Positions 1-51,698 of a stretch of 51,698 bases of DNA are shown here, one piece after another; the first letter of the stretch is position 1, and each line of letters opens with the position of its first letter. The stretch is taken from positions 1 to 51,698 of the forward strand of contig JAPLJV010000054.1 of assembly GCA_026388415.1 (NCBI GenBank). Direction: 5' to 3'. The position numbers and the translations under genes were made by a program. The notes below the pieces were generated by a model. That model was given only the letters and a program-made list of their open reading frames with translations. It was not told the origin of the DNA and ran no database searches. Source of the stretch: Deltaproteobacteria bacterium. GTDB taxonomy: Bacteria; Desulfobacterota; Syntrophia; Syntrophales; JACQWR01.

Positions 1-279
1 CATGCTCATACCGCTTAGCTTTTTCAAGCAAACAATTATGCCTCGATAGCCGCCATCCCGCGCGATGATGTTGGTGCCGTTACCCAGCGGTTTAAACGGC
101 AGCCCGTATCTCGTAAGACAGGTTATCGTATTCTTTAACTCTTCCTGGTCATGGGGGAAACAAACGGCATCGGCCGGCCCTCCCACACCAAAGGATGTAT
201 GGCGACTCAGCGGTTCATCGAAAAGCACATCCCCCGCCACCAGCTCCCGCAATTTTTCCCGGATAACCAAATCCAGCAT
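1..279 (-). CDS. murB: UDP-N-acetylenolpyruvoylglucosamine reductase, 5' part (MurB)
   Basis: First 93 codons of MurB, the FAD/NADPH enzyme that reduces UDP-GlcNAc-enolpyruvate to UDP-MurNAc in the cytoplasm; the gene runs off the left edge. The translation shows the family's N-terminal HTSFGVGGPAD motif at about residues 27-37 and the FAD-binding GNGTNIIARDGGYRG stretch further on. An ATGATG overlaps the murC TGA stop; I chose the second ATG because it lies six bases from a GGGAG, but the ATG one codon upstream is equally possible. The frame is open to the edge. It is the last visible gene of the dcw operon and is translationally coupled to murC. Confidence 0.93.
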   Translation of the reverse strand, partial: MLDLVIREKLRELVAGDVLFDEPLSRHTSFGVGGPADAVCFPHDQEELKNTITCLTRYGLPFKPLGNGTNIIARDGGYRGIIVCLKKLSGMSM

Positions 280-1673
280 CATCTTCTCCCGTCCAGAAAG
301 GTCTTCCCCACTTTCCAGATGCTCCCGGCGCCCAGCGTCACAACGACATCCCCACTCACGGCATTTTCCTCAAGATAGGCCACTGCGGCCTCGAAGTCGC
401 CAAGATAAACAGCATTTTTCTGCCCCCGGTCTCTTATCCCTGCGCAGAGCAAGGCCGCGCTTACCCCTGGAATAGCTGTCTCGCCGGCCGGATAGATGTC
501 CATCACCAGCAGGAGGTCGGCATCGGCAAAGGCCGTCAGAAACTCCTCAAAAAGGCCCCTGGTCCTGGTATAGCGATGCGGCTGAAAGACCACAATGATC
601 CTCCCTCCCCAGGCCTGCCTCACCGCCGCCAGGGTAGCCCTGATCTCCGTCGGATGGTGGCCGTAATCATCGAGTACAGTAACGCCGCCGATCTCACCCT
701 GCACCTCCAGACGGCGGTGCACGCCCAGAAAGCGCAGCAATCCCGCGGCAATAGCCGGGAAGGGCATGTCCAATTCCCGGGCCACGGCGATTGCGGCCAA
801 GGAATTGTAGATATTGAACAACCCGGGAACATTGAGGGATATCTCGCCCAGCAATTCATCCCGGTAGAAAACGGTAAAGCGTGAACCTCGCCCCAAGTAG
901 GCGATATTTTCCGCCCGGTAGTCCGCCCCGGCGGTCAAGCCGTAGGTAATAACTCTCCTCTTGATCAGGGGAAATATGGTCTGCGCATTCTGATCATCGT
1001 AACAGATGACCGTGGCGCCATAAAAAGGCACGATATTGGCGAACGTGAGAAAGGCCTCGCGAATTTCCTCGATGCCGCGGTAATAATCAAGATGTTCCAG
1101 GTCAATATTCGTGATTACGGCCAGCGATGGACTCAGTTTGAGAAAAGATCCGTCGCTCTCGTCGGCTTCCGCCACGATGACTTCACCGTCGCCGATCTTG
1201 GCATTGCTGCCGATACTGGCCAGCTTCCCCCCGATCACCATGGTGGGATCCAAACCGCCGGTGGCCAGCACCGTGGCAATCATGGAAGTGGTTGTTGTTT
1301 TGCCGTGGCTGCCCGATACGGCCACGGACATTTTCATTTTCAGGAGTTCGGCCAGCATCTCCGCCCGGGGGATGACGGGGATGTTGCGCCGGTGCGCCTC
1401 CAGCACTTCGGGGTTGTCAGCCTTGACCGCCGTGGAAGTCACCACCACATCCGCGGAGCTCAGGTTGGCGGCCTGATGGCCTGAAAAAATCCGGGCCCCG
1501 AGACCGGCCAACCGCTGCGTAATATCCGTGGCAGCAAGATCGGAACCTGTGACATCGTAGCCGAGATTAATAAGCACCTCGGCAATCCCGCTCATACCGA
1601 TGCCGCCGATGCCCACAAAATGGATGCTTTTTACTTTCCGTCGCATCCCGCTTAATTTATTATGATTATTCAT
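279..1673 (-). CDS. murC: UDP-N-acetylmuramate--L-alanine ligase (MurC)
   Basis: Adds L-alanine to UDP-MurNAc using ATP, the first step of peptide-stem synthesis in the cytoplasm. The 464-residue product has the usual length. It carries the N-terminal Rossmann-like GIGGIGMSG (21-29), the Mur-ligase ATP loop GSHGKTTTT (121-129), an EADESDGSF segment and DDYGHHPTEI in the C-terminal half, which is MurC-type. The ATG overlaps the murG stop as ATGA, so translation is coupled; an internal ATG at codon 10 is a weaker alternative. murB follows with another overlap. Confidence 0.97.
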   Translation of the reverse strand: MNNHNKLSGMRRKVKSIHFVGIGGIGMSGIAEVLINLGYDVTGSDLAATDITQRLAGLGARIFSGHQAANLSSADVVVTSTAVKADNPEVLEAHRRNIPVIPRAEMLAELLKMKMSVAVSGSHGKTTTTSMIATVLATGGLDPTMVIGGKLASIGSNAKIGDGEVIVAEADESDGSFLKLSPSLAVITNIDLEHLDYYRGIEEIREAFLTFANIVPFYGATVICYDDQNAQTIFPLIKRRVITYGLTAGADYRAENIAYLGRGSRFTVFYRDELLGEISLNVPGLFNIYNSLAAIAVARELDMPFPAIAAGLLRFLGVHRRLEVQGEIGGVTVLDDYGHHPTEIRATLAAVRQAWGGRIIVVFQPHRYTRTRGLFEEFLTAFADADLLLVMDIYPAGETAIPGVSAALLCAGIRDRGQKNAVYLGDFEAAVAYLEENAVSGDVVVTLGAGSIWKVGKTFLDGRR

Positions 1674-2779
1674 GTGCCTATATCAATCTGATGACCGCTA
1701 AGTGCCAGACAGTTATCAACTATGTCGGCCGCCGCCCGGATATTGCCCAGCGCCGCTGATTTTATTTCCATATCCCGCAACAAGTCGCGGTGGTGATAAT
1801 AAAGATTGATAGTTTCCGCCATTTTCTCGCCTGTCAGGCCCTTTTCCTCGATCATCACGGCCGCCCCGGCCTTGACCATCTCGAGGGCGTTTTTGGTCTG
1901 ATGATCATCCACGGCAAAGGGGAACGGTATCAGGATGGCAGCTTTCCCGAGCACCGTTATCTCGGCCAGCGAAGTGGCCCCGGCTCGACAAATCACGAGG
2001 TCCGCCGTGCGATAGGCCGCCGCCATATCCCTGATGAAGGGCAATACCTCGGCCGAAATCCCGCAGGTACGGTAAACGCCGGCTGCATAAGTAAGATCAT
2101 CCTGGCCCGTCTGATGGATAATCCTTATGCTCAGCCCCGCCGCGCAAAGATGCGGAAGAGCTCCCAGGACCGCCCGGTTGATGGCGTGGGCGCCTTGACT
2201 GCCGCCAAAAACCAGGATCGTAAAGCTGCTCCCTGCTTCCTTTTCCACCCTGTTGCCCACTACAAAATCGGCTCGGACGGGATTGCCCGTGACGAACGTA
2301 CTTTTCTTGGGGAACCACTTTTTTGTTTCACGGTAGGTCAGAAAAATACGATCGGCGAATTTCCCCAGAATCCGGTTGGCAAGCCCTGGCAGGGCATTCT
2401 GTTCCGCCACGGCCGTCTTGATGCCCAGCAAGTGCGCGATAAGCACCACCGGACCGGAGGCGTAGCCCCCCACGCCGATGACGAGCTGCGGACGAAAACT
2501 CCTGATAATCCGGTATGATTCCCACATACTGACGGGAAGTTTTGCCAGGGCCAAAAGAACCCGCAAGGGCCCCTTGCCTTTGAATCCTGCTACCAAAATG
2601 GCGCAATTGTCAAAACCCAGGCCGTCCAGAATGTCTTTTTCCAGTTTTTTCCCGGTGCCGACAAAGAGGATAGCCGCCGCCTCTCTTTTTATAAACTCCT
2701 CCGCAATAGCCACTCCGGGGAAAATATGCCCCCCCGTCCCGCCTCCCGCAATGATGACTTTGAAACCCTTGCCTGCCAT
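1670..2779 (-). CDS. murG: Lipid II synthase, UDP-GlcNAc transferase (MurG)
   Basis: Membrane-associated GT-B glycosyltransferase that transfers GlcNAc from UDP-GlcNAc to lipid I, giving lipid II. The 369-residue protein has the N-terminal glycine-rich lipid-carrier loop GGGTGGH (12-18), an EQNALPG segment, and the donor-site GGSQGAHAIN motif in the C-terminal half. The ATG sits three bases after the ftsW stop, and the AGGTGA overlapping that stop serves as ribosome binding site. It overlaps murC by four bases. Confidence 0.97.
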   Translation of the reverse strand: MAGKGFKVIIAGGGTGGHIFPGVAIAEEFIKREAAAILFVGTGKKLEKDILDGLGFDNCAILVAGFKGKGPLRVLLALAKLPVSMWESYRIIRSFRPQLVIGVGGYASGPVVLIAHLLGIKTAVAEQNALPGLANRILGKFADRIFLTYRETKKWFPKKSTFVTGNPVRADFVVGNRVEKEAGSSFTILVFGGSQGAHAINRAVLGALPHLCAAGLSIRIIHQTGQDDLTYAAGVYRTCGISAEVLPFIRDMAAAYRTADLVICRAGATSLAEITVLGKAAILIPFPFAVDDHQTKNALEMVKAGAAVMIEEKGLTGEKMAETINLYYHHRDLLRDMEIKSAALGNIRAAADIVDNCLALSGHQIDIGT

Positions 2780-2782
2780 CTG

Positions 2783-3886
2783 TCACCTATAAGAAGATAT
2801 ATTCATCAATATGCCCACTGCAACCAGACTCATTACCACCGATGAACCGCCATAGCTGACGAAAGGAAGCGCCAAGCCCTTCACGGGGATCAGACCCATC
2901 ACCCCGGCTATATTCACAAAGGCCTCCACGGCAATCGTCATGGTTAAGCCCGCCGCCAGCAGGGTGCCGAAAAGATCAGGGGCTTTATAAGCAATCACAA
3001 AACCGCGCCAGATGAAAATCACAAAGAGCGAAATAATTACGGCCACGGCGATGAAGCCGCCTTCCTCGGCAATAACGGACAGGATAAAGTCGGTATGCGG
3101 TTCCGGAAGATAATAGAGTTTCTGCATGCCGTCCCCGATGCCAACCCCGAACGGGCCTCCGGCGCCAAAGGAAATAAAAGACTGAATGATCTGAAACCCC
3201 GTGCCCAAAGGATCATTCCAGGGATTGAGCATGGTCTTCAATCTCTCCCAGCGGTAATCGGAACGTACCACCTGCCAGACCGCCAGAGGCAACAACAGGG
3301 CCACAAGCCCAGCCAGATACCGAATTCTCGCGCCCGACAGAAAAAGCATGGATAACATGATCATGCCGATGATTACCGCCGTTCCGAAGTCAGGCTGCCG
3401 GAGAATCAGGGCCATGATGAACAACGTCACGCACAGCGGTATCAGAAAGCCTTGCTTGAAATCCTGGCGGTTGATCTCCTTTTTTGCCAAGTAATGAGCC
3501 AGAAAAAGCACGATGGCCACCTTGACCAATTCGGTAACCTGAAAGTTGAAAAGTCCGAGCCTCAGCCAGCGTGTGGCGTTGTTAACTTTAACCCCTAAAT
3601 GCGGCACAAAGAGGAGTACCAGGCAGACCACAGAAATGCCCAGCCCCAGATACGCAAATTTGCCAAGTTTCTGGTAAGATGTTTTTCTCAGGATCATCAT
3701 GCTGATAAGCCCCAGCAGAATGTAAAAAAACTGCCGTTTGAGGAAATACAGCCCGTCTTTGTATCGCTCCAGGGCCGGGATAGAGCTGGAACTGTAGATC
3801 ATCGTAATCCCGACGGTCAAAAGCAGGAGCGTCACGATCAGCAAAATGGTGTCATGCTTGCTGGGAACCGAGGGAAAATTATTCAT
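2783..3886 (-). CDS. ftsW: Septal peptidoglycan glycosyltransferase (FtsW, SEDS family)
   Basis: Polytopic SEDS protein that polymerises lipid II at the division septum together with FtsI. The 367-residue product is almost wholly hydrophobic with about ten membrane segments. It has family motifs such as RQPDFGTAVIIG in mid-protein, EPHTDFILSVIAEEGG, and the C-terminal KGLALPFVSYGGSS. Position between murD and murG is the normal FtsW place and argues against the RodA paralogue. It overlaps the 3' end of murD by eight bases. Confidence 0.96.
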   Translation of the reverse strand: MNNFPSVPSKHDTILLIVTLLLLTVGITMIYSSSSIPALERYKDGLYFLKRQFFYILLGLISMMILRKTSYQKLGKFAYLGLGISVVCLVLLFVPHLGVKVNNATRWLRLGLFNFQVTELVKVAIVLFLAHYLAKKEINRQDFKQGFLIPLCVTLFIMALILRQPDFGTAVIIGMIMLSMLFLSGARIRYLAGLVALLLPLAVWQVVRSDYRWERLKTMLNPWNDPLGTGFQIIQSFISFGAGGPFGVGIGDGMQKLYYLPEPHTDFILSVIAEEGGFIAVAVIISLFVIFIWRGFVIAYKAPDLFGTLLAAGLTMTIAVEAFVNIAGVMGLIPVKGLALPFVSYGGSSVVMSLVAVGILMNISSYR

Positions 3887-5228
3887 CTAAACCACCTGCC
3901 ACTTTCTGAAAGAAGAGACCCCGCGCCTTGTAATCGGAAAACTCATCAAAACTCGCGCACCCGGGCGACAAAAGAACAATGTCACCCACCGCGGCTTGTC
4001 CGTAAGCGGTCAGGATTGCGTCTTTTAACGTATTGACCGCGCTGGTTTTTACAATCCCGCCCAGCGCCCGGCCAATCCTCTCTCTGGCCTCGCCGAACAG
4101 AATCAATTCCCGCACCTTACCCTTGAGCAGCGGCGCCAGCGTCTCAAAATCTCCTTCCTTGTCCCGGCCGCCCATGAGGAGAAAAAGGGGCCCGGAAAAA
4201 CTCTCCAGCGCCCGCACGACGGCGTCCACATTGGTGCCCTTGGAGTCGTCATAGAAGGCCACCCCCTTTTTCCGGCCCGCAAATTCAATCCGGTGCGGCA
4301 GCCCCCTGAAATCGGCAATGGCGGCCATAATGTCCAAGCGAGACACGCCGCAATCGCGGGCGGCCAGAATAGCGGCCATCACATTTTCCAGATTGTGCCG
4401 CCCCGGGATCTTCACCATATCCAGCGGATAGGTATCCCGGTCTCCGTTGTCGGAAACATGAACGAGCCCTTCCGGCGCCAGATATATGCCCCTGTCAACG
4501 GGAGCGGTGGAACTGAAATAAGACACCCGGGCGGCCAACTGCGGCGCCAATAAGCGGGATGATGGTTCGGCGGCATTGATGATGGCCAGCTGCTGGCGGG
4601 TCTGGTTGGCGAAGATGCGTTCCTTGACCTGGCGATAGGCATCAAAGGAGCCATGATAATTGACATGGTCGCAGGTGGTATTGAGCAGCGCCGCCACGGC
4701 CGGGCAAAAAGATTCGCTCCACTGCAACTGGAAACTGCTCACCTCGACCACGGCGTAGTCGGCATCCTGGGCGCCCGCCGCAAAACCGATGAGCGGGTCC
4801 CCGATGTTCCCGCCCACAAATACCCTCTTCCCCGCCTTTTTCAGGATATTACCCGTTAAAGTGGTGGTGGTCGTCTTGCCGTTGGTGCCCGTAATGGCAA
4901 TAACGGGACAGGACAAAAAGCGATAGGCAAGTTCGAGTTCACTGATAATCGGCGCCTGTCGCCGGAGGGCCTCCTGCAGGAGGGGGTTAGACGGCGGCAC
5001 GCCGGGGGAGGGCACAACCAGATCAACCCTGGCCAGACAGGAGGGATCATAGGCGACGATTTCCGCTTGGGCGCGCAGATCCTGTCCGTCCAGCAGACGT
5101 TCCACTTCGGAGGCGGGCTTTTCGTCCGTCACGAAGATAGAGGCGCCCCGGCCGGCCAGAAACCGCACGGTCGCGAGTCCTGTCTTCCCTAAACCGATGA
5201 TCAATACTTTCCGTCCCGATAAGTCCAT
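3879..5228 (-). CDS. murD: UDP-N-acetylmuramoyl-L-alanine--D-glutamate ligase (MurD)
   Basis: Adds D-glutamate to UDP-MurNAc-Ala using ATP. I start it at the ATG at 5228 (449 residues, MDLSGRKVLIIGLGKTG), which has AAAGGA six bases upstream and follows the mraY stop by eight bases. A longer in-frame reading to 5324 would overlap mraY by 88 bases and has no family counterpart. Visible are the N-terminal dinucleotide-like fold GLGKTG (12-17), the ATP loop GTNGKTTTT (114-122) and DDSKGTNVDAV in the C-terminal domain, which is typical of MurD. Confidence 0.96.
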   Translation of the reverse strand: MDLSGRKVLIIGLGKTGLATVRFLAGRGASIFVTDEKPASEVERLLDGQDLRAQAEIVAYDPSCLARVDLVVPSPGVPPSNPLLQEALRRQAPIISELELAYRFLSCPVIAITGTNGKTTTTTLTGNILKKAGKRVFVGGNIGDPLIGFAAGAQDADYAVVEVSSFQLQWSESFCPAVAALLNTTCDHVNYHGSFDAYRQVKERIFANQTRQQLAIINAAEPSSRLLAPQLAARVSYFSSTAPVDRGIYLAPEGLVHVSDNGDRDTYPLDMVKIPGRHNLENVMAAILAARDCGVSRLDIMAAIADFRGLPHRIEFAGRKKGVAFYDDSKGTNVDAVVRALESFSGPLFLLMGGRDKEGDFETLAPLLKGKVRELILFGEARERIGRALGGIVKTSAVNTLKDAILTAYGQAAVGDIVLLSPGCASFDEFSDYKARGLFFQKVAGGLDE

Positions 5229-5236
5229 GATTTCCT

Positions 5237-6316
5237 TTAACGCAATTTTAACGTACTGATGGCCACCAGGGCCAGCAGGATGGAAATGATCCAGAAGCGC
5301 ACAATAACCTTGGGCTCCGCCCATCCTTTCAGCTCAAAATGATGGTGCAGGGGGGCCATCCGAAAGATGCGCCGGCCCCGGGACAGTTTGAACCATCCCA
5401 CCTGAAAGATAACGGAGAAGGTCTCCATCACAAACAGACCACCCACAATAACCAGCAGAATCTCCTGCTTGGTCAGCACCGCCATCGTCCCCAGGGCCCC
5501 GCCCAGAGAAAGGGAGCCGACATCGCCCATGAACACCTCGGCCGGGTAGCTGTTGTACCAGAGAAAGCCGATGCCGGCGCCGATCACAGCGCCGCAAAAG
5601 ACACTGAGCTCCCCCACGCCGGCGATATAAGGTATCTGCAGATAATTGGCAATCTTGATGTTGCCCGCCAGATAGGCAAAGAGGAGATAGGTCATGAAAG
5701 AAGTAATGGCCGGACCTATGGCCAGACCATCGAGACCATCGGTCAGGTTCACGGCATTGGCCGTGCCCACAATGATGAAGGTGGACAGGAGCACATACCC
5801 CCAACCCAGATTTGGCAAAACTGTTTTAAAGAAAGGTATCGTCACGGTCGTGGTGAAGCCCGGCTTCAGATAAAGCACGACGCTGAAAAAAACAGCAATC
5901 AGGATTTCGCCCGTGAGCCTTGCTTTCCCGGAAATACCGCAACTGCTGCCGGAGGTGAGTTTCCGGTAATCGTCCATAAAGCCGATAAGTCCGTAACCGA
6001 CGGTTACCATAATGACAAACCAGATATAATCGTCAAGCAGATTGGCCCAGAGCAGCGTGGAGATGACAATGGCAAAGATGACGAGAATGCCCCCCATGGT
6101 CGGGGTGCCTTTTTTGGAAAGGTGGGAGCGCGGACCATCCTCCCGGATCGTCTGACCAACTTGCAGTGACCTTAATTTGTTGATCATCCAGGGACCGACA
6201 ACAAAGCAGATGATAAGGGCAGTAATGGCCGCATAGATCGTCCGGAACGTAATATATCTGAAGACGTTGAAAAACGAATAGGCGGTGTGCAATGGATATA
6301 ATAAGTGGTAAAGCAT
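5237..6316 (-). CDS. mraY: Phospho-MurNAc-pentapeptide transferase (MraY)
   Basis: Integral membrane enzyme that moves phospho-MurNAc-pentapeptide from UDP to undecaprenyl phosphate, making lipid I. The 359-residue length is standard. Motifs seen include GTPTMGG, the aspartate-rich MDDYRKL, the [13 protein letters not shown] loop, [10 protein letters not shown] and the C-terminal HHHFELKGW. The ATG has GAAGGTG just upstream. A 58-bp spacer separates it from murF and contains a 12-bp GCCGAATTCGGC palindrome with no T-tract, so I do not call a terminator. Confidence 0.97.
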
Positions 6317-6374
6317 TTTACACCTTCAAATTTTACTGCCCTGCGTCTGCCCGGCCGAATTCGGCACTTATTCC

Positions 6375-7751
6375 CTAGACAACTTCTTCCATCTTCATGG
6401 CTCGTGACCCCTTAACGAGCAGCCATTCACCTTTTTGCCAGGAGGAGCTAAGTTCAGCCACAATATCCTTCGACGTTGCCGGGAAAAAAATGCAGGCCGG
6501 AGACAGGCCTCTTTTTTTTGCTCCCGCCGCCGTCATCCGCGCAAAAGCGCCCCGGAGGAACAGGCGATCCACGCCTGTCGTCGCCAGCAGGCCGCCGATT
6601 TCCTCGTGCCATGCCTCTGTCTGCCCACCCAATTCCAGCATATCTCCGAGGATCACCGTACCACGGCGGTCCGCTCGCAGCTTCTGCAACGTCATCAATG
6701 CCTCCCGGACGGAAACCGGATTGGCATTGTAGGAATCGTCAATCAGGAAACCGCCGTTTTTAAGAGGGATTATTTCCATCCTCCCTGGTACAGGCTTAAA
6801 AGACTGAAGCCCCTGGCGGATAACATCCAGCGGGATTGAAAGAGCACTGCTTATTGCCGCCGCGGCTAAAGCATTCATCAAGTTATGGGTCCCCGCCGCG
6901 GCCATCTCGACCCGGCCCTTGTCCGATCCGATGGTCAGGGTGAAACCCAGTCCTTGCCGGCTCATGGTCACATCTGCCGCCGCTACATCGGCCTTGCCCC
7001 GCAGCCCATAGGTAACACGCCGGCCTGACCGGCGCGCGGCCAACTCCCGCACCGCCTCATCGTCAACATTGACGACCGCCGTGCCGCTCTCCGCGAGCTG
7101 ACGGAAAAGTTCTCCCTTTTCTTCCTTTACCATGGCAACAGACTTCAGCCCCTCCAGATGCGCCGGGCCGATGTTGGTAATCAGCCCCACATCCGGGGCA
7201 GCCAGGCGGCTCAATCGTCCTATTTCACCCGGGACATTGGTTCCCATTTCTACGATAGCCACCTCATGCGCCTGCCTGAGCCTGAGCAGTGTCAGAGGCA
7301 ACCCCACGAGATTGTTAAAATTGCCTTCCGTCTGCAGCGTATTTTTGATTTGCCCCAGGATTTGGGCGGTCATTTCTTTCGTCGTTGTTTTGCCGGCGCT
7401 CCCCGTAATAGCCACCACGGGAATGGGAAATTTTTCTCTCCAGAAATGGGCTACATCCCCGAGGGCGGCCAACGTATCCCGCACACTGATAACCGTCAGA
7501 GCCGTCTGCCCCGCAATCTCATTCAACCGGTATTCTTCACCCTCCCTGATCAGCAGACCCGCAGCCCCGCTTCTGACGGCCGCCGGGATAAAATCATGTC
7601 CGTCAAACCTCGGCCCCGGCAGGGGGATAAACAATTTTCCGGCCTGCTGCTCCCGCGTGTCGGTGGAGACATCGGCAAACATCTGAGTGGCGTCCCCCGT
7701 AAGCAGGGTTCCGTTTGTCGCCGCTATTATCTCCCGGCCGGAATAGGGCAT
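6375..7751 (-). CDS. murF: UDP-MurNAc-tripeptide--D-Ala-D-Ala ligase (MurF)
   Basis: Adds D-Ala-D-Ala to the UDP-MurNAc-tripeptide with ATP. The 458-residue product has the MurE/MurF-type N-terminal domain (STDTREQQAGKLFIPL near 29-44), the ATP loop GSAGKTTTKEM (117-127), a mid-domain EMGTNVPGEI segment and DDSYNANPVS, a MurF signature. The ATG follows the murE stop directly (TAAATG) and is served by a GAGGT inside the end of murE, so the two genes are translationally coupled. Confidence 0.97.
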   Translation of the reverse strand: MPYSGREIIAATNGTLLTGDATQMFADVSTDTREQQAGKLFIPLPGPRFDGHDFIPAAVRSGAAGLLIREGEEYRLNEIAGQTALTVISVRDTLAALGDVAHFWREKFPIPVVAITGSAGKTTTKEMTAQILGQIKNTLQTEGNFNNLVGLPLTLLRLRQAHEVAIVEMGTNVPGEIGRLSRLAAPDVGLITNIGPAHLEGLKSVAMVKEEKGELFRQLAESGTAVVNVDDEAVRELAARRSGRRVTYGLRGKADVAAADVTMSRQGLGFTLTIGSDKGRVEMAAAGTHNLMNALAAAAISSALSIPLDVIRQGLQSFKPVPGRMEIIPLKNGGFLIDDSYNANPVSVREALMTLQKLRADRRGTVILGDMLELGGQTEAWHEEIGGLLATTGVDRLFLRGAFARMTAAGAKKRGLSPACIFFPATSKDIVAELSSSWQKGEWLLVKGSRAMKMEEVV

Positions 7752-9290
7752 TTAGTACCTCAAATCTTTGTTGCGCCTGACATCCAACGCCTCTCTGGCC
7801 ACCAGGCGGTCATCAAAGGGGAAACGATTACTGCCGACGATCTGATAATCCTCATGGCCCTTGCCGGCAATCAGGATGGTGTCGTCAGGGGCGGCCAGGC
7901 GCACAGCCAGCTCAATGGCTTTTTGCCGATCCGGCAGCAGGGTGTAACTTTTGTCCCCTCCGGCAGCGGATATCTCTTCCGGCAGACACTTGCGCACCGA
8001 TTTCCCATCTACTCCCGCCTCGATCTCACTGATGATCTGCAGAGGGTCTTCCCCCCGGGGGTTATCGGAGGTGATGATCGTCACATCACTATTAGCGGTG
8101 GCAGCGCTTCCCATCAGTGGCCTTTTACCGCGGTCCCGGTTGCCCCCACAACCAAAAACAGTAATGATCCTGCCGCGGCGGAATTCCACGAGATTCTGGA
8201 GCACGCGCAGCAGGGCATCGGGAGTATGGGCGTAATCAACGAAAACGGCTGGTTCTGACCGCCGGCTGATCCTTTGCAGGCGGCCGGGTACGCCCGTCAA
8301 CCCTGCAATGCCACCCCTGATGCAATCTGCGGGCACGCCCAGAACCATGCTCGCAGCGACAGCCGCCAGCACATTGTAGAGATTGAATCGGCCGCTCAAC
8401 GGGGAGGATATGGCCAGGGTGCCTAGTTCACTGTGGATGATCGCCCTTATGCCTTCCGCCGTCAGCGAAACAATTTCTGCGCGCACATCATTGCCATGCT
8501 GCAATCCGAACGTCAGCTGGGACCGGTTGGTCTCTTTAAGTATTCTTTGTCCCCAGGGATCATCACCGTTCACAATCATTTTACCGGGACGCCGCTTCCC
8601 CTCGGCGGGCAGGATTTCCCGGAAAAACCGCAGCTTGGCCTGAAAGTAATTTTCCATGGTCTGGTGATAATCGAGGTGGTCCTGCGAAAGATTCGTAAAA
8701 ATGCCCAGCGCGAACTCACAATCGTCCACTCTCCGCAAATCCACGGCATGCGATGAAACCTCGGCAATCACGTGGGTAACACCCTGATCCGCCATCTCCC
8801 GCAGGATCTTCTGCAATTCGAAGGACTCCGGAGTCGTATTCGGCGCCGGGAATACCTTGTCTGCATAACGATAATTTACCGTCCCCAGCACGCCGGTGCG
8901 GTAACCGGCCGCCCGGAAGACAGCCTCCAGCAGGTAGGTTACGGTCGTCTTGCCGTTAGTTCCCGTAACGCCGACGAGACAGAGTTCCGCCGAGGGATGC
9001 CGATAAAAATTTTTGCCCAGGATGCCTAAAGCGCGGCGGGAATTGGCCACCTCGACGGCCGTCACCCCCGGGGGCGGGATAAAGTCGTTTTCATGGAGGA
9101 TATAACCGGCCCCGCCGGCCACCGCCTCAGGAATAAAATCATGACCGTCTCTGCTCAGACCGGAAATGGCCACAAAAAGAGAACCACGGCCGCAATTTTT
9201 CGAGTCATAACAGACAGATAAAACATCACCCCCCGCTTCACCCTTGATTTTGAGGACATCAATATTTTCCAGGAGGTGTGATAGTTTCAC
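7752..9290 (-). CDS. murE: UDP-MurNAc-L-Ala-D-Glu--meso-DAP ligase (MurE), GTG start
   Basis: Adds the third residue of the peptide stem. I place the start at a GTG at 9290 (512 residues, reading MKLSHLLENI after initiation) because AAGGA lies five bases upstream and the family begins here. The frame can be extended to 9344, but that extra peptide is only a translation of the palindrome at 9311-9335. Motifs: ATP loop GTNGKTT (110-116), VDYAHTPDAL (351-360) and DNPR (409-412). In MurE, DNPR marks meso-diaminopimelate use, so the wall is predicted to be of the A1-gamma type. Confidence 0.96.
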   Translation of the reverse strand: MKLSHLLENIDVLKIKGEAGGDVLSVCYDSKNCGRGSLFVAISGLSRDGHDFIPEAVAGGAGYILHENDFIPPPGVTAVEVANSRRALGILGKNFYRHPSAELCLVGVTGTNGKTTVTYLLEAVFRAAGYRTGVLGTVNYRYADKVFPAPNTTPESFELQKILREMADQGVTHVIAEVSSHAVDLRRVDDCEFALGIFTNLSQDHLDYHQTMENYFQAKLRFFREILPAEGKRRPGKMIVNGDDPWGQRILKETNRSQLTFGLQHGNDVRAEIVSLTAEGIRAIIHSELGTLAISSPLSGRFNLYNVLAAVAASMVLGVPADCIRGGIAGLTGVPGRLQRISRRSEPAVFVDYAHTPDALLRVLQNLVEFRRGRIITVFGCGGNRDRGKRPLMGSAATANSDVTIITSDNPRGEDPLQIISEIEAGVDGKSVRKCLPEEISAAGGDKSYTLLPDRQKAIELAVRLAAPDDTILIAGKGHEDYQIVGSNRFPFDDRLVAREALDVRRNKDLRY

Positions 9291-9310
9291 GGCAATCCTT
9301 ATCAAATCGT

Positions 9311-9335
9311 AGGGGCGGGTTTCAAACCCGCCCCT
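9311..9335. repeat. 25-bp palindrome between ftsI and murE
   Basis: Perfect inverted repeat with 12-bp arms (AGGGGCGGGTTT and its complement) around a single base. It fills most of the 50-bp spacer between the ftsI stop and the murE GTG. Palindromes of this form are scattered through many bacterial genomes. There is no T-tract, so it is more likely a REP-like unit than a terminator, although its transcript would form a strong hairpin inside the dcw mRNA. Confidence 0.85.
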
Positions 9336-9340
9336 GCCCA

Positions 9341-11326
9341 TCAATTAGCAAAAGAAATCGTACAGACAGGAAAATCGCCTATCGGCGTGCCTGCTGACGG
9401 TTCCTGGTTTACAGCCCAGCCGGTTCCCTGCGCCTTGATCTCGATTCCTCTCCCGCGCGCCGCTTTCAGGACATCTCTGATCGTCATGTTGCGGAAATCG
9501 GGCATCACAGACTCGGTCTCCTCCGTAACAATTGATCCTGGTTCCATAACCACTGAGCGAGTGGATACCAACTGGAGGCCCGTTGCTTTAAGTTCTTCCT
9601 TGGGCAGGGGAAGCGCATTTTCCCGGAGGGGATTACGGAAGCAGGTAATGATCTGCTCACCGATATTCTTAAAAACGGGAGCCGCGGCTACGCCCCCCCA
9701 CATGCCCCGCTGCGGTTCATCAAGCATAACCAGAATGGCCAGTTGGGGTTTGTCGGCCGGGAAAAATCCTATAAAAGATGTCCGGACCTTCTGAGAGGAA
9801 TAGATATGCCGGGCAAAATCAAATTTCTGTGCCGTACCTGTTTTCCCGGCCACCTCCATGCCGGCGATGCGGGCATTTTTCCCCGTCCCGTCTTCGGCCC
9901 CGACCACATCTTTCAGGATGGCCGCCAGCCGTTTTGCTGTCGAGGAGGAGATCACCCGTCTGACCACGGTGGGACGGTAGGCCCTGATTATCTCTCCCTT
10001 TCTATCCACAATCGCCCGCACGACAAACGGCTTCATCAGCACGCCGTCATTGGCAATGGCCGACAGAGCGGCAAGCAACTGGATAGGCGTGACGGATATG
10101 CCCTGACCGAAGGCGATCGTGGTGGCGTCAACCTTGGTCCACTTTTGTACCGGTCGGAGGAGCCCCGGCGACTCCCCGGGGAGGTCAATCCCGGTCTTGA
10201 GACCGAACCCGAACTTGGTAATATACTCGTAAAATTTCTCCTTGCCCAGTCTCTCGGCTATTTTGGCCGCCCCAATATTGCTGGAGTATTTGATGACATC
10301 ATGAACGGTGAGTATCCCGTGCCGGGACCGTTTTGCCTCATGGATCACGCGGTCCGCCACTTTATAATTCCCGTTTTCGCAATTAACAAGATCCGTTTCC
10401 TTAACGGCTCCCTCCTCGAGCGCTCCGGCCACGGTAAAAGGTTTAAACGTCGAACCCGGGTCAAAGCAATCGGTGATGGCCTTGTTTTTTCCGGCACCGG
10501 CGCTTGAGGCCGAAAAAGTATTCGGATCGAACCCCATCTCATTGGCCATGGCCAATATTTCGCCCGTGCGGGTATCCATGACAATGACCACGCCTCCCTT
10601 GGCGCCTTTATTCTGCACTGCCTCCTTGAGTTGCGTCTCGGCCAGATGCTGGATACGACTGTCTATCGTAAGTATTAGATTGGCACTGTCCCCCTGTGCG
10701 GCGGGAGCATCTCCACCGGAGGCATAAATTGTTTTCCTCTTGGCATCCTGCAACACGGTCAGCTTGACAGGACTGCCTTTGAGATACTCTTCAAACCCGC
10801 TTTCAAGCCCTTCCAGGCCCGTATCGTCCAATCCCACAAATCCCAGCAGGTGACCGGCCAGGGTGCCGTTGGGATAAAAACGCTTGGGCTCTTTGACGAC
10901 AAAAATACCCGGGATATTGGCGGCTTCGACTGCTTCTATGGTCCCGGGCGGAACCTTCCTGGCCAGCCAGCAGAAACTCTTGGCGCGGGAAATTTTTTCC
11001 AGGGTGGCCTTTTTATCAATATTGAGGAGGGTGGATATATTTTCCGCCGTTTGCCGTGGATTGTTAATTTTCGACGGGTCGGCAAAAACGGACCCGGCCA
11101 GCAGACTTGCCGCGAGCTTGGTGCCATTGCGATCGTAGATGACGCCCCGCTCCGGTTGCACGAGCAGAACTTTCGTATGCTGCTTCTTGGCCAGTGTCTG
11201 CAGGTACTTGGCCGAAAGAATCTGCAGTTGGAACGCCCTTGATACCAACGCGACAAAAAGCACCACAAAGAACATGAGCAAGAAAAGCGTTCTGAAGTTC
11301 AACCATTTCTTTGATGCCTTGTCCAT
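9341..11326 (-). CDS. ftsI: Septal penicillin-binding protein with PASTA domain (FtsI/PBP3)
   Basis: Class B penicillin-binding transpeptidase that cross-links septal peptidoglycan with FtsW. I start at the ATG at 11326 (661 residues); a TTG four codons upstream is possible. It has an N-terminal membrane anchor (residues 10-30), the pedestal (RGVIYDRNG near 60-68) and the catalytic triad motifs STFK (292-295), SSN (348-350) and KTG (495-497). The last 60 residues (VMPDFRNMTIRDVLKAA onward) form a single PASTA domain, an add-on absent from enterobacterial FtsI. A nested palindrome lies upstream in the spacer to ftsL. Confidence 0.95.
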   Translation of the reverse strand: MDKASKKWLNFRTLFLLMFFVVLFVALVSRAFQLQILSAKYLQTLAKKQHTKVLLVQPERGVIYDRNGTKLAASLLAGSVFADPSKINNPRQTAENISTLLNIDKKATLEKISRAKSFCWLARKVPPGTIEAVEAANIPGIFVVKEPKRFYPNGTLAGHLLGFVGLDDTGLEGLESGFEEYLKGSPVKLTVLQDAKRKTIYASGGDAPAAQGDSANLILTIDSRIQHLAETQLKEAVQNKGAKGGVVIVMDTRTGEILAMANEMGFDPNTFSASSAGAGKNKAITDCFDPGSTFKPFTVAGALEEGAVKETDLVNCENGNYKVADRVIHEAKRSRHGILTVHDVIKYSSNIGAAKIAERLGKEKFYEYITKFGFGLKTGIDLPGESPGLLRPVQKWTKVDATTIAFGQGISVTPIQLLAALSAIANDGVLMKPFVVRAIVDRKGEIIRAYRPTVVRRVISSSTAKRLAAILKDVVGAEDGTGKNARIAGMEVAGKTGTAQKFDFARHIYSSQKVRTSFIGFFPADKPQLAILVMLDEPQRGMWGGVAAAPVFKNIGEQIITCFRNPLRENALPLPKEELKATGLQLVSTRSVVMEPGSIVTEETESVMPDFRNMTIRDVLKAARGRGIEIKAQGTGWAVNQEPSAGTPIGDFPVCTISFAN

Positions 11327-11367
11327 TATGTTGCCCAATATTGAAAACCGTCCGGACGGCCGCTATT

Positions 11368-11410
11368 AGTAAGTTAGAATTTGCTTTCTTTGCAAATTCA
11401 CTAACTTACT
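11368..11410. repeat. Nested palindrome, copy A of a three-copy family
   Basis: Outer arms AGTAAGTTAG (11368-11377) and CTAACTTACT (11401-11410) enclose inner arms AATTTGC (11378-11384) and GCAAATT (11392-11398). The element fills the ftsL-ftsI spacer. Related elements are at 36952-37010 and 51392-51432 with the same outer AAGTTAG start. Confidence 0.8.
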
Positions 11411-11418
11411 TACCCCCT

Positions 11419-11745
11419 CTATGGGGATTTCAAGTTAACCAACTGTTCTCTTTCCGGGTAGGTCATCTGCAATTTTTCTCTCGCAATGGTTTCAATACGC
11501 TGCGGTGATTTCAACGTGGCATGTTCGATTTTCAGCTTTTCTCTTTCTTCCAGCAGCCGCTGTCTGTTACCCATTTCCTCGGCAACCTTGTACTCCAGCT
11601 CAGTCATGCGTATATGGGGCCAGACATAAAACAGGGGCAGCAACATCACGGCACAGATCACCATGAGGAAGGGAACCTGTTTCAGCCCGAAAACCAATCG
11701 GCCGCCATCATGTACGTTATCTATGGTATGCACTGCCGTCGCCAT
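11419..11745 (-). CDS. ftsL: Cell division protein FtsL
   Basis: Small bitopic division protein that links FtsB/FtsQ to FtsWI. It is 108 residues from the ATG at 11745, two bases after the rsmH stop and with GAGAGGA upstream; a TTG two codons earlier would overlap rsmH. One membrane helix (VPFLMVICAVMLLPLFYVW, about 24-42) is followed by a coiled-coil rich in E, K, L and R (about 47-90). Sequence conservation in FtsL is low, so the call rests on topology, length and its fixed place between rsmH and ftsI. Confidence 0.88.
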   Translation of the reverse strand: MATAVHTIDNVHDGGRLVFGLKQVPFLMVICAVMLLPLFYVWPHIRMTELEYKVAEEMGNRQRLLEEREKLKIEHATLKSPQRIETIAREKLQMTYPEREQLVNLKSP

Positions 11746-11747
11746 GC

Positions 11748-12680
11748 TCAAATCCTCTCCGCCGTTCTGAGCCGGGCGCTCCGTGCCCGCGGATTACCGG
11801 CTAATTCTTCCGGGCCGGGACGCAAAGGCTTTTTCGTCAGCACTTTAAGCACGGCCTTACGTTGACAAATGCAAACCGGCAAACGGGGCGGGCAGATGCA
11901 AGCACCTTCCCGCCCGCGAAACTCATTTTTTACGATTCGATCTTCTAAAGAATGGAAGGCAATAATGGAAAACCGGCCGCCGCCGGCCAAGACTCCTATC
12001 CCGCTTTCGATAGCCCGGGGAAGATCAGTCAATTCGTCGTTAACGGCAATTCTGATGGCCTGAAAAGTCCGCGTAGCCGGATGGATTCTTTGCCTGTCAT
12101 ATGCCGCCGGCACTGCCTGACGAACGATGGCGGCCAGCTCCGTGGTAGTCGTAATGGGCGCTCTCGACCTTTTCCGCACGATGGCCCTGGCTATCCTTCC
12201 GGCCATTCTCTCCTCGCCATAATCCCTGATGATCCTGGCCAATTCACTTTCCGCAAAATTGTTGACCAGATCGCCGGCGGTAAAACCCTGATAGCTGTCC
12301 ATCCGCATGTCGAGTGGCCCCTCCTGCGTAAAGCTGAAACCACGCCCCGCTTCTTCCAACTGGTGCGAAGAAACGCCCAGATCCAGAAGAATCCCATCCA
12401 CGCATTTTATCTTCAACCCGGCCAGGATAGCGGCGATGTCCACATAATTACCCTTGACCAGAATCTTCCGGCGACCAAAACCACTTAGCCTGCTTTCAGC
12501 TTCCGCAAGTGCTTCCTCGTCCCGGTCAATACCGATCAGCATCCCCTCGGGCGCCGACTGCTCCAGGATTTCCAAGGCATGCCCGCCGCCGCCCACCGTA
12601 CCGTCAACGTAAACACCGCCCGCTCTGCAGCGGAGAGATTCCACAACTTCCTTGATCATGACCGGCTCGTGAAATGTCAT
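11748..12680 (-). CDS. rsmH: 16S rRNA m4C1402 methyltransferase (RsmH/MraW)
   Basis: SAM-dependent N4-methyltransferase acting on C1402 of 16S rRNA in the ribosomal P site. The 310-residue protein starts MTFHEPVMIKEVVE, has the SAM loop VDGTVGGGGHA (25-35), GILLDLGVSSHQL in mid-protein and IAFHSLEDRIVK near the C-terminus, all RsmH signatures. It is the second gene of the dcw operon, 21 bases after mraZ, and its stop adjoins the ftsL start. Confidence 0.97.
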   Translation of the reverse strand: MTFHEPVMIKEVVESLRCRAGGVYVDGTVGGGGHALEILEQSAPEGMLIGIDRDEEALAEAESRLSGFGRRKILVKGNYVDIAAILAGLKIKCVDGILLDLGVSSHQLEEAGRGFSFTQEGPLDMRMDSYQGFTAGDLVNNFAESELARIIRDYGEERMAGRIARAIVRKRSRAPITTTTELAAIVRQAVPAAYDRQRIHPATRTFQAIRIAVNDELTDLPRAIESGIGVLAGGGRFSIIAFHSLEDRIVKNEFRGREGACICPPRLPVCICQRKAVLKVLTKKPLRPGPEELAGNPRARSARLRTAERI

Positions 12681-12701
12681 CCATCATTTGCCATTTGTTT
12701 C

Positions 12702-13148
12702 TTAAATGCCCAGGTTCGTCATATATTCACTGAAACTTTCCGGATTGCTGGCCGCTTTTTGTATTTCGCCTTCGAAACGCTCCTTGCTCCAGATTTCAAT
12801 GACGTTCAGCATGCCGGCCAGGACAATATCTTTTTCTAACTGCGCATACTCCCTCAAGCTGGGCGGAATCAGGACTCTGCCCTGACTGTCAAAGGTGCAA
12901 TCAACGGCGCCGGACATGAAAAACCGCTGGAAGGCGCGCACTTCCTTTTTCAGCAGGGAAAGCTGCCTGACCTTCTCTTCAATCACGCGCCACTCATCGT
13001 AGGGGAACACCATCAGATACCCGTCCCAGTTCGTAATGACCATGCGGCCGTCGTAATTATCGGCAAACACCTCGCGCAGCCGGGCCGGGAAGATGATTCT
13101 ACCCTTATCATCTATGGTATGGTAGTATTGACCTCGGAACAGGGACAC
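12702..13148 (-). CDS. mraZ: Transcriptional regulator MraZ, GTG start
   Basis: DNA-binding repressor of the dcw operon and first gene in it. I start at the GTG at 13148 (148 residues, [18 protein letters not shown]), which has GGAGGAAG seven bases upstream; the frame is open further but would run through the operator and the promoter. Two SpoVT/AbrB-like half-domains are visible: [17 protein letters not shown] near 10-26 and [17 protein letters not shown] near 84-100. The SD itself lies in the third operator box, so bound MraZ would also sit near the start of its own transcript. Confidence 0.95.
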
Positions 13149-13155
13149 GGAACTT

Positions 13156-13185
13156 CCTCCACAATAAACCACTTTCCTCCACTTT
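13156..13185 (-). promoter_or_regulatory. MraZ operator, three 10-bp boxes
   Basis: Read on the minus strand, three consecutive 10-mers, AAAGTGGAGG, AAAGTGGTTT and ATTGTGGAGG, share GTGG at exact 10-bp spacing, one helical turn apart. MraZ is known to bind short GTGG/TGGG-type repeats at about this spacing upstream of its own gene. The boxes begin about where transcription from the promoter at 13192-13220 should start, suggesting simple autorepression. Confidence 0.8.
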
Positions 13186-13191
13186 GAGGCG

Positions 13192-13220
13192 ACTATAGAG
13201 GGGGAAATCCCGTTTGTCAA
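13192..13220 (-). promoter_or_regulatory. Promoter of the dcw operon
   Basis: Minus-strand TTGACA (13215-13220), 17-bp spacer and TATAGT (13192-13197), a near-consensus sigma70 promoter with an A/T-rich stretch upstream of the -35. A 17-base block covering the -35 (13213-13229) is identical to one at the iscR promoter. Confidence 0.8.
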
Positions 13221-13331
13221 GAAAAATTTATAAAAAATTTATAAAAATATAAATATTTAATGTAAATGATTTAGGAAGTTAGATACGAGTGCAAGTAATG
13301 GGGGAAGTTTTTATTGCTGAAACCCTTAGTG

Positions 13332-14354
13332 CTATTCTTTTTCTTTACGGTTCTGATACCTGGAGATGGCCTCGTTGTGGCCGGCAAAATTTTCCGAGAA
13401 CTGGTGGGTGCCGTCTTTTCTGGACACAAAAAAAAGATACCTAACCGCCGCCGGATGAAGGACCGCCTGGAGAGAATCTATCCCGGGATTGGCAATGGGA
13501 CCCGGGGGCAATCCGCTGATGCGGTAGGTGTTGTATACGTTGTTATTATGGAGGTCATTCCTGGTGATGGTAACGTTAGAACTCAGCAGATCATAAACGG
13601 CGGTGGGATCGCTCTGCAGCTTCATTCCTTTTTTGAGCCGATTGTGGAAAACTGCCGCTATAAGCGGTTTTTCCTCGCTATATCCCGATTCCTTCCCGAT
13701 CATGGAGGCCAGGGTTATGAACTCTGAGAGAGTGAATCCTAATTCCCGGGCGCGGTCCTGCATTTTCGGCGTAACTTTTTTCCAGAATTGGGAGACCATT
13801 ATCTGGATGATCTCCCTGACCTCCATGGACCGGTCAAAACGATAAGTATCGGGGTAAAGAAAGCCTTCCAGGCTGGAACCCTCTATGCCGAGAGAGGTCA
13901 GGAAGTCGCGATCAACGGCAAGGCGCATAAAAATCTTTTCATCTACAAGATTCTTTGATGCCAGCCGGGCCGCAAATTCCTTGATCGTCCAATCTTCCGG
14001 AAAGGTGACGGGGTATTCAATGATTTCTCCGCGGACCATTTTTTTGATAATTGCCAGCGGCGTCATGGAACTTGCCAGTTCATATTCACCGGCCCTGATG
14101 TGACCGGCGGCATGCTGCGAAAAAGCCAGCAGGTAAAAAAGCCGCCGGTGCTTTACGAGGCTGGCCTCATCCAGAATATCCACGATCCTGCTGAAGCTTG
14201 TCCCCTTCGGGATAGCAATCGTATGCGGGACATGACTTTCGCCCAGGGGACTGGCCGCATAATTTAGCAATGACAAACACGAAAAAAGAGGAATGAGCAG
14301 CAGAAAAAACAAGACGTACAATCTTTTTTTCCTTGTTATATTAAGCATTTTCAT
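13332..14354 (-). CDS. mltG: Endolytic murein transglycosylase (MltG)
   Basis: Inner-membrane lytic transglycosylase that cuts nascent glycan strands and sets their length. The 340-residue protein has an N-terminal membrane anchor (11-33), a LysM-like region (IPKGTSFSRIVDILDEA, 48-64) and the YceG catalytic domain with EGFLYPDTY (163-171), catalytic Glu222 in MIGKESGYSEEKP and FHNRLKKGMKLQSDP. It follows ruvX by 15 bases and is upstream of the dcw promoter, separated by 112 bases. Confidence 0.94.
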   Translation of the reverse strand: MKMLNITRKKRLYVLFFLLLIPLFSCLSLLNYAASPLGESHVPHTIAIPKGTSFSRIVDILDEASLVKHRRLFYLLAFSQHAAGHIRAGEYELASSMTPLAIIKKMVRGEIIEYPVTFPEDWTIKEFAARLASKNLVDEKIFMRLAVDRDFLTSLGIEGSSLEGFLYPDTYRFDRSMEVREIIQIMVSQFWKKVTPKMQDRARELGFTLSEFITLASMIGKESGYSEEKPLIAAVFHNRLKKGMKLQSDPTAVYDLLSSNVTITRNDLHNNNVYNTYRISGLPPGPIANPGIDSLQAVLHPAAVRYLFFVSRKDGTHQFSENFAGHNEAISRYQNRKEKE

Positions 14355-14369
14355 TTGATTATACTTCGA

Positions 14370-14798
14370 TTAGATAATTTCTGTCTGCCGGGCAGACGCA
14401 TCAAGATAGCCCTGCAGAATCATGCCGGCCGCTATTTTATCAACCACGGCCCTTCTCTTCTTCGCCCGGACATTGCATGATCGAAGAATTTCTTCGGCGT
14501 CCTTGGTTGTTAATGCCTCGTCCCATCTGATGATGGGGATGGAAAACCGGGACGTCAGGGCATGGATAAAACGATCCACCTTTTCACACTGGATGCCGAC
14601 CGTGCCATCAAGACGCAGCGGATAGCCGATGATAATCCTTTCCACGCCGTAGGTTTGAACATAATTAGCGATGGCTGCCAAATCCAGCTTCCTGTTTTTC
14701 CTCGCGATCACGCCCAGCCCCTGAGCCGTCACGCCCAGCTCATCACAGACTGCAACCCCTATCCTCTTTTCCCCATAATCAAGCCCAAGCACCCTCAT
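14370..14798 (-). CDS. ruvX: Pre-16S rRNA nuclease / Holliday-junction resolvase-like YqgF (RuvX)
   Basis: RNase-H-fold protein of the YqgF family, implicated in 16S rRNA 5'-end maturation. I start at the ATG at 14798 (142 residues, MRVLGLDYGEKRIGVAVCD), where the family begins; the frame is open 15 codons further. Catalytic-site acidic residues are in LGLDYGEKRIG (Asp7) and near the C-terminal KIAAGMILQGYLD. The ruvX-mltG pair is a common bacterial arrangement. The 187 bases upstream hold no gene and I see no clear promoter there. Confidence 0.92.
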   Translation of the reverse strand: MRVLGLDYGEKRIGVAVCDELGVTAQGLGVIARKNRKLDLAAIANYVQTYGVERIIIGYPLRLDGTVGIQCEKVDRFIHALTSRFSIPIIRWDEALTTKDAEEILRSCNVRAKKRRAVVDKIAAGMILQGYLDASARQTEII

Positions 14799-14984
14799 TT
14801 TCACAGCCACCCCTATCCCGTTTATCGGAATCAACAATTTCAACGGGCAGATTATCCGTACCGGAGTTTATTTGAGCAACCTTGGCATAGCTGGCTCATT
14901 GCAACAGATAGATATCGCTGTTTAAAGTTTATTATTTCACACCATTCGCACTGATTACCTACGCATCAAAAAAGAGTCCAACAT

Positions 14985-16367
14985 TTAAAGCGGCCCTTCC
15001 TGGTCCAGGTTGGCATAGCAGATAACACGCATATTGCCGCTCGGATCATCGGGGATAAAATCCGGCCTGATAATCCAGGGCGTTAGACCGTTTCTCATGT
15101 AAAAGCTGACCGCCGGATCGGAGGCCAGCACTGCCGTTTCTGGCAGCCGGCCTGTTGAGAAGTACTGGTCCACAGCTTTCCGGAAAACTTCGTTCCGGGG
15201 GACTTTCTCCTGGTCATACTGCGTGCTGCCGTTATAGGAAGCCATGCGGCTGTCAATAAAAACTTCGAAGATACCAGCTTTCCTAATTTTTTCAAATACT
15301 TCCTGAAGCAGCAGGCTGCCCGTGCCCTGGCGGCGGCGGTTTGGTTTTACGCCCACATTGTAGATAAAGGCGGAGCGGGCATTATCGGCGCAGCAGGATT
15401 TACAATTGGAAAATTGCCGAAAGCTTTTCGGGAAACCATCCGGGCCGTCAGCGCGGCTAAAGGGCGAATAACACCATCCGACCATACCCGGCAGGCCCTT
15501 TTCGTCCTTGATGGTCAGCAACTTGTGACCATGATGCAACCTTTCCTGTATGACCTCGCGGGAAGCCTGCATGGGGGGTATCCAGATTTCTTGTTCCAGT
15601 TCGCAGATGTCATCCAGGGACGACTCATCCAGGAGCACCGCTTCGGCAGTTTCAAATTCCAGGGAAAAATATTTCAAGGCCCGGTCAAAATTACCCCGCT
15701 TGCCTGCCAAGGCATTAGCTAAGTAGGGGTTGCTGATTATTTCCGCGCTAAGCTCATAAGGCGGCGGCGTCTGATGATGTTCGGAGCGATGTCCCGGATA
15801 GAGATGGGCGGTCTCGGGAAGCATTTTCAGCAACTGGACGATGGTCTGGTAAAAGACATTCCGGTTGCCGCCCCCGTTATAATCGGTGCAGCCGATGCCG
15901 CCGCCGAAGATCACGTCGCCCGTGAAGAGATTTTGTCCTTTTTCATCCCAGAAACACAGGGAATCACGGGTATGTCCGGGCGCGGCAATCATTCGGAGCG
16001 TTTCGCCTTCCAATTTAAGTTTCAGGCCGTCTATGAGCGGGAAAAGCTGTTTAATCTTGACCCCGGCTGCCGCCAGGGCGCTGACCGATAAAAAGTGCAC
16101 GCCAATGGACAGGTCGGGAAATTCCCGGAGCCAATCCTTGAGCGCAAAGGTATGGTCTTGATGATGATGGGTAATCAGCAGTGCATCCAACTGCAGGCGC
16201 CGTTGCTGCAAATCATTCAGCACGGCAGCGATATTGCTGCACGCATCAACGAGCAACGCGTGCTCGCCTGCCGCCAGCAGGTAGGACATGTTGGGGTTGC
16301 GATCCAGAAAGGAACCGGGAGCCATCCACTGGGCGGGCAAGGGGCTGGGATAGGCAATAATCTCCAT
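14985..16367 (-). CDS. Metallo-beta-lactamase-fold hydrolase fused to GNAT acetyltransferase
   Basis: A two-domain protein of about 460 residues from the ATG at 16367. Residues 1-220 are a glyoxalase-II-like metallo-hydrolase with THHHQDH (66-72, the HxHxDH zinc motif), then APGHTRDS, FTGDVIF and YPGHRSEH supplying the other ligands. Residues from about 240 onward look like a GNAT domain: NVGVKPNRRRQGTGSLLLQ contains the acetyl-CoA loop (RRRQGTGS) and a C-terminal VSFYMRNGLTPW segment matches the usual end of the fold. A long linker-like part holds several cysteines (CKSCC). It lies 26 bases after a radical SAM gene. I do not know the substrate; a thioesterase/acyltransfer role is only a guess. 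Confidence 0.8.
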   Translation of the reverse strand: MEIIAYPSPLPAQWMAPGSFLDRNPNMSYLLAAGEHALLVDACSNIAAVLNDLQQRRLQLDALLITHHHQDHTFALKDWLREFPDLSIGVHFLSVSALAAAGVKIKQLFPLIDGLKLKLEGETLRMIAAPGHTRDSLCFWDEKGQNLFTGDVIFGGGIGCTDYNGGGNRNVFYQTIVQLLKMLPETAHLYPGHRSEHHQTPPPYELSAEIISNPYLANALAGKRGNFDRALKYFSLEFETAEAVLLDESSLDDICELEQEIWIPPMQASREVIQERLHHGHKLLTIKDEKGLPGMVGWCYSPFSRADGPDGFPKSFRQFSNCKSCCADNARSAFIYNVGVKPNRRRQGTGSLLLQEVFEKIRKAGIFEVFIDSRMASYNGSTQYDQEKVPRNEVFRKAVDQYFSTGRLPETAVLASDPAVSFYMRNGLTPWIIRPDFIPDDPSGNMRVICYANLDQEGPL

Positions 16368-16393
16368 TGTTAAATTTCCCGCTGCTCCTTTCG

Positions 16394-17389
16394 TTATACC
16401 GGGATGATCGTGTCCAGATGAATCGGACAAAAAGAATCAGCATTATGCGGGTAGGAGCTCCGTTTTTTGCTGATGATTTCCCGCAGACTTTCGGTCTTGA
16501 TGTTGCCTAAATTTATCCTCTGGTTCAGCGAATAGCATAGCCGGGCCTGTCCGTCTACCCCGAGGAGCACGCCGACGATCCAGAAAAGGCACCCGAAATC
16601 GGTGCTGAAGACTTCGTTGCCCAGCGAGTGCTGTTTCGCCAACTCCCGCATTCTGACCTCCTCTTCCGGCTGCGGGGCAATCAAAACGTCCCAGAGATCA
16701 GCGGCCGTTCCTATTTTTTCCGGGAAACGGCAGGTAAAAAGCATATTTTTCGCCCGGCAGAACTCTTCAATTTCCGCAATCTGGTCCACGTTCAATTTCA
16801 TGACCATAGTATTGACGGCAAAATCGGTTATCTGATGGCCATTGCGGGTGGTTATTTTACCGAAGCCCGCCGCCAGGCAATTATCAATCCCCCGCATCAC
16901 GTCAGTGAAAAAGCCCTCCGACCGGGTAATCAGATTGAACGTCTCCTCGCGGATGCTGTCCAAGGCCAGATAGATAGTGGCCTGGCACTGATAAAGAAAA
17001 TCGGCCGTATCCCTGTCGAGCAGGGTGCCGTTGGTAAAAATAAGCGGAATCATGCCCCTGGCGCTGGTAAGTTCCACTATTTTACGGAAATGTTTGTCCA
17101 TCATGGTCTCACCCACACCGACCATAATTACCGATTGCGCTCCCATGGCGGCCGCTTGACGGATGGACTTCTCGTAGTCTTTCAGGGTCATGCGTCCCTT
17201 GATGGGGTTTCCCGCCTCCCGGCTGCCCCCTTCGTTGTAGCAGTACACACAACGCATATTGCAGCCTGGGGCCGTGGTCAGCCCTAAAGAAAGGAGCTGA
17301 TGCGCATCGTCCTCCCCCTGCATGACTTCCAGAAACTGCTCGGCGGTAAAATCACCGTTTCCTTTTAGTAAGATAGGACTGTTCTCCAT
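16394..17389 (-). CDS. Radical SAM protein with C-terminal cysteines (SPASM-like)
   Basis: 331 residues. The radical-SAM [4Fe-4S] motif CNMRCVYC is at 43-50 (Cys43, 47, 50), followed by a VGVGETMM segment in the SAM-binding region and LALDSIREETF in the barrel. Three further cysteines in the C-terminal part (FGCLFW, RLCYSL, SFCPIH) together with INLGNIKTESLREI resemble the auxiliary-cluster SPASM/twitch end of peptide-modifying and activating radical SAM enzymes. GAGG lies six bases before the ATG. It heads a probable two-gene operon with the MBL-GNAT fusion. No obvious precursor peptide gene is adjacent, so the substrate is unknown. Confidence 0.85.
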   Translation of the reverse strand: MENSPILLKGNGDFTAEQFLEVMQGEDDAHQLLSLGLTTAPGCNMRCVYCYNEGGSREAGNPIKGRMTLKDYEKSIRQAAAMGAQSVIMVGVGETMMDKHFRKIVELTSARGMIPLIFTNGTLLDRDTADFLYQCQATIYLALDSIREETFNLITRSEGFFTDVMRGIDNCLAAGFGKITTRNGHQITDFAVNTMVMKLNVDQIAEIEEFCRAKNMLFTCRFPEKIGTAADLWDVLIAPQPEEEVRMRELAKQHSLGNEVFSTDFGCLFWIVGVLLGVDGQARLCYSLNQRINLGNIKTESLREIISKKRSSYPHNADSFCPIHLDTIIPV

Positions 17390-17448
17390 TTCTGCCTCAT
17401 TAAAAAATATTTTCCCGGAACAGTTTCCGCCCCGGTATATTTGGGAAT

Positions 17449-17475
17449 GCTATAAGAAAGATTGCCCGCTGTCAA
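17449..17475 (-). promoter_or_regulatory. Possible promoter of the radical SAM operon
   Basis: Minus-strand TTGACA (17470-17475) and TATAGC (17449-17454) with a short 15-bp spacer; TAGCAT with a 17-bp spacer is an alternative -10. It lies 60 bases upstream of the radical SAM ATG and diverges from the hicAB promoter. Confidence 0.4.
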
Positions 17476-17501
17476 ATACTTCGTCGCAACCAAAAAAATA
17501 C

Positions 17502-17529
17502 TTGACACAAATATCAATATTGATACTAT
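17502..17529 (+). promoter_or_regulatory. hicAB promoter
   Basis: TTGACA (17502-17507), 16-bp spacer and TACTAT (17524-17529), ending seven bases before the hicA ATG. The transcript would therefore be nearly leaderless, which may keep toxin translation low. Confidence 0.65.
17512..17525. promoter_or_regulatory. Palindromic operator in the hicAB promoter
   Basis: Perfect 14-bp palindrome TATCAATATTGATA lying in the spacer and touching the -10. HicB proteins with a C-terminal ribbon-helix-helix bind such sites to repress their own operon, so this is the likely autoregulatory site. Confidence 0.65.
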
Positions 17530-17536
17530 CAAAAAT

Positions 17537-17797
17537 ATGGCCAAGGTTGAAGATATTCTTATACATATGAAAAATAACCCTGCGGACGTTCGGTTTGCTG
17601 ACATAAGCAAGGTCTGTATTTTTTATTTCGGGCAAGCACGCCAAAAGGACGGAAGTCACCATGTATACAAAACGCCATGGCAAGGAGATCCACGGATTAA
17701 CATACAGAATAATAAGGGCAAGGCCAAGGCCTACCAAGTAAAACAGGTACTTTTGGCTATTGACAAGTTGGAGGTTGAAAATGCCATTGGAAAATGA
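17537..17797 (+). CDS. hicA: HicA-type toxin (mRNA interferase)
   Basis: 86 residues from the ATG at 17537. HicA toxins are small dsRBD-like RNases that cleave mRNA using a histidine. The GSHHVYKTPWQGDPRINIQ stretch (39-57), with the catalytic-type histidine in GSHH, and the final KAYQVKQVLLAIDKLE helix fit the family. The frame is open 25 codons upstream, but that part would include the promoter. There is no clear SD. The 3' end overlaps hicB by 17 bases, the usual toxin-first HicAB order. Confidence 0.82.
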   Translation: MAKVEDILIHMKNNPADVRFADISKVCIFYFGQARQKDGSHHVYKTPWQGDPRINIQNNKGKAKAYQVKQVLLAIDKLEVENAIGK

Positions 17798-18110
17798 TCG
17801 TTATACATATCGCGTAACCTGGTCTGATGATGATCAGGAATATGTTGGTTTATGCACCGAATTTCCGAGCCTGAGCTGGTTGGATAAGACGCCTGAGTCG
17901 GCCTTGAAGGGTATACGTAAGACCATTGAGAGTGTTATCAACGATATGACGCATACCGGCGAAGAAATCCCTCAACCGATAGCCTGTAAAAGATATAGCG
18001 GTAAATTTATGGTTCGTGTCCCTCCTGATATTCACCGGAATCTTGCAATTCAGGCATCGGAATCTGGCGTCAGCTTAAACCGTATAGTTGGAGCGAAGCT
18101 AAGCCGGTAA
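17781..18110 (+). CDS. hicB: HicB-type antitoxin
   Basis: 109 residues from the ATG at 17781, which has GGAGGTTGAAA just upstream, a much better initiation signal than hicA has. Residues 7-60 are the RNase-H-like HicB fold (YRVTWSDDDQEYVGLCTEFPSLS, with the acidic active-site-like residues usually seen in these inactive folds), and residues 74-105 (GKFMVRVPPDIHRNLAIQA then SGVSLNRIVGAKL) are a ribbon-helix-helix DNA-binding domain. It should neutralise HicA and repress the promoter through the palindrome at 17512-17525. Confidence 0.85.
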   Translation: MPLENDRYTYRVTWSDDDQEYVGLCTEFPSLSWLDKTPESALKGIRKTIESVINDMTHTGEEIPQPIACKRYSGKFMVRVPPDIHRNLAIQASESGVSLNRIVGAKLSR

Positions 18111-18289
18111 TGTAAATACCTATTTGTTCAATAATATTTCAAATTCAATGCAAATACAAAGTTGCAATTTTGGTTATCCAGGTATCTTAACGAGTACGGG
18201 ATGAAAGAAGGCATTATTGGGGGAGAATCGGGGGCAAACGCTCCTTCGTGAATTGCTATTACCTATCTCTTACCGAGATGAAACCATTA

Positions 18290-19321
18290 TTAAAAATCAT
18301 TGATTGCCTCGATGAAACTCCTGAGTCTGCCGAAATCCCTGCGGTTAAAATCAATAACAAGCCGCGGTAGGTGAATAACATCTTCGTCATCCATTTCAGC
18401 TCCCAATGCCCCAGATGCAATGATGCTTCCCCCAGGCAGTAATATATCGTGAAACTGGTCTGTCAACTTTCGGATGTCATCCTGGCTGAGCGGTGTCAAG
18501 AGCCGGATCACAAGTTGGTTATGGACATACCGGATGCTATGATACCGGCGATAAAAATGCTGAATTTTTTCCACTGCATCATCCACGGAACAGACCCGAT
18601 CAAAGAGTTTAAGGTCCGACAGGTTGATATAGTTGCTTGCCAGAAGTTCTTCCTCGATAAGTTTGATAATTTGCGTCCAGTATGAACAATCCGGATCGTC
18701 CACTAATACAAGCGGCAGGGGATTGTGTTTGCCGGTTTGCAATAGAGTCAGCGTCTCCATGGCCTCGTCGAGTGTGCCGAATCCGCCTGGAAAGAGAGCT
18801 ACGGCATCGGATTGTTGCAGGAACGCAACCTTGCGGTTGAAGAAATATTTGTACGTGATGAGCCGTGGGTTACCTTCTACAACCGGATTTGCCTTCTGCT
18901 CAAACGGCAAGCGGATATTTACGCCAAAAGAATGCTCGGAGCCGGCTCCCTCGTTTACTGCCTGCATGATGCCTCCTCCACCACCGGTGATAACCATGTA
19001 TCCCGCCTCAGCAAGTTTTTTTCCGAAGAGCTTTGCCATTTCGTAAATAGGGTTGTCATGCGGTGTACGCGCTGAACCGAACACTGTCACCTTGCGTGTG
19101 TTCCGGTAGGGGCCAAAGGTCTTGGCAGTAAACCTCATCTCCTTCAGCGTGGTATTCATAAGCTTGAGGTTTCTTGTCTCCTCGTTTTCCTGCCCGGCCT
19201 TAAGAGAGGTAATGATCATCTCGCGGACATATTCAGGTCTCTTTATGCCATCGGCGGTTTCCATTAATTGTTCTATGAGTTTGTCAAGTGGGCCGTTATT
19301 CTTCGAAAAACTAATTTTCAT
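18290..19321 (-). CDS. LOG-family protein (lysine decarboxylase-like Rossmann fold)
   Basis: 343 residues with the LOG signature: GGGGGIMQAVNEGA (113-126) and PGGFGTLDE (178-186). Characterised members are phosphoribohydrolases that release bases such as cytokinins from nucleoside monophosphates; older annotations call them lysine decarboxylases. This one has about 75 extra N-terminal residues and a 90-residue C-terminal extension beyond the core, as in the longer bacterial subgroup, so the substrate is uncertain. It is monocistronic, convergent with hicB across 179 gene-free bases and divergent from pirin. Confidence 0.88.
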   Translation of the reverse strand: MKISFSKNNGPLDKLIEQLMETADGIKRPEYVREMIITSLKAGQENEETRNLKLMNTTLKEMRFTAKTFGPYRNTRKVTVFGSARTPHDNPIYEMAKLFGKKLAEAGYMVITGGGGGIMQAVNEGAGSEHSFGVNIRLPFEQKANPVVEGNPRLITYKYFFNRKVAFLQQSDAVALFPGGFGTLDEAMETLTLLQTGKHNPLPLVLVDDPDCSYWTQIIKLIEEELLASNYINLSDLKLFDRVCSVDDAVEKIQHFYRRYHSIRYVHNQLVIRLLTPLSQDDIRKLTDQFHDILLPGGSIIASGALGAEMDDEDVIHLPRLVIDFNRRDFGRLRSFIEAINDF

Positions 19322-19494
19322 AGCTTCTGGACGCTCCTTATTTTTCCTAATGGAAGGTATTTAAACTCTTTTTGTGTTATTGTCGAGGAAGAAAGAAGAT
19401 CGCTTCCATAAAACTTGGATAAAGCAGCACCGGCTAACCTGCAGAGAAAGGGTTTCAAATACAAATGTTGATTCAGGATAGGCTCAGCATTTTG

Positions 19495-19523
19495 TTGAAT
19501 ACGGATCGAAACATGCGTATAAT
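19495..19523 (+). promoter_or_regulatory. Promoter of the pirin gene
   Basis: TTGAAT (19495-19500), 17-bp spacer and a consensus TATAAT (19518-19523), 86 bases upstream of the pirin ATG. Confidence 0.65.
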
Positions 19524-19609
19524 GAACGTGGCTAAGTCTTGATCTCCAAACCGCTTTCCGTATTTCCCAGATGGACAAACAGGACCTTTATGACCGATAG
19601 GAGCAGCGT

Positions 19610-20452
19610 ATGGGCAAAACAAGGGAAGTTCGCAGGATCGTGACCGGATCGCATCAGGAGGATGGAGCTGGCGTCAAACTGGTTCGTGTAATCGGCCGTG
19701 CGGATGTTGAAGAATTCGATCCATTTCTGATGCTGGATGCTTTTGATTCTCGAAATCCCGCAGATTATATTAAAGGTTTTCCATGGCATCCCCACCGAGG
19801 CATTGAAACGGTGACCTATCTGATTACCGGTGACATTGAGCATGGCGACAGTTTGGGCAATAAGGGCCACATTCTGAACGGAGGCTGCCAGTGGATGACC
19901 GCAGGGAGCGGAATCATCCACCAGGAAATGCCACAACCCGCGGAGCGGATGTTAGGACTTCAGCTCTGGTTAAACTTGCCGCGCAAGAATAAATGGACCC
20001 AGCCGCAATATCGCGATATTACCGCGGACCGGATTCCCAAGGTGCAAGAAGAGAGCGGTACAGTGGGTGTGATCTCTGGAGCCTATGGCAACGTGCAGGG
20101 CGTAACCCAGGGTGATTATGTGCAAGCCCTAATGCTGGATGTTGCCTTGAACCCGGGTTCCGGATGGCGCCTGCCGGTGGATGGCGCAACAACCCTGTTC
20201 ATCTACATTGTGGAAGGCGGTGGATTTTTTGATGCCTTAGCGACGCAGGTGGAAAGCCACCGGGCTGTCCTCTTTGGCGAAGGTGATGAATTTGTTGTGC
20301 AAGCGGGGCCAAAGAGCATACGCTTTTTACTTTTCGCTGGTAGACCGCTGCGGGAACCGATCGCTTGGGGTGGCCCCATCGTAATGAATACGAGGGAGGA
20401 GTTGGAACAGGCATTTACCGACATGGACAACGGCACCTTTATCCGAACATAA
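19610..20452 (+). CDS. Pirin-family bicupin
   Basis: 280 residues, standard for pirins, which are metal-binding bicupins; some have quercetinase activity and others regulate metabolic enzymes. Metal ligands line up well: His60 and His62 in GFPWHPHRG, His104 and Glu106 in GSGIIHQEMP. The second cupin half (120-270) lacks such a cluster, as is usual. AGGAG lies six bases before the ATG. Physiological role here is unknown. Confidence 0.93.
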   Translation: MGKTREVRRIVTGSHQEDGAGVKLVRVIGRADVEEFDPFLMLDAFDSRNPADYIKGFPWHPHRGIETVTYLITGDIEHGDSLGNKGHILNGGCQWMTAGSGIIHQEMPQPAERMLGLQLWLNLPRKNKWTQPQYRDITADRIPKVQEESGTVGVISGAYGNVQGVTQGDYVQALMLDVALNPGSGWRLPVDGATTLFIYIVEGGGFFDALATQVESHRAVLFGEGDEFVVQAGPKSIRFLLFAGRPLREPIAWGGPIVMNTREELEQAFTDMDNGTFIRT

Positions 20453-20658
20453 TAGCAGACGACAGGCGAATTGTTGTGAGAGCCATACACGATGTCGAGC
20501 GGATGAATTCACGATACTGAGTAGTTGCAGATGGTATCACGTGTCATTTATTCAGGCCCCGGACTAACTTGGCTGCAAATACTAATCTTTGCCATGACCA
20601 ATCGGGCAAGAGCAGGGAGTATGAAAGGCGCACATTTTTCAGTGTGATTTAATCAACG

Positions 20659-21474
20659 ATGCTGAATCAAAACAATGCTCGGAATAATGCCGAAATTGTC
20701 TATCTCTCCCATGGTGGAGGTCCCTTGCCCATTCTCGGAGACTCTAGCCACAAAGCGATGGTGGATTTCATGTTACACCTTCCGTCGCGGCTCAAGAAAC
20801 CAAATGCTATTCTTGTCATCAGCGCTCATTGGGAAGAAAGCACAGCAACACTCTTAGGAGCACAAAACCCTCCCATGTTTTACGATTATTACGGTTTCCC
20901 AGATGAGGCCTATACAATCGCTTACCCAACCCCTGGCAGCCCTGAGCTTGCGAAGAGAATCACCGGTTTACTGAGAAAAAATAATATACCAGCGCACATC
21001 GATTCACATCGGGGATTTGACCATGGATTATTTGTCCCATTGAAGCTGATGTACCCCCAAGCCGATATTCCGTCGCTCCAACTTTCGTTATTGCGCGGTC
21101 TCAACCCAACCATGCACATAGCTCTTGGTAAAGCAATGCGCGAATTGATGCGTGAGAATATCCTGGTGGTCGGATCTGGTTTTTCATTCCATAACATGAA
21201 CGCATTTTCTTGGGATGGTATTAATGAGCCTGATCCAGCCAATGATGCCTTTCAAAATTGGCTGATCGAGACATGCATTGGTCCAATTTCCCAATCCGAG
21301 CGTGAACAACGTCTGATCGAATGGTCGAAAGCACCATCCGCACGCTACTGTCACCCCCGGGAAGAGCATTTGTTGCCACTTCATGTGTGTCTCTCTATGG
21401 CAAACAAGCCGGCAACACTGATATTTGATGACTATATTTTGGGCAAGCGCTCGGTCGCATTTTTGTGGCGATGA
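20659..21474 (+). CDS. Class III extradiol ring-cleavage dioxygenase-like protein (DODA/YgiD type)
   Basis: 271 residues of the LigB/DODA family, which uses a non-haem metal to open catechol-type rings with O2. Expected metal-site histidines are seen: His18 in LSHGGGPLP, His57 in ISAHWEES, and further conserved His122 in FDHGLFVPL and His178 in GFSFHNM, plus CHPREEHLLPL near 236-246. The SD is weak. An oxygen-dependent enzyme is odd if the organism is a strict anaerobe; the real reaction may differ. It is 206 bases after pirin, possibly with its own promoter. Confidence 0.88.
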   Translation: MLNQNNARNNAEIVYLSHGGGPLPILGDSSHKAMVDFMLHLPSRLKKPNAILVISAHWEESTATLLGAQNPPMFYDYYGFPDEAYTIAYPTPGSPELAKRITGLLRKNNIPAHIDSHRGFDHGLFVPLKLMYPQADIPSLQLSLLRGLNPTMHIALGKAMRELMRENILVVGSGFSFHNMNAFSWDGINEPDPANDAFQNWLIETCIGPISQSEREQRLIEWSKAPSARYCHPREEHLLPLHVCLSMANKPATLIFDDYILGKRSVAFLWR

Positions 21475-21524
21475 AAAAAGTAAACGTATGGTGCTGTTTT
21501 TCCCTTCCCGCTAAAGGAGGTGTG

Positions 21525-21683
21525 ATGACAAGAATGGATCGTCCTAACGCAGAATCGGTTGTTGCAAATCTCAAGGTTCAGATGCCTTTGGGCAAGAAAT
21601 TAAAACTCCTGCTGAGAAACAATTTTATTAAGATCATCAAGCTTCAGAATTGCTGCAACCATCCGGGTGAGCCGGGATGTTGA
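21525..21683 (+). CDS. Small conserved-looking protein with C-terminal CC..C motif
   Basis: 52 residues from the ATG at 21525, preceded by a perfect AAAGGAGGTG Shine-Dalgarno, much stronger than that of the gene before it. The protein is basic in its middle (LGKKLKLLLRNNFIKIIKL) and ends QNCCNHPGEPGC. I believe similar short proteins ending in CGxPGEPGC occur in related bacteria, but this is from memory. The basic amphipathic helix with a Cys tail suggests membrane or metal binding; function unknown. Confidence 0.6.
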   Translation: MTRMDRPNAESVVANLKVQMPLGKKLKLLLRNNFIKIIKLQNCCNHPGEPGC

Positions 21684-21989
21684 AAGAAAGCTGATATTTG
21701 ACCGGTCGGTCAAAGGATGGAAAGTGCCTTTATAGGATTCCCCTTCAAAGAGTACTGCAAATACAAGTGATCAGATTTGGTCTTTGGCTCAGCCCATTGA
21801 TTACTGGATCAAAGCTGCATAGGAGGGGGAAGAATAGGTGCATAACATCAATCTAAGCAATCATGTCATTACCTTGATAACTATGATATGGGTTAAAGGA
21901 AAATCGTTTTAATGTATTCGTAGGTTTGGGATTGACGGAAATTGTGGGAATCCACTTCCAGTCAAACAAAAATGATACAAGGTTAGTTT
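21684..21989. other. 306-bp gene-free spacer before the restriction gene
   Basis: Apart from the palindrome at 21697-21714 I see no gene, RNA or convincing promoter. Short frames in it have no SD or recognisable product. It marks the left edge of the defence island. Confidence 0.6.
21697..21714. promoter_or_regulatory. TetR-operator-like palindrome
   Basis: TTTGACC-GGTC-GGTCAAA, 7-bp arms around GGTC. It resembles operators of TetR-family repressors (TGACC..GGTCA). There is no T-tract, so it is not a terminator. No TetR gene is in the window and no clear promoter is attached, so the role is uncertain. Confidence 0.4.
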
Positions 21990-24773
21990 ATGCCCCTGAG
22001 CCAGAAAGAGATACGCGATCGCGCCCTGGAATTTTCCTCTCGATGGGTTTCTGTAGTGCGGGAACGGTCCGAGGCCCAGACTTTCTGGAACGAATTCTTC
22101 GATATCTTCGGCATTTCCCGCCGCCGCGTGGCCGCCTTTGAGGCCCCGGTCAAAAAGCTTGGTAACAATGCCGGCGCCATTGATCTGTTCTGGAAGGGCA
22201 TGCTGATCGTCGAGCATAAATCCCTGGGCAAAAATCTCGATCGAGCCTACCAGCAGGCCTTGGACTATTTCCCCGGAATATCGGAACAGGACCTTCCCAA
22301 ATACGTTCTCGTCTCCGATTTCGCCAACTTTCGTCTCTATGATCTGGAGGCAGACAGAGAGACGGATTTTCCTCTGGCTGATCTGCCAGCGCAAATCCAC
22401 CGGTTCGGCTTCATGTCCGGCTATACGAAACGGACCTACCAGGATGAAGATCCCGTCAATGTGCAGGTCGCCAAGAAGATGGGCGAGCTGCACGACGCCC
22501 TGCTGGCGGGTGGGTACGATGGTCACAAACTCGAGATTTTTCTCATCCGTCTTATCTATTGCCTTTTTGCGGACGACACGGGCATATTTCCGCGGGACCA
22601 CTTCCGGTTTATTATGGAGGAAAAGACCCGGGAAGACGGAACCGACACCGGCGCCCTCATTGCCCAAATCTTTCAGACCCTCGATACGCCACCTGATAAG
22701 AGGGAGAAAGCCCTGGACGAAGACCTGGAAAAATTTCCCTACGTCAACGGCGCCCTCTACGAGGAGGTCTTCCGCTTTCCCAATTTCGACTCCCGGATGC
22801 GACGGACCCTGTTGGAGTGCCTTGCCTTCGACTGGAGCCGGGTGTCTCCGGCCATCTTCGGCTCGATGTTCCAGTCCGTCATGGATCCGGGGAAACGCCG
22901 CAACCTCGGCGCCCATTACACCTCCGAAAGGAACATCCTGAAGGTTGTCCGCGGACTGTTCCTCGACGATCTCTACCGCGAATTTGAGGCACTGCAGAGC
23001 GATCTCCGGAAGCTGAACCGGTTCCACGAACGAATCGCCCGGCTGCGTTTTTTCGACCCGGCCTGTGGCTGCGGAAACTTCCTCATCATCGCCTACCGGG
23101 AGCTGCGTCGGCTGGAGATCGCCGTCCTCAAGCAGATGCGGAAATTGCGGGGCAACTTCCCGGAGACCTTGCAGACCGACATCAGCCTGTTGTCGCGGAT
23201 TGACGTGGACGCGTTCTACGGGATTGAACTGGAGGAGTTTCCCGTCCGCATCGCTGAGGTCGCCCTTTGGCTTACTGACCACCAGATGAATATGGAGCTC
23301 TCGGCGGAGTTCGGCCAGACCTACACCCGCCTGCCCCTGAAAAAATCAGCCCATATCGCCCAGGGGAATGCCCTGCGCTTAGACTGGGACGCGCTTGTTC
23401 CCAAACCGGCGGCCGCGGAAATGGAGACAACACTTTTCATCCTGGGTAATCCGCCCTTTGTGGGCAAACACAACCGCAGTGCAGAACAAACCGCCGACAT
23501 GCTGGCGCTCGGTGCAGACTTGACCGGTCTTGGCGTCCTCGACTACGTCTGCGCCTGGTATCTGAAGGCGGCCGAATACGTCCGGGACACAAAAATTAAG
23601 GTCGCCTTCGTCTCCACGAATTCCATCACCCAGGGCGAGCAGACCGGCGTCCTGTGGCCCTGGCTTTTCAGCAAGGGCGTCAAAATCCATTTCGCCCACC
23701 GGACGTTCAAATGGTCCAACGAGGCCAGAGGCAACGCCCATGTCTTCTGCGTCATTATTGGCTTCGCGGCCTTTGACGGCCCGATCAAGCGCCTCTACGA
23801 CTACGAAACACCCGTTAGTGAGCCGATGGAAATCCGGGCGCAGAATATCAATCCCTATCTCGTTGATGCGGATGATATTGTGATTACGAGCCGGAACAGA
23901 CCGTTGCAGAACGTGCCGGAGATGTTTTTCGGCAACAAGCCGGTAGACGGCGGCAACCTGTTCCTGACAGATGCTGAGAAAGGCGAGTTCTTGAGCAAAG
24001 AGCCCCGTGCAGAAAAGTATCTGCGGCGGATTCTTGGCTCCCAGGAGTTCATCAACGGCGAGAATCGCTGGTGCCTCTGGCTAAAAGATGCTGCGCCGGG
24101 GGAAATCAGGACCATGCCGGAAATCATGAGGCGTGTGGAGGCGGTGAGAAAGTTCCGGATGCAGAGCAAGAAGGATGCAACGGTCAGACAGGCAGAAATA
24201 CCTTCGTTATTTGCTGAGATCCGTCAAACGGACGATGATTATCTCCTTGTGCCATTGGTATCTTCTGAGCACAGAAAGTACATTCCACTGGGTTTTTTAA
24301 CCAGGGATGTGATTGTAAATAATGCGGTTTCAATTGTTCCGAACGCAACCCTGTGGCACTTCGGCGTCCTCACCTCGCTCATGCACATGGCCTGGATGCG
24401 CCAGGTCTGCGGCCGCTTGAAAAGCGATTACCGCTACTCTAACAGCCTCGTTTACAACAACTTTCCCTGGCCCGAGACACCGGCGCCGGAGCGGCAGGAA
24501 CGGGTTGCAGCGGCCGCGCAAAAAATCCTGGACGTTCGCGCCGAATTTGCCAATTCCACCCTGGCTGATCTTTACGATCCCGACGCCATGCCGAAGCAGC
24601 TCCTCGACGCCCACCGCGCTCTGGACGCCGTTGTTGATCTCTGCTACCGCCCAGCGGCCTTCAAGTCGGAACTGGAACGGTTGAGATTCCTTTTCGACCT
24701 CTATCGAAATTACACCGAACCCCTTATCAGGGCGATGGCCCAGCCGCCAAGAAAGAAGGTCCATCGTGTTTGA
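21990..24773 (+). CDS. MmeI-like type IIL restriction-modification protein
   Basis: One 927-residue polypeptide combining nuclease, methyltransferase and target recognition, as in the MmeI family that methylates one adenine and cuts about 20 bp away. Residues 60-80 hold the PD-(D/E)xK site Asp65, Glu75, Lys77 with the same spacing as in MmeI (D-x9-ExK). A helical spacer (150-310) follows, then the N6-adenine methyltransferase with motif I DPACGCGNF (356-364), YGIELEE and motif IV NPPF (487-490). Residues from about 620 contain the target-recognition region and a C-terminal helical part (SDYRYSNSLVYNNFPWP). All motifs look intact. Type IIL proteins need no separate specificity subunit, and none is present. 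Confidence 0.92.
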   Translation: MPLSQKEIRDRALEFSSRWVSVVRERSEAQTFWNEFFDIFGISRRRVAAFEAPVKKLGNNAGAIDLFWKGMLIVEHKSLGKNLDRAYQQALDYFPGISEQDLPKYVLVSDFANFRLYDLEADRETDFPLADLPAQIHRFGFMSGYTKRTYQDEDPVNVQVAKKMGELHDALLAGGYDGHKLEIFLIRLIYCLFADDTGIFPRDHFRFIMEEKTREDGTDTGALIAQIFQTLDTPPDKREKALDEDLEKFPYVNGALYEEVFRFPNFDSRMRRTLLECLAFDWSRVSPAIFGSMFQSVMDPGKRRNLGAHYTSERNILKVVRGLFLDDLYREFEALQSDLRKLNRFHERIARLRFFDPACGCGNFLIIAYRELRRLEIAVLKQMRKLRGNFPETLQTDISLLSRIDVDAFYGIELEEFPVRIAEVALWLTDHQMNMELSAEFGQTYTRLPLKKSAHIAQGNALRLDWDALVPKPAAAEMETTLFILGNPPFVGKHNRSAEQTADMLALGADLTGLGVLDYVCAWYLKAAEYVRDTKIKVAFVSTNSITQGEQTGVLWPWLFSKGVKIHFAHRTFKWSNEARGNAHVFCVIIGFAAFDGPIKRLYDYETPVSEPMEIRAQNINPYLVDADDIVITSRNRPLQNVPEMFFGNKPVDGGNLFLTDAEKGEFLSKEPRAEKYLRRILGSQEFINGENRWCLWLKDAAPGEIRTMPEIMRRVEAVRKFRMQSKKDATVRQAEIPSLFAEIRQTDDDYLLVPLVSSEHRKYIPLGFLTRDVIVNNAVSIVPNATLWHFGVLTSLMHMAWMRQVCGRLKSDYRYSNSLVYNNFPWPETPAPERQERVAAAAQKILDVRAEFANSTLADLYDPDAMPKQLLDAHRALDAVVDLCYRPAAFKSELERLRFLFDLYRNYTEPLIRAMAQPPRKKVHRV

Positions 24774-24803
24774 ACGATCTTATCAAAAATACAGGAAAAA
24801 CAT

Positions 24804-24831
24804 TTGTGATTTAGCGATTGTAATGTATAAT
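24804..24831 (+). promoter_or_regulatory. Promoter of the nucleotidyltransferase/HEPN pair
   Basis: TTGTGA (24804-24809), 16-bp spacer, consensus TATAAT (24826-24831), 30 bases upstream of the first ATG. Confidence 0.6.
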
Positions 24832-24861
24832 GAGACCGGAAAAACGTATGGGGAATGAATC

Positions 24862-25188
24862 ATGAACAAAAAGCAAATTGAAAAGGCTATTAGGTCGTTA
24901 AAAGAAAGACTGGTCGAGTTGCACGGCGATGATGTGGAATTGCGGATTTTCGGTTCGGTGGCCAGAGGCGACTATCACGAGAACTCGGACATAGACATTC
25001 TCGTTGTATTACCTTCTCAGGTGAGTAATGCTATCGAAGAGCAGGTCTTTGACCTGGCATACGATATTGAATTGGAGTGTGGCGTGATCATCGGCACCAT
25101 CGTTTATTCAAAAGAATTCTGGTCTTCGGAACAGGCGGCTTCAATGCCACTATATAAAAATATTCAGCGGGAAAGTCTCTTTGTATGA
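24862..25188 (+). CDS. MNT-type nucleotidyltransferase (MntA-like antitoxin)
   Basis: 108 residues with the minimal nucleotidyltransferase signature GSVARGDYHENSDIDILV (31-48), i.e. GS-x10-DxD. In MntA/HepT modules such proteins modify the HEPN partner with AMP to neutralise it. The stop overlaps the next ATG as ATGA, so the two are coupled. A promoter at 24804-24831 drives both. Confidence 0.88.
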   Translation: MNKKQIEKAIRSLKERLVELHGDDVELRIFGSVARGDYHENSDIDILVVLPSQVSNAIEEQVFDLAYDIELECGVIIGTIVYSKEFWSSEQAASMPLYKNIQRESLFV

Positions 25189-25583
25189 ACGAGGATTTAA
25201 TCCGTTACCGACGTGAAAAATCCCGGGAAACCCTGGATGATGCACACCTTCTTTTTCAGGCGGGGCGACTGTTCTCAACGCTTAATCGGATCTATTATGC
25301 CTTGTTTTACGAAGTGATGGCGCTCCTCTTGACGAAAAATCTTTCTTCGGCAAAACATACAGGGATAAGGGCCTTGTTCAACGAGCACTTTATCAGGACC
25401 GGTAAAGTGAGTGTGGAATTGGGCAAATTCTTCTCACGCATGTACGATTTTCGGCAGAAAGGCGATTATGCCGATTTTGTCAAATTCGAAGCGGAGAAGA
25501 TGAAGGAGTGGCTAACCTTGGCTGAGCATTTTATCAAAGAGCTTGATCAGGTGATTGATAAAGAACTCCCAAAGTCGCCTTAA
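25185..25583 (+). CDS. HEPN-domain protein (HepT-like partner)
   Basis: 132 residues, all-helical HEPN fold with SRETLDDAHLLFQAGRL near 13-29, NRIYYALFYEVMALLL and a C-terminal YDFRQKGDYADFV. HEPN toxins usually carry an RX4-6H RNase motif; I do not see one. Instead the protein has the R-x3-DY pattern of the other large HEPN subgroup found beside MNT proteins. It is therefore uncertain that this one is an RNase. Confidence 0.85.
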   Translation: MNEDLIRYRREKSRETLDDAHLLFQAGRLFSTLNRIYYALFYEVMALLLTKNLSSAKHTGIRALFNEHFIRTGKVSVELGKFFSRMYDFRQKGDYADFVKFEAEKMKEWLTLAEHFIKELDQVIDKELPKSP

Positions 25584-25654
25584 CGATCATACCTCGCTTC
25601 GATCATTACCGATCGAAAGCTGGTACAAAAAAACATCAACCTCACCTGATGACT

Positions 25655-25924
25655 TCAATAAATGCGAAATGAAAATACCTCACCATCAAAAAACTCCGGC
25701 AACTGAAATGCCTGCCAGAGATCCTTTTGGCGCTTTGCTCCTGCCGTCACTTCACGCTCCTGTGAAACAATCAGTTTGTGCAAGGCATAGCGGATGGGTT
25801 GCGGGATGAGCACAAGCTTAGCATCGCCGTTCAACAATGCGCCGCGGATCGGGTCTTCGATCAGGTAGTTGAGTGTCGAAAAGGGTGACAGATTTATATT
25901 GACATCCGGAGGCCTGTAACTCAC
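25655..25924 (-). pseudogene. Truncated nucleotidyltransferase-family fragment
   Basis: An 89-codon frame reading FSTLNYLIEDPIRGALLNGD, then IPQPIRYALHKLIVSQERE and AGAKRQKDLWQAFQL resembles the C-terminal third of nucleotidyltransferase-fold proteins of the GSU2403 type. The N-terminal catalytic part is missing because the adjacent protease gene begins there, and the reading degenerates after QLPEFFDG. There is no SD, so I call it a remnant. It fills most of the 376-bp space between the HEPN gene and the M50 protease. Confidence 0.6.
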
Positions 25925-25959
25925 AATGGCAAACTACTTTAATGAAACGGATGGAATAA

Positions 25960-26586
25960 ATGGGTCTTCTCAACCTGCTGCTAAACAAACCGGCCGTTTT
26001 CTTCATGTTGGCCGTACCTATTTTGTATTCAATTATCATTCATGAACTGGCGCACGGCTGGGTTGCCAACCGCCTGGGCGACCCGACGGCCAAGCTGGCA
26101 GGCCGGTTAAGCCTCAATCCGCTTAAACATCTCGATCCGGTAGGTACGCTGATGCTGCTTTTTTTCGGCTTTGGCTGGGCTAAGCCGGTGCCGATAAACC
26201 TTGGCAATATCCAAAATAAGCGTAAGGGCTTGATCATGGTTTCGGCGGCCGGCATCGCGGCCAATATCGCGTTGGCCTTTGCGGCCCTCTTGGGCGGGCG
26301 GCTTTTATCTCCTTCAGCTCCAGGAGAAATAAAACTGATTCTTTACTATATAGCGCAGATCAATATCATCCTGGCCGCCTTCAACCTGATTCCCATTCCA
26401 CCTCTGGACGGTTCCAAAATCCTCATGGGCTTTATGTCGTCCCGGTTTCAATATTCCTTCTCCCGACTCGAGCCTTATGGATTTTTTATCATCATCGGCT
26501 TGCTCTACATCGGCGCCCTGGACCCGGTAATCGCCTTTTTCCGCTGGATTATCTTATCGTTCATAAGTTTATTGTTAAACAGGTAA
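25960..26586 (+). CDS. Site-2 protease family membrane metallopeptidase (M50)
   Basis: 208 residues of a polytopic S2P-like protease. Zinc motif HELAH (28-32) is in the first membrane helix; NPLKHLDP (53-60) and the third ligand in PIPPLDGSK (145-153, Asp150) complete the active site. About five membrane helices; no PDZ or CBS domain, so it belongs to the short bacterial group whose substrates are mostly unknown. ATG preceded by GGAATAA. Confidence 0.92.
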   Translation: MGLLNLLLNKPAVFFMLAVPILYSIIIHELAHGWVANRLGDPTAKLAGRLSLNPLKHLDPVGTLMLLFFGFGWAKPVPINLGNIQNKRKGLIMVSAAGIAANIALAFAALLGGRLLSPSAPGEIKLILYYIAQINIILAAFNLIPIPPLDGSKILMGFMSSRFQYSFSRLEPYGFFIIIGLLYIGALDPVIAFFRWIILSFISLLLNR

Positions 26587-26670
26587 ATCCTTACCAGGCC
26601 ACATCTCTTTCCCAAATGCATCGCAAGCCCCTGCTTTTCGAAGCAAAAATATCTGTTGCCAAAATATCCC

Positions 26671-26699
26671 TTGACAAGCAATAACAGCCCCCCTATACT
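26671..26699 (+). promoter_or_regulatory. Promoter of the M23-bactofilin pair
   Basis: TTGACA (26671-26676), 17-bp spacer, TATACT (26694-26699). It gives a leader of about 130 bases before the M23 ATG. The rest of the 248-bp spacer shows nothing else I can name. Confidence 0.72.
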
Positions 26700-26834
26700 C
26701 TGCCCCGAAGGCAATATCTCATCAAAAAATCAAACAAACAAAGGTTCTTTTTACCCTCTGCTTTCCAGAGTTGAGCGACAAATCAGTACCATCTATTGAC
26801 TGAGCAATTGTTTTGATTTGAGGGAGGCATCGTC

Positions 26835-27683
26835 ATGGAATTCTATCATAAAATCAGAACGCTATGTCGTAAGGCCGTAACACCTATCACCATCATGCTA
26901 ATCCCCCATGATTACACCCGCAGGACCTTGAATTTAAATGTCCCTGCCATCGCCATCGTCATATCAACTTTTTTTTCGTTTGTCGGCCTCATCTATTTCT
27001 GTTCTCTGATCCCCGATGCCATCCGCTATCGGGATGTAAAACAGCAACTGGTTGATTATTCGAAAAAAGTGTCGGACTTCAACTCCACCCTGTTATCTCT
27101 GAAGAAGGAGGAAAAATATCTTCACGCCCTGGTTTCCCTGGGATCAAAGGCCAAGATCATGGAGAAAGTTGACGCATCAGGCATGGGAGCCTTCGATATC
27201 AATCAGGTTCAACAGCAGATCGAATATTCCCTGCAGACCGTAGGCGCTATCAAAGATTATCTCCGCACCCAGAAGGACCTGTATCTCGCCACTCCTAGAG
27301 GCTTGCCTGTTGCCGGGCCAATTACGTCCTCCTATGGCGGTCGTATCAATCCGATTAACGGACATTCGGAATTCCACCATGGTCTGGATATTTCGGCGAG
27401 CGCGGGTACACCCGTTACGACAACTGCGGATGGCATCGTCAGCTTCGCCGGTTGGAATCGCGGTGGTGGTAAGCTCGTCGTCATCGCTCATGGTCAAGGT
27501 TTCTTTACTTATTATGCCCACAACAGTAAAATTATTGTGGAGGTAGGCCAGAGGGTCAAACGCGGAGAGACCGTCAGCTACACCGGTTCCACCGGCTCTG
27601 CAACTGGAAACCACATCCACTATGAGGTCTGGCGAGAGGGCAAGGCTCGGAATCCGCTGAATTACATGGAGGAAAAGTCCTGA
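26835..27683 (+). CDS. M23-family peptidoglycan endopeptidase, membrane-anchored
   Basis: 282 residues. One membrane helix (38-58) is followed by a coiled-coil (65-150) and a C-terminal LytM/M23 zinc domain with HxxxD (His181, Asp185 in FHHGLDIS) and HxH (His260, His262 in GNHIHYEV). Such proteins cut peptide cross-links in the periplasm; both zinc motifs are intact, so it is probably active rather than an EnvC-like activator. GAGGGAGG precedes the ATG. The stop overlaps the bactofilin start (TGATG), implying joint function. Confidence 0.93.
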   Translation: MEFYHKIRTLCRKAVTPITIMLIPHDYTRRTLNLNVPAIAIVISTFFSFVGLIYFCSLIPDAIRYRDVKQQLVDYSKKVSDFNSTLLSLKKEEKYLHALVSLGSKAKIMEKVDASGMGAFDINQVQQQIEYSLQTVGAIKDYLRTQKDLYLATPRGLPVAGPITSSYGGRINPINGHSEFHHGLDISASAGTPVTTTADGIVSFAGWNRGGGKLVVIAHGQGFFTYYAHNSKIIVEVGQRVKRGETVSYTGSTGSATGNHIHYEVWREGKARNPLNYMEEKS

Positions 27684-28075
27684 TGTTTATTAGAAAAGCA
27701 GACAGGCTGAAAATGGTTCTGGGAGAAAATTCGAAAATCACAGGAGACGTTGAATCTCCGGGAACAATCCTTGTTGAAGGGACGATCCTGGGCAATGTGC
27801 AGGGCGAAAAAGTCATTCTGGGCGAGAAAGCCTATATCCAGGGTGATATTTCCGCGAACTGCATTTCCATTGCCGGAAAGATTGAAGGTAACCTGCTGGG
27901 GACGGAAAGCATCAAAATCAAGAGCACGGCCAAAATTACCGGGGATATTTTGACGAAAAGCATTTCCATCATGGATGGCGCGATCTTTAACGGTATGTGC
28001 CGCATGGACAACGCCCTGTCAGGGCGAGGCGTGGAATCGGATAAGAATGTCATCGAGTTCGGCGCCGCCGAGTGA
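27683..28075 (+). CDS. Bactofilin
   Basis: 130 residues of regular beta-helix repeats (GDVESPGTILVEGTILGN, GEKAYIQGDISANCISIAGK and so on) flanked by short unstructured ends, the standard bactofilin layout. Bactofilins polymerise without nucleotide and scaffold cell-wall enzymes. The directly coupled upstream M23 peptidase is its likely client, as in the Helicobacter CcmA-Csd1 case. No transmembrane segment. Confidence 0.93.
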   Translation: MFIRKADRLKMVLGENSKITGDVESPGTILVEGTILGNVQGEKVILGEKAYIQGDISANCISIAGKIEGNLLGTESIKIKSTAKITGDILTKSISIMDGAIFNGMCRMDNALSGRGVESDKNVIEFGAAE

Positions 28076-28114
28076 TAAAAGCTTACTATTCTTGATGACC
28101 AGTAAAGGGGGGCT

Positions 28115-29152
28115 TCATCCCATGCGGAAGGCCTCCAGCCGTGCTGCGGAAAATTTCTCGTGAACTGAAAAAAAGGTTTCTTCTCCGCCGCAAACCTTTT
28201 TCTTAATCAGATAAGTGTCATGCTCCTCCTGACAGTAGCGGGCCAGAATCTCCCCGACTACGGTATCATCATCGTCATGGCTGGATTCAGGCACGTAGGC
28301 CGTGGGGCCGCGGAAGTCCTCGGGTAGAAAGATAGTCGCAGCGGGGACACCTTTGTTGGAAAGGTGTCCCCACGCCAGCAGGGCAATCTTTTCGTTTTCC
28401 TCGTGATTCCTACCCAGAATTATTTTCAGATCGTTCTCCAGCCGGAAGTGCCGGCCAATTTTCAGAAACTGTAAGTCATTAAAATCATAATCGGGCACGT
28501 GGGCGAAAAGATCGCGCAGTCGCACCGCCATGATGGGATCGGTGAGCATACAGCCGCCTGCCGGGCAGGGATAATCCTTGACCCCCAGGTCCCGGGCCAG
28601 CGCTATCTGCACCTTCCGCGATCTTCCGGAAACAGCCAGGAGCTTCTCCCGATCAACCACGCCCTCCTGCTCTGGCCTCGTCGGGGGAAAATGCTGCGCC
28701 GACAGCGGTCGCAAAATAAGACCGGCCAGGCCGCTTTCCTTTTCGATCAGCTCGATTTGCTGGCGGCGCTGCGACATGGGGCGCTGACCGATTACCTCGC
28801 CCGTGATGACAAAAGACGCCCCCAGTTCGGGCATCATTTCTTTGGCCTTCCTGAGCATGTAGATACGGCAATCAATGCAGGGATTCATGCCCCGGCCATG
28901 GCCATGCGGCGGATTTTCCACGAGCCGCATGTAATCCATGCCCTTCGCGATAACACGGATCGGAATCCCGAATTCACTCGCCACTTTGCCGGCCTGGTGC
29001 TGACAGCCGGCCTTATGGGAGCTGCAATTGCAGAAGGGGCTCGTAAAGTTCAGGGCCGTGACCGCGATCCCCTGGTCAACCATCATCTTGACTGCCAGCG
29101 TGCTGTCCAGGCCACCGGAAAGCAGGGCCAAGGCGTTATTATTTATTGGCAT
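28115..29152 (-). CDS. PP-loop ATP pyrophosphatase, tRNA-thiolation type (ThiI/MnmA-like)
   Basis: 345 residues with the N-type PP-loop SGGLDSTL (12-19) and many cysteines: CNC and C50 near the N-terminus, PCIDC (91-95) and CPAGGC (196-201). It activates a substrate by adenylation for sulfur transfer, probably on tRNA. The C-terminal part (KIGRHFRLENDLKIILGRN, 231-249, onward) resembles an NFACT-R-like RNA-binding end. It is the last gene of the sulfur operon and starts at the cysE stop (TGATG). Residues 261-270 (WGHLSNKGVP) are encoded by a palindromic repeat (28343-28371). Confidence 0.85.
   Translation of the reverse strand: MPINNNALALLSGGLDSTLAVKMMVDQGIAVTALNFTSPFCNCSSHKAGCQHQAGKVASEFGIPIRVIAKGMDYMRLVENPPHGHGRGMNPCIDCRIYMLRKAKEMMPELGASFVITGEVIGQRPMSQRRQQIELIEKESGLAGLILRPLSAQHFPPTRPEQEGVVDREKLLAVSGRSRKVQIALARDLGVKDYPCPAGGCMLTDPIMAVRLRDLFAHVPDYDFNDLQFLKIGRHFRLENDLKIILGRNHEENEKIALLAWGHLSNKGVPAATIFLPEDFRGPTAYVPESSHDDDDTVVGEILARYCQEEHDTYLIKKKVCGGEETFFSVHEKFSAARLEAFRMG
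28343..28371. repeat. In-frame palindrome inside the PP-loop gene
   Basis: Perfect 12-bp arms GGGGACACCTTT (28343-28354) and its complement (28360-28371) around five bases. The GGGGACACCTT core is shared with the intergenic hairpin at 32801-32857. It encodes ten residues in frame and does not break the gene. Confidence 0.75.
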
Positions 29153-29901
29153 CAGATACCCGCACCTGTTTCAAATTCTTCCGTTAAAGAAAAAATCGCT
29201 TTAATTTCACGCTTTTTGTCTTCCACGTACCTGTCTATTTCCACCTTGATGCCCTGCATATGCTCCACATCTCCGAGTCTTTCTTCAATGGTATCAATCT
29301 GTTTGCTGATGAATTTAAAGGCATCGGCAATTGGGTCGGGCAGACGGTTATGGCCGAAATCCGTGAGCTCCTTGGCCGAATAACCCACGCCTATCCGGGC
29401 CGGAACACCTACGGCCACGGAATTTGCCGGTACATTCCTCACCACCAGCGAAGCGGCGCCAACCTTGGCGCCATCGCCGATAGTGATGGGACCCAGAATA
29501 ATGGTGCCTGCGCCGATCATGACATTATGGCCGATGGTGGGATGACGCTTCTCCTTTTTGAGGCTCACTCCGCCAAGCACAACTCCTTGATAAAGCAGGA
29601 CATCATCGCCGATTTCCGTCGTCTCGCCGACCACCACACCGGAACCGTGATCTATGAAAAAACGCCGGCCGATTTTCGCTCCCGGATGTATTTCGATGCC
29701 GGTGAGAAATCGGCCGAGGTGTGAGATGATGCGAGCCGTCAAATAGAAGGCATGCCGCCAAAGAAAGTTAGACACCCGGTACATCCAGAGGGCGTGCAAG
29801 CCCGGGTAGCATAAAATAACCTCCAGGATGCCGCGAGCCGCCGGGTCCTTCTTGAAGACGGTCTGGACATCCTCTTTTACGATCGAGAAAAAATTATTCA
29901 C
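29152..29901 (-). CDS. cysE: Serine O-acetyltransferase (CysE), GTG start
   Basis: Makes O-acetylserine from serine and acetyl-CoA, the acceptor for CysK. 249 residues starting at a GTG with AAGGG seven bases upstream. It has the short N-terminal helical domain and the hexapeptide beta-helix with [20 protein letters not shown] (catalytic Asp-His near 88-89), [16 protein letters not shown] and GVPARI. A charged C-terminal tail of about 60 residues extends beyond the core. In the sulfur operon, 44 bases after metW. Confidence 0.95.
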
Positions 29902-29945
29902 AAAAATACCCTTGTTGGTTGTCTGTAACTCCTAACTCTTAATTT

Positions 29946-30542
29946 TTACTGCCTCGCCAATACAAAGATGGCATTCAGGGCAAAGAGGTTCGGCCAAAAA
30001 TTTATTATCTTTTGCTCACCCAGATAATAAGCCTTCAATATCTGGACATCTTTTTGCTGACAAAATTCCCGGAAATCGCTGAGGCTCAGGCTGCGCACGT
30101 TGGGGGTGTTGTACCAGTGATGGGGCAACGCCTTCGTCATGGGCGCCCGCCCCCGCAAAAAGAGCCGGAAACGGGCCGCAATGTGGGCGAAGTTAGGAAA
30201 GCCGACAATGACCTTGCCGCCGACGCGCAGCGCTTCATGAATGATATAGTCAACCTGCGTCACCTCCTGCATGCTCTGGTTCAGGATGACGTAATCGAAG
30301 GATTTATCGGGATACTCCACGAGGCCACTTTCGATATCGCTGTTGAAGACGCTCAACCCCTTTTTAACGCACTGGTAGATTGCCTCGTCGTCAAACTCGA
30401 TCCCCTGCACCTTGGCATTCTTGTCGCGGACCAGGTGGTAGAGCAGATCGCCGCTGCCGCAGCCCAGATCCAGAACGCGAGCGCCGGGTTCGACGATTTC
30501 GTAGATAATCTTGTAGTCAAGACGCAGGGACTCAGCCGCCAT
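29946..30542 (-). CDS. metW: Methionine biosynthesis protein MetW
   Basis: 198 residues with a class I methyltransferase fold ([15 protein letters not shown], 20-34). MetW proteins pair with MetX and are needed for methionine synthesis in many proteobacteria, probably by activating the acyltransferase; methyl transfer has not been shown to matter. The gene overlaps the end of metX by 11 bases, the usual metXW arrangement. Confidence 0.93.
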
Positions 30543-31683
30543 CAGAACTTGTCACCTCGTAACCATTGAATGTTTTATCAATAAAATGCCTGACCAATTC
30601 CTTCATTTCTCCCAATTCCACTAAAAAGGCGTCATGGCCGTAGGTGGAACGCAGTTCGCAGTACGTGGCATCCACATGTCTGGTCTTGAGCTGCCTGACG
30701 ATATCCTGGGACTGGTAGGAGGGGTAGAGCCAATCCGACTTGAAGGAGATAACGAGAAAGCGCGTCTCCACCGTTGCCCCCTCCGGGATAAGCTTGCCTC
30801 CGGAAAGATCGAAGTAATCCATAGCCTTAGTGATGTAGAGATAGGAATTGGCATCAAAACGCTTGACAAAGCTGTCCCCCTTGTAGCGCAGGTAGCCCTC
30901 TACCTCAAAATCGGCCGCAAATTTGAAAGCAACGTTGGTGTTTTTCCGCCGGCGCGAGAATTTCTCCTCCATGGATTTATCGCTCATAAAGGTGATATGG
31001 CCGATCATCCGCGCCAGCGCCAGCCCTCTTTCCGGCTGGCCATAGTCATAATAATCTCCGTCGCGCCATGAGGTGTCGGCCATTATGGACTGCCGCACCA
31101 CCTCGTTAAAGGCAATCTGCTGCGGGGAATGCTTCGTAGTCGTGGCAATGGGAATGGCCGAACGCACCATCTCCGGATAAGCGGCCACCCACTGCAGAAC
31201 TTGCATCCCGCCCATGGAACCGCCGGCCACGCAAAGCATTTTTTTTATGCCCAAGTGAACGATCAGGTGCCGCTGCGCCTTTACCATGTCGGCAATCGTA
31301 ATGCCCGGGAAATTAAGGGCATAGGGGCGGCCGGAATCGGGATTGGCGGCGTAGGGCCCCGTGCTTCCCTTGCAGCCGCCGATAACATTGGAACAAATGA
31401 CAAAATACCTGTCAGTATCGAAGGCCTTGCCGGGACCGATCATGGCGTCCCACCACCCGGGGTCTTTTTCTCCCTCATGATAACCGGCCGCATGGGCATC
31501 GGCGGAAAGGGCATGGAGAACCAAAACGGCATTGCTTTTATCGCCGTTCAATTTCCCATAGGTCTCATAAGCCAGCGTGACCGGCCCCAGCGCGCCCCCG
31601 AATTCCAGCGGCATTTCCTGGGGCGGTTCGGCAAAGGTAAAATATTTTACCGAGACTTTCCCGATGTTTCCTTCTTTAGTCAT
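30532..31683 (-). CDS. metX: Homoserine O-acetyltransferase (MetX)
   Basis: Alpha/beta-hydrolase-fold acyltransferase that activates homoserine. 383 residues with the nucleophile elbow GGSMGGMQ (Ser156), LHALSADAH near 56-64, and the C-terminal catalytic His in YGHDAFLVE. Family members use acetyl- or succinyl-CoA; the neighbouring MetY favours O-acetylhomoserine as product. A MITE-like element lies in the spacer upstream. Confidence 0.94.
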
Positions 31684-31724
31684 GCTCTATAAAAACCTTC
31701 ACAAAAAGATTATTCCTACGGGGC

Positions 31725-31845
31725 AATTGCAAAAGTCGTATAAATGCACAGCACGTCATTCCGGCGGAAGCCGGAATCCAGAAATTTAAATGTGTTACAA
31801 AAACACTGGACACCGTTTTTCACCGGTGTGACGACTTTTGCAATT
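31725..31845. mobile_element. 121-bp MITE-like element
   Basis: Perfect 15-bp terminal inverted repeats AATTGCAAAAGTCGT (31725-31739) and ACGACTTTTGCAATT (31831-31845). Inside lies a CGTCATTCCGG..CCGGAAT palindrome and a CACCG..CGGTG palindrome. It has no coding capacity and fills the cysK-metX spacer, ending five bases from the cysK stop. I see no clear target-site duplication. The internal CGTCATTCCGG is shared with the hairpin at 43858-43885. Confidence 0.7.
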
Positions 31846-31850
31846 ACCTC

Positions 31851-32777
31851 CTACTTTTGAAAAAGCCAGGTTGATAGATACCTTTCCCCCGAATCGGGCA
31901 AAAGGGCCACGATCACTTTGCCTTCCGCCTCCGGTCGTTTGGCCACTGCCAAGGCGGCCCACATGGCCCCGCCGCTGGAAATACCCACCAGGATGCCTTC
32001 TTCACTCGCCAGACGGCGCGCCATCTCGCCCGAATCTTCGTGGGATATCTGCATAATTTCATCAATGACATCACGCTTCAATATCCCGGGCACAAAACCG
32101 GCCCCGAGCCCCTGAATCTTGTGGATTCCCGGCTTGCCGCCCGACAGGACGGGGGAGTCCGCAGGTTCAAGGCCGACGATCTTAACAGAAGGCCGCCGGG
32201 CTTTCAATACCTCTCCTACCCCCGTGACGGTGCCCCCCGTGCCGATCCCGGAAACAAAATAATCTATCTGCCCGTCCGTATCGCGCCAGATTTCTTCCGC
32301 TGTCGTTTTGCGATGGATCTCCGGATTGGCGGGGTTGTTAAACTGCTGCGGAATAAAACTGTAATCGGTGCTGTCTGCCAGCTCCGTGGCCTTCTCAATG
32401 GCCCCTTTCATCCCCCGGGCGCCTTCCGTCAGCACCAGTTCCGCACCGAGAATTTTTAACAGGTGCCTCCGCTCGAGACTCATGGTATCGGGCATCGTCA
32501 GGATTAGCTTGTAACCCTTGGCGGCGCACACAACAGCCAGCGCCACGCCCGTATTCCCGCTCGTCGGTTCAATAATAACCGAATCCTTGTTCAGCAATCC
32601 GTCCCGCTCGGCGGCCTCGATCATCGCCACCCCGATCCGGTCCTTCACACTCGAAAGGGGATTGAATGATTCCAGCTTTACCAGAATTGTTGCCTTAAGT
32701 CCCGCAGTTATTTTGTTAATTCTCACCAGCGGCGTATTGCCGATGGTTTGGGTAATATCACTGAATATTTTCGCCAT
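31851..32777 (-). CDS. cysK: Cysteine synthase (CysK)
   Basis: PLP-dependent O-acetylserine sulfhydrylase, 308 residues. PLP lysine Lys45 is in [11 protein letters not shown], the phosphate-binding TSGNTG lies near 70-75, and [10 protein letters not shown] near 175-184. AAGGAGGGG precedes the ATG. It uses the product of cysE downstream in the same operon; the two can also form the cysteine-synthase complex, though the CysE C-terminus here is not the classic isoleucine-ended peptide context I could verify (it does end in Ile). Confidence 0.96.
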
Positions 32778-32800
32778 TTTCCCCTCCTTAAAAGGGGGCC

Positions 32801-32857
32801 GTAATTAGGGGACACCTTACTAATTTTTTCAAAATTAGTAAGGTGTCCCCTAATTAC
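32801..32857. repeat. 57-bp hairpin repeat with 27-bp arms
   Basis: Perfect 27-bp inverted arms starting GTAATTAGGGGACACC around a three-base centre (32828-32830). A further partial unit AAGGTGTCCCCTTATTAC follows at 32858-32875 and runs into the metY stop. It sits between metY and cysK in the sulfur operon. GGGGACACC units of this type look REP-like; no transposase is near. Confidence 0.85.
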
Positions 32858-32871
32858 AAGGTGTCCCCTTA

Positions 32872-34946
<2,075 letters not shown>

Positions 34947-34957
34947 TGTACTAACAC

Positions 34958-35866
34958 CTACCCCTGAAATTCCAGCATTCTCGTGATGCTGCTTCTCGCC
35001 CGCGCCATAATCTCCGGCGGCACTTCAATCTTAAACGTCATTTCTTCCAGCGACCAAAGTACTTTTTCCAGCGTCGTCCGTTTCATATTCGGACAAATAG
35101 CCAGATCAGAGACACGATAAAAGATCTTATCGGGATTTTCCTTCTGCATCCGGTGGAGAATGCCGATCTCCGTCCCCACAATAAACTCCCTGGCCTCATC
35201 GTCTCGGGCGTAGCTGCTCATCCCGCCCGTCGAAAGCACGCGATCAGCCAGGGCAATCACTTCCGGCCGGTTTTCGGGATGGACAATGACCTTGGCCGCG
35301 GGATGCAGGCGCTGCTGCTCTAAAATAGCCTCCGGCAAAATACGGGCATGGGTCGGGCAAAACCCTTTCCAAACGATAAATTTCCGCCCCGTCTGGGCGG
35401 CCACATAATGGGCCAGATACTTGTCGGGGACAAAAATGACCTCTTCATCAGCCGCGAAGGCCTCCAGGGCAATCTTTTCGGCATTCGACGAGGTGCAGCA
35501 GATGTCGCACTCCGCCTTTACCTCCGCCGAAGTATTCACGTAACACATCACCTTGGCGCGGGGGTGCTGGGCCTTTAACTTGCGGAGCTGGTCGGCATTG
35601 ATCATATCGGCCATGGGGCAGGCGGAATCCTTGTCCGGCAACAGCACCGTCTTCCCCGGAGAAAGAATCTTGGCCGTCTCGGCCATGAAATGAACGCCGC
35701 AAAAGACGATCACCTCGGCGTCGGTCCGGGAGGCCTGAACGCTTAAGCCCAGAGAATCGCCAACATAATCGGCAATGTCCTGCACTTCCGGGAGTTGATA
35801 GTTATGGGCCAGGATGACGGCCTTCTTTTCTCGGCGTAATTTGTTTATCCTTTCAACAAGTTCCAT
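34958..35866 (-). CDS. nadA: Quinolinate synthase (NadA)
   Basis: [4Fe-4S] enzyme condensing iminoaspartate and dihydroxyacetone phosphate to quinolinate for NAD synthesis. 302 residues from the ATG at 35866 (MELVERINKL) with GAGGT upstream; the frame is open 12 codons more but lies in mnmA. Cluster cysteines Cys83 (DSACPMAD), Cys170 (KGFCPTHA) and Cys258 (AICPNMK) match the three expected ligands. It overlaps mnmA by 14 bases. Confidence 0.96.
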   Translation of the reverse strand: MELVERINKLRREKKAVILAHNYQLPEVQDIADYVGDSLGLSVQASRTDAEVIVFCGVHFMAETAKILSPGKTVLLPDKDSACPMADMINADQLRKLKAQHPRAKVMCYVNTSAEVKAECDICCTSSNAEKIALEAFAADEEVIFVPDKYLAHYVAAQTGRKFIVWKGFCPTHARILPEAILEQQRLHPAAKVIVHPENRPEVIALADRVLSTGGMSSYARDDEAREFIVGTEIGILHRMQKENPDKIFYRVSDLAICPNMKRTTLEKVLWSLEEMTFKIEVPPEIMARARSSITRMLEFQG

Positions 35867-36914
35867 ATAATACCTCTTCGATGACTCCGCCCCCGAGAAC
35901 ACAATCGCCCTGGTAAAAAACCACTGCCTGACCGGGGGTAATCGCCTCTTCCGCCTCCTGAAATAAAACCGTTATCTTATCGCCATTCCAGACCAAAGTG
36001 CATTTTGCCGGCTTCCGGCGGTATCTGATTTTGGCTTCCACCTCCGCCGGCCAACTGTCCGTCAGGACATTCAAATCTCCCGCGACGAGCCCCGCGGCCT
36101 TCAAAGCTGACTTCTCGCCCACGATCAGGCGATTGTCCTCTGCATCAATTGCCACCACATAAAGCGGCGCCCGATGCGCAATCCCGAGACCGCTTCTCTG
36201 CCCGATGGTATAATAAACAATCCCGCGGTGCGTCCCCAATTTTAGCCCGGTCTGATCTACGATGGGCCCCGGACAAACCGTCTCCATACGCCGGGCGACA
36301 AAGTCTGGATAGCTGTCCCGGTTCACGAAGCAAAGATCCTGGCTTTCCGCCTTTTCCGCCACGGGCAGACCGGCCTTCAAGGCCATGCCGCGTACCTCCG
36401 CCTTAGTCAGATCGGCCAGCGGAAAAAGAATCCGGCTGAGCGCTTCATAAGGCATAGCATAGAGAAAATAGGTCTGATCCTTCACCTTATCCCGCGGCTT
36501 CTTTAAAAGAAAACGCTCTTTCTCCCGCGTAATTGCAGCGTAATGCCCCGTGGCCAGGTAATCAAAACCCAGAGCCGTCGCCTTCTGCAAAAGGCTTCCG
36601 AATTTCAGGAAGCGGTTACAGTCAATACAGGGATTCGGCGTCCGGCCCCGGCTGTATTCGGCGACGAACTTGCCGATCACCTGCTCTTCCATCTCCTGGG
36701 AAAAATCAAATACGTAATGGGGAAGATGGAGGCGATCGCAGACCCGCCGGGCATCATCAACAGCATCGAGGCCGCAACATCTCTTCTCCCCGCTCATCTC
36801 GACGCCCAGGCACATGGTTACGCCCGTGACTTCATAACCCTCGTTTTTCAAGAGCAGAGCGGCCACGGAAGAATCAACGCCGCCGCTCATCGCCACCATT
36901 ACTTTTTCCGCCAC
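35853..36914 (-). CDS. mnmA: tRNA-specific 2-thiouridylase (MnmA), GTG start
   Basis: Adds sulfur to U34 of Lys, Glu and Gln tRNAs using ATP and IscS-derived persulfide. 353 residues from a GTG; an ATG five codons in is an alternative. PP-loop SGGVDSSV (10-17), catalytic Cys96 in NPCIDCN and Cys195 in SQDLCFV, DQTYFLY and GIAHRAPLYV are all present. The upstream spacer to iscS holds copy B of the nested palindrome. Confidence 0.96.
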   Translation of the reverse strand: MAEKVMVAMSGGVDSSVAALLLKNEGYEVTGVTMCLGVEMSGEKRCCGLDAVDDARRVCDRLHLPHYVFDFSQEMEEQVIGKFVAEYSRGRTPNPCIDCNRFLKFGSLLQKATALGFDYLATGHYAAITREKERFLLKKPRDKVKDQTYFLYAMPYEALSRILFPLADLTKAEVRGMALKAGLPVAEKAESQDLCFVNRDSYPDFVARRMETVCPGPIVDQTGLKLGTHRGIVYYTIGQRSGLGIAHRAPLYVVAIDAEDNRLIVGEKSALKAAGLVAGDLNVLTDSWPAEVEAKIRYRRKPAKCTLVWNGDKITVLFQEAEEAITPGQAVVFYQGDCVLGGGVIEEVLYGTC

Positions 36915-36951
36915 GCCGTTTCTCTTCCCCTTAGCCCCGCTAACCGGGATA

Positions 36952-37010
36952 AGTAAGTTAACGAAATTATTTCTTGCCGGAAAAACGCAAGAAATAATTT
37001 CTAACTTACT
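36952..37010. repeat. Nested palindrome, copy B of a three-copy family
   Basis: Outer arms AGTAAGTTA (36952-36960) and TAACTTACT (37002-37010); inner arms AAATTATTTCTTGC (36964-36977) and complement (36987-37000) around nine bases. Its right end overlaps the iscS stop codon, so it abuts or invades the gene end. Confidence 0.85.
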
Positions 37011-38175
37011 AACCTGCCTTCTTATAAAGCGGCGAGATGGAACGCAGCTTCTCCGCTATCCCCGGCAGCTCCGCCAGCACCTGATCAATATCTTCTGCCG
37101 AGGTGTGTCTCCCCAGCGAAAACCGCAGGGCGCCGTGGGCAAACTCCGGGGCAAGGCCAATCGCCTTCAGCACGTGGGATGGCTCCGCGCTGCCGGACGA
37201 ACAGGCTGACCCGGAGGAGCAGGCAATACCGCTCATATCGAGTCTCAGGATCATCGCTTCGCCTTCAATATATTGCACGCAGACATTGGCGTTGTTCGGC
37301 AGGCGCTGCGCAGGATGGCCATTCAGACGGGTATACTCTATCCCCGTCAGGATACCCTGGATAAATCTGTCCCGCAGGCGGCTGATTCTTGCCATCTCCT
37401 CGGGCAAGCCCTTCTCTGCCAGCTCCACCGCCTTTCCCAAACCGACGATGCCCGGCACATTATGCGTTGCGGCCCGCCGCCCTCGTTCCTGCTCTCCCCC
37501 ATGCATAAAAGGATTGATCTTGACACCCTTTCTTATATAGAGAATGCCCGTTCCCTTGGGTCCGCACAATTTATGGGCCGAGGCGCTCAACAGCGATACA
37601 CCGAGGTCATCCACGTTAATCGGGAGATGCCCGAAGGTCTGGACCGCATCGGTATGCAACGTAATTTCCCTTTCCCGGGCAATCCGGCCGACCTCCTGCA
37701 AAGGCTGAATACTGCCAACCTCGTTATTGGCGTGCATCACGGAGATCAAAATCGTTTTTTCCGTAATGGCCTTCTGCACATCCGCCGGGTCCAGGATGCC
37801 GAAGCCGTCCACCGGCAGAAAAGTCACGCGGAATCCCTGTTTTTCCAAGTAATGACAGGTCTCCAGGACGGCGTGATGTTCAATTCCCGTTGTAATTATA
37901 TGATCGCCTTTCTCCCGGAGGGCCGTGGCCACACCTTTTAGCGCATGATTATCGCTTTCCGTGCCCCCGCTCGTAAAAATAATTTCCTCCGGTGACGCTC
38001 CGATAAACAGGGCCACCCTGTCCCGCGCCTCTTCTATCGCCCGCTTCGCTTCCTGACCGAAGGAATGCAGACTGGAAGGATTGCCATAAATTTCCGTGAA
38101 GTACGGCAGCATCGCTGCTACTACTTCCGGTTCCATGGGCGTGGTGGCGGCATTGTCGAGATATATACGTTTCAT
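37009..38175 (-). CDS. iscS: Cysteine desulfurase (IscS/NifS family)
   Basis: PLP enzyme that takes sulfur from cysteine as a persulfide for Fe-S clusters, thio-tRNA and FdhD. 388 residues. PLP lysine Lys202 in SASAHKLCGPKGTG, persulfide Cys325 in SSGSACSSGS (same position as in the NifS reference). The IscS-type long active loop is present, so it is not a SufS type. AAGGATGG precedes the ATG. No iscU scaffold gene follows; mnmA does. Its last codon overlaps repeat B. Confidence 0.95.
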   Translation of the reverse strand: MKRIYLDNAATTPMEPEVVAAMLPYFTEIYGNPSSLHSFGQEAKRAIEEARDRVALFIGASPEEIIFTSGGTESDNHALKGVATALREKGDHIITTGIEHHAVLETCHYLEKQGFRVTFLPVDGFGILDPADVQKAITEKTILISVMHANNEVGSIQPLQEVGRIAREREITLHTDAVQTFGHLPINVDDLGVSLLSASAHKLCGPKGTGILYIRKGVKINPFMHGGEQERGRRAATHNVPGIVGLGKAVELAEKGLPEEMARISRLRDRFIQGILTGIEYTRLNGHPAQRLPNNANVCVQYIEGEAMILRLDMSGIACSSGSACSSGSAEPSHVLKAIGLAPEFAHGALRFSLGRHTSAEDIDQVLAELPGIAEKLRSISPLYKKAG

Positions 38176-38190
38176 GATCCATCCTTATTT

Positions 38191-38280
38191 TATATGAAAA
38201 TCCCCCCCATCCCCCCTTTACCAAAGGGGGGGTTAAGGGGGGATTTTCATGTTTCGTTGTGCCCGTGCCGAGCATGGGGG
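38191..38280. repeat. C/G-rich palindromic repeat, copy 1 of 2
   Basis: Arms ATGAAAATCCCCCC (38194-38207) and complement (38237-38250), with an inner CCCCCCTTT..AAAGGGGGG stem, then a tail GTTTCGTTGTGCCCG... to 38280. A near-identical 89-bp copy is at 48262-48350. This copy fills the iscR-iscS spacer and would place a very stable hairpin just before the iscS ribosome binding site. Confidence 0.85.
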
Positions 38281-38301
38281 TTATTTAGTTAACTGTGCCG
38301 A

Positions 38302-38742
38302 TCAAATATTATGCGCCAGGGTTGCTTCCGCCTTTTCCTGATTCAGTCTGACTAATTGCTCCAGATTAAAGGAACTCAGGGTTTCGTCAATCTTGCCGCC
38401 TAAGAAAACCCAGATGTCGCGACTCGCACAAATGGGAACGCGCGGGCAGGTATTGGTATCCTTGACGCAGTCCACCAGGCAAGACTCGCCCTCTAAGGCA
38501 TCAACGATCTCTTTAATGTTAATCTCCGCCGGCTGGCGGGACAGGGTGTATCCGCCTCGGGCGCCCCGGCTGGCATTTACCAGGCCAACGCCTTTGAGGG
38601 ATATCGTAATCTGGCTTAAATACTTCTCCGACATGCCCTCACCCCTGGCGATATCCTTCAAATAAACATAGCCTTGGCCATAATTACGTGCTAAAGCGAG
38701 CATAAACCGGACACCGTACCGCGATCGCGTCGAAAGCTTCAT
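38302..38742 (-). CDS. iscR: Rrf2-family Fe-S regulator (IscR-like)
   Basis: 146-residue winged-helix regulator and first gene of the sulfur operon. N-terminal MKLSTRSRYGVRFMLALA and the recognition region EGMSEKYLSQI (35-45) are Rrf2-type. Four cysteines, Cys88, Cys92, Cys99 and Cys105, lie in the cluster region (C-x3-C-x6-C-x5-C), not the CX5CX5C of enteric IscR, but compatible with [2Fe-2S] binding. It probably represses its own promoter via the inverted repeat at 38761-38794. Confidence 0.92.
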   Translation of the reverse strand: MKLSTRSRYGVRFMLALARNYGQGYVYLKDIARGEGMSEKYLSQITISLKGVGLVNASRGARGGYTLSRQPAEINIKEIVDALEGESCLVDCVKDTNTCPRVPICASRDIWVFLGGKIDETLSSFNLEQLVRLNQEKAEATLAHNI

Positions 38743-38760
38743 AATAAAAATCCCTTTTTC

Positions 38761-38794
38761 AATTACTACTAATGTTAATATGTTGGTAGTAATT
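38761..38794. promoter_or_regulatory. Probable IscR operator
   Basis: Inverted repeat AATTACTACTAA (38761-38772) and TTGGTAGTAATT (38783-38794), 11 of 12 positions symmetric, ten bases apart. It overlaps the -10 of the iscR promoter, as expected for a repressor site. Assigning it to IscR is inference from position. Confidence 0.7.
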
Positions 38795-38818
38795 AAACTC
38801 TGAAAATAATTTTGTCAA
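38790..38818 (-). promoter_or_regulatory. Promoter of the iscR sulfur operon
   Basis: Minus-strand TTGACA (38813-38818), 17-bp spacer, TAATTA (38790-38795). The 17-base block TTTGTCAAGAAAAATTT on the plus strand (38811-38827) is identical at the dcw promoter. Confidence 0.75.
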
Positions 38819-38917
38819 GAAAAATTTTTTACCGACCACTGTTTTCATAAATTTTACCGGCTAATGTATGAGGGGGAGCGGTATGTGACTTGCCCTTTGC
38901 ATTAAGAGTTGATATGA

Positions 38918-39049
38918 TTTACTCGCTTTCTTATTCGTGAGATGGAATTGACCGCTGCATCTGAAGCGCTGAAACTTATAGAAAAGTATTATCCAAAAAA
39001 CATGATTAAGCCTGCGACGAAAACCCTGATAGAGGAGCTTTTTGATTGA
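38918..39049 (+). pseudogene. C-terminal remnant of a nucleotidyltransferase-like gene
   Basis: A short open stretch reading MELTAASEALKLIEKYYP then KPATKTLIEELFD, ending in TGA that overlaps the next start (ATTGA). From memory it resembles the C-terminus of DUF6036-type nucleotidyltransferases, but only about 43 codons remain, without a start or catalytic motif. The overlap suggests it was once coupled to the following gene. Confidence 0.4.
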
Positions 39050-39404
39050 GCTATATACCGACGACCAAGACGGCAATGATTAGGGCTAAAAAACAACAAT
39101 GGGAAGTGCCGTTTTTCGATTTCGTGGATGATTTCCGGTATTGCCGGAATTTATCTCTGCTTCTTCCCGAACGGTTTGCGCTTGATTCCCCACGCTTGGA
39201 TGCGTTATTGGCTTCGACTGAAAATATTTGTGCGGTGAGTTGAAGATGACAACACCGGGTTTGTCCTGCGAAGTGCCCGGGTTATCAGAACCCTGGTTTG
39301 TCGCGGAGATTGAAAACATCAAGGCGTTTGCCATTGTGCAAAGCCCCGTGTTTTTCAGGAGACGAAATATCTTTGTTTTGGAGAATTTTTTAAGCAGGGT
39401 TTAA
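39046..39404 (+). pseudogene. Frameshifted gene of a small conserved family
   Basis: The first frame (TTG at 39046) reads KKQQWEVPFFDFVDDFRYCR and SPRLDALLASTENIC and stops at 39243. A second frame resumes at once: SEPWFVAEIENIKAFAIVQS then FFRRRNIFVLENFLSRV, ending TAA at 39404. Together they look like one protein of about 118 residues broken near 39225-39235. I recall similar intact proteins beside nucleotidyltransferases, so this and the remnant before it are probably a decayed two-gene module. A sequencing error at the break is possible. Confidence 0.55.
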
Positions 39405-39452
39405 TAAAAAACCCGCATTAAGGGGTGAACATGGAAAGGAACTTGAAGATTG

Positions 39453-40124
39453 ATGGCAAAGCAAAACCTGACTGTTGAACTCAGGCGCCTGTTGAAGAAT
39501 GCCGAGATCGTGGAGACACCTCTGCCGCTCACGCCGGAAATCCGTCTTTACCTGCTGCGCCATGACTACCGGCAGGAAGACCTGACGGATGAAGAACGGT
39601 GCGTGCTCATGGATGAGCCGCCTTTCTGGGCCTTTTGCTGGTCAAGCGGGCAGGTGCTGGCCAGATGGCTCCGCGACTTTGGGGAGGGACTGGCCGGAAA
39701 AAGGGTTTTGGATTTTGGCTCCGGATCCGGCATTGCGGCCATCGCCGCTGCCTTATCCGGCGCCCGCGAAGTCATCGCTCTGGACACAGACCCGCTCTCC
39801 CGCAGGGCAATCGAGGCCAATGCCGAACTGAACAGTGTAACCGTCACCCCGGCAGCGAATCTGGATTCCCTAAGAGGTGATTTTGATATCCTTCTGGCCG
39901 CCGATGTCCTCTATGACCGAAACAACTTGCAACTTCTGGATATCTTTATTGAACGTTCAAAGCTGGTGGTGGTGGCCGATTCAAGGGTCAAGGAACTCCC
40001 GGCGCCCTATGCCAAGATTGGCTGCGGAATGGCCATAACCTGCCCAGATCTTGATGAACCAGAGGAATTCCGGCATGTTGCCATCTTTACCGCCGAGCGA
40101 ATCAGGGAGAGCCACTCACTGTGA
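39453..40124 (+). CDS. SAM-dependent protein methyltransferase, ETF-beta-lysine methyltransferase-like
   Basis: 223 residues from the ATG at 39453. Motif I VLDFGSGSGIAAIAA is near 84-98, then ALDTDPLSRRAIEANAELN and DILLAADVLYD. The pattern WAFCWSSGQVLARWL before motif I resembles METTL20/ETFBKMT enzymes, which methylate lysines of electron-transfer flavoprotein beta; bacterial homologues exist. Nnt1-like or ribosomal-protein methyltransferases are alternatives. It is 46 bases upstream of rtcB, probably co-transcribed. Confidence 0.8.
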   Translation: MAKQNLTVELRRLLKNAEIVETPLPLTPEIRLYLLRHDYRQEDLTDEERCVLMDEPPFWAFCWSSGQVLARWLRDFGEGLAGKRVLDFGSGSGIAAIAAALSGAREVIALDTDPLSRRAIEANAELNSVTVTPAANLDSLRGDFDILLAADVLYDRNNLQLLDIFIERSKLVVVADSRVKELPAPYAKIGCGMAITCPDLDEPEEFRHVAIFTAERIRESHSL

Positions 40125-40170
40125 ATTAATCAGTGGCAGCCCCCTCCCCAATAATTAGAGGACCGGAAAG

Positions 40171-41334
40171 ATGAAATATTTCGATACGGAAGGCGTTATC
40201 ATCAAGAGCTGGTGCGACAACCCGGAAGGAAATGCCCTTGCACAGGCTAAGAATCTGGCCAACCTGCCGTTCATCTTCAGGCAGGTCTGTCTCATGCCCG
40301 ACACCCACGAAGGCTACGGGATGCCCATCGGCGGCGTCATTGCCACGAGTGCGGTGGTGATTCCCAATGCCGTCGGCGTTGATATCGGCTGTGGAATGCT
40401 GGCGACCGGAACGAACCTGACGGGAATCGCTTTACCGACGCTCAAGAAAATCCTGGGCAAAATCAGGGAAACTGTTCCCGTCGGCTTCGACCACCAGAAA
40501 AAAGCCCAGGACGAAAGTTTGATGCCGCAGATGGAAGATCCGGACCTGTATCCGGAGGTGAACCGCCAATACCGCTCCGCGTGCAAGCAGATCGGAACCC
40601 TGGGCGGCGGCAACCACTTCATCGAAATCCAGCAAGGATCAGACGACCGTATCTGGTTTATGATCCATTCGGGAAGCCGGAATATCGGGCTCAAGGTGGC
40701 CAGCCGCTATAACCAGACGGCCATTGCCTTGAACGAGCGCTGGCATTCCGTTGTCCCGAAGAAATGGGAGCTGGCCTATCTGCCCATGGAAACGGATGAG
40801 GCAAAGACATACCTGCGGGAGATGCGTTACTGTCTGGAATTTGCCCTTGCCAATCGCAAACTGATGGCCGACCGGGTGCGAACAGCCTTCCGCGCGGAAA
40901 TACCGGAGGTGGAATTTGATGAACCCATTAATATTCATCATAATTATGCAGCATTCGAGCATCATTTCGGCAAGAACGTCATCGTCCACCGGAAAGGCGC
41001 AACATCGGCGCGGGAGGGAGAGATGGGCATCATCCCCGGCTCCCAGGGAACGGCCAGCTATATTGTCAGAGGGAAGGGAAATCCCGAGAGTTTCATGAGC
41101 TGCTCCCACGGCGCCGGCCGTAAAATGGGAAGAAAAGCGGCCATCAGGACCCTCGATCTGGAAGCGGAAAAAAAGATCCTCGACGACAAGGGGATTCTCC
41201 ATGCCATCCGCGGCAAGCAGGACCTCGAAGAAGCGGCCGGCGCCTATAAGGACATTGATGTGGTGATGGAGGAACAGCAGGATCTCGTGGATATCGTCGC
41301 CAGGCTGGAACCCCTGGCGGTGATTAAAGGTTGA
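40171..41334 (+). CDS. rtcB: RNA-splicing ligase RtcB
   Basis: GTP/Mn-dependent ligase joining 2',3'-cyclic-phosphate (3'-phosphate) and 5'-OH RNA ends. 387 residues, the short bacterial form. Conserved LMPDTHEGYGMPIGGV (41-56), NAVGVDIGCGM (66-76) with a metal-binding Asp and Cys, GTLGGGNHFIE, and the guanylation-site SCSHGAGRKMGR near 310 are intact. GGAAAG precedes the ATG. There is no RtcR or archease gene next to it. Confidence 0.96.
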   Translation: MKYFDTEGVIIKSWCDNPEGNALAQAKNLANLPFIFRQVCLMPDTHEGYGMPIGGVIATSAVVIPNAVGVDIGCGMLATGTNLTGIALPTLKKILGKIRETVPVGFDHQKKAQDESLMPQMEDPDLYPEVNRQYRSACKQIGTLGGGNHFIEIQQGSDDRIWFMIHSGSRNIGLKVASRYNQTAIALNERWHSVVPKKWELAYLPMETDEAKTYLREMRYCLEFALANRKLMADRVRTAFRAEIPEVEFDEPINIHHNYAAFEHHFGKNVIVHRKGATSAREGEMGIIPGSQGTASYIVRGKGNPESFMSCSHGAGRKMGRKAAIRTLDLEAEKKILDDKGILHAIRGKQDLEEAAGAYKDIDVVMEEQQDLVDIVARLEPLAVIKG

Positions 41335-41380
41335 CCGGGTGATGATGATTTTAGTAACGTAGGGTTAATCAGGAGAAATT

Positions 41381-42580
41381 ATGGATGAATTTAGAGTGCC
41401 GGCAAGCGAGATTCTGGCGCGCCGGGAAAAGATCCAGCAGGAAATGCAGAAAAGAGACATTGAAGGGATTCTGGTCGGTCAACAGGTAGATCTGTTTTAC
41501 TTCACCGGCACCGCACAGAATGGCTGGCTCTACATCCCCGCCGCGGGTGAGCCGCTATTACTCATCAAGAAATACCTGCCGAGGGCTTTAAAGGAATCAT
41601 CGCTCAAACAGATCTTAGGGGTTGATTCTGTCAAGGAAATCCCGGGGTTGATCGCTGATTATTACGGCCGGCTACCGGGGGTCATGGGTCTCGAATTTGA
41701 TGTAATGCCCGTCAAGCAATTCCATTTTTACCAGTCCCTCTTTGCCATCCGGAAATTCGTGGATGCCTCGGCCGGTATCCTGAAAACGCGCGCCATCAAA
41801 TCGGCGTGGGAAATCGAGCAGATGGAAAAGACGGCGGCCTTGTCGCGGGACACCTTTGCCTACGCTCAGGAAACACTGCAACCCGGCTTTACGGAGCTGG
41901 AATTTGCCGGAATGATGGAGACCTTTTCCCGCAAGCATGGCCACGGCGCCCAGCTCCGGATCAGGGATTATCAAACCCTGGCCTATCCCGGACATATCCT
42001 GAGCGGCAGAAGCGGCGGCATCGTCGGTCTGATAGATTCACCCGCCACGGGAGAAGGAACTTCGGCTGCCTACCCCACTGGGCCGGGGCGCAAACTCTTG
42101 GCTGCCGATGAGCCGATCATGATTGACTTCGGGACGGTAGTGAACGGCTATCACATTGACGAAACAAGATTCTTTGCCATCGGTTCCATGCCGGAGCGCG
42201 CCAAGCAGGCCTGCCTGGCCGCCATGGAGATACACGATGAAATTTTGGAACGGGCAACGCCGGGCACTGCCGTCTCCGAACTGTTTCAATTCTCCGTTTC
42301 CCGGGCGGCAGCTCTGGGTTACGAAGAACAATATCTTGGCCCTCCGGGATACAAGGTTGTCTTCATCGCCCACGGTGTCGGGCTGGAACTCGTGGAACCG
42401 CCGTACATCGCTCAAGGACGATCAGATTTGCTTGAAGTCGGCATGACCTTCGCCCTGGAACCAAAGCTGGTTTTCGAAGGAGAATTTGCCGCAGGTATTG
42501 AAAGTGTCTTTGTGGTTACGGAAAAGGGAGGCCGCCTGATAAGCAAGACGCCCGTGGAGATATTTATCGTGGACAGATAA
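41381..42580 (+). CDS. M24-family metallopeptidase (Xaa-Pro aminopeptidase-like)
   Basis: 399 residues with the creatinase N-terminal domain (1-150) and pita-bread catalytic domain. Metal ligands appear in MIDFGTV, YHIDETR, IAHGVGLEL, ALEPKLV and GIESVFV (D, D, H, E, E), so it should be active. Substrate could be Xaa-Pro peptides or a small amide. The SD is CAGGAGAAA. 46 bases after rtcB. Confidence 0.93.
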   Translation: MDEFRVPASEILARREKIQQEMQKRDIEGILVGQQVDLFYFTGTAQNGWLYIPAAGEPLLLIKKYLPRALKESSLKQILGVDSVKEIPGLIADYYGRLPGVMGLEFDVMPVKQFHFYQSLFAIRKFVDASAGILKTRAIKSAWEIEQMEKTAALSRDTFAYAQETLQPGFTELEFAGMMETFSRKHGHGAQLRIRDYQTLAYPGHILSGRSGGIVGLIDSPATGEGTSAAYPTGPGRKLLAADEPIMIDFGTVVNGYHIDETRFFAIGSMPERAKQACLAAMEIHDEILERATPGTAVSELFQFSVSRAAALGYEEQYLGPPGYKVVFIAHGVGLELVEPPYIAQGRSDLLEVGMTFALEPKLVFEGEFAAGIESVFVVTEKGGRLISKTPVEIFIVDR

Positions 42581-42600
42581 TCTTCATAAGCTGGCGCACG

Positions 42601-42636
42601 AAAAAAAACAGGCAGACTGCCTGAACAGTCTGCCTG
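42601..42636 (-). terminator. Intrinsic terminator after the oah gene
   Basis: On the minus strand an 11-bp perfect stem CAGGCAGACTG (loop of six) CAGTCTGCCTG is followed by eight T. It lies 27 bases past the crotonase stop. Confidence 0.92.
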
Positions 42637-42662
42637 CAGATACAAATCTGACGCAAAGAAAA

Positions 42663-43814
42663 CTACTTCGGTGGCAGCGGGGTACCGAGAACTGCCGCAA
42701 AATTAGCCTCGTTCACCAGCCCGCCTTCGGCAATGAGCTGACGGTTCTTGATGAAATCAATGGTATCCTTGCCCGTGATCTTCTTCGTGTTGAAGGCGCC
42801 GAAGCCGAGGAAGGCCTCGCCCATCATGTTGGTGGCCAGCCAGTACCGGTGATCGTTCTTCATGGTATCCCAGTAGGATTTCTTCTTCTGCCTGATACCG
42901 TCAATAGACTTCATGACGCAGCCCGGGAAGAGGTTCGCGAAGATCCACACGATCTTGTCCACTTCGGCATCGAGGAGGGAGAAGTCATAGTCGTTATTCT
43001 TCAGTTTATCGTTTACCCACGTCCGCGCCTGTTTGGCCTCGTCGCCGGTCTTGTTTTCGCCATATACGATCTCACCGTCTTTTACGTAGGTCTCGGTAAT
43101 AACCTGCGGGTTCCGTACCCATTTGCCCTTGTCGTCTTTAAGGACCGGCACAACCTTGCTGATCAGGTTCTTCGCCTTCATCTTGTAGGCAGACCACATC
43201 TCGCAGGAAACGCAGTTCCACATGGCATCTTCAGCGGAGAGGAACCAGGGGAGAAAATCGGATGAACCGCCCACCGGGGCAGAACCGTGTCTCGGACCTG
43301 CCTGGCCGTAAATCGCCAAGTCAGAGGAGATGGCGATATCACAGGCCAGACCGATTTCCTGGCCGCCTGCAACTCTCATCCCGTTGACCCGGCAAATTAC
43401 GGGTTTCTTGCACATCAGGATGGAGTCCACCATGTTGTTGAAAAGCTCCATATAGGAACCGTATTCTTCGGGCCTCATGCTGTAATATTCGGAGTATTCC
43501 TTGGTATTGCCGCCAGTACAGAAGGCGTTGGGTCCCGTACCCGTGAAGATCGTAGCGACCACTTCGCGATCCGTCGAGGAGTTCTCAAAACAGGCGATGA
43601 CACCCTTTACCATCTCGGTGGTATAGGAGTTGTACTGGGCCGGGTTGTTCAGCGTGATCCAGGACGTAAACAGCCCCGGAACTACGTTACCCTTGGGGTC
43701 TTTAAGGGGTTTCTTCTCATAAGTTACGCAGGGCGCCGTTGTTCCCCAGTGGTTAGAGCCGTGCCTGTCGTGATCCTTTTTGCCATGTTCTCTGGGCATC
43801 CATTCTAAAGCCAT
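42663..43814 (-). CDS. bamA: 6-oxocyclohex-1-ene-1-carbonyl-CoA hydrolase (BamA/Oah)
   Basis: Crotonase-fold hydrolase that adds two waters and opens the ring of 6-oxocyclohexene-carbonyl-CoA to 3-hydroxypimelyl-CoA in anaerobic aromatic degradation. 383 residues, longer than ordinary enoyl-CoA hydratases because of inserts, as in this family. Seen are FCTGGNTKEYSEYY (98-111) and NGMRVAGGQEIGLACDIAIS. The N-terminus WGTTAPCVTYEKKP is also BamA-like. AGGAGG precedes the ATG. Downstream of its dehydrogenase partner and ended by an intrinsic terminator. In Syntrophus the step may also run in reverse. Confidence 0.93.
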   Translation of the reverse strand: MALEWMPREHGKKDHDRHGSNHWGTTAPCVTYEKKPLKDPKGNVVPGLFTSWITLNNPAQYNSYTTEMVKGVIACFENSSTDREVVATIFTGTGPNAFCTGGNTKEYSEYYSMRPEEYGSYMELFNNMVDSILMCKKPVICRVNGMRVAGGQEIGLACDIAISSDLAIYGQAGPRHGSAPVGGSSDFLPWFLSAEDAMWNCVSCEMWSAYKMKAKNLISKVVPVLKDDKGKWVRNPQVITETYVKDGEIVYGENKTGDEAKQARTWVNDKLKNNDYDFSLLDAEVDKIVWIFANLFPGCVMKSIDGIRQKKKSYWDTMKNDHRYWLATNMMGEAFLGFGAFNTKKITGKDTIDFIKNRQLIAEGGLVNEANFAAVLGTPLPPK

Positions 43815-43857
43815 AATTTTTCCTCCTGATAGGTTTTATTTGTACACAAAAAATTAC

Positions 43858-43885
43858 CGTCATTCCGGTTTACGCCGGAATGACG
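43858..43885. repeat. Palindromic unit between had and bamA
   Basis: Perfect 11-bp arms CGTCATTCCGG (43858-43868) and CCGGAATGACG (43875-43885) with a six-base loop. No T-tract. It shares the CGTCATTCCGG core with the MITE at 31725-31845. Confidence 0.85.
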
Positions 43886-43892
43886 ACAGTGA

Positions 43893-45002
43893 TCAAAAAT
43901 CGGGTGTCAGCACGATCCGCTTGGCAGGTGAGCCGGCCTTGTGGACGTCCGCAAAGGTCTGGGCAATCGTGCTCATGGGCCTCTTCTCCACGAAGGGTTC
44001 CATATCTATCTTCTTCGTCAGGATCATATCCAGCACAATGGGATAATACTCGGGCAGACATCCCCAACTGCCGATAATATCGGCGTCAAAGGCCATCAGC
44101 CGGCCGATGGCGTACTCCGTCTTGGCCATGCCGAAACCAACTACAATCAGCTTGCCGGTGAAGCCTAAGAGCGCCAGCGCAATCTCCTGCCCTCCCTTGA
44201 CACCGGTTATCTCGAAGATCTTCCAGCCGAAGTTCGGCAGGTCCTTGCCTTTGCAAAGTTCACGAAATTCCTTGGAAATGGCGTTGGCATCCTTGTCCGT
44301 AGAGTTGATAACGAAATCCGCCCCGTATTTCAGTGATCTCTCCAATTTCTCCTTATTGCGTGCGATCCCGATGACGGTCTTCGCCCCCAGGGCCTTCGCC
44401 ACCTGTCCCATGTACTGACCAACGCCACCGGTAATACCGATTACGATCACGTTGTCGCCGGGCTGCAAGTCAGCTCTCTTAGCCGCCTGATAAGGCGTCG
44501 TGGCGGCATCGGCTACGACAGCCAAGTTGGCGAGGGGAATGCTGCCCCTGTTTTTAACTTCGCAGAGATCAACGCTGGGAACCGGGATGTGGCTGGAAAA
44601 GCCGCCGTAAACGCCCAGGCTGTTGCCCGGCATCTTCTGAGCCAGGCATCTGTTGCCCCGGCCTGTTTTACAGAGCAAACATTGACGGCAAGGCATAACC
44701 GCGGGGATAATAACCTCTTTGCCGATCCACTTTGCGTCACCCGCCACGACCGTGCCCGATATCTCATGGCCCAGTGTCAGGGGAGGTTTCGATACGGTGG
44801 GAACGCCGTCGTAAAAATATCCCAGATCCGTGTGGCACACACCACAGCCTGCAACTTCCACCAATACCTCTCCGGCCTTCAACACCGGCACAGGTAACTC
44901 CGCTTTTTCGATTTTCCCTGGTGTGACTTCCCCCGTCTCCTTGTTACGCGAGGTTGGTTGGACCATTTGCCAAGTCAAGATTTTGTCCGGTACATTTGCC
45001 AT
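43893..45002 (-). CDS. had: 6-hydroxycyclohex-1-ene-1-carbonyl-CoA dehydrogenase
   Basis: Zinc-type medium-chain dehydrogenase that oxidises the ring hydroxyl with NAD+, the step before BamA. 369 residues. CGVCHTD (catalytic zinc) and a structural-zinc cluster CRQCLLCKTGRGNRC, GHEISG and the nucleotide loop GITGGVGQYMG are present. Adjacency to BamA makes this the Had/BamQ enzyme rather than a general alcohol dehydrogenase. AAGGAGG upstream; its own sigma70-type promoter lies at 45046-45074. Confidence 0.92.
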   Translation of the reverse strand: MANVPDKILTWQMVQPTSRNKETGEVTPGKIEKAELPVPVLKAGEVLVEVAGCGVCHTDLGYFYDGVPTVSKPPLTLGHEISGTVVAGDAKWIGKEVIIPAVMPCRQCLLCKTGRGNRCLAQKMPGNSLGVYGGFSSHIPVPSVDLCEVKNRGSIPLANLAVVADAATTPYQAAKRADLQPGDNVIVIGITGGVGQYMGQVAKALGAKTVIGIARNKEKLERSLKYGADFVINSTDKDANAISKEFRELCKGKDLPNFGWKIFEITGVKGGQEIALALLGFTGKLIVVGFGMAKTEYAIGRLMAFDADIIGSWGCLPEYYPIVLDMILTKKIDMEPFVEKRPMSTIAQTFADVHKAGSPAKRIVLTPDF

Positions 45003-45045
45003 ATTGTTCCTCCTTTCAAATCAAGATAATTCTATTCTGGCTATG

Positions 45046-45074
45046 TTATAACTACAAAATGATTAGCTTGTCAA
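45046..45074 (-). promoter_or_regulatory. Promoter of the had-bamA operon
   Basis: Minus-strand TTGACA (45069-45074), 17-bp spacer, TTATAA (45046-45051), leaving a leader of about 40 bases before the had ATG. Confidence 0.7.
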
Positions 45075-45091
45075 TACTTTTTAATGAAAAA

Positions 45092-45619
45092 CTATCTTTT
45101 ACCATTCACCGCCTTGTAAGCCTGCACAAACCTCCCCACCAGCACCCCCACATCCTGCCGAATCACGTTCAGACTGCCGATATTAGCCAGCCCCGTGATA
45201 CTGAGCGACCAGGTAGCCGCCAGCGTTTTTACCTGCGGATTGGCCTCCAGCGCAGCTAACTGACGTAATTCCAGTTTGATATCGTAGGCATACCAGTACT
45301 TCTCCGTCTCATGAGTATTGACGTTGACACAAAGCGCAGGCCGGCCGGGGATTGCGAGCCAGTCATTGCCCTCCATAACCCGTATCCCGTTTTCCCGCAG
45401 CCTCTGCTCCACATCGCGGCGAATCTGCGCGCCGCTCAGCCCGAACTTGGCGGCATACTTCTGCACATTGGGCTGCACCTCCTCCACGACCACTCTAAAC
45501 CCCGGAATCCCGACCAGCGTCTCCCGGCTGACCTCCGAATCCTCGGCAAACCCCGTTACACAACACAAGGATAACAACAATCCGATTACCAAGAATCCCA
45601 ATAAATGTTTCCTTATCAT
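45092..45619 (-). CDS. Secreted protein of unknown function
   Basis: 175 residues. An N-terminal signal peptide (HLLGFLVIGLLLSLCCVTGF, then AEDSEV) suggests export, with likely cleavage near residue 25. I do not recognise the rest: VGIPGFRVVVEEVQPNVQKY, a helical QIRRDVEQRLRENGIRV segment and a beta-rich ALCVNVNTHETEKYWYAY. Two cysteines near the cleavage site could support lipidation but lack a good lipobox. It is 30 bases from the dehydratase gene upstream and may be its operon partner. Confidence 0.75.
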   Translation of the reverse strand: MIRKHLLGFLVIGLLLSLCCVTGFAEDSEVSRETLVGIPGFRVVVEEVQPNVQKYAAKFGLSGAQIRRDVEQRLRENGIRVMEGNDWLAIPGRPALCVNVNTHETEKYWYAYDIKLELRQLAALEANPQVKTLAATWSLSITGLANIGSLNVIRQDVGVLVGRFVQAYKAVNGKR

Positions 45620-45649
45620 CTTCCCTCCCCATCTTCCTTAGCTTAAAGC

Positions 45650-47572
45650 TTAAATCTGTTTGTCACCCTCCTCATAATGCTTAACATACTTTTTTAGCAA
45701 ATTCCGCACCTTGCTGTCATTCTGCCGGGATGTTTCCTGCAGCGCCGTTTGAAATTCCGCCAGGATGCCCTCAATCTGTTCCCGATTGTAGCCATTTGGA
45801 TTGCGGGCCGTGAAGATCTTTTCGTGACGGGTGGCGTCAGTGCCTTCCTCAGCCGTCAGTATCTCTTCGAAGAGCTTTTCCCCCGGCCGCAGTCCCACAA
45901 CATCAATATCCACATCCTTGTATGGCTCCAGACCGTGGATACGGATCAATCCCTCGGCAAAATCGGTGATTCTGACCGGTTTCCCCATATCCAGCACCAT
46001 GACCTCACCGCCCCGGCCAATAACCGCCGCCTGCAGAACCAGGGTAACCGCCTCGGGGATCGTCATGAAGTAACGCTTCATATCGCGATGGGTAACAGTC
46101 AGGGCCTCGCCATGCCGCAACTGATCCAGAAACATGGGCAGGACGCTCCCCCGGCTGCCCAAAACATTCCCAAACCGCACCGACACAAATTGGGTTCCTC
46201 CGCTCGCATTCATCGCCTGACAAATATACTCCGCCACCCGCTTCGTCGCCCCCATGACGCTTGTCGGCCGCACCGCCTTATCCGTTGAAATCATGACGAA
46301 TTTCTCTACATCATGCGCCGCCGCCGCCTTTGCCAGCTCATAAGTCCCGAAGACGTTGACCTTGACCGCCTCTTTGGGATTGTACTCCATCATGGGGACA
46401 TGCTTGAGCGCTGCCGCATGGAATACGATCTGCGGCGCCAGCTCCCGGAATATCTCCTCCAACCGTAGCCGATCCCGGATGTCGCCGTTGGCATAATTAA
46501 TCCGGTCTGCCAGGTGGGGAAAACGCCGCTGCAATCTAATCCCCAGATTGTGCAATTCCGTCTCATCGCTGTCAAAAAGGATCAGGCGGCCCGGCTGGAA
46601 GGCGCAGACCTGCATGACGATCTCGGCACCGATTGAGCCGCCGGCGCCCGTAACGAGAACCACCTTCCCTGCGATGAAACCCTCCAGCGCCGACGAATCC
46701 ACGGTCACCGACTGCCGCCCGATGAGGTCTTCAATGCTGATCTCCTCGAGCCCCTTGACATTCAACTCCGGCTTATTGAAATTGTAGATGCGCGGGATTA
46801 CCTTGATGTCCAGCACCCGCGATTTCCGCGCCGCCTCGTACAACAGCCGCAGCGCTTTATGGTCCAGGGAGGGAATGGCGATGATGATCGCCTCGATACG
46901 TTCCGACGCAATAACGTCCGACAATTGCGCCGTCCTGCCGAACACCTTCAGATTGCGCAGATAGGTGCCCACTTTCATGTCATCGTCGTCTAAGAGCCCC
47001 ACGGGCCGGTACAAATCGTACCCCTGCCGGGCCATATCCCGCAGGATCATCTCCCCAGCATTACCGGCCCCGATAATCAGGGTGCGCTTCCCCTGCTTCG
47101 ACATCCCCTTTTCCCGGAAGACTTCCATGTACAGACGCTTGGAAATCCGCAGGCCCGAGACGAGAAACAGGGAAATCACGCTGTCGGCAAAGATCACGCG
47201 TTTCGGGAAGTTGGCAATGGTCAGTTCCGGTATGGGCAGATTGGGAAGACTCAGGATGATAAGAACGCAACCGGCCACGAACAGGGCCATCACGATGTGG
47301 ATCATGTCATAGAGGCCAACATACCGCCAGGTGATCTTGTAAACACGAAAGAACCACAAAAATACGAGTTTCAAGGCCAGGAAATACGGCAGCACCTCAA
47401 TGATAAGAGCCGGATAGCCGATGTTGACACTGAAATCAAAGTGGAAAAGAAAGGCAATGTATAAAGAAAGATAAAATAAAATTATATCGGACAGAAAAAA
47501 GAAGAGAAACTTTTTCCAGGCTGTAGGGTGTAGAAGGCTTTGAATCATTAGTTTTATTCTCCCAAGAGCCAT
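45650..47572 (-). CDS. Membrane nucleotide-sugar 4,6-dehydratase (CapD/WbpM/PglF type)
   Basis: 640 residues. Four N-terminal membrane helices (about 22-145) are followed by a first Rossmann domain (TLIIGAGNAGEMI, 164-176) and a C-terminal SDR dehydratase domain (LVTGAGGSIGAEI, 306-318; DGxRD-like GDIRDR). The catalytic Tyr is replaced by Met in SVMGATK (Met440, Lys444), the SMK-type triad known in WbpM-like enzymes. It probably acts on UDP-GlcNAc to start a rare surface or glycoprotein sugar. No other glycan genes are within the window. Confidence 0.93.
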   Translation of the reverse strand: MALGRIKLMIQSLLHPTAWKKFLFFFLSDIILFYLSLYIAFLFHFDFSVNIGYPALIIEVLPYFLALKLVFLWFFRVYKITWRYVGLYDMIHIVMALFVAGCVLIILSLPNLPIPELTIANFPKRVIFADSVISLFLVSGLRISKRLYMEVFREKGMSKQGKRTLIIGAGNAGEMILRDMARQGYDLYRPVGLLDDDDMKVGTYLRNLKVFGRTAQLSDVIASERIEAIIIAIPSLDHKALRLLYEAARKSRVLDIKVIPRIYNFNKPELNVKGLEEISIEDLIGRQSVTVDSSALEGFIAGKVVLVTGAGGSIGAEIVMQVCAFQPGRLILFDSDETELHNLGIRLQRRFPHLADRINYANGDIRDRLRLEEIFRELAPQIVFHAAALKHVPMMEYNPKEAVKVNVFGTYELAKAAAAHDVEKFVMISTDKAVRPTSVMGATKRVAEYICQAMNASGGTQFVSVRFGNVLGSRGSVLPMFLDQLRHGEALTVTHRDMKRYFMTIPEAVTLVLQAAVIGRGGEVMVLDMGKPVRITDFAEGLIRIHGLEPYKDVDIDVVGLRPGEKLFEEILTAEEGTDATRHEKIFTARNPNGYNREQIEGILAEFQTALQETSRQNDSKVRNLLKKYVKHYEEGDKQI

Positions 47573-47627
47573 TCAATGACATCCAAAAGCTCTTGCCGAA
47601 TTTCCCTATTAAATTTCCAACGATCTA

Positions 47628-47978
47628 TCATTCATAGTCCTTGGGCACTCCACAGATCATAACCATAGGCTCCTGTGCAGATGTGTTTTTATACTGATGT
47701 TTTTCATCCGGTAGCACCAACACAAAGTCCCCCTTTTTGACAGGTCGCTCTTCACCAGTCTCAGTGATAACAGCCCCGTTACCGTCAATGACATAATTCA
47801 AATGTTCAAACGGATGGACATGATAAGGGGTATGTCCTCCTGGCATGATCGTAAAGACGCGAATAGAAACATGCGGCGTACCGTCAGCTTTTGATATAGG
47901 CATCTGTTTCCACACATCTTTTGCTCCCTCCATCGCCATCCTTGTTTTTTCCATATCGCCAATTCTAGTGATTTTCAT
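47628..47978 (-). CDS. Small single-domain cupin
   Basis: 116 residues, one beta-barrel. GGHTPYHVHPFEHLNYVIDG (48-67) carries the metal-binding histidines and glutamate of cupin motif 1, and DEKHQYKN is motif 2. GGGGGATAACC precedes the ATG. Function cannot be assigned from sequence; such proteins bind small ligands or carry isomerase/dioxygenase activity. 55 bases upstream of the dehydratase start. Confidence 0.88.
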   Translation of the reverse strand: MKITRIGDMEKTRMAMEGAKDVWKQMPISKADGTPHVSIRVFTIMPGGHTPYHVHPFEHLNYVIDGNGAVITETGEERPVKKGDFVLVLPDEKHQYKNTSAQEPMVMICGVPKDYE

Positions 47979-48261
47979 GGTTATCCCCCATATTCATGTC
48001 CTGTTTATTCCTATCAACCAATCCCTTCAGCCTTTTCCCTACCTTAAAGAACGGCAGATTCTTTGGTCGCACCTTATATATTTAATGATCTTGATTTATT
48101 GCGAATGATATGACTAAGTTGACCGATAAGTCAATAGAAATTGACATTGGGATCAAAGCGCTGATAACAGCGACCAGCCATCACACTGCTATTGATCGGC
48201 TTGCGTTACCAAGAACCCAGCCCGGGCGCGCAAAAAACCTTGCGCCGATTAGCTTTTCGTT
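47979..48261. other. Gene-free spacer upstream of the cupin gene
   Basis: No convincing gene. A minus-strand TTGACT and TATCAT 18 bases apart (about 48100-48130) could be a promoter for the cupin gene but is weak. The left flank of the following repeat (about 48210-48240) has CCCGGGCGCG-like sequence loosely complementary to the repeat tail. Confidence 0.4.
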
Positions 48262-48350
48262 TATATGAAAATCCCCCCCATCCCCCCTTTACCAAAGGGG
48301 GGTTAAGGGGGGATTTTCATGTTTCGTTGTGCCCGCGCCGGGCATGGGTG
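48262..48350. repeat. C/G-rich palindromic repeat, copy 2 of 2
   Basis: Arms ATGAAAATCCCCCC (48265-48278) and complement (48307-48320), inner CCCCCCTTT..AAAGGGG stem, and the same tail GTTTCGTTGTGCCCG as copy 1 at 38191-38280 with a few substitutions. It lies just past the 3' end of the M16 protease gene. Confidence 0.85.
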
Positions 48351-48380
48351 TTGGTCAAAGGAATTGTTATTTAGGATTTC

Positions 48381-51377
48381 TCACACCAGGGGTTCCAGAT
48401 TAAGACTGTTTCCTGTCAGGGCGGCATTCGCGACACGGAGCCGGTTCTCTTCCCCATATACAGCCACTATGCCTGACGCCGCCGCTTCTTCCAGATAGTG
48501 GGAAATATCGTCTCCCAGATGCGCTTCCTCCATAGCCAGTATTTTGCGCCTCAGGCTGGATCTTGCCTCGTCGTCCAGGCCGGCAAAATCTCTGATCATC
48601 GCTACGTAACCCCGTGTTGACGGATCCATCGGCCTATCCAGCGCGCCTATGGTGCCGATAATGGCTTTTTCCATATCTTCACGAGCAGGTCGGCTGCCAG
48701 TCATGAATGTCTGTACGTTACGGTAGACCTGCAGAGTTTCCACGATATGGGGATCACGGTAAGAAAGAAAGGCAAAAAGACCGCTCGCGGGGTCGTACTG
48801 ACACATGCCCCCGTAAGCGCCGCCCTGGACACGGATATGCTTGTAAAGATAGCCGTTGGACAGCAACCGGGACGCTACGAGCAGTGAAGCGGCCCGGGGG
48901 TCGGCGTAACCGGGGGCCTTGAAGGCCTTGGCCACATAAGAGACTTCCGTGGGGATAGCGATACCCAGATTGATGGGAACAAAACAGGAGGGGGCGGCAG
49001 GGCGGGCAGTGTAAGGCACGCCGCCTTCTCCCCGGCCCGGCAATTGTGAAAGGAGAGCGGCCGTGGCCTGCGACAATATAGCCAGGCCCTCCTGATCGGC
49101 AGTCATGTTCAGCGTCAGTCTCTCGGGGCGGAAAACCAGCTTGCGCAGATGATCAAGCTTTTCCGCCAGGTCATTATGGCCGCCTTTACCTGTCCCGGCG
49201 ATGCCGTTCATGAAGCCAAGTTGCGTCCGGCCGTGCCACTGTTCATCACGGCAGGCGGGAAGGGAGAGCGCGGCGGCGGCGGTACGTTTGGCAAAAATAT
49301 GCCCGGAAGGGACTATGGAGGCATGGAGGCCATTCTTTCTTGCCGCAATCAAATCATACATCCGGTCTTGCTGGGAAAGATCTCCGGCAGTGAGGATATC
49401 GGTCAAAATTTTCACGGCTTCCTCCACATTGCGGTAAAGGGCCTTGACTTGAAAGATCATCTTTTGCCAGTTTCCGTCCCCGGCGGCGTTGTTAGCGGCT
49501 GCCAGGTGGCAGGAGAGGCCGCCGGCCTTCAGGGCGATCCTTTTGGCCATTGCCTCGTAATCCAGCCCCGCCGCCCCCATGCTGGTCGTCAGTTTGCCCA
49601 GCAGGGGCAGATAGAGCTGCAAGTCCTCGGGAATGTCGCTCACATCGAAAGCCATATCCAGGTAGGCAATCCCGTTGGTGAAAATGTCGTGCCTCAACAC
49701 CGGCACGCCTTGCAGCAGGCTTTTTTCGGTAGGGATTTTGTCTGTTTCCCGGGAGAGTTCGCTGATCTTCAGCCGGGGCAGGGTGGCGGCCACCTCCGGG
49801 GTATCGGGTTCCGTCTGAAAACGGCGCAGGGCGACTGCATCGGTGCGGATTTTCTCCAATTCCTGAGAAGACAAGGAAGCCTTCAGATCGGCCATCTTTT
49901 GCCGGAATGCCGTCTCCCGCTCCTCAAGCAGCGTGCTGCTCGGTTCGAGAATAGACAGCACGCGGTGGCGATTATCAATGAGCCATGATTTTATCATCTC
50001 CTGGAAGACAGCCGGATTCTCAGCCCAGCGTTTGCGCACCTGCCGAATAGCCAGGGGGAAGTTAAGCCCAGCCAGCGGATCGCCGCCATAGAGCCAGGTA
50101 TGGTAGGCCCCGCCCATCAGGATAATCCCGTAAGGCATGGAAGTGCGCGAAATCTCCTTGCCGTGGAATTCCACCTGGTGGATGGTGCCTTCGACAAGTT
50201 CCGGGTCGAAGCCGTCGGCGTAAATCTTCTGCAAAGTTTCCATGATCAGTGCCTCGATCAGCGGCGCCTGGTCAGTTTCCGTCCCCCGCAAGCCGACCGC
50301 AAAGACCATTTGCTTGAAGTCGGCTTCCAGACCCGTGACCGGCGACAGATCCTCGCCCAAATGAGAATCAATCAACGCCTTGCGCAGCGGCCCGGCTGAA
50401 CTCCCCACGAGCATGGCGCAGGCGATTTTCAGCAGGAGAGCCGTTTCGATGTCCGTATTTTCCGCCAGCATCCAGGCGCAATTGACGGTTGTCTTGCGGA
50501 CTGCTGTTTCTTCCTTGCCCAGAGGATAGACGCCTCTCAAGTAATCCGGCTTTTCCCGCTTCTCTTGACTGACGATCAGGGAATCCACGGCGGTCTTGCC
50601 AAAGCCGCGAAACATCTCTGCGAGAAACTGCAAATGATCTTCGGTGGTTATATCGCCGTACAAAAAGATACGGGCGTTACTCGGCGAATAGTACGAGCGA
50701 TGGAAGGCCTTGAACTGTTCATAGGTGAGCGAGGGGATGACCTCGGGATTGCCGCCCGAATCATGAACGTAGGTGTTGTCGGGGAAAAGGCTTTCCTGGA
50801 TCGCCTTGAACATCAGGGTATCGGGCGAAGAATAGGCCCCCTTCATTTCATTGTAGACAATGCCGGAGATGGTCAGTTCACTTTCCGGATTATCGGGATC
50901 GGTAAATTCCAGATGGTGCCCCTCCTGGTAAAAACTTTCCTTCAGGAGCCGGGGCCTCAAGACGAGATCGGTATAGACACGGGCCAGATTAAAGAAATCG
51001 TTGCGCACCTGGCTCGCTACGGGATAAATGGTTTTATCGGGATAGGTAAAGGCGTTGATGAAGGTCTGGAGGCTTCCCTTGAGCAACTCGTTGAAGGCAT
51101 CCTTGAGCGGAAACTTCTCGGACCCGGCCAGTACCGAATGTTCCAGAATGTGCGGAACCCCCGTGGAATCGGTGGGCGGGGTGCGAAAGCCGATGGCGTA
51201 GAGATTTTCCGGGTCGTCGCAGTGGAGGTGCAGTACCTTGGCCCCCGTATTAACATGTTCCATTTCATAGGCCGTGACGCGGATATCCTCTATCTGCTCC
51301 ACCCGCAACACATTAAAGCCGTGCCGCTGCCCACCGGCCGCCATAGTGGGGGGAGGACAATTATTTTTCCGGGTCAT
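48381..51377 (-). CDS. M16C peptidase, presequence-protease-like (PreP/Cym1)
   Basis: 998 residues, the full length of the two-half clamshell zinc proteases that degrade short unfolded peptides. Inverted zinc motif HxxEH is His76-Glu79-His80 in PHILEHSVLAG; the distal glutamate is in YNEMKGAYSSPD. LKGSLQTFINAFTYPDKT is typical of the PreP branch. The second half lacks zinc ligands, as expected. No signal peptide, so cytoplasmic. AGGAGC lies before the ATG. Its gene is followed by repeat copy 2. Confidence 0.94.
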   Translation of the reverse strand: MTRKNNCPPPTMAAGGQRHGFNVLRVEQIEDIRVTAYEMEHVNTGAKVLHLHCDDPENLYAIGFRTPPTDSTGVPHILEHSVLAGSEKFPLKDAFNELLKGSLQTFINAFTYPDKTIYPVASQVRNDFFNLARVYTDLVLRPRLLKESFYQEGHHLEFTDPDNPESELTISGIVYNEMKGAYSSPDTLMFKAIQESLFPDNTYVHDSGGNPEVIPSLTYEQFKAFHRSYYSPSNARIFLYGDITTEDHLQFLAEMFRGFGKTAVDSLIVSQEKREKPDYLRGVYPLGKEETAVRKTTVNCAWMLAENTDIETALLLKIACAMLVGSSAGPLRKALIDSHLGEDLSPVTGLEADFKQMVFAVGLRGTETDQAPLIEALIMETLQKIYADGFDPELVEGTIHQVEFHGKEISRTSMPYGIILMGGAYHTWLYGGDPLAGLNFPLAIRQVRKRWAENPAVFQEMIKSWLIDNRHRVLSILEPSSTLLEERETAFRQKMADLKASLSSQELEKIRTDAVALRRFQTEPDTPEVAATLPRLKISELSRETDKIPTEKSLLQGVPVLRHDIFTNGIAYLDMAFDVSDIPEDLQLYLPLLGKLTTSMGAAGLDYEAMAKRIALKAGGLSCHLAAANNAAGDGNWQKMIFQVKALYRNVEEAVKILTDILTAGDLSQQDRMYDLIAARKNGLHASIVPSGHIFAKRTAAAALSLPACRDEQWHGRTQLGFMNGIAGTGKGGHNDLAEKLDHLRKLVFRPERLTLNMTADQEGLAILSQATAALLSQLPGRGEGGVPYTARPAAPSCFVPINLGIAIPTEVSYVAKAFKAPGYADPRAASLLVASRLLSNGYLYKHIRVQGGAYGGMCQYDPASGLFAFLSYRDPHIVETLQVYRNVQTFMTGSRPAREDMEKAIIGTIGALDRPMDPSTRGYVAMIRDFAGLDDEARSSLRRKILAMEEAHLGDDISHYLEEAAASGIVAVYGEENRLRVANAALTGNSLNLEPLV

Positions 51378-51391
51378 TGTGTGCTCCTTAG

Positions 51392-51432
51392 CAAGTTAGA
51401 AATTGTTTCCAACGGAAAACAATTTCGTTAAC
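51392..51432. repeat. Nested palindrome, copy C of a three-copy family
   Basis: Inner arms GAAATTGTTT (51399-51408) and AAACAATTTC (51417-51426), with outer AAGTTA on the left and GTTAAC on the right; the outer stem is shorter than in copies A and B. It lies 15 bases upstream of the M16 start. Confidence 0.7.
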
Positions 51433-51502
51433 GCGCGAGCCTCTTGCAAAAAGAGGGATGATTTATTTTTACCAAAAAATGCAAAATAACATATTGTAAT
51501 TA

Positions 51503-51531
51503 TTGACCTTCAAGGTATTTCCTGGTATAGT
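51503..51531 (+). promoter_or_regulatory. Promoter in front of the transposase
   Basis: TTGACC (51503-51508), 17-bp spacer, TATAGT (51526-51531), 36 bases upstream of the transposase ATG. The left end of the insertion sequence should lie between here and 51440, but I could not define its inverted repeat without the right end. Confidence 0.55.
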
Positions 51532-51566
51532 TTTGTAACCAGCAAAACGGAACCGAAGAGGATGCC

Positions 51567-51698
51567 ATGAAGGTCGTGGAAAAGGTATCATGGTTGATGG
51601 GGCGTGTCCAAGAGAATTTATTCCCCCATCTGAACCAATGCTTGAAGACACCACTTACCGCCCAGGAGGAACGCTTGGTATCTATCCTGGAGATTGTG
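51567..51698 (+). CDS. Transposase, N-terminal part (cut by window edge)
   Basis: 44 codons open to the right edge, beginning MKVVEKVSWLMGRVQENLFP with AGAGGAT before the ATG. PLTAQEERLVSILEIV resembles the start of DDE transposases of the IS5/IS1182-like kind with an N-terminal DUF772 region. The catalytic residues lie outside the window, so the family is tentative. Confidence 0.6.
   Translation, partial: MKVVEKVSWLMGRVQENLFPHLNQCLKTPLTAQEERLVSILEIV

Follow-up and report, generated by a model that had tools for sequence, protein, structure and literature searches.

A mobile two-hairpin element at gene junctions of Syntrophales and other Desulfobacterota genomes

The element and its three copies in the window

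The window is the whole 51,698-nt stretch of DNA analysed here (contig JAPLJV010000054.1 of the Syntrophales assembly GCA_026388415.1). Palindromes are present at 11368, 36952 and 51392, all three where the original prediction had placed them, at gene junctions whose neighbours are supported by Pfam as FtsL/FtsI (copy A), IscS/MnmA (copy B) and an M16C/PreP peptidase (copy C). Each palindrome is the large hairpin of one two-hairpin element, which extends further than was first seen and is usually about 60 to 105 bp in length, non-coding and too short to code. In one reading direction the element consists of a small GC-rich hairpin, a TAAG linker, a long AT-rich hairpin and the end CTTACTAA. 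Alignment of the three window copies gives the small hairpin as CCCCGATAAACGGGATAAG or CCCCGATAAACGGG, followed by the linker ATAAG, and the large hairpin as GTAAGTTTACGAAATT or GTGCGTTAACGAAATT, an inner stem with its loop, and AATTTCTAACTTACTAA. The small hairpin sits 5' of the large hairpin and is present in 125 of 140 copies.

Copy A occupies positions 11366..11427 of the minus strand between ftsL and ftsI, scores 66.1 bits with the covariance model and reads CCCCATAGAGGGGGTAAGTAAGTTAGTGAATTTGC...GCAAATTCTAACTTACTAA. Its large hairpin (11368..11410), the palindrome originally noticed, has the inner stem AATTTGC and a loop of 7 nt, and its small hairpin CCCCATAGAGGGG (11413..11426) gives ftsL an in-frame TAG stop at 11419-11421. 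Copy B (36935..37012, plus strand, 84.3 bits) is antisense to the iscS-mnmA operon and comprises the small hairpin CCCGCTAACCGGG (36936..36948) and a large hairpin (36952..37010) with a perfect 15-bp inner stem, GAAATTATTTCTTGC; its last bases write the TAG stop codon of iscS (37009..37011, minus strand). Copy C (51388..51454, minus strand, 53.2 bits) stops 11 nt short of the M16C peptidase start codon, and has the large hairpin GCGTTAACGAAATTGTTTTCC...GGAAACAATTTCTAACTTGC (51392..51434) and a divergent small hairpin (51440..51456), in which CCTCTTTTTGCAAGAGG replaces CCCCG..CGGGG. Folding energies of the large hairpins lie 4.7 (A), 9.4 (B) and 3.3 (C) standard deviations below those of shuffled sequences, copy C having the weaker fold.

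Copies A and C are opposite in orientation to copy B, and once the three are aligned their arms share GTTNACG...CTAACTT[AG]CTAA. The arms of A, B and C that had been noted as a common AAGTTAG outer arm do align, but the stem they form is not fully symmetric, and is short in copy C. The left arm carries 2 to 3 extra bases (AC, TAC or GTG), which form a conserved bulge (GTT-NAC-G / C-T-AAC).

In the 2.79-Mb genome to which the window belongs, the right end TTCTAACTTRCTAA was found with at most one mismatch at 49 sites (4 for the reversed pattern), and the left end GGGATAAGTRMGTTWACG with at most two mismatches at 34 sites (0 for the control); the element is a family beyond chance. A covariance model built from 16 copies recovered at least about 40 full copies at E < 1e-4, a lower bound because the best 150 of 1264 candidates were scored, so the predicted dispersed family has more members than the three in the window. 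Right-end-only copies that lack the left arm also occur in this genome (L008, position 1062; L015 and L025, both near 1500), and few left-only counterparts were found.

Compensatory change in both hairpins

Among 16 hand-picked copies, 13 pairs had changed on both sides, with 41 double-change cells against 14.7 in shuffled data (0/500). An alignment of 112 copies from many genomes gave 17 double-change pairs and 188 cells against 40.3 (0/500); this alignment was fitted to the covariance model, which favours the structure of the model, and sliding the structure by 1 to 3 columns as a control gave at most 32 double-change cells. The inner stem of the large hairpin co-varies, and so does the small hairpin, with 30 double-change cells at one pair, where CG, TA and AT were seen. 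Both hairpins are preserved through compensatory change. The inner arms had been described as variable yet self-complementary, and variation without complementarity had been named as evidence to the contrary; in both sets of copies the arms co-vary far above shuffles. Since the inner arms change but stay complementary, the folded form is either selected or maintained by hairpin templating, which agrees with the proposal of a selected shape or of copying with compensating change. The covariation cleanly illustrates, in a natural setting, that the unit kept is shape rather than sequence.

Mismatches in the inner stem are A.C in 52 cases and G.T in 16 (p about 1e-5). The sign of this asymmetry is the same for copies sense (12:2) and antisense (23:6) to genes, and it is therefore not explained by transcription or by a replication bias linked to genes. 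Should the working form tolerate wobble pairs, it would be the complementary strand. Such a reading of the folded strand is only a hint, because clustering weakens the asymmetry (38:15, and 27:14 with p = 0.06 after stricter clustering) and because the conserved wobble pair in the outer stem of the commonest subtype is G.T on the other strand.

Insertion sites, mobility and gene context

In the logo of 82 deduplicated target sites, positions -5 to -1 read C C T A R (0.47-0.90 bits), and no conservation is seen in the 3' flank beyond a weak A/T preference at its first base. The element inserts precisely, with a CCTAR-like site directly on its 5' side. Of 112 copies, 106 end in CTAA, a figure to which the search itself adds some bias; CCCC is preceded by A or G, and CTA is followed by A in nearly every copy. 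Empty sites place the true ends at RCCCCG... on the 5' side and at CTTACTAA (...CTTAC) on the 3' side, and neither is an inverted repeat of the other. Empty and filled pairs share 2 to 3 nt (TA, TAA or AA), by which the exact junction is ambiguous, and the target duplication is either zero or short (TA). Joined flanks of target sites fold into hairpins no better than shuffled pairings, although nested copies and the site within a host repeat do sit in hairpin loops.

The element is mobile. An unrelated repeat in three Desulfobacterales-type genomes (G100, G101 and G102) is found in about 99 empty copies, ATATGCTCWCTTAA/TGAGCTTTTTGG (in short form CTTAA/TGAGC, the slash marking the junction), and filled counterparts within the same repeat read CTTAR/CCCCG...CTAA/TGAGCTTTTTGG (TGAGC); as the filled sites lie inside one host repeat, several may descend from a single insertion. 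This landing-site repeat (L242-L261) has the ends CTCGTAAAAAGTC...GACTTTTTACGAG and is separate from the element. With copy B in place the iscS-mnmA spacer is 94 nt long; in four relatives that have the two genes adjacent and lack the element it measures -4 to 55 nt, and there IscS terminates at about the usual place. The composite repeats of G064 also occur without the element, in L150. In L013 and L181 one element sits inside another's loop, and a single orthologous locus in five Syntrophaceae genomes carries the arrangements H1-L (L107, L196), H2-S (L128, L140) and H1-[H2-S]-L (L201), which suggests nested insertion together with array contraction. The element can enter, and ride in, other repeats and other copies of itself.

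A module, ACTCTTTTCAGTACCCCCTTGAGGGGT, is found within the large-hairpin loop of some copies and next to the small hairpin in others, and looks like one more exchangeable part (L002, 1504-1590; L022, 375-462; L105, about 67-133; L118).

Whether copies are always intergenic had been posed as a check; most are, with 2 of 82 (7 of 160 in a laxer set) lying inside a called ORF. For 36 copies, an opposite-strand gene on the 3' side terminates exactly at the TAG that the element's terminal CTA forms, and other stop offsets are rare (5 copies at -12). Between co-directional genes, as called by a simple ORF rule, the element is antisense more often than sense (56:32, p = 0.014). The reversed target motif, YTAGG, is met at places where a stop codon leads directly into a ribosome-binding site. 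The stop-codon association would follow from target choice and selection against gene damage, with no special aiming needed. This matters for annotation, since many genes, among them iscS and ftsL of the window, take their stop codon or leader from a copy.

Matches to the covariance model were found in 23 of 100 relatives, which belong to 17 of the 51 genera covered, and, in a sample taken across the phylum, in 15 of 395 genomes. When named genomes were scanned with a pattern, at least 119 stretches were recovered, essentially all from Deltaproteobacteria/Desulfobacterota (Syntrophales, Geobacterales and Desulfobacterales), and the hosts include many sulfate-, iron- and syntrophy-related bacteria. 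Viral contigs, plasmids and phages were also searched and gave no match to the element. The patchy spread points to horizontal spread or repeated loss. The family is a phylum-wide mobile hairpin whose ends and target motif are defined and for which empty sites occur naturally. One contig labelled Candidatus Methanoperedens, an archaeon, carries a copy that lacks the small hairpin (L110), for which transfer and mis-binning are both possible.

Mode of movement and relation to known repeats

Palindrome-associated transposable elements (PATEs) of Haloquadratum walsbyi are tied to IS605-type transposons that share their palindromes, and a 52-bp version consisting of the terminal parts only exists (PMC3119063). 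The element resembles PATEs in being too short to code, in having palindromes near both ends and no terminal inverted repeats, possibly in the lack of a clear target duplication, in the use of a conserved terminal oligonucleotide as target, and in nesting within other mobile repeats (PMC3119063). It differs in that no transposon with the element's ends was found, in that several hosts have no Y1 gene at all, and in phylum and sequence. Its nearest working counterpart is the terminal-only PATE of IS605-type elements, followed by repetitive extragenic palindromes (REPs).

The probable explanation of the observations is a non-autonomous family of PATE/REP-like hairpin elements that is mobilised in trans and probably travels as folded single-stranded DNA. 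We do not assign the family to either class, because the Y1-transposon link by which they are defined was looked for and did not appear. We infer a trans-acting enzyme and a single-strand route, in which the enzyme would recognise the hairpins and the bulge rather than the inner-stem sequence, release the element and insert it after CCTAR. Since the folded hairpins and not the inner-stem sequence would be recognised, the inner stem would be free to drift provided that both arms change together. The intermediate would most simply be folded single-stranded DNA, as for IS200/IS605-type PATEs. Copies would persist where they are harmless, that is between genes, at stop codons and at ribosome-binding sites, and those at gene ends would survive because the element's closing CTA re-creates a TAG stop.

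An alternative, which is rather unlikely, is that the element is of REP/REPIN type and owes its movement to a RAYT or a different Y1 (HUH) transposase, perhaps one that has been lost or that occurs in part of the population. In favour of this reading, REPs, REPINs and BIMEs with RAYTs are likewise short intergenic hairpins with bulged stems, found in arrays and in tens of copies (PMC2817692, PMC3116915, PMC6006769), a long hairpin with a bulge of 1-3 nt and a sequence-specific upstream target are also on record for REPs and IS200/IS605 ends (PMC6006769), and the genome itself encodes RAYTs. The original prediction had pointed to a Y1-type (REP-associated) transposase, and RAYT genes are indeed present, but they are flanked by an unrelated repeat, GGGGACAC...TACTAA, unlike the element. 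Over 100 genomes, a Y1 gene was found in 18 of 23 that bear the element and in 54 of 77 that are free of it, which is no association, and no Y1 gene was found in five element-bearing genomes (G001, with 19 copies; G064, with at least 47; G060; G077; G081). None of the Y1 loci examined was flanked or bracketed by the element's ends, and the only Y1-like gene near an element lies 1.3 kb away (L172). The large hairpin has no adjoining GTAG/GTGG foot, its feet being TAAG and, on the opposite strand, TTAG; the element consists of two unlike hairpins in fixed order, was not found beside Y1 genes and is spread across orders, whereas REPs are species-specific. A RAYT/Y1 driver was rejected on the different repeat at the genome's own RAYTs, the lack of association and the five hosts without Y1. 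That several genomes rich in copies have no Y1 driver makes the question of what moves hairpin repeats without a RAYT directly testable.

Inverted repeats of GGGGACACCTT in the window (28343-28371, 32801-32857 and 32858-32875) are of the same type as those flanking the RAYT (Y1) genes of the genome, and it is these repeats, rather than the palindromes first noticed, that look RAYT-linked. A RAYT gene is cut by the ends of contigs C59 and C50 of this genome (L032, L034), and is probably one gene split by assembly at a repeat.

Other candidate enzymes were sought in nine element-bearing genomes. An IS110 transposase was found in three of the nine and was absent from G001 and G064, and it was rejected as the driver because it is missing from the other six. 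No longer autonomous version, with both ends at a wider spacing, was found among the loci examined. It is conceivable but rather unlikely that the mover belongs to none of the Y1/HUH, reverse-transcriptase and IS110 types and reads the folded DNA shape (small hairpin plus bulged stem), while the stem drifts by paired changes.

It is established that quasi-palindromes can be corrected from a hairpin template. A switch of template inside the palindrome would yield double changes with no need for conserved sequence, and could by itself have produced the matched arms with no selection on the fold. Such repair concerns the covariation only and is compatible with any model of mobility, which it leaves unexplained. 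As the sole source of the matched arms it is unlikely, given that the unpaired bulge is also conserved and that the small and large hairpins are both kept over great distances.

It is doubtful that the element is a MITE of a TA-duplicating DDE transposase (IS630/Tc1-like), with the arms of the large hairpin as terminal inverted repeats and the small hairpin as an acquired passenger. TA is common to both junctions, and the TAA-flanked arms of the large hairpin, GTAAGTT..AACTTAC, do resemble inverted repeats. The small hairpin is, however, co-inserted in the filled sites and present in nearly all copies (125/140), which means that the element's true ends (RCCCCG..., ...CTTAC) do not form an inverted repeat, and the outer bases differ likewise, with A or G before CCCC against almost always A after CTA (CTAA in 106/112).

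An RNA element selected by the host (a hairpin of the 3' or 5' UTR, a terminator or a stabiliser of mRNA) and not a transposon would account for the position at operon junctions beside stop codons and ribosome-binding sites and for the strong covariation. It is nevertheless improbable, as the precise empty sites in an unrelated repeat, the nested copies and the patchy spread need mobility, the mismatch asymmetry is independent of the direction of transcription, and no Rfam family matched above its gathering score anywhere in the window.

Copying by a group II intron, a retron or another reverse transcriptase is scarcely credible, since an RVT_1 gene was found in one of the nine element-bearing genomes and was missing from the other eight, the genome of the window included, and the right-end-only (5'-truncated) copies in L008, L015 and L025 are too few to argue for reverse transcription.

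Several other repeats are comparable to the element, which the preferred reading regards as PATE/REP-like. CGTC-tagged palindromic repeats and RPEs are also short dispersed palindromes tagged at one end (PMC3733652), but the element has the tag CTTACTAA, the target CCTAR and no CGTC end, and that survey contains no Geobacter, Desulfo-, Syntropho- or Pelobacter names (PMC3733652). Intergenic multicopy families based on palindromes have been catalogued in Geobacter genomes, within the same phylum (PMC2996986, PMC2700814, PMC3543383); no transposition model was found in the main text of these reports, and their alignments are in the supplements. A literature search by sequence returned two chance matches in unrelated biomedical papers. 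No description of the element's sequence was found, and a prior listing among the Geobacter palindromic families is possible (PMC2996986, PMC2700814).

Within the window, a C-rich hairpin, ATGAAAATCCCCCCCATCCCCCCTTTACCAAAGGGGGGTTAAGGGGGGATTTTCAT, occurs in two near-identical copies (38194-38250 and 48265-48320) and is another dispersed repeat. The attC sites of integrons are hairpins with extrahelical bases and a variable terminal stem beside a stop codon, and the element is likewise a bulged hairpin next to a stop codon. An attC origin was rejected, as the GTT/AAC cores of the element have the wrong polarity (GTTAACG on the left, CTAAC on the right) and its small hairpin and CCTAR target are without attC counterparts.
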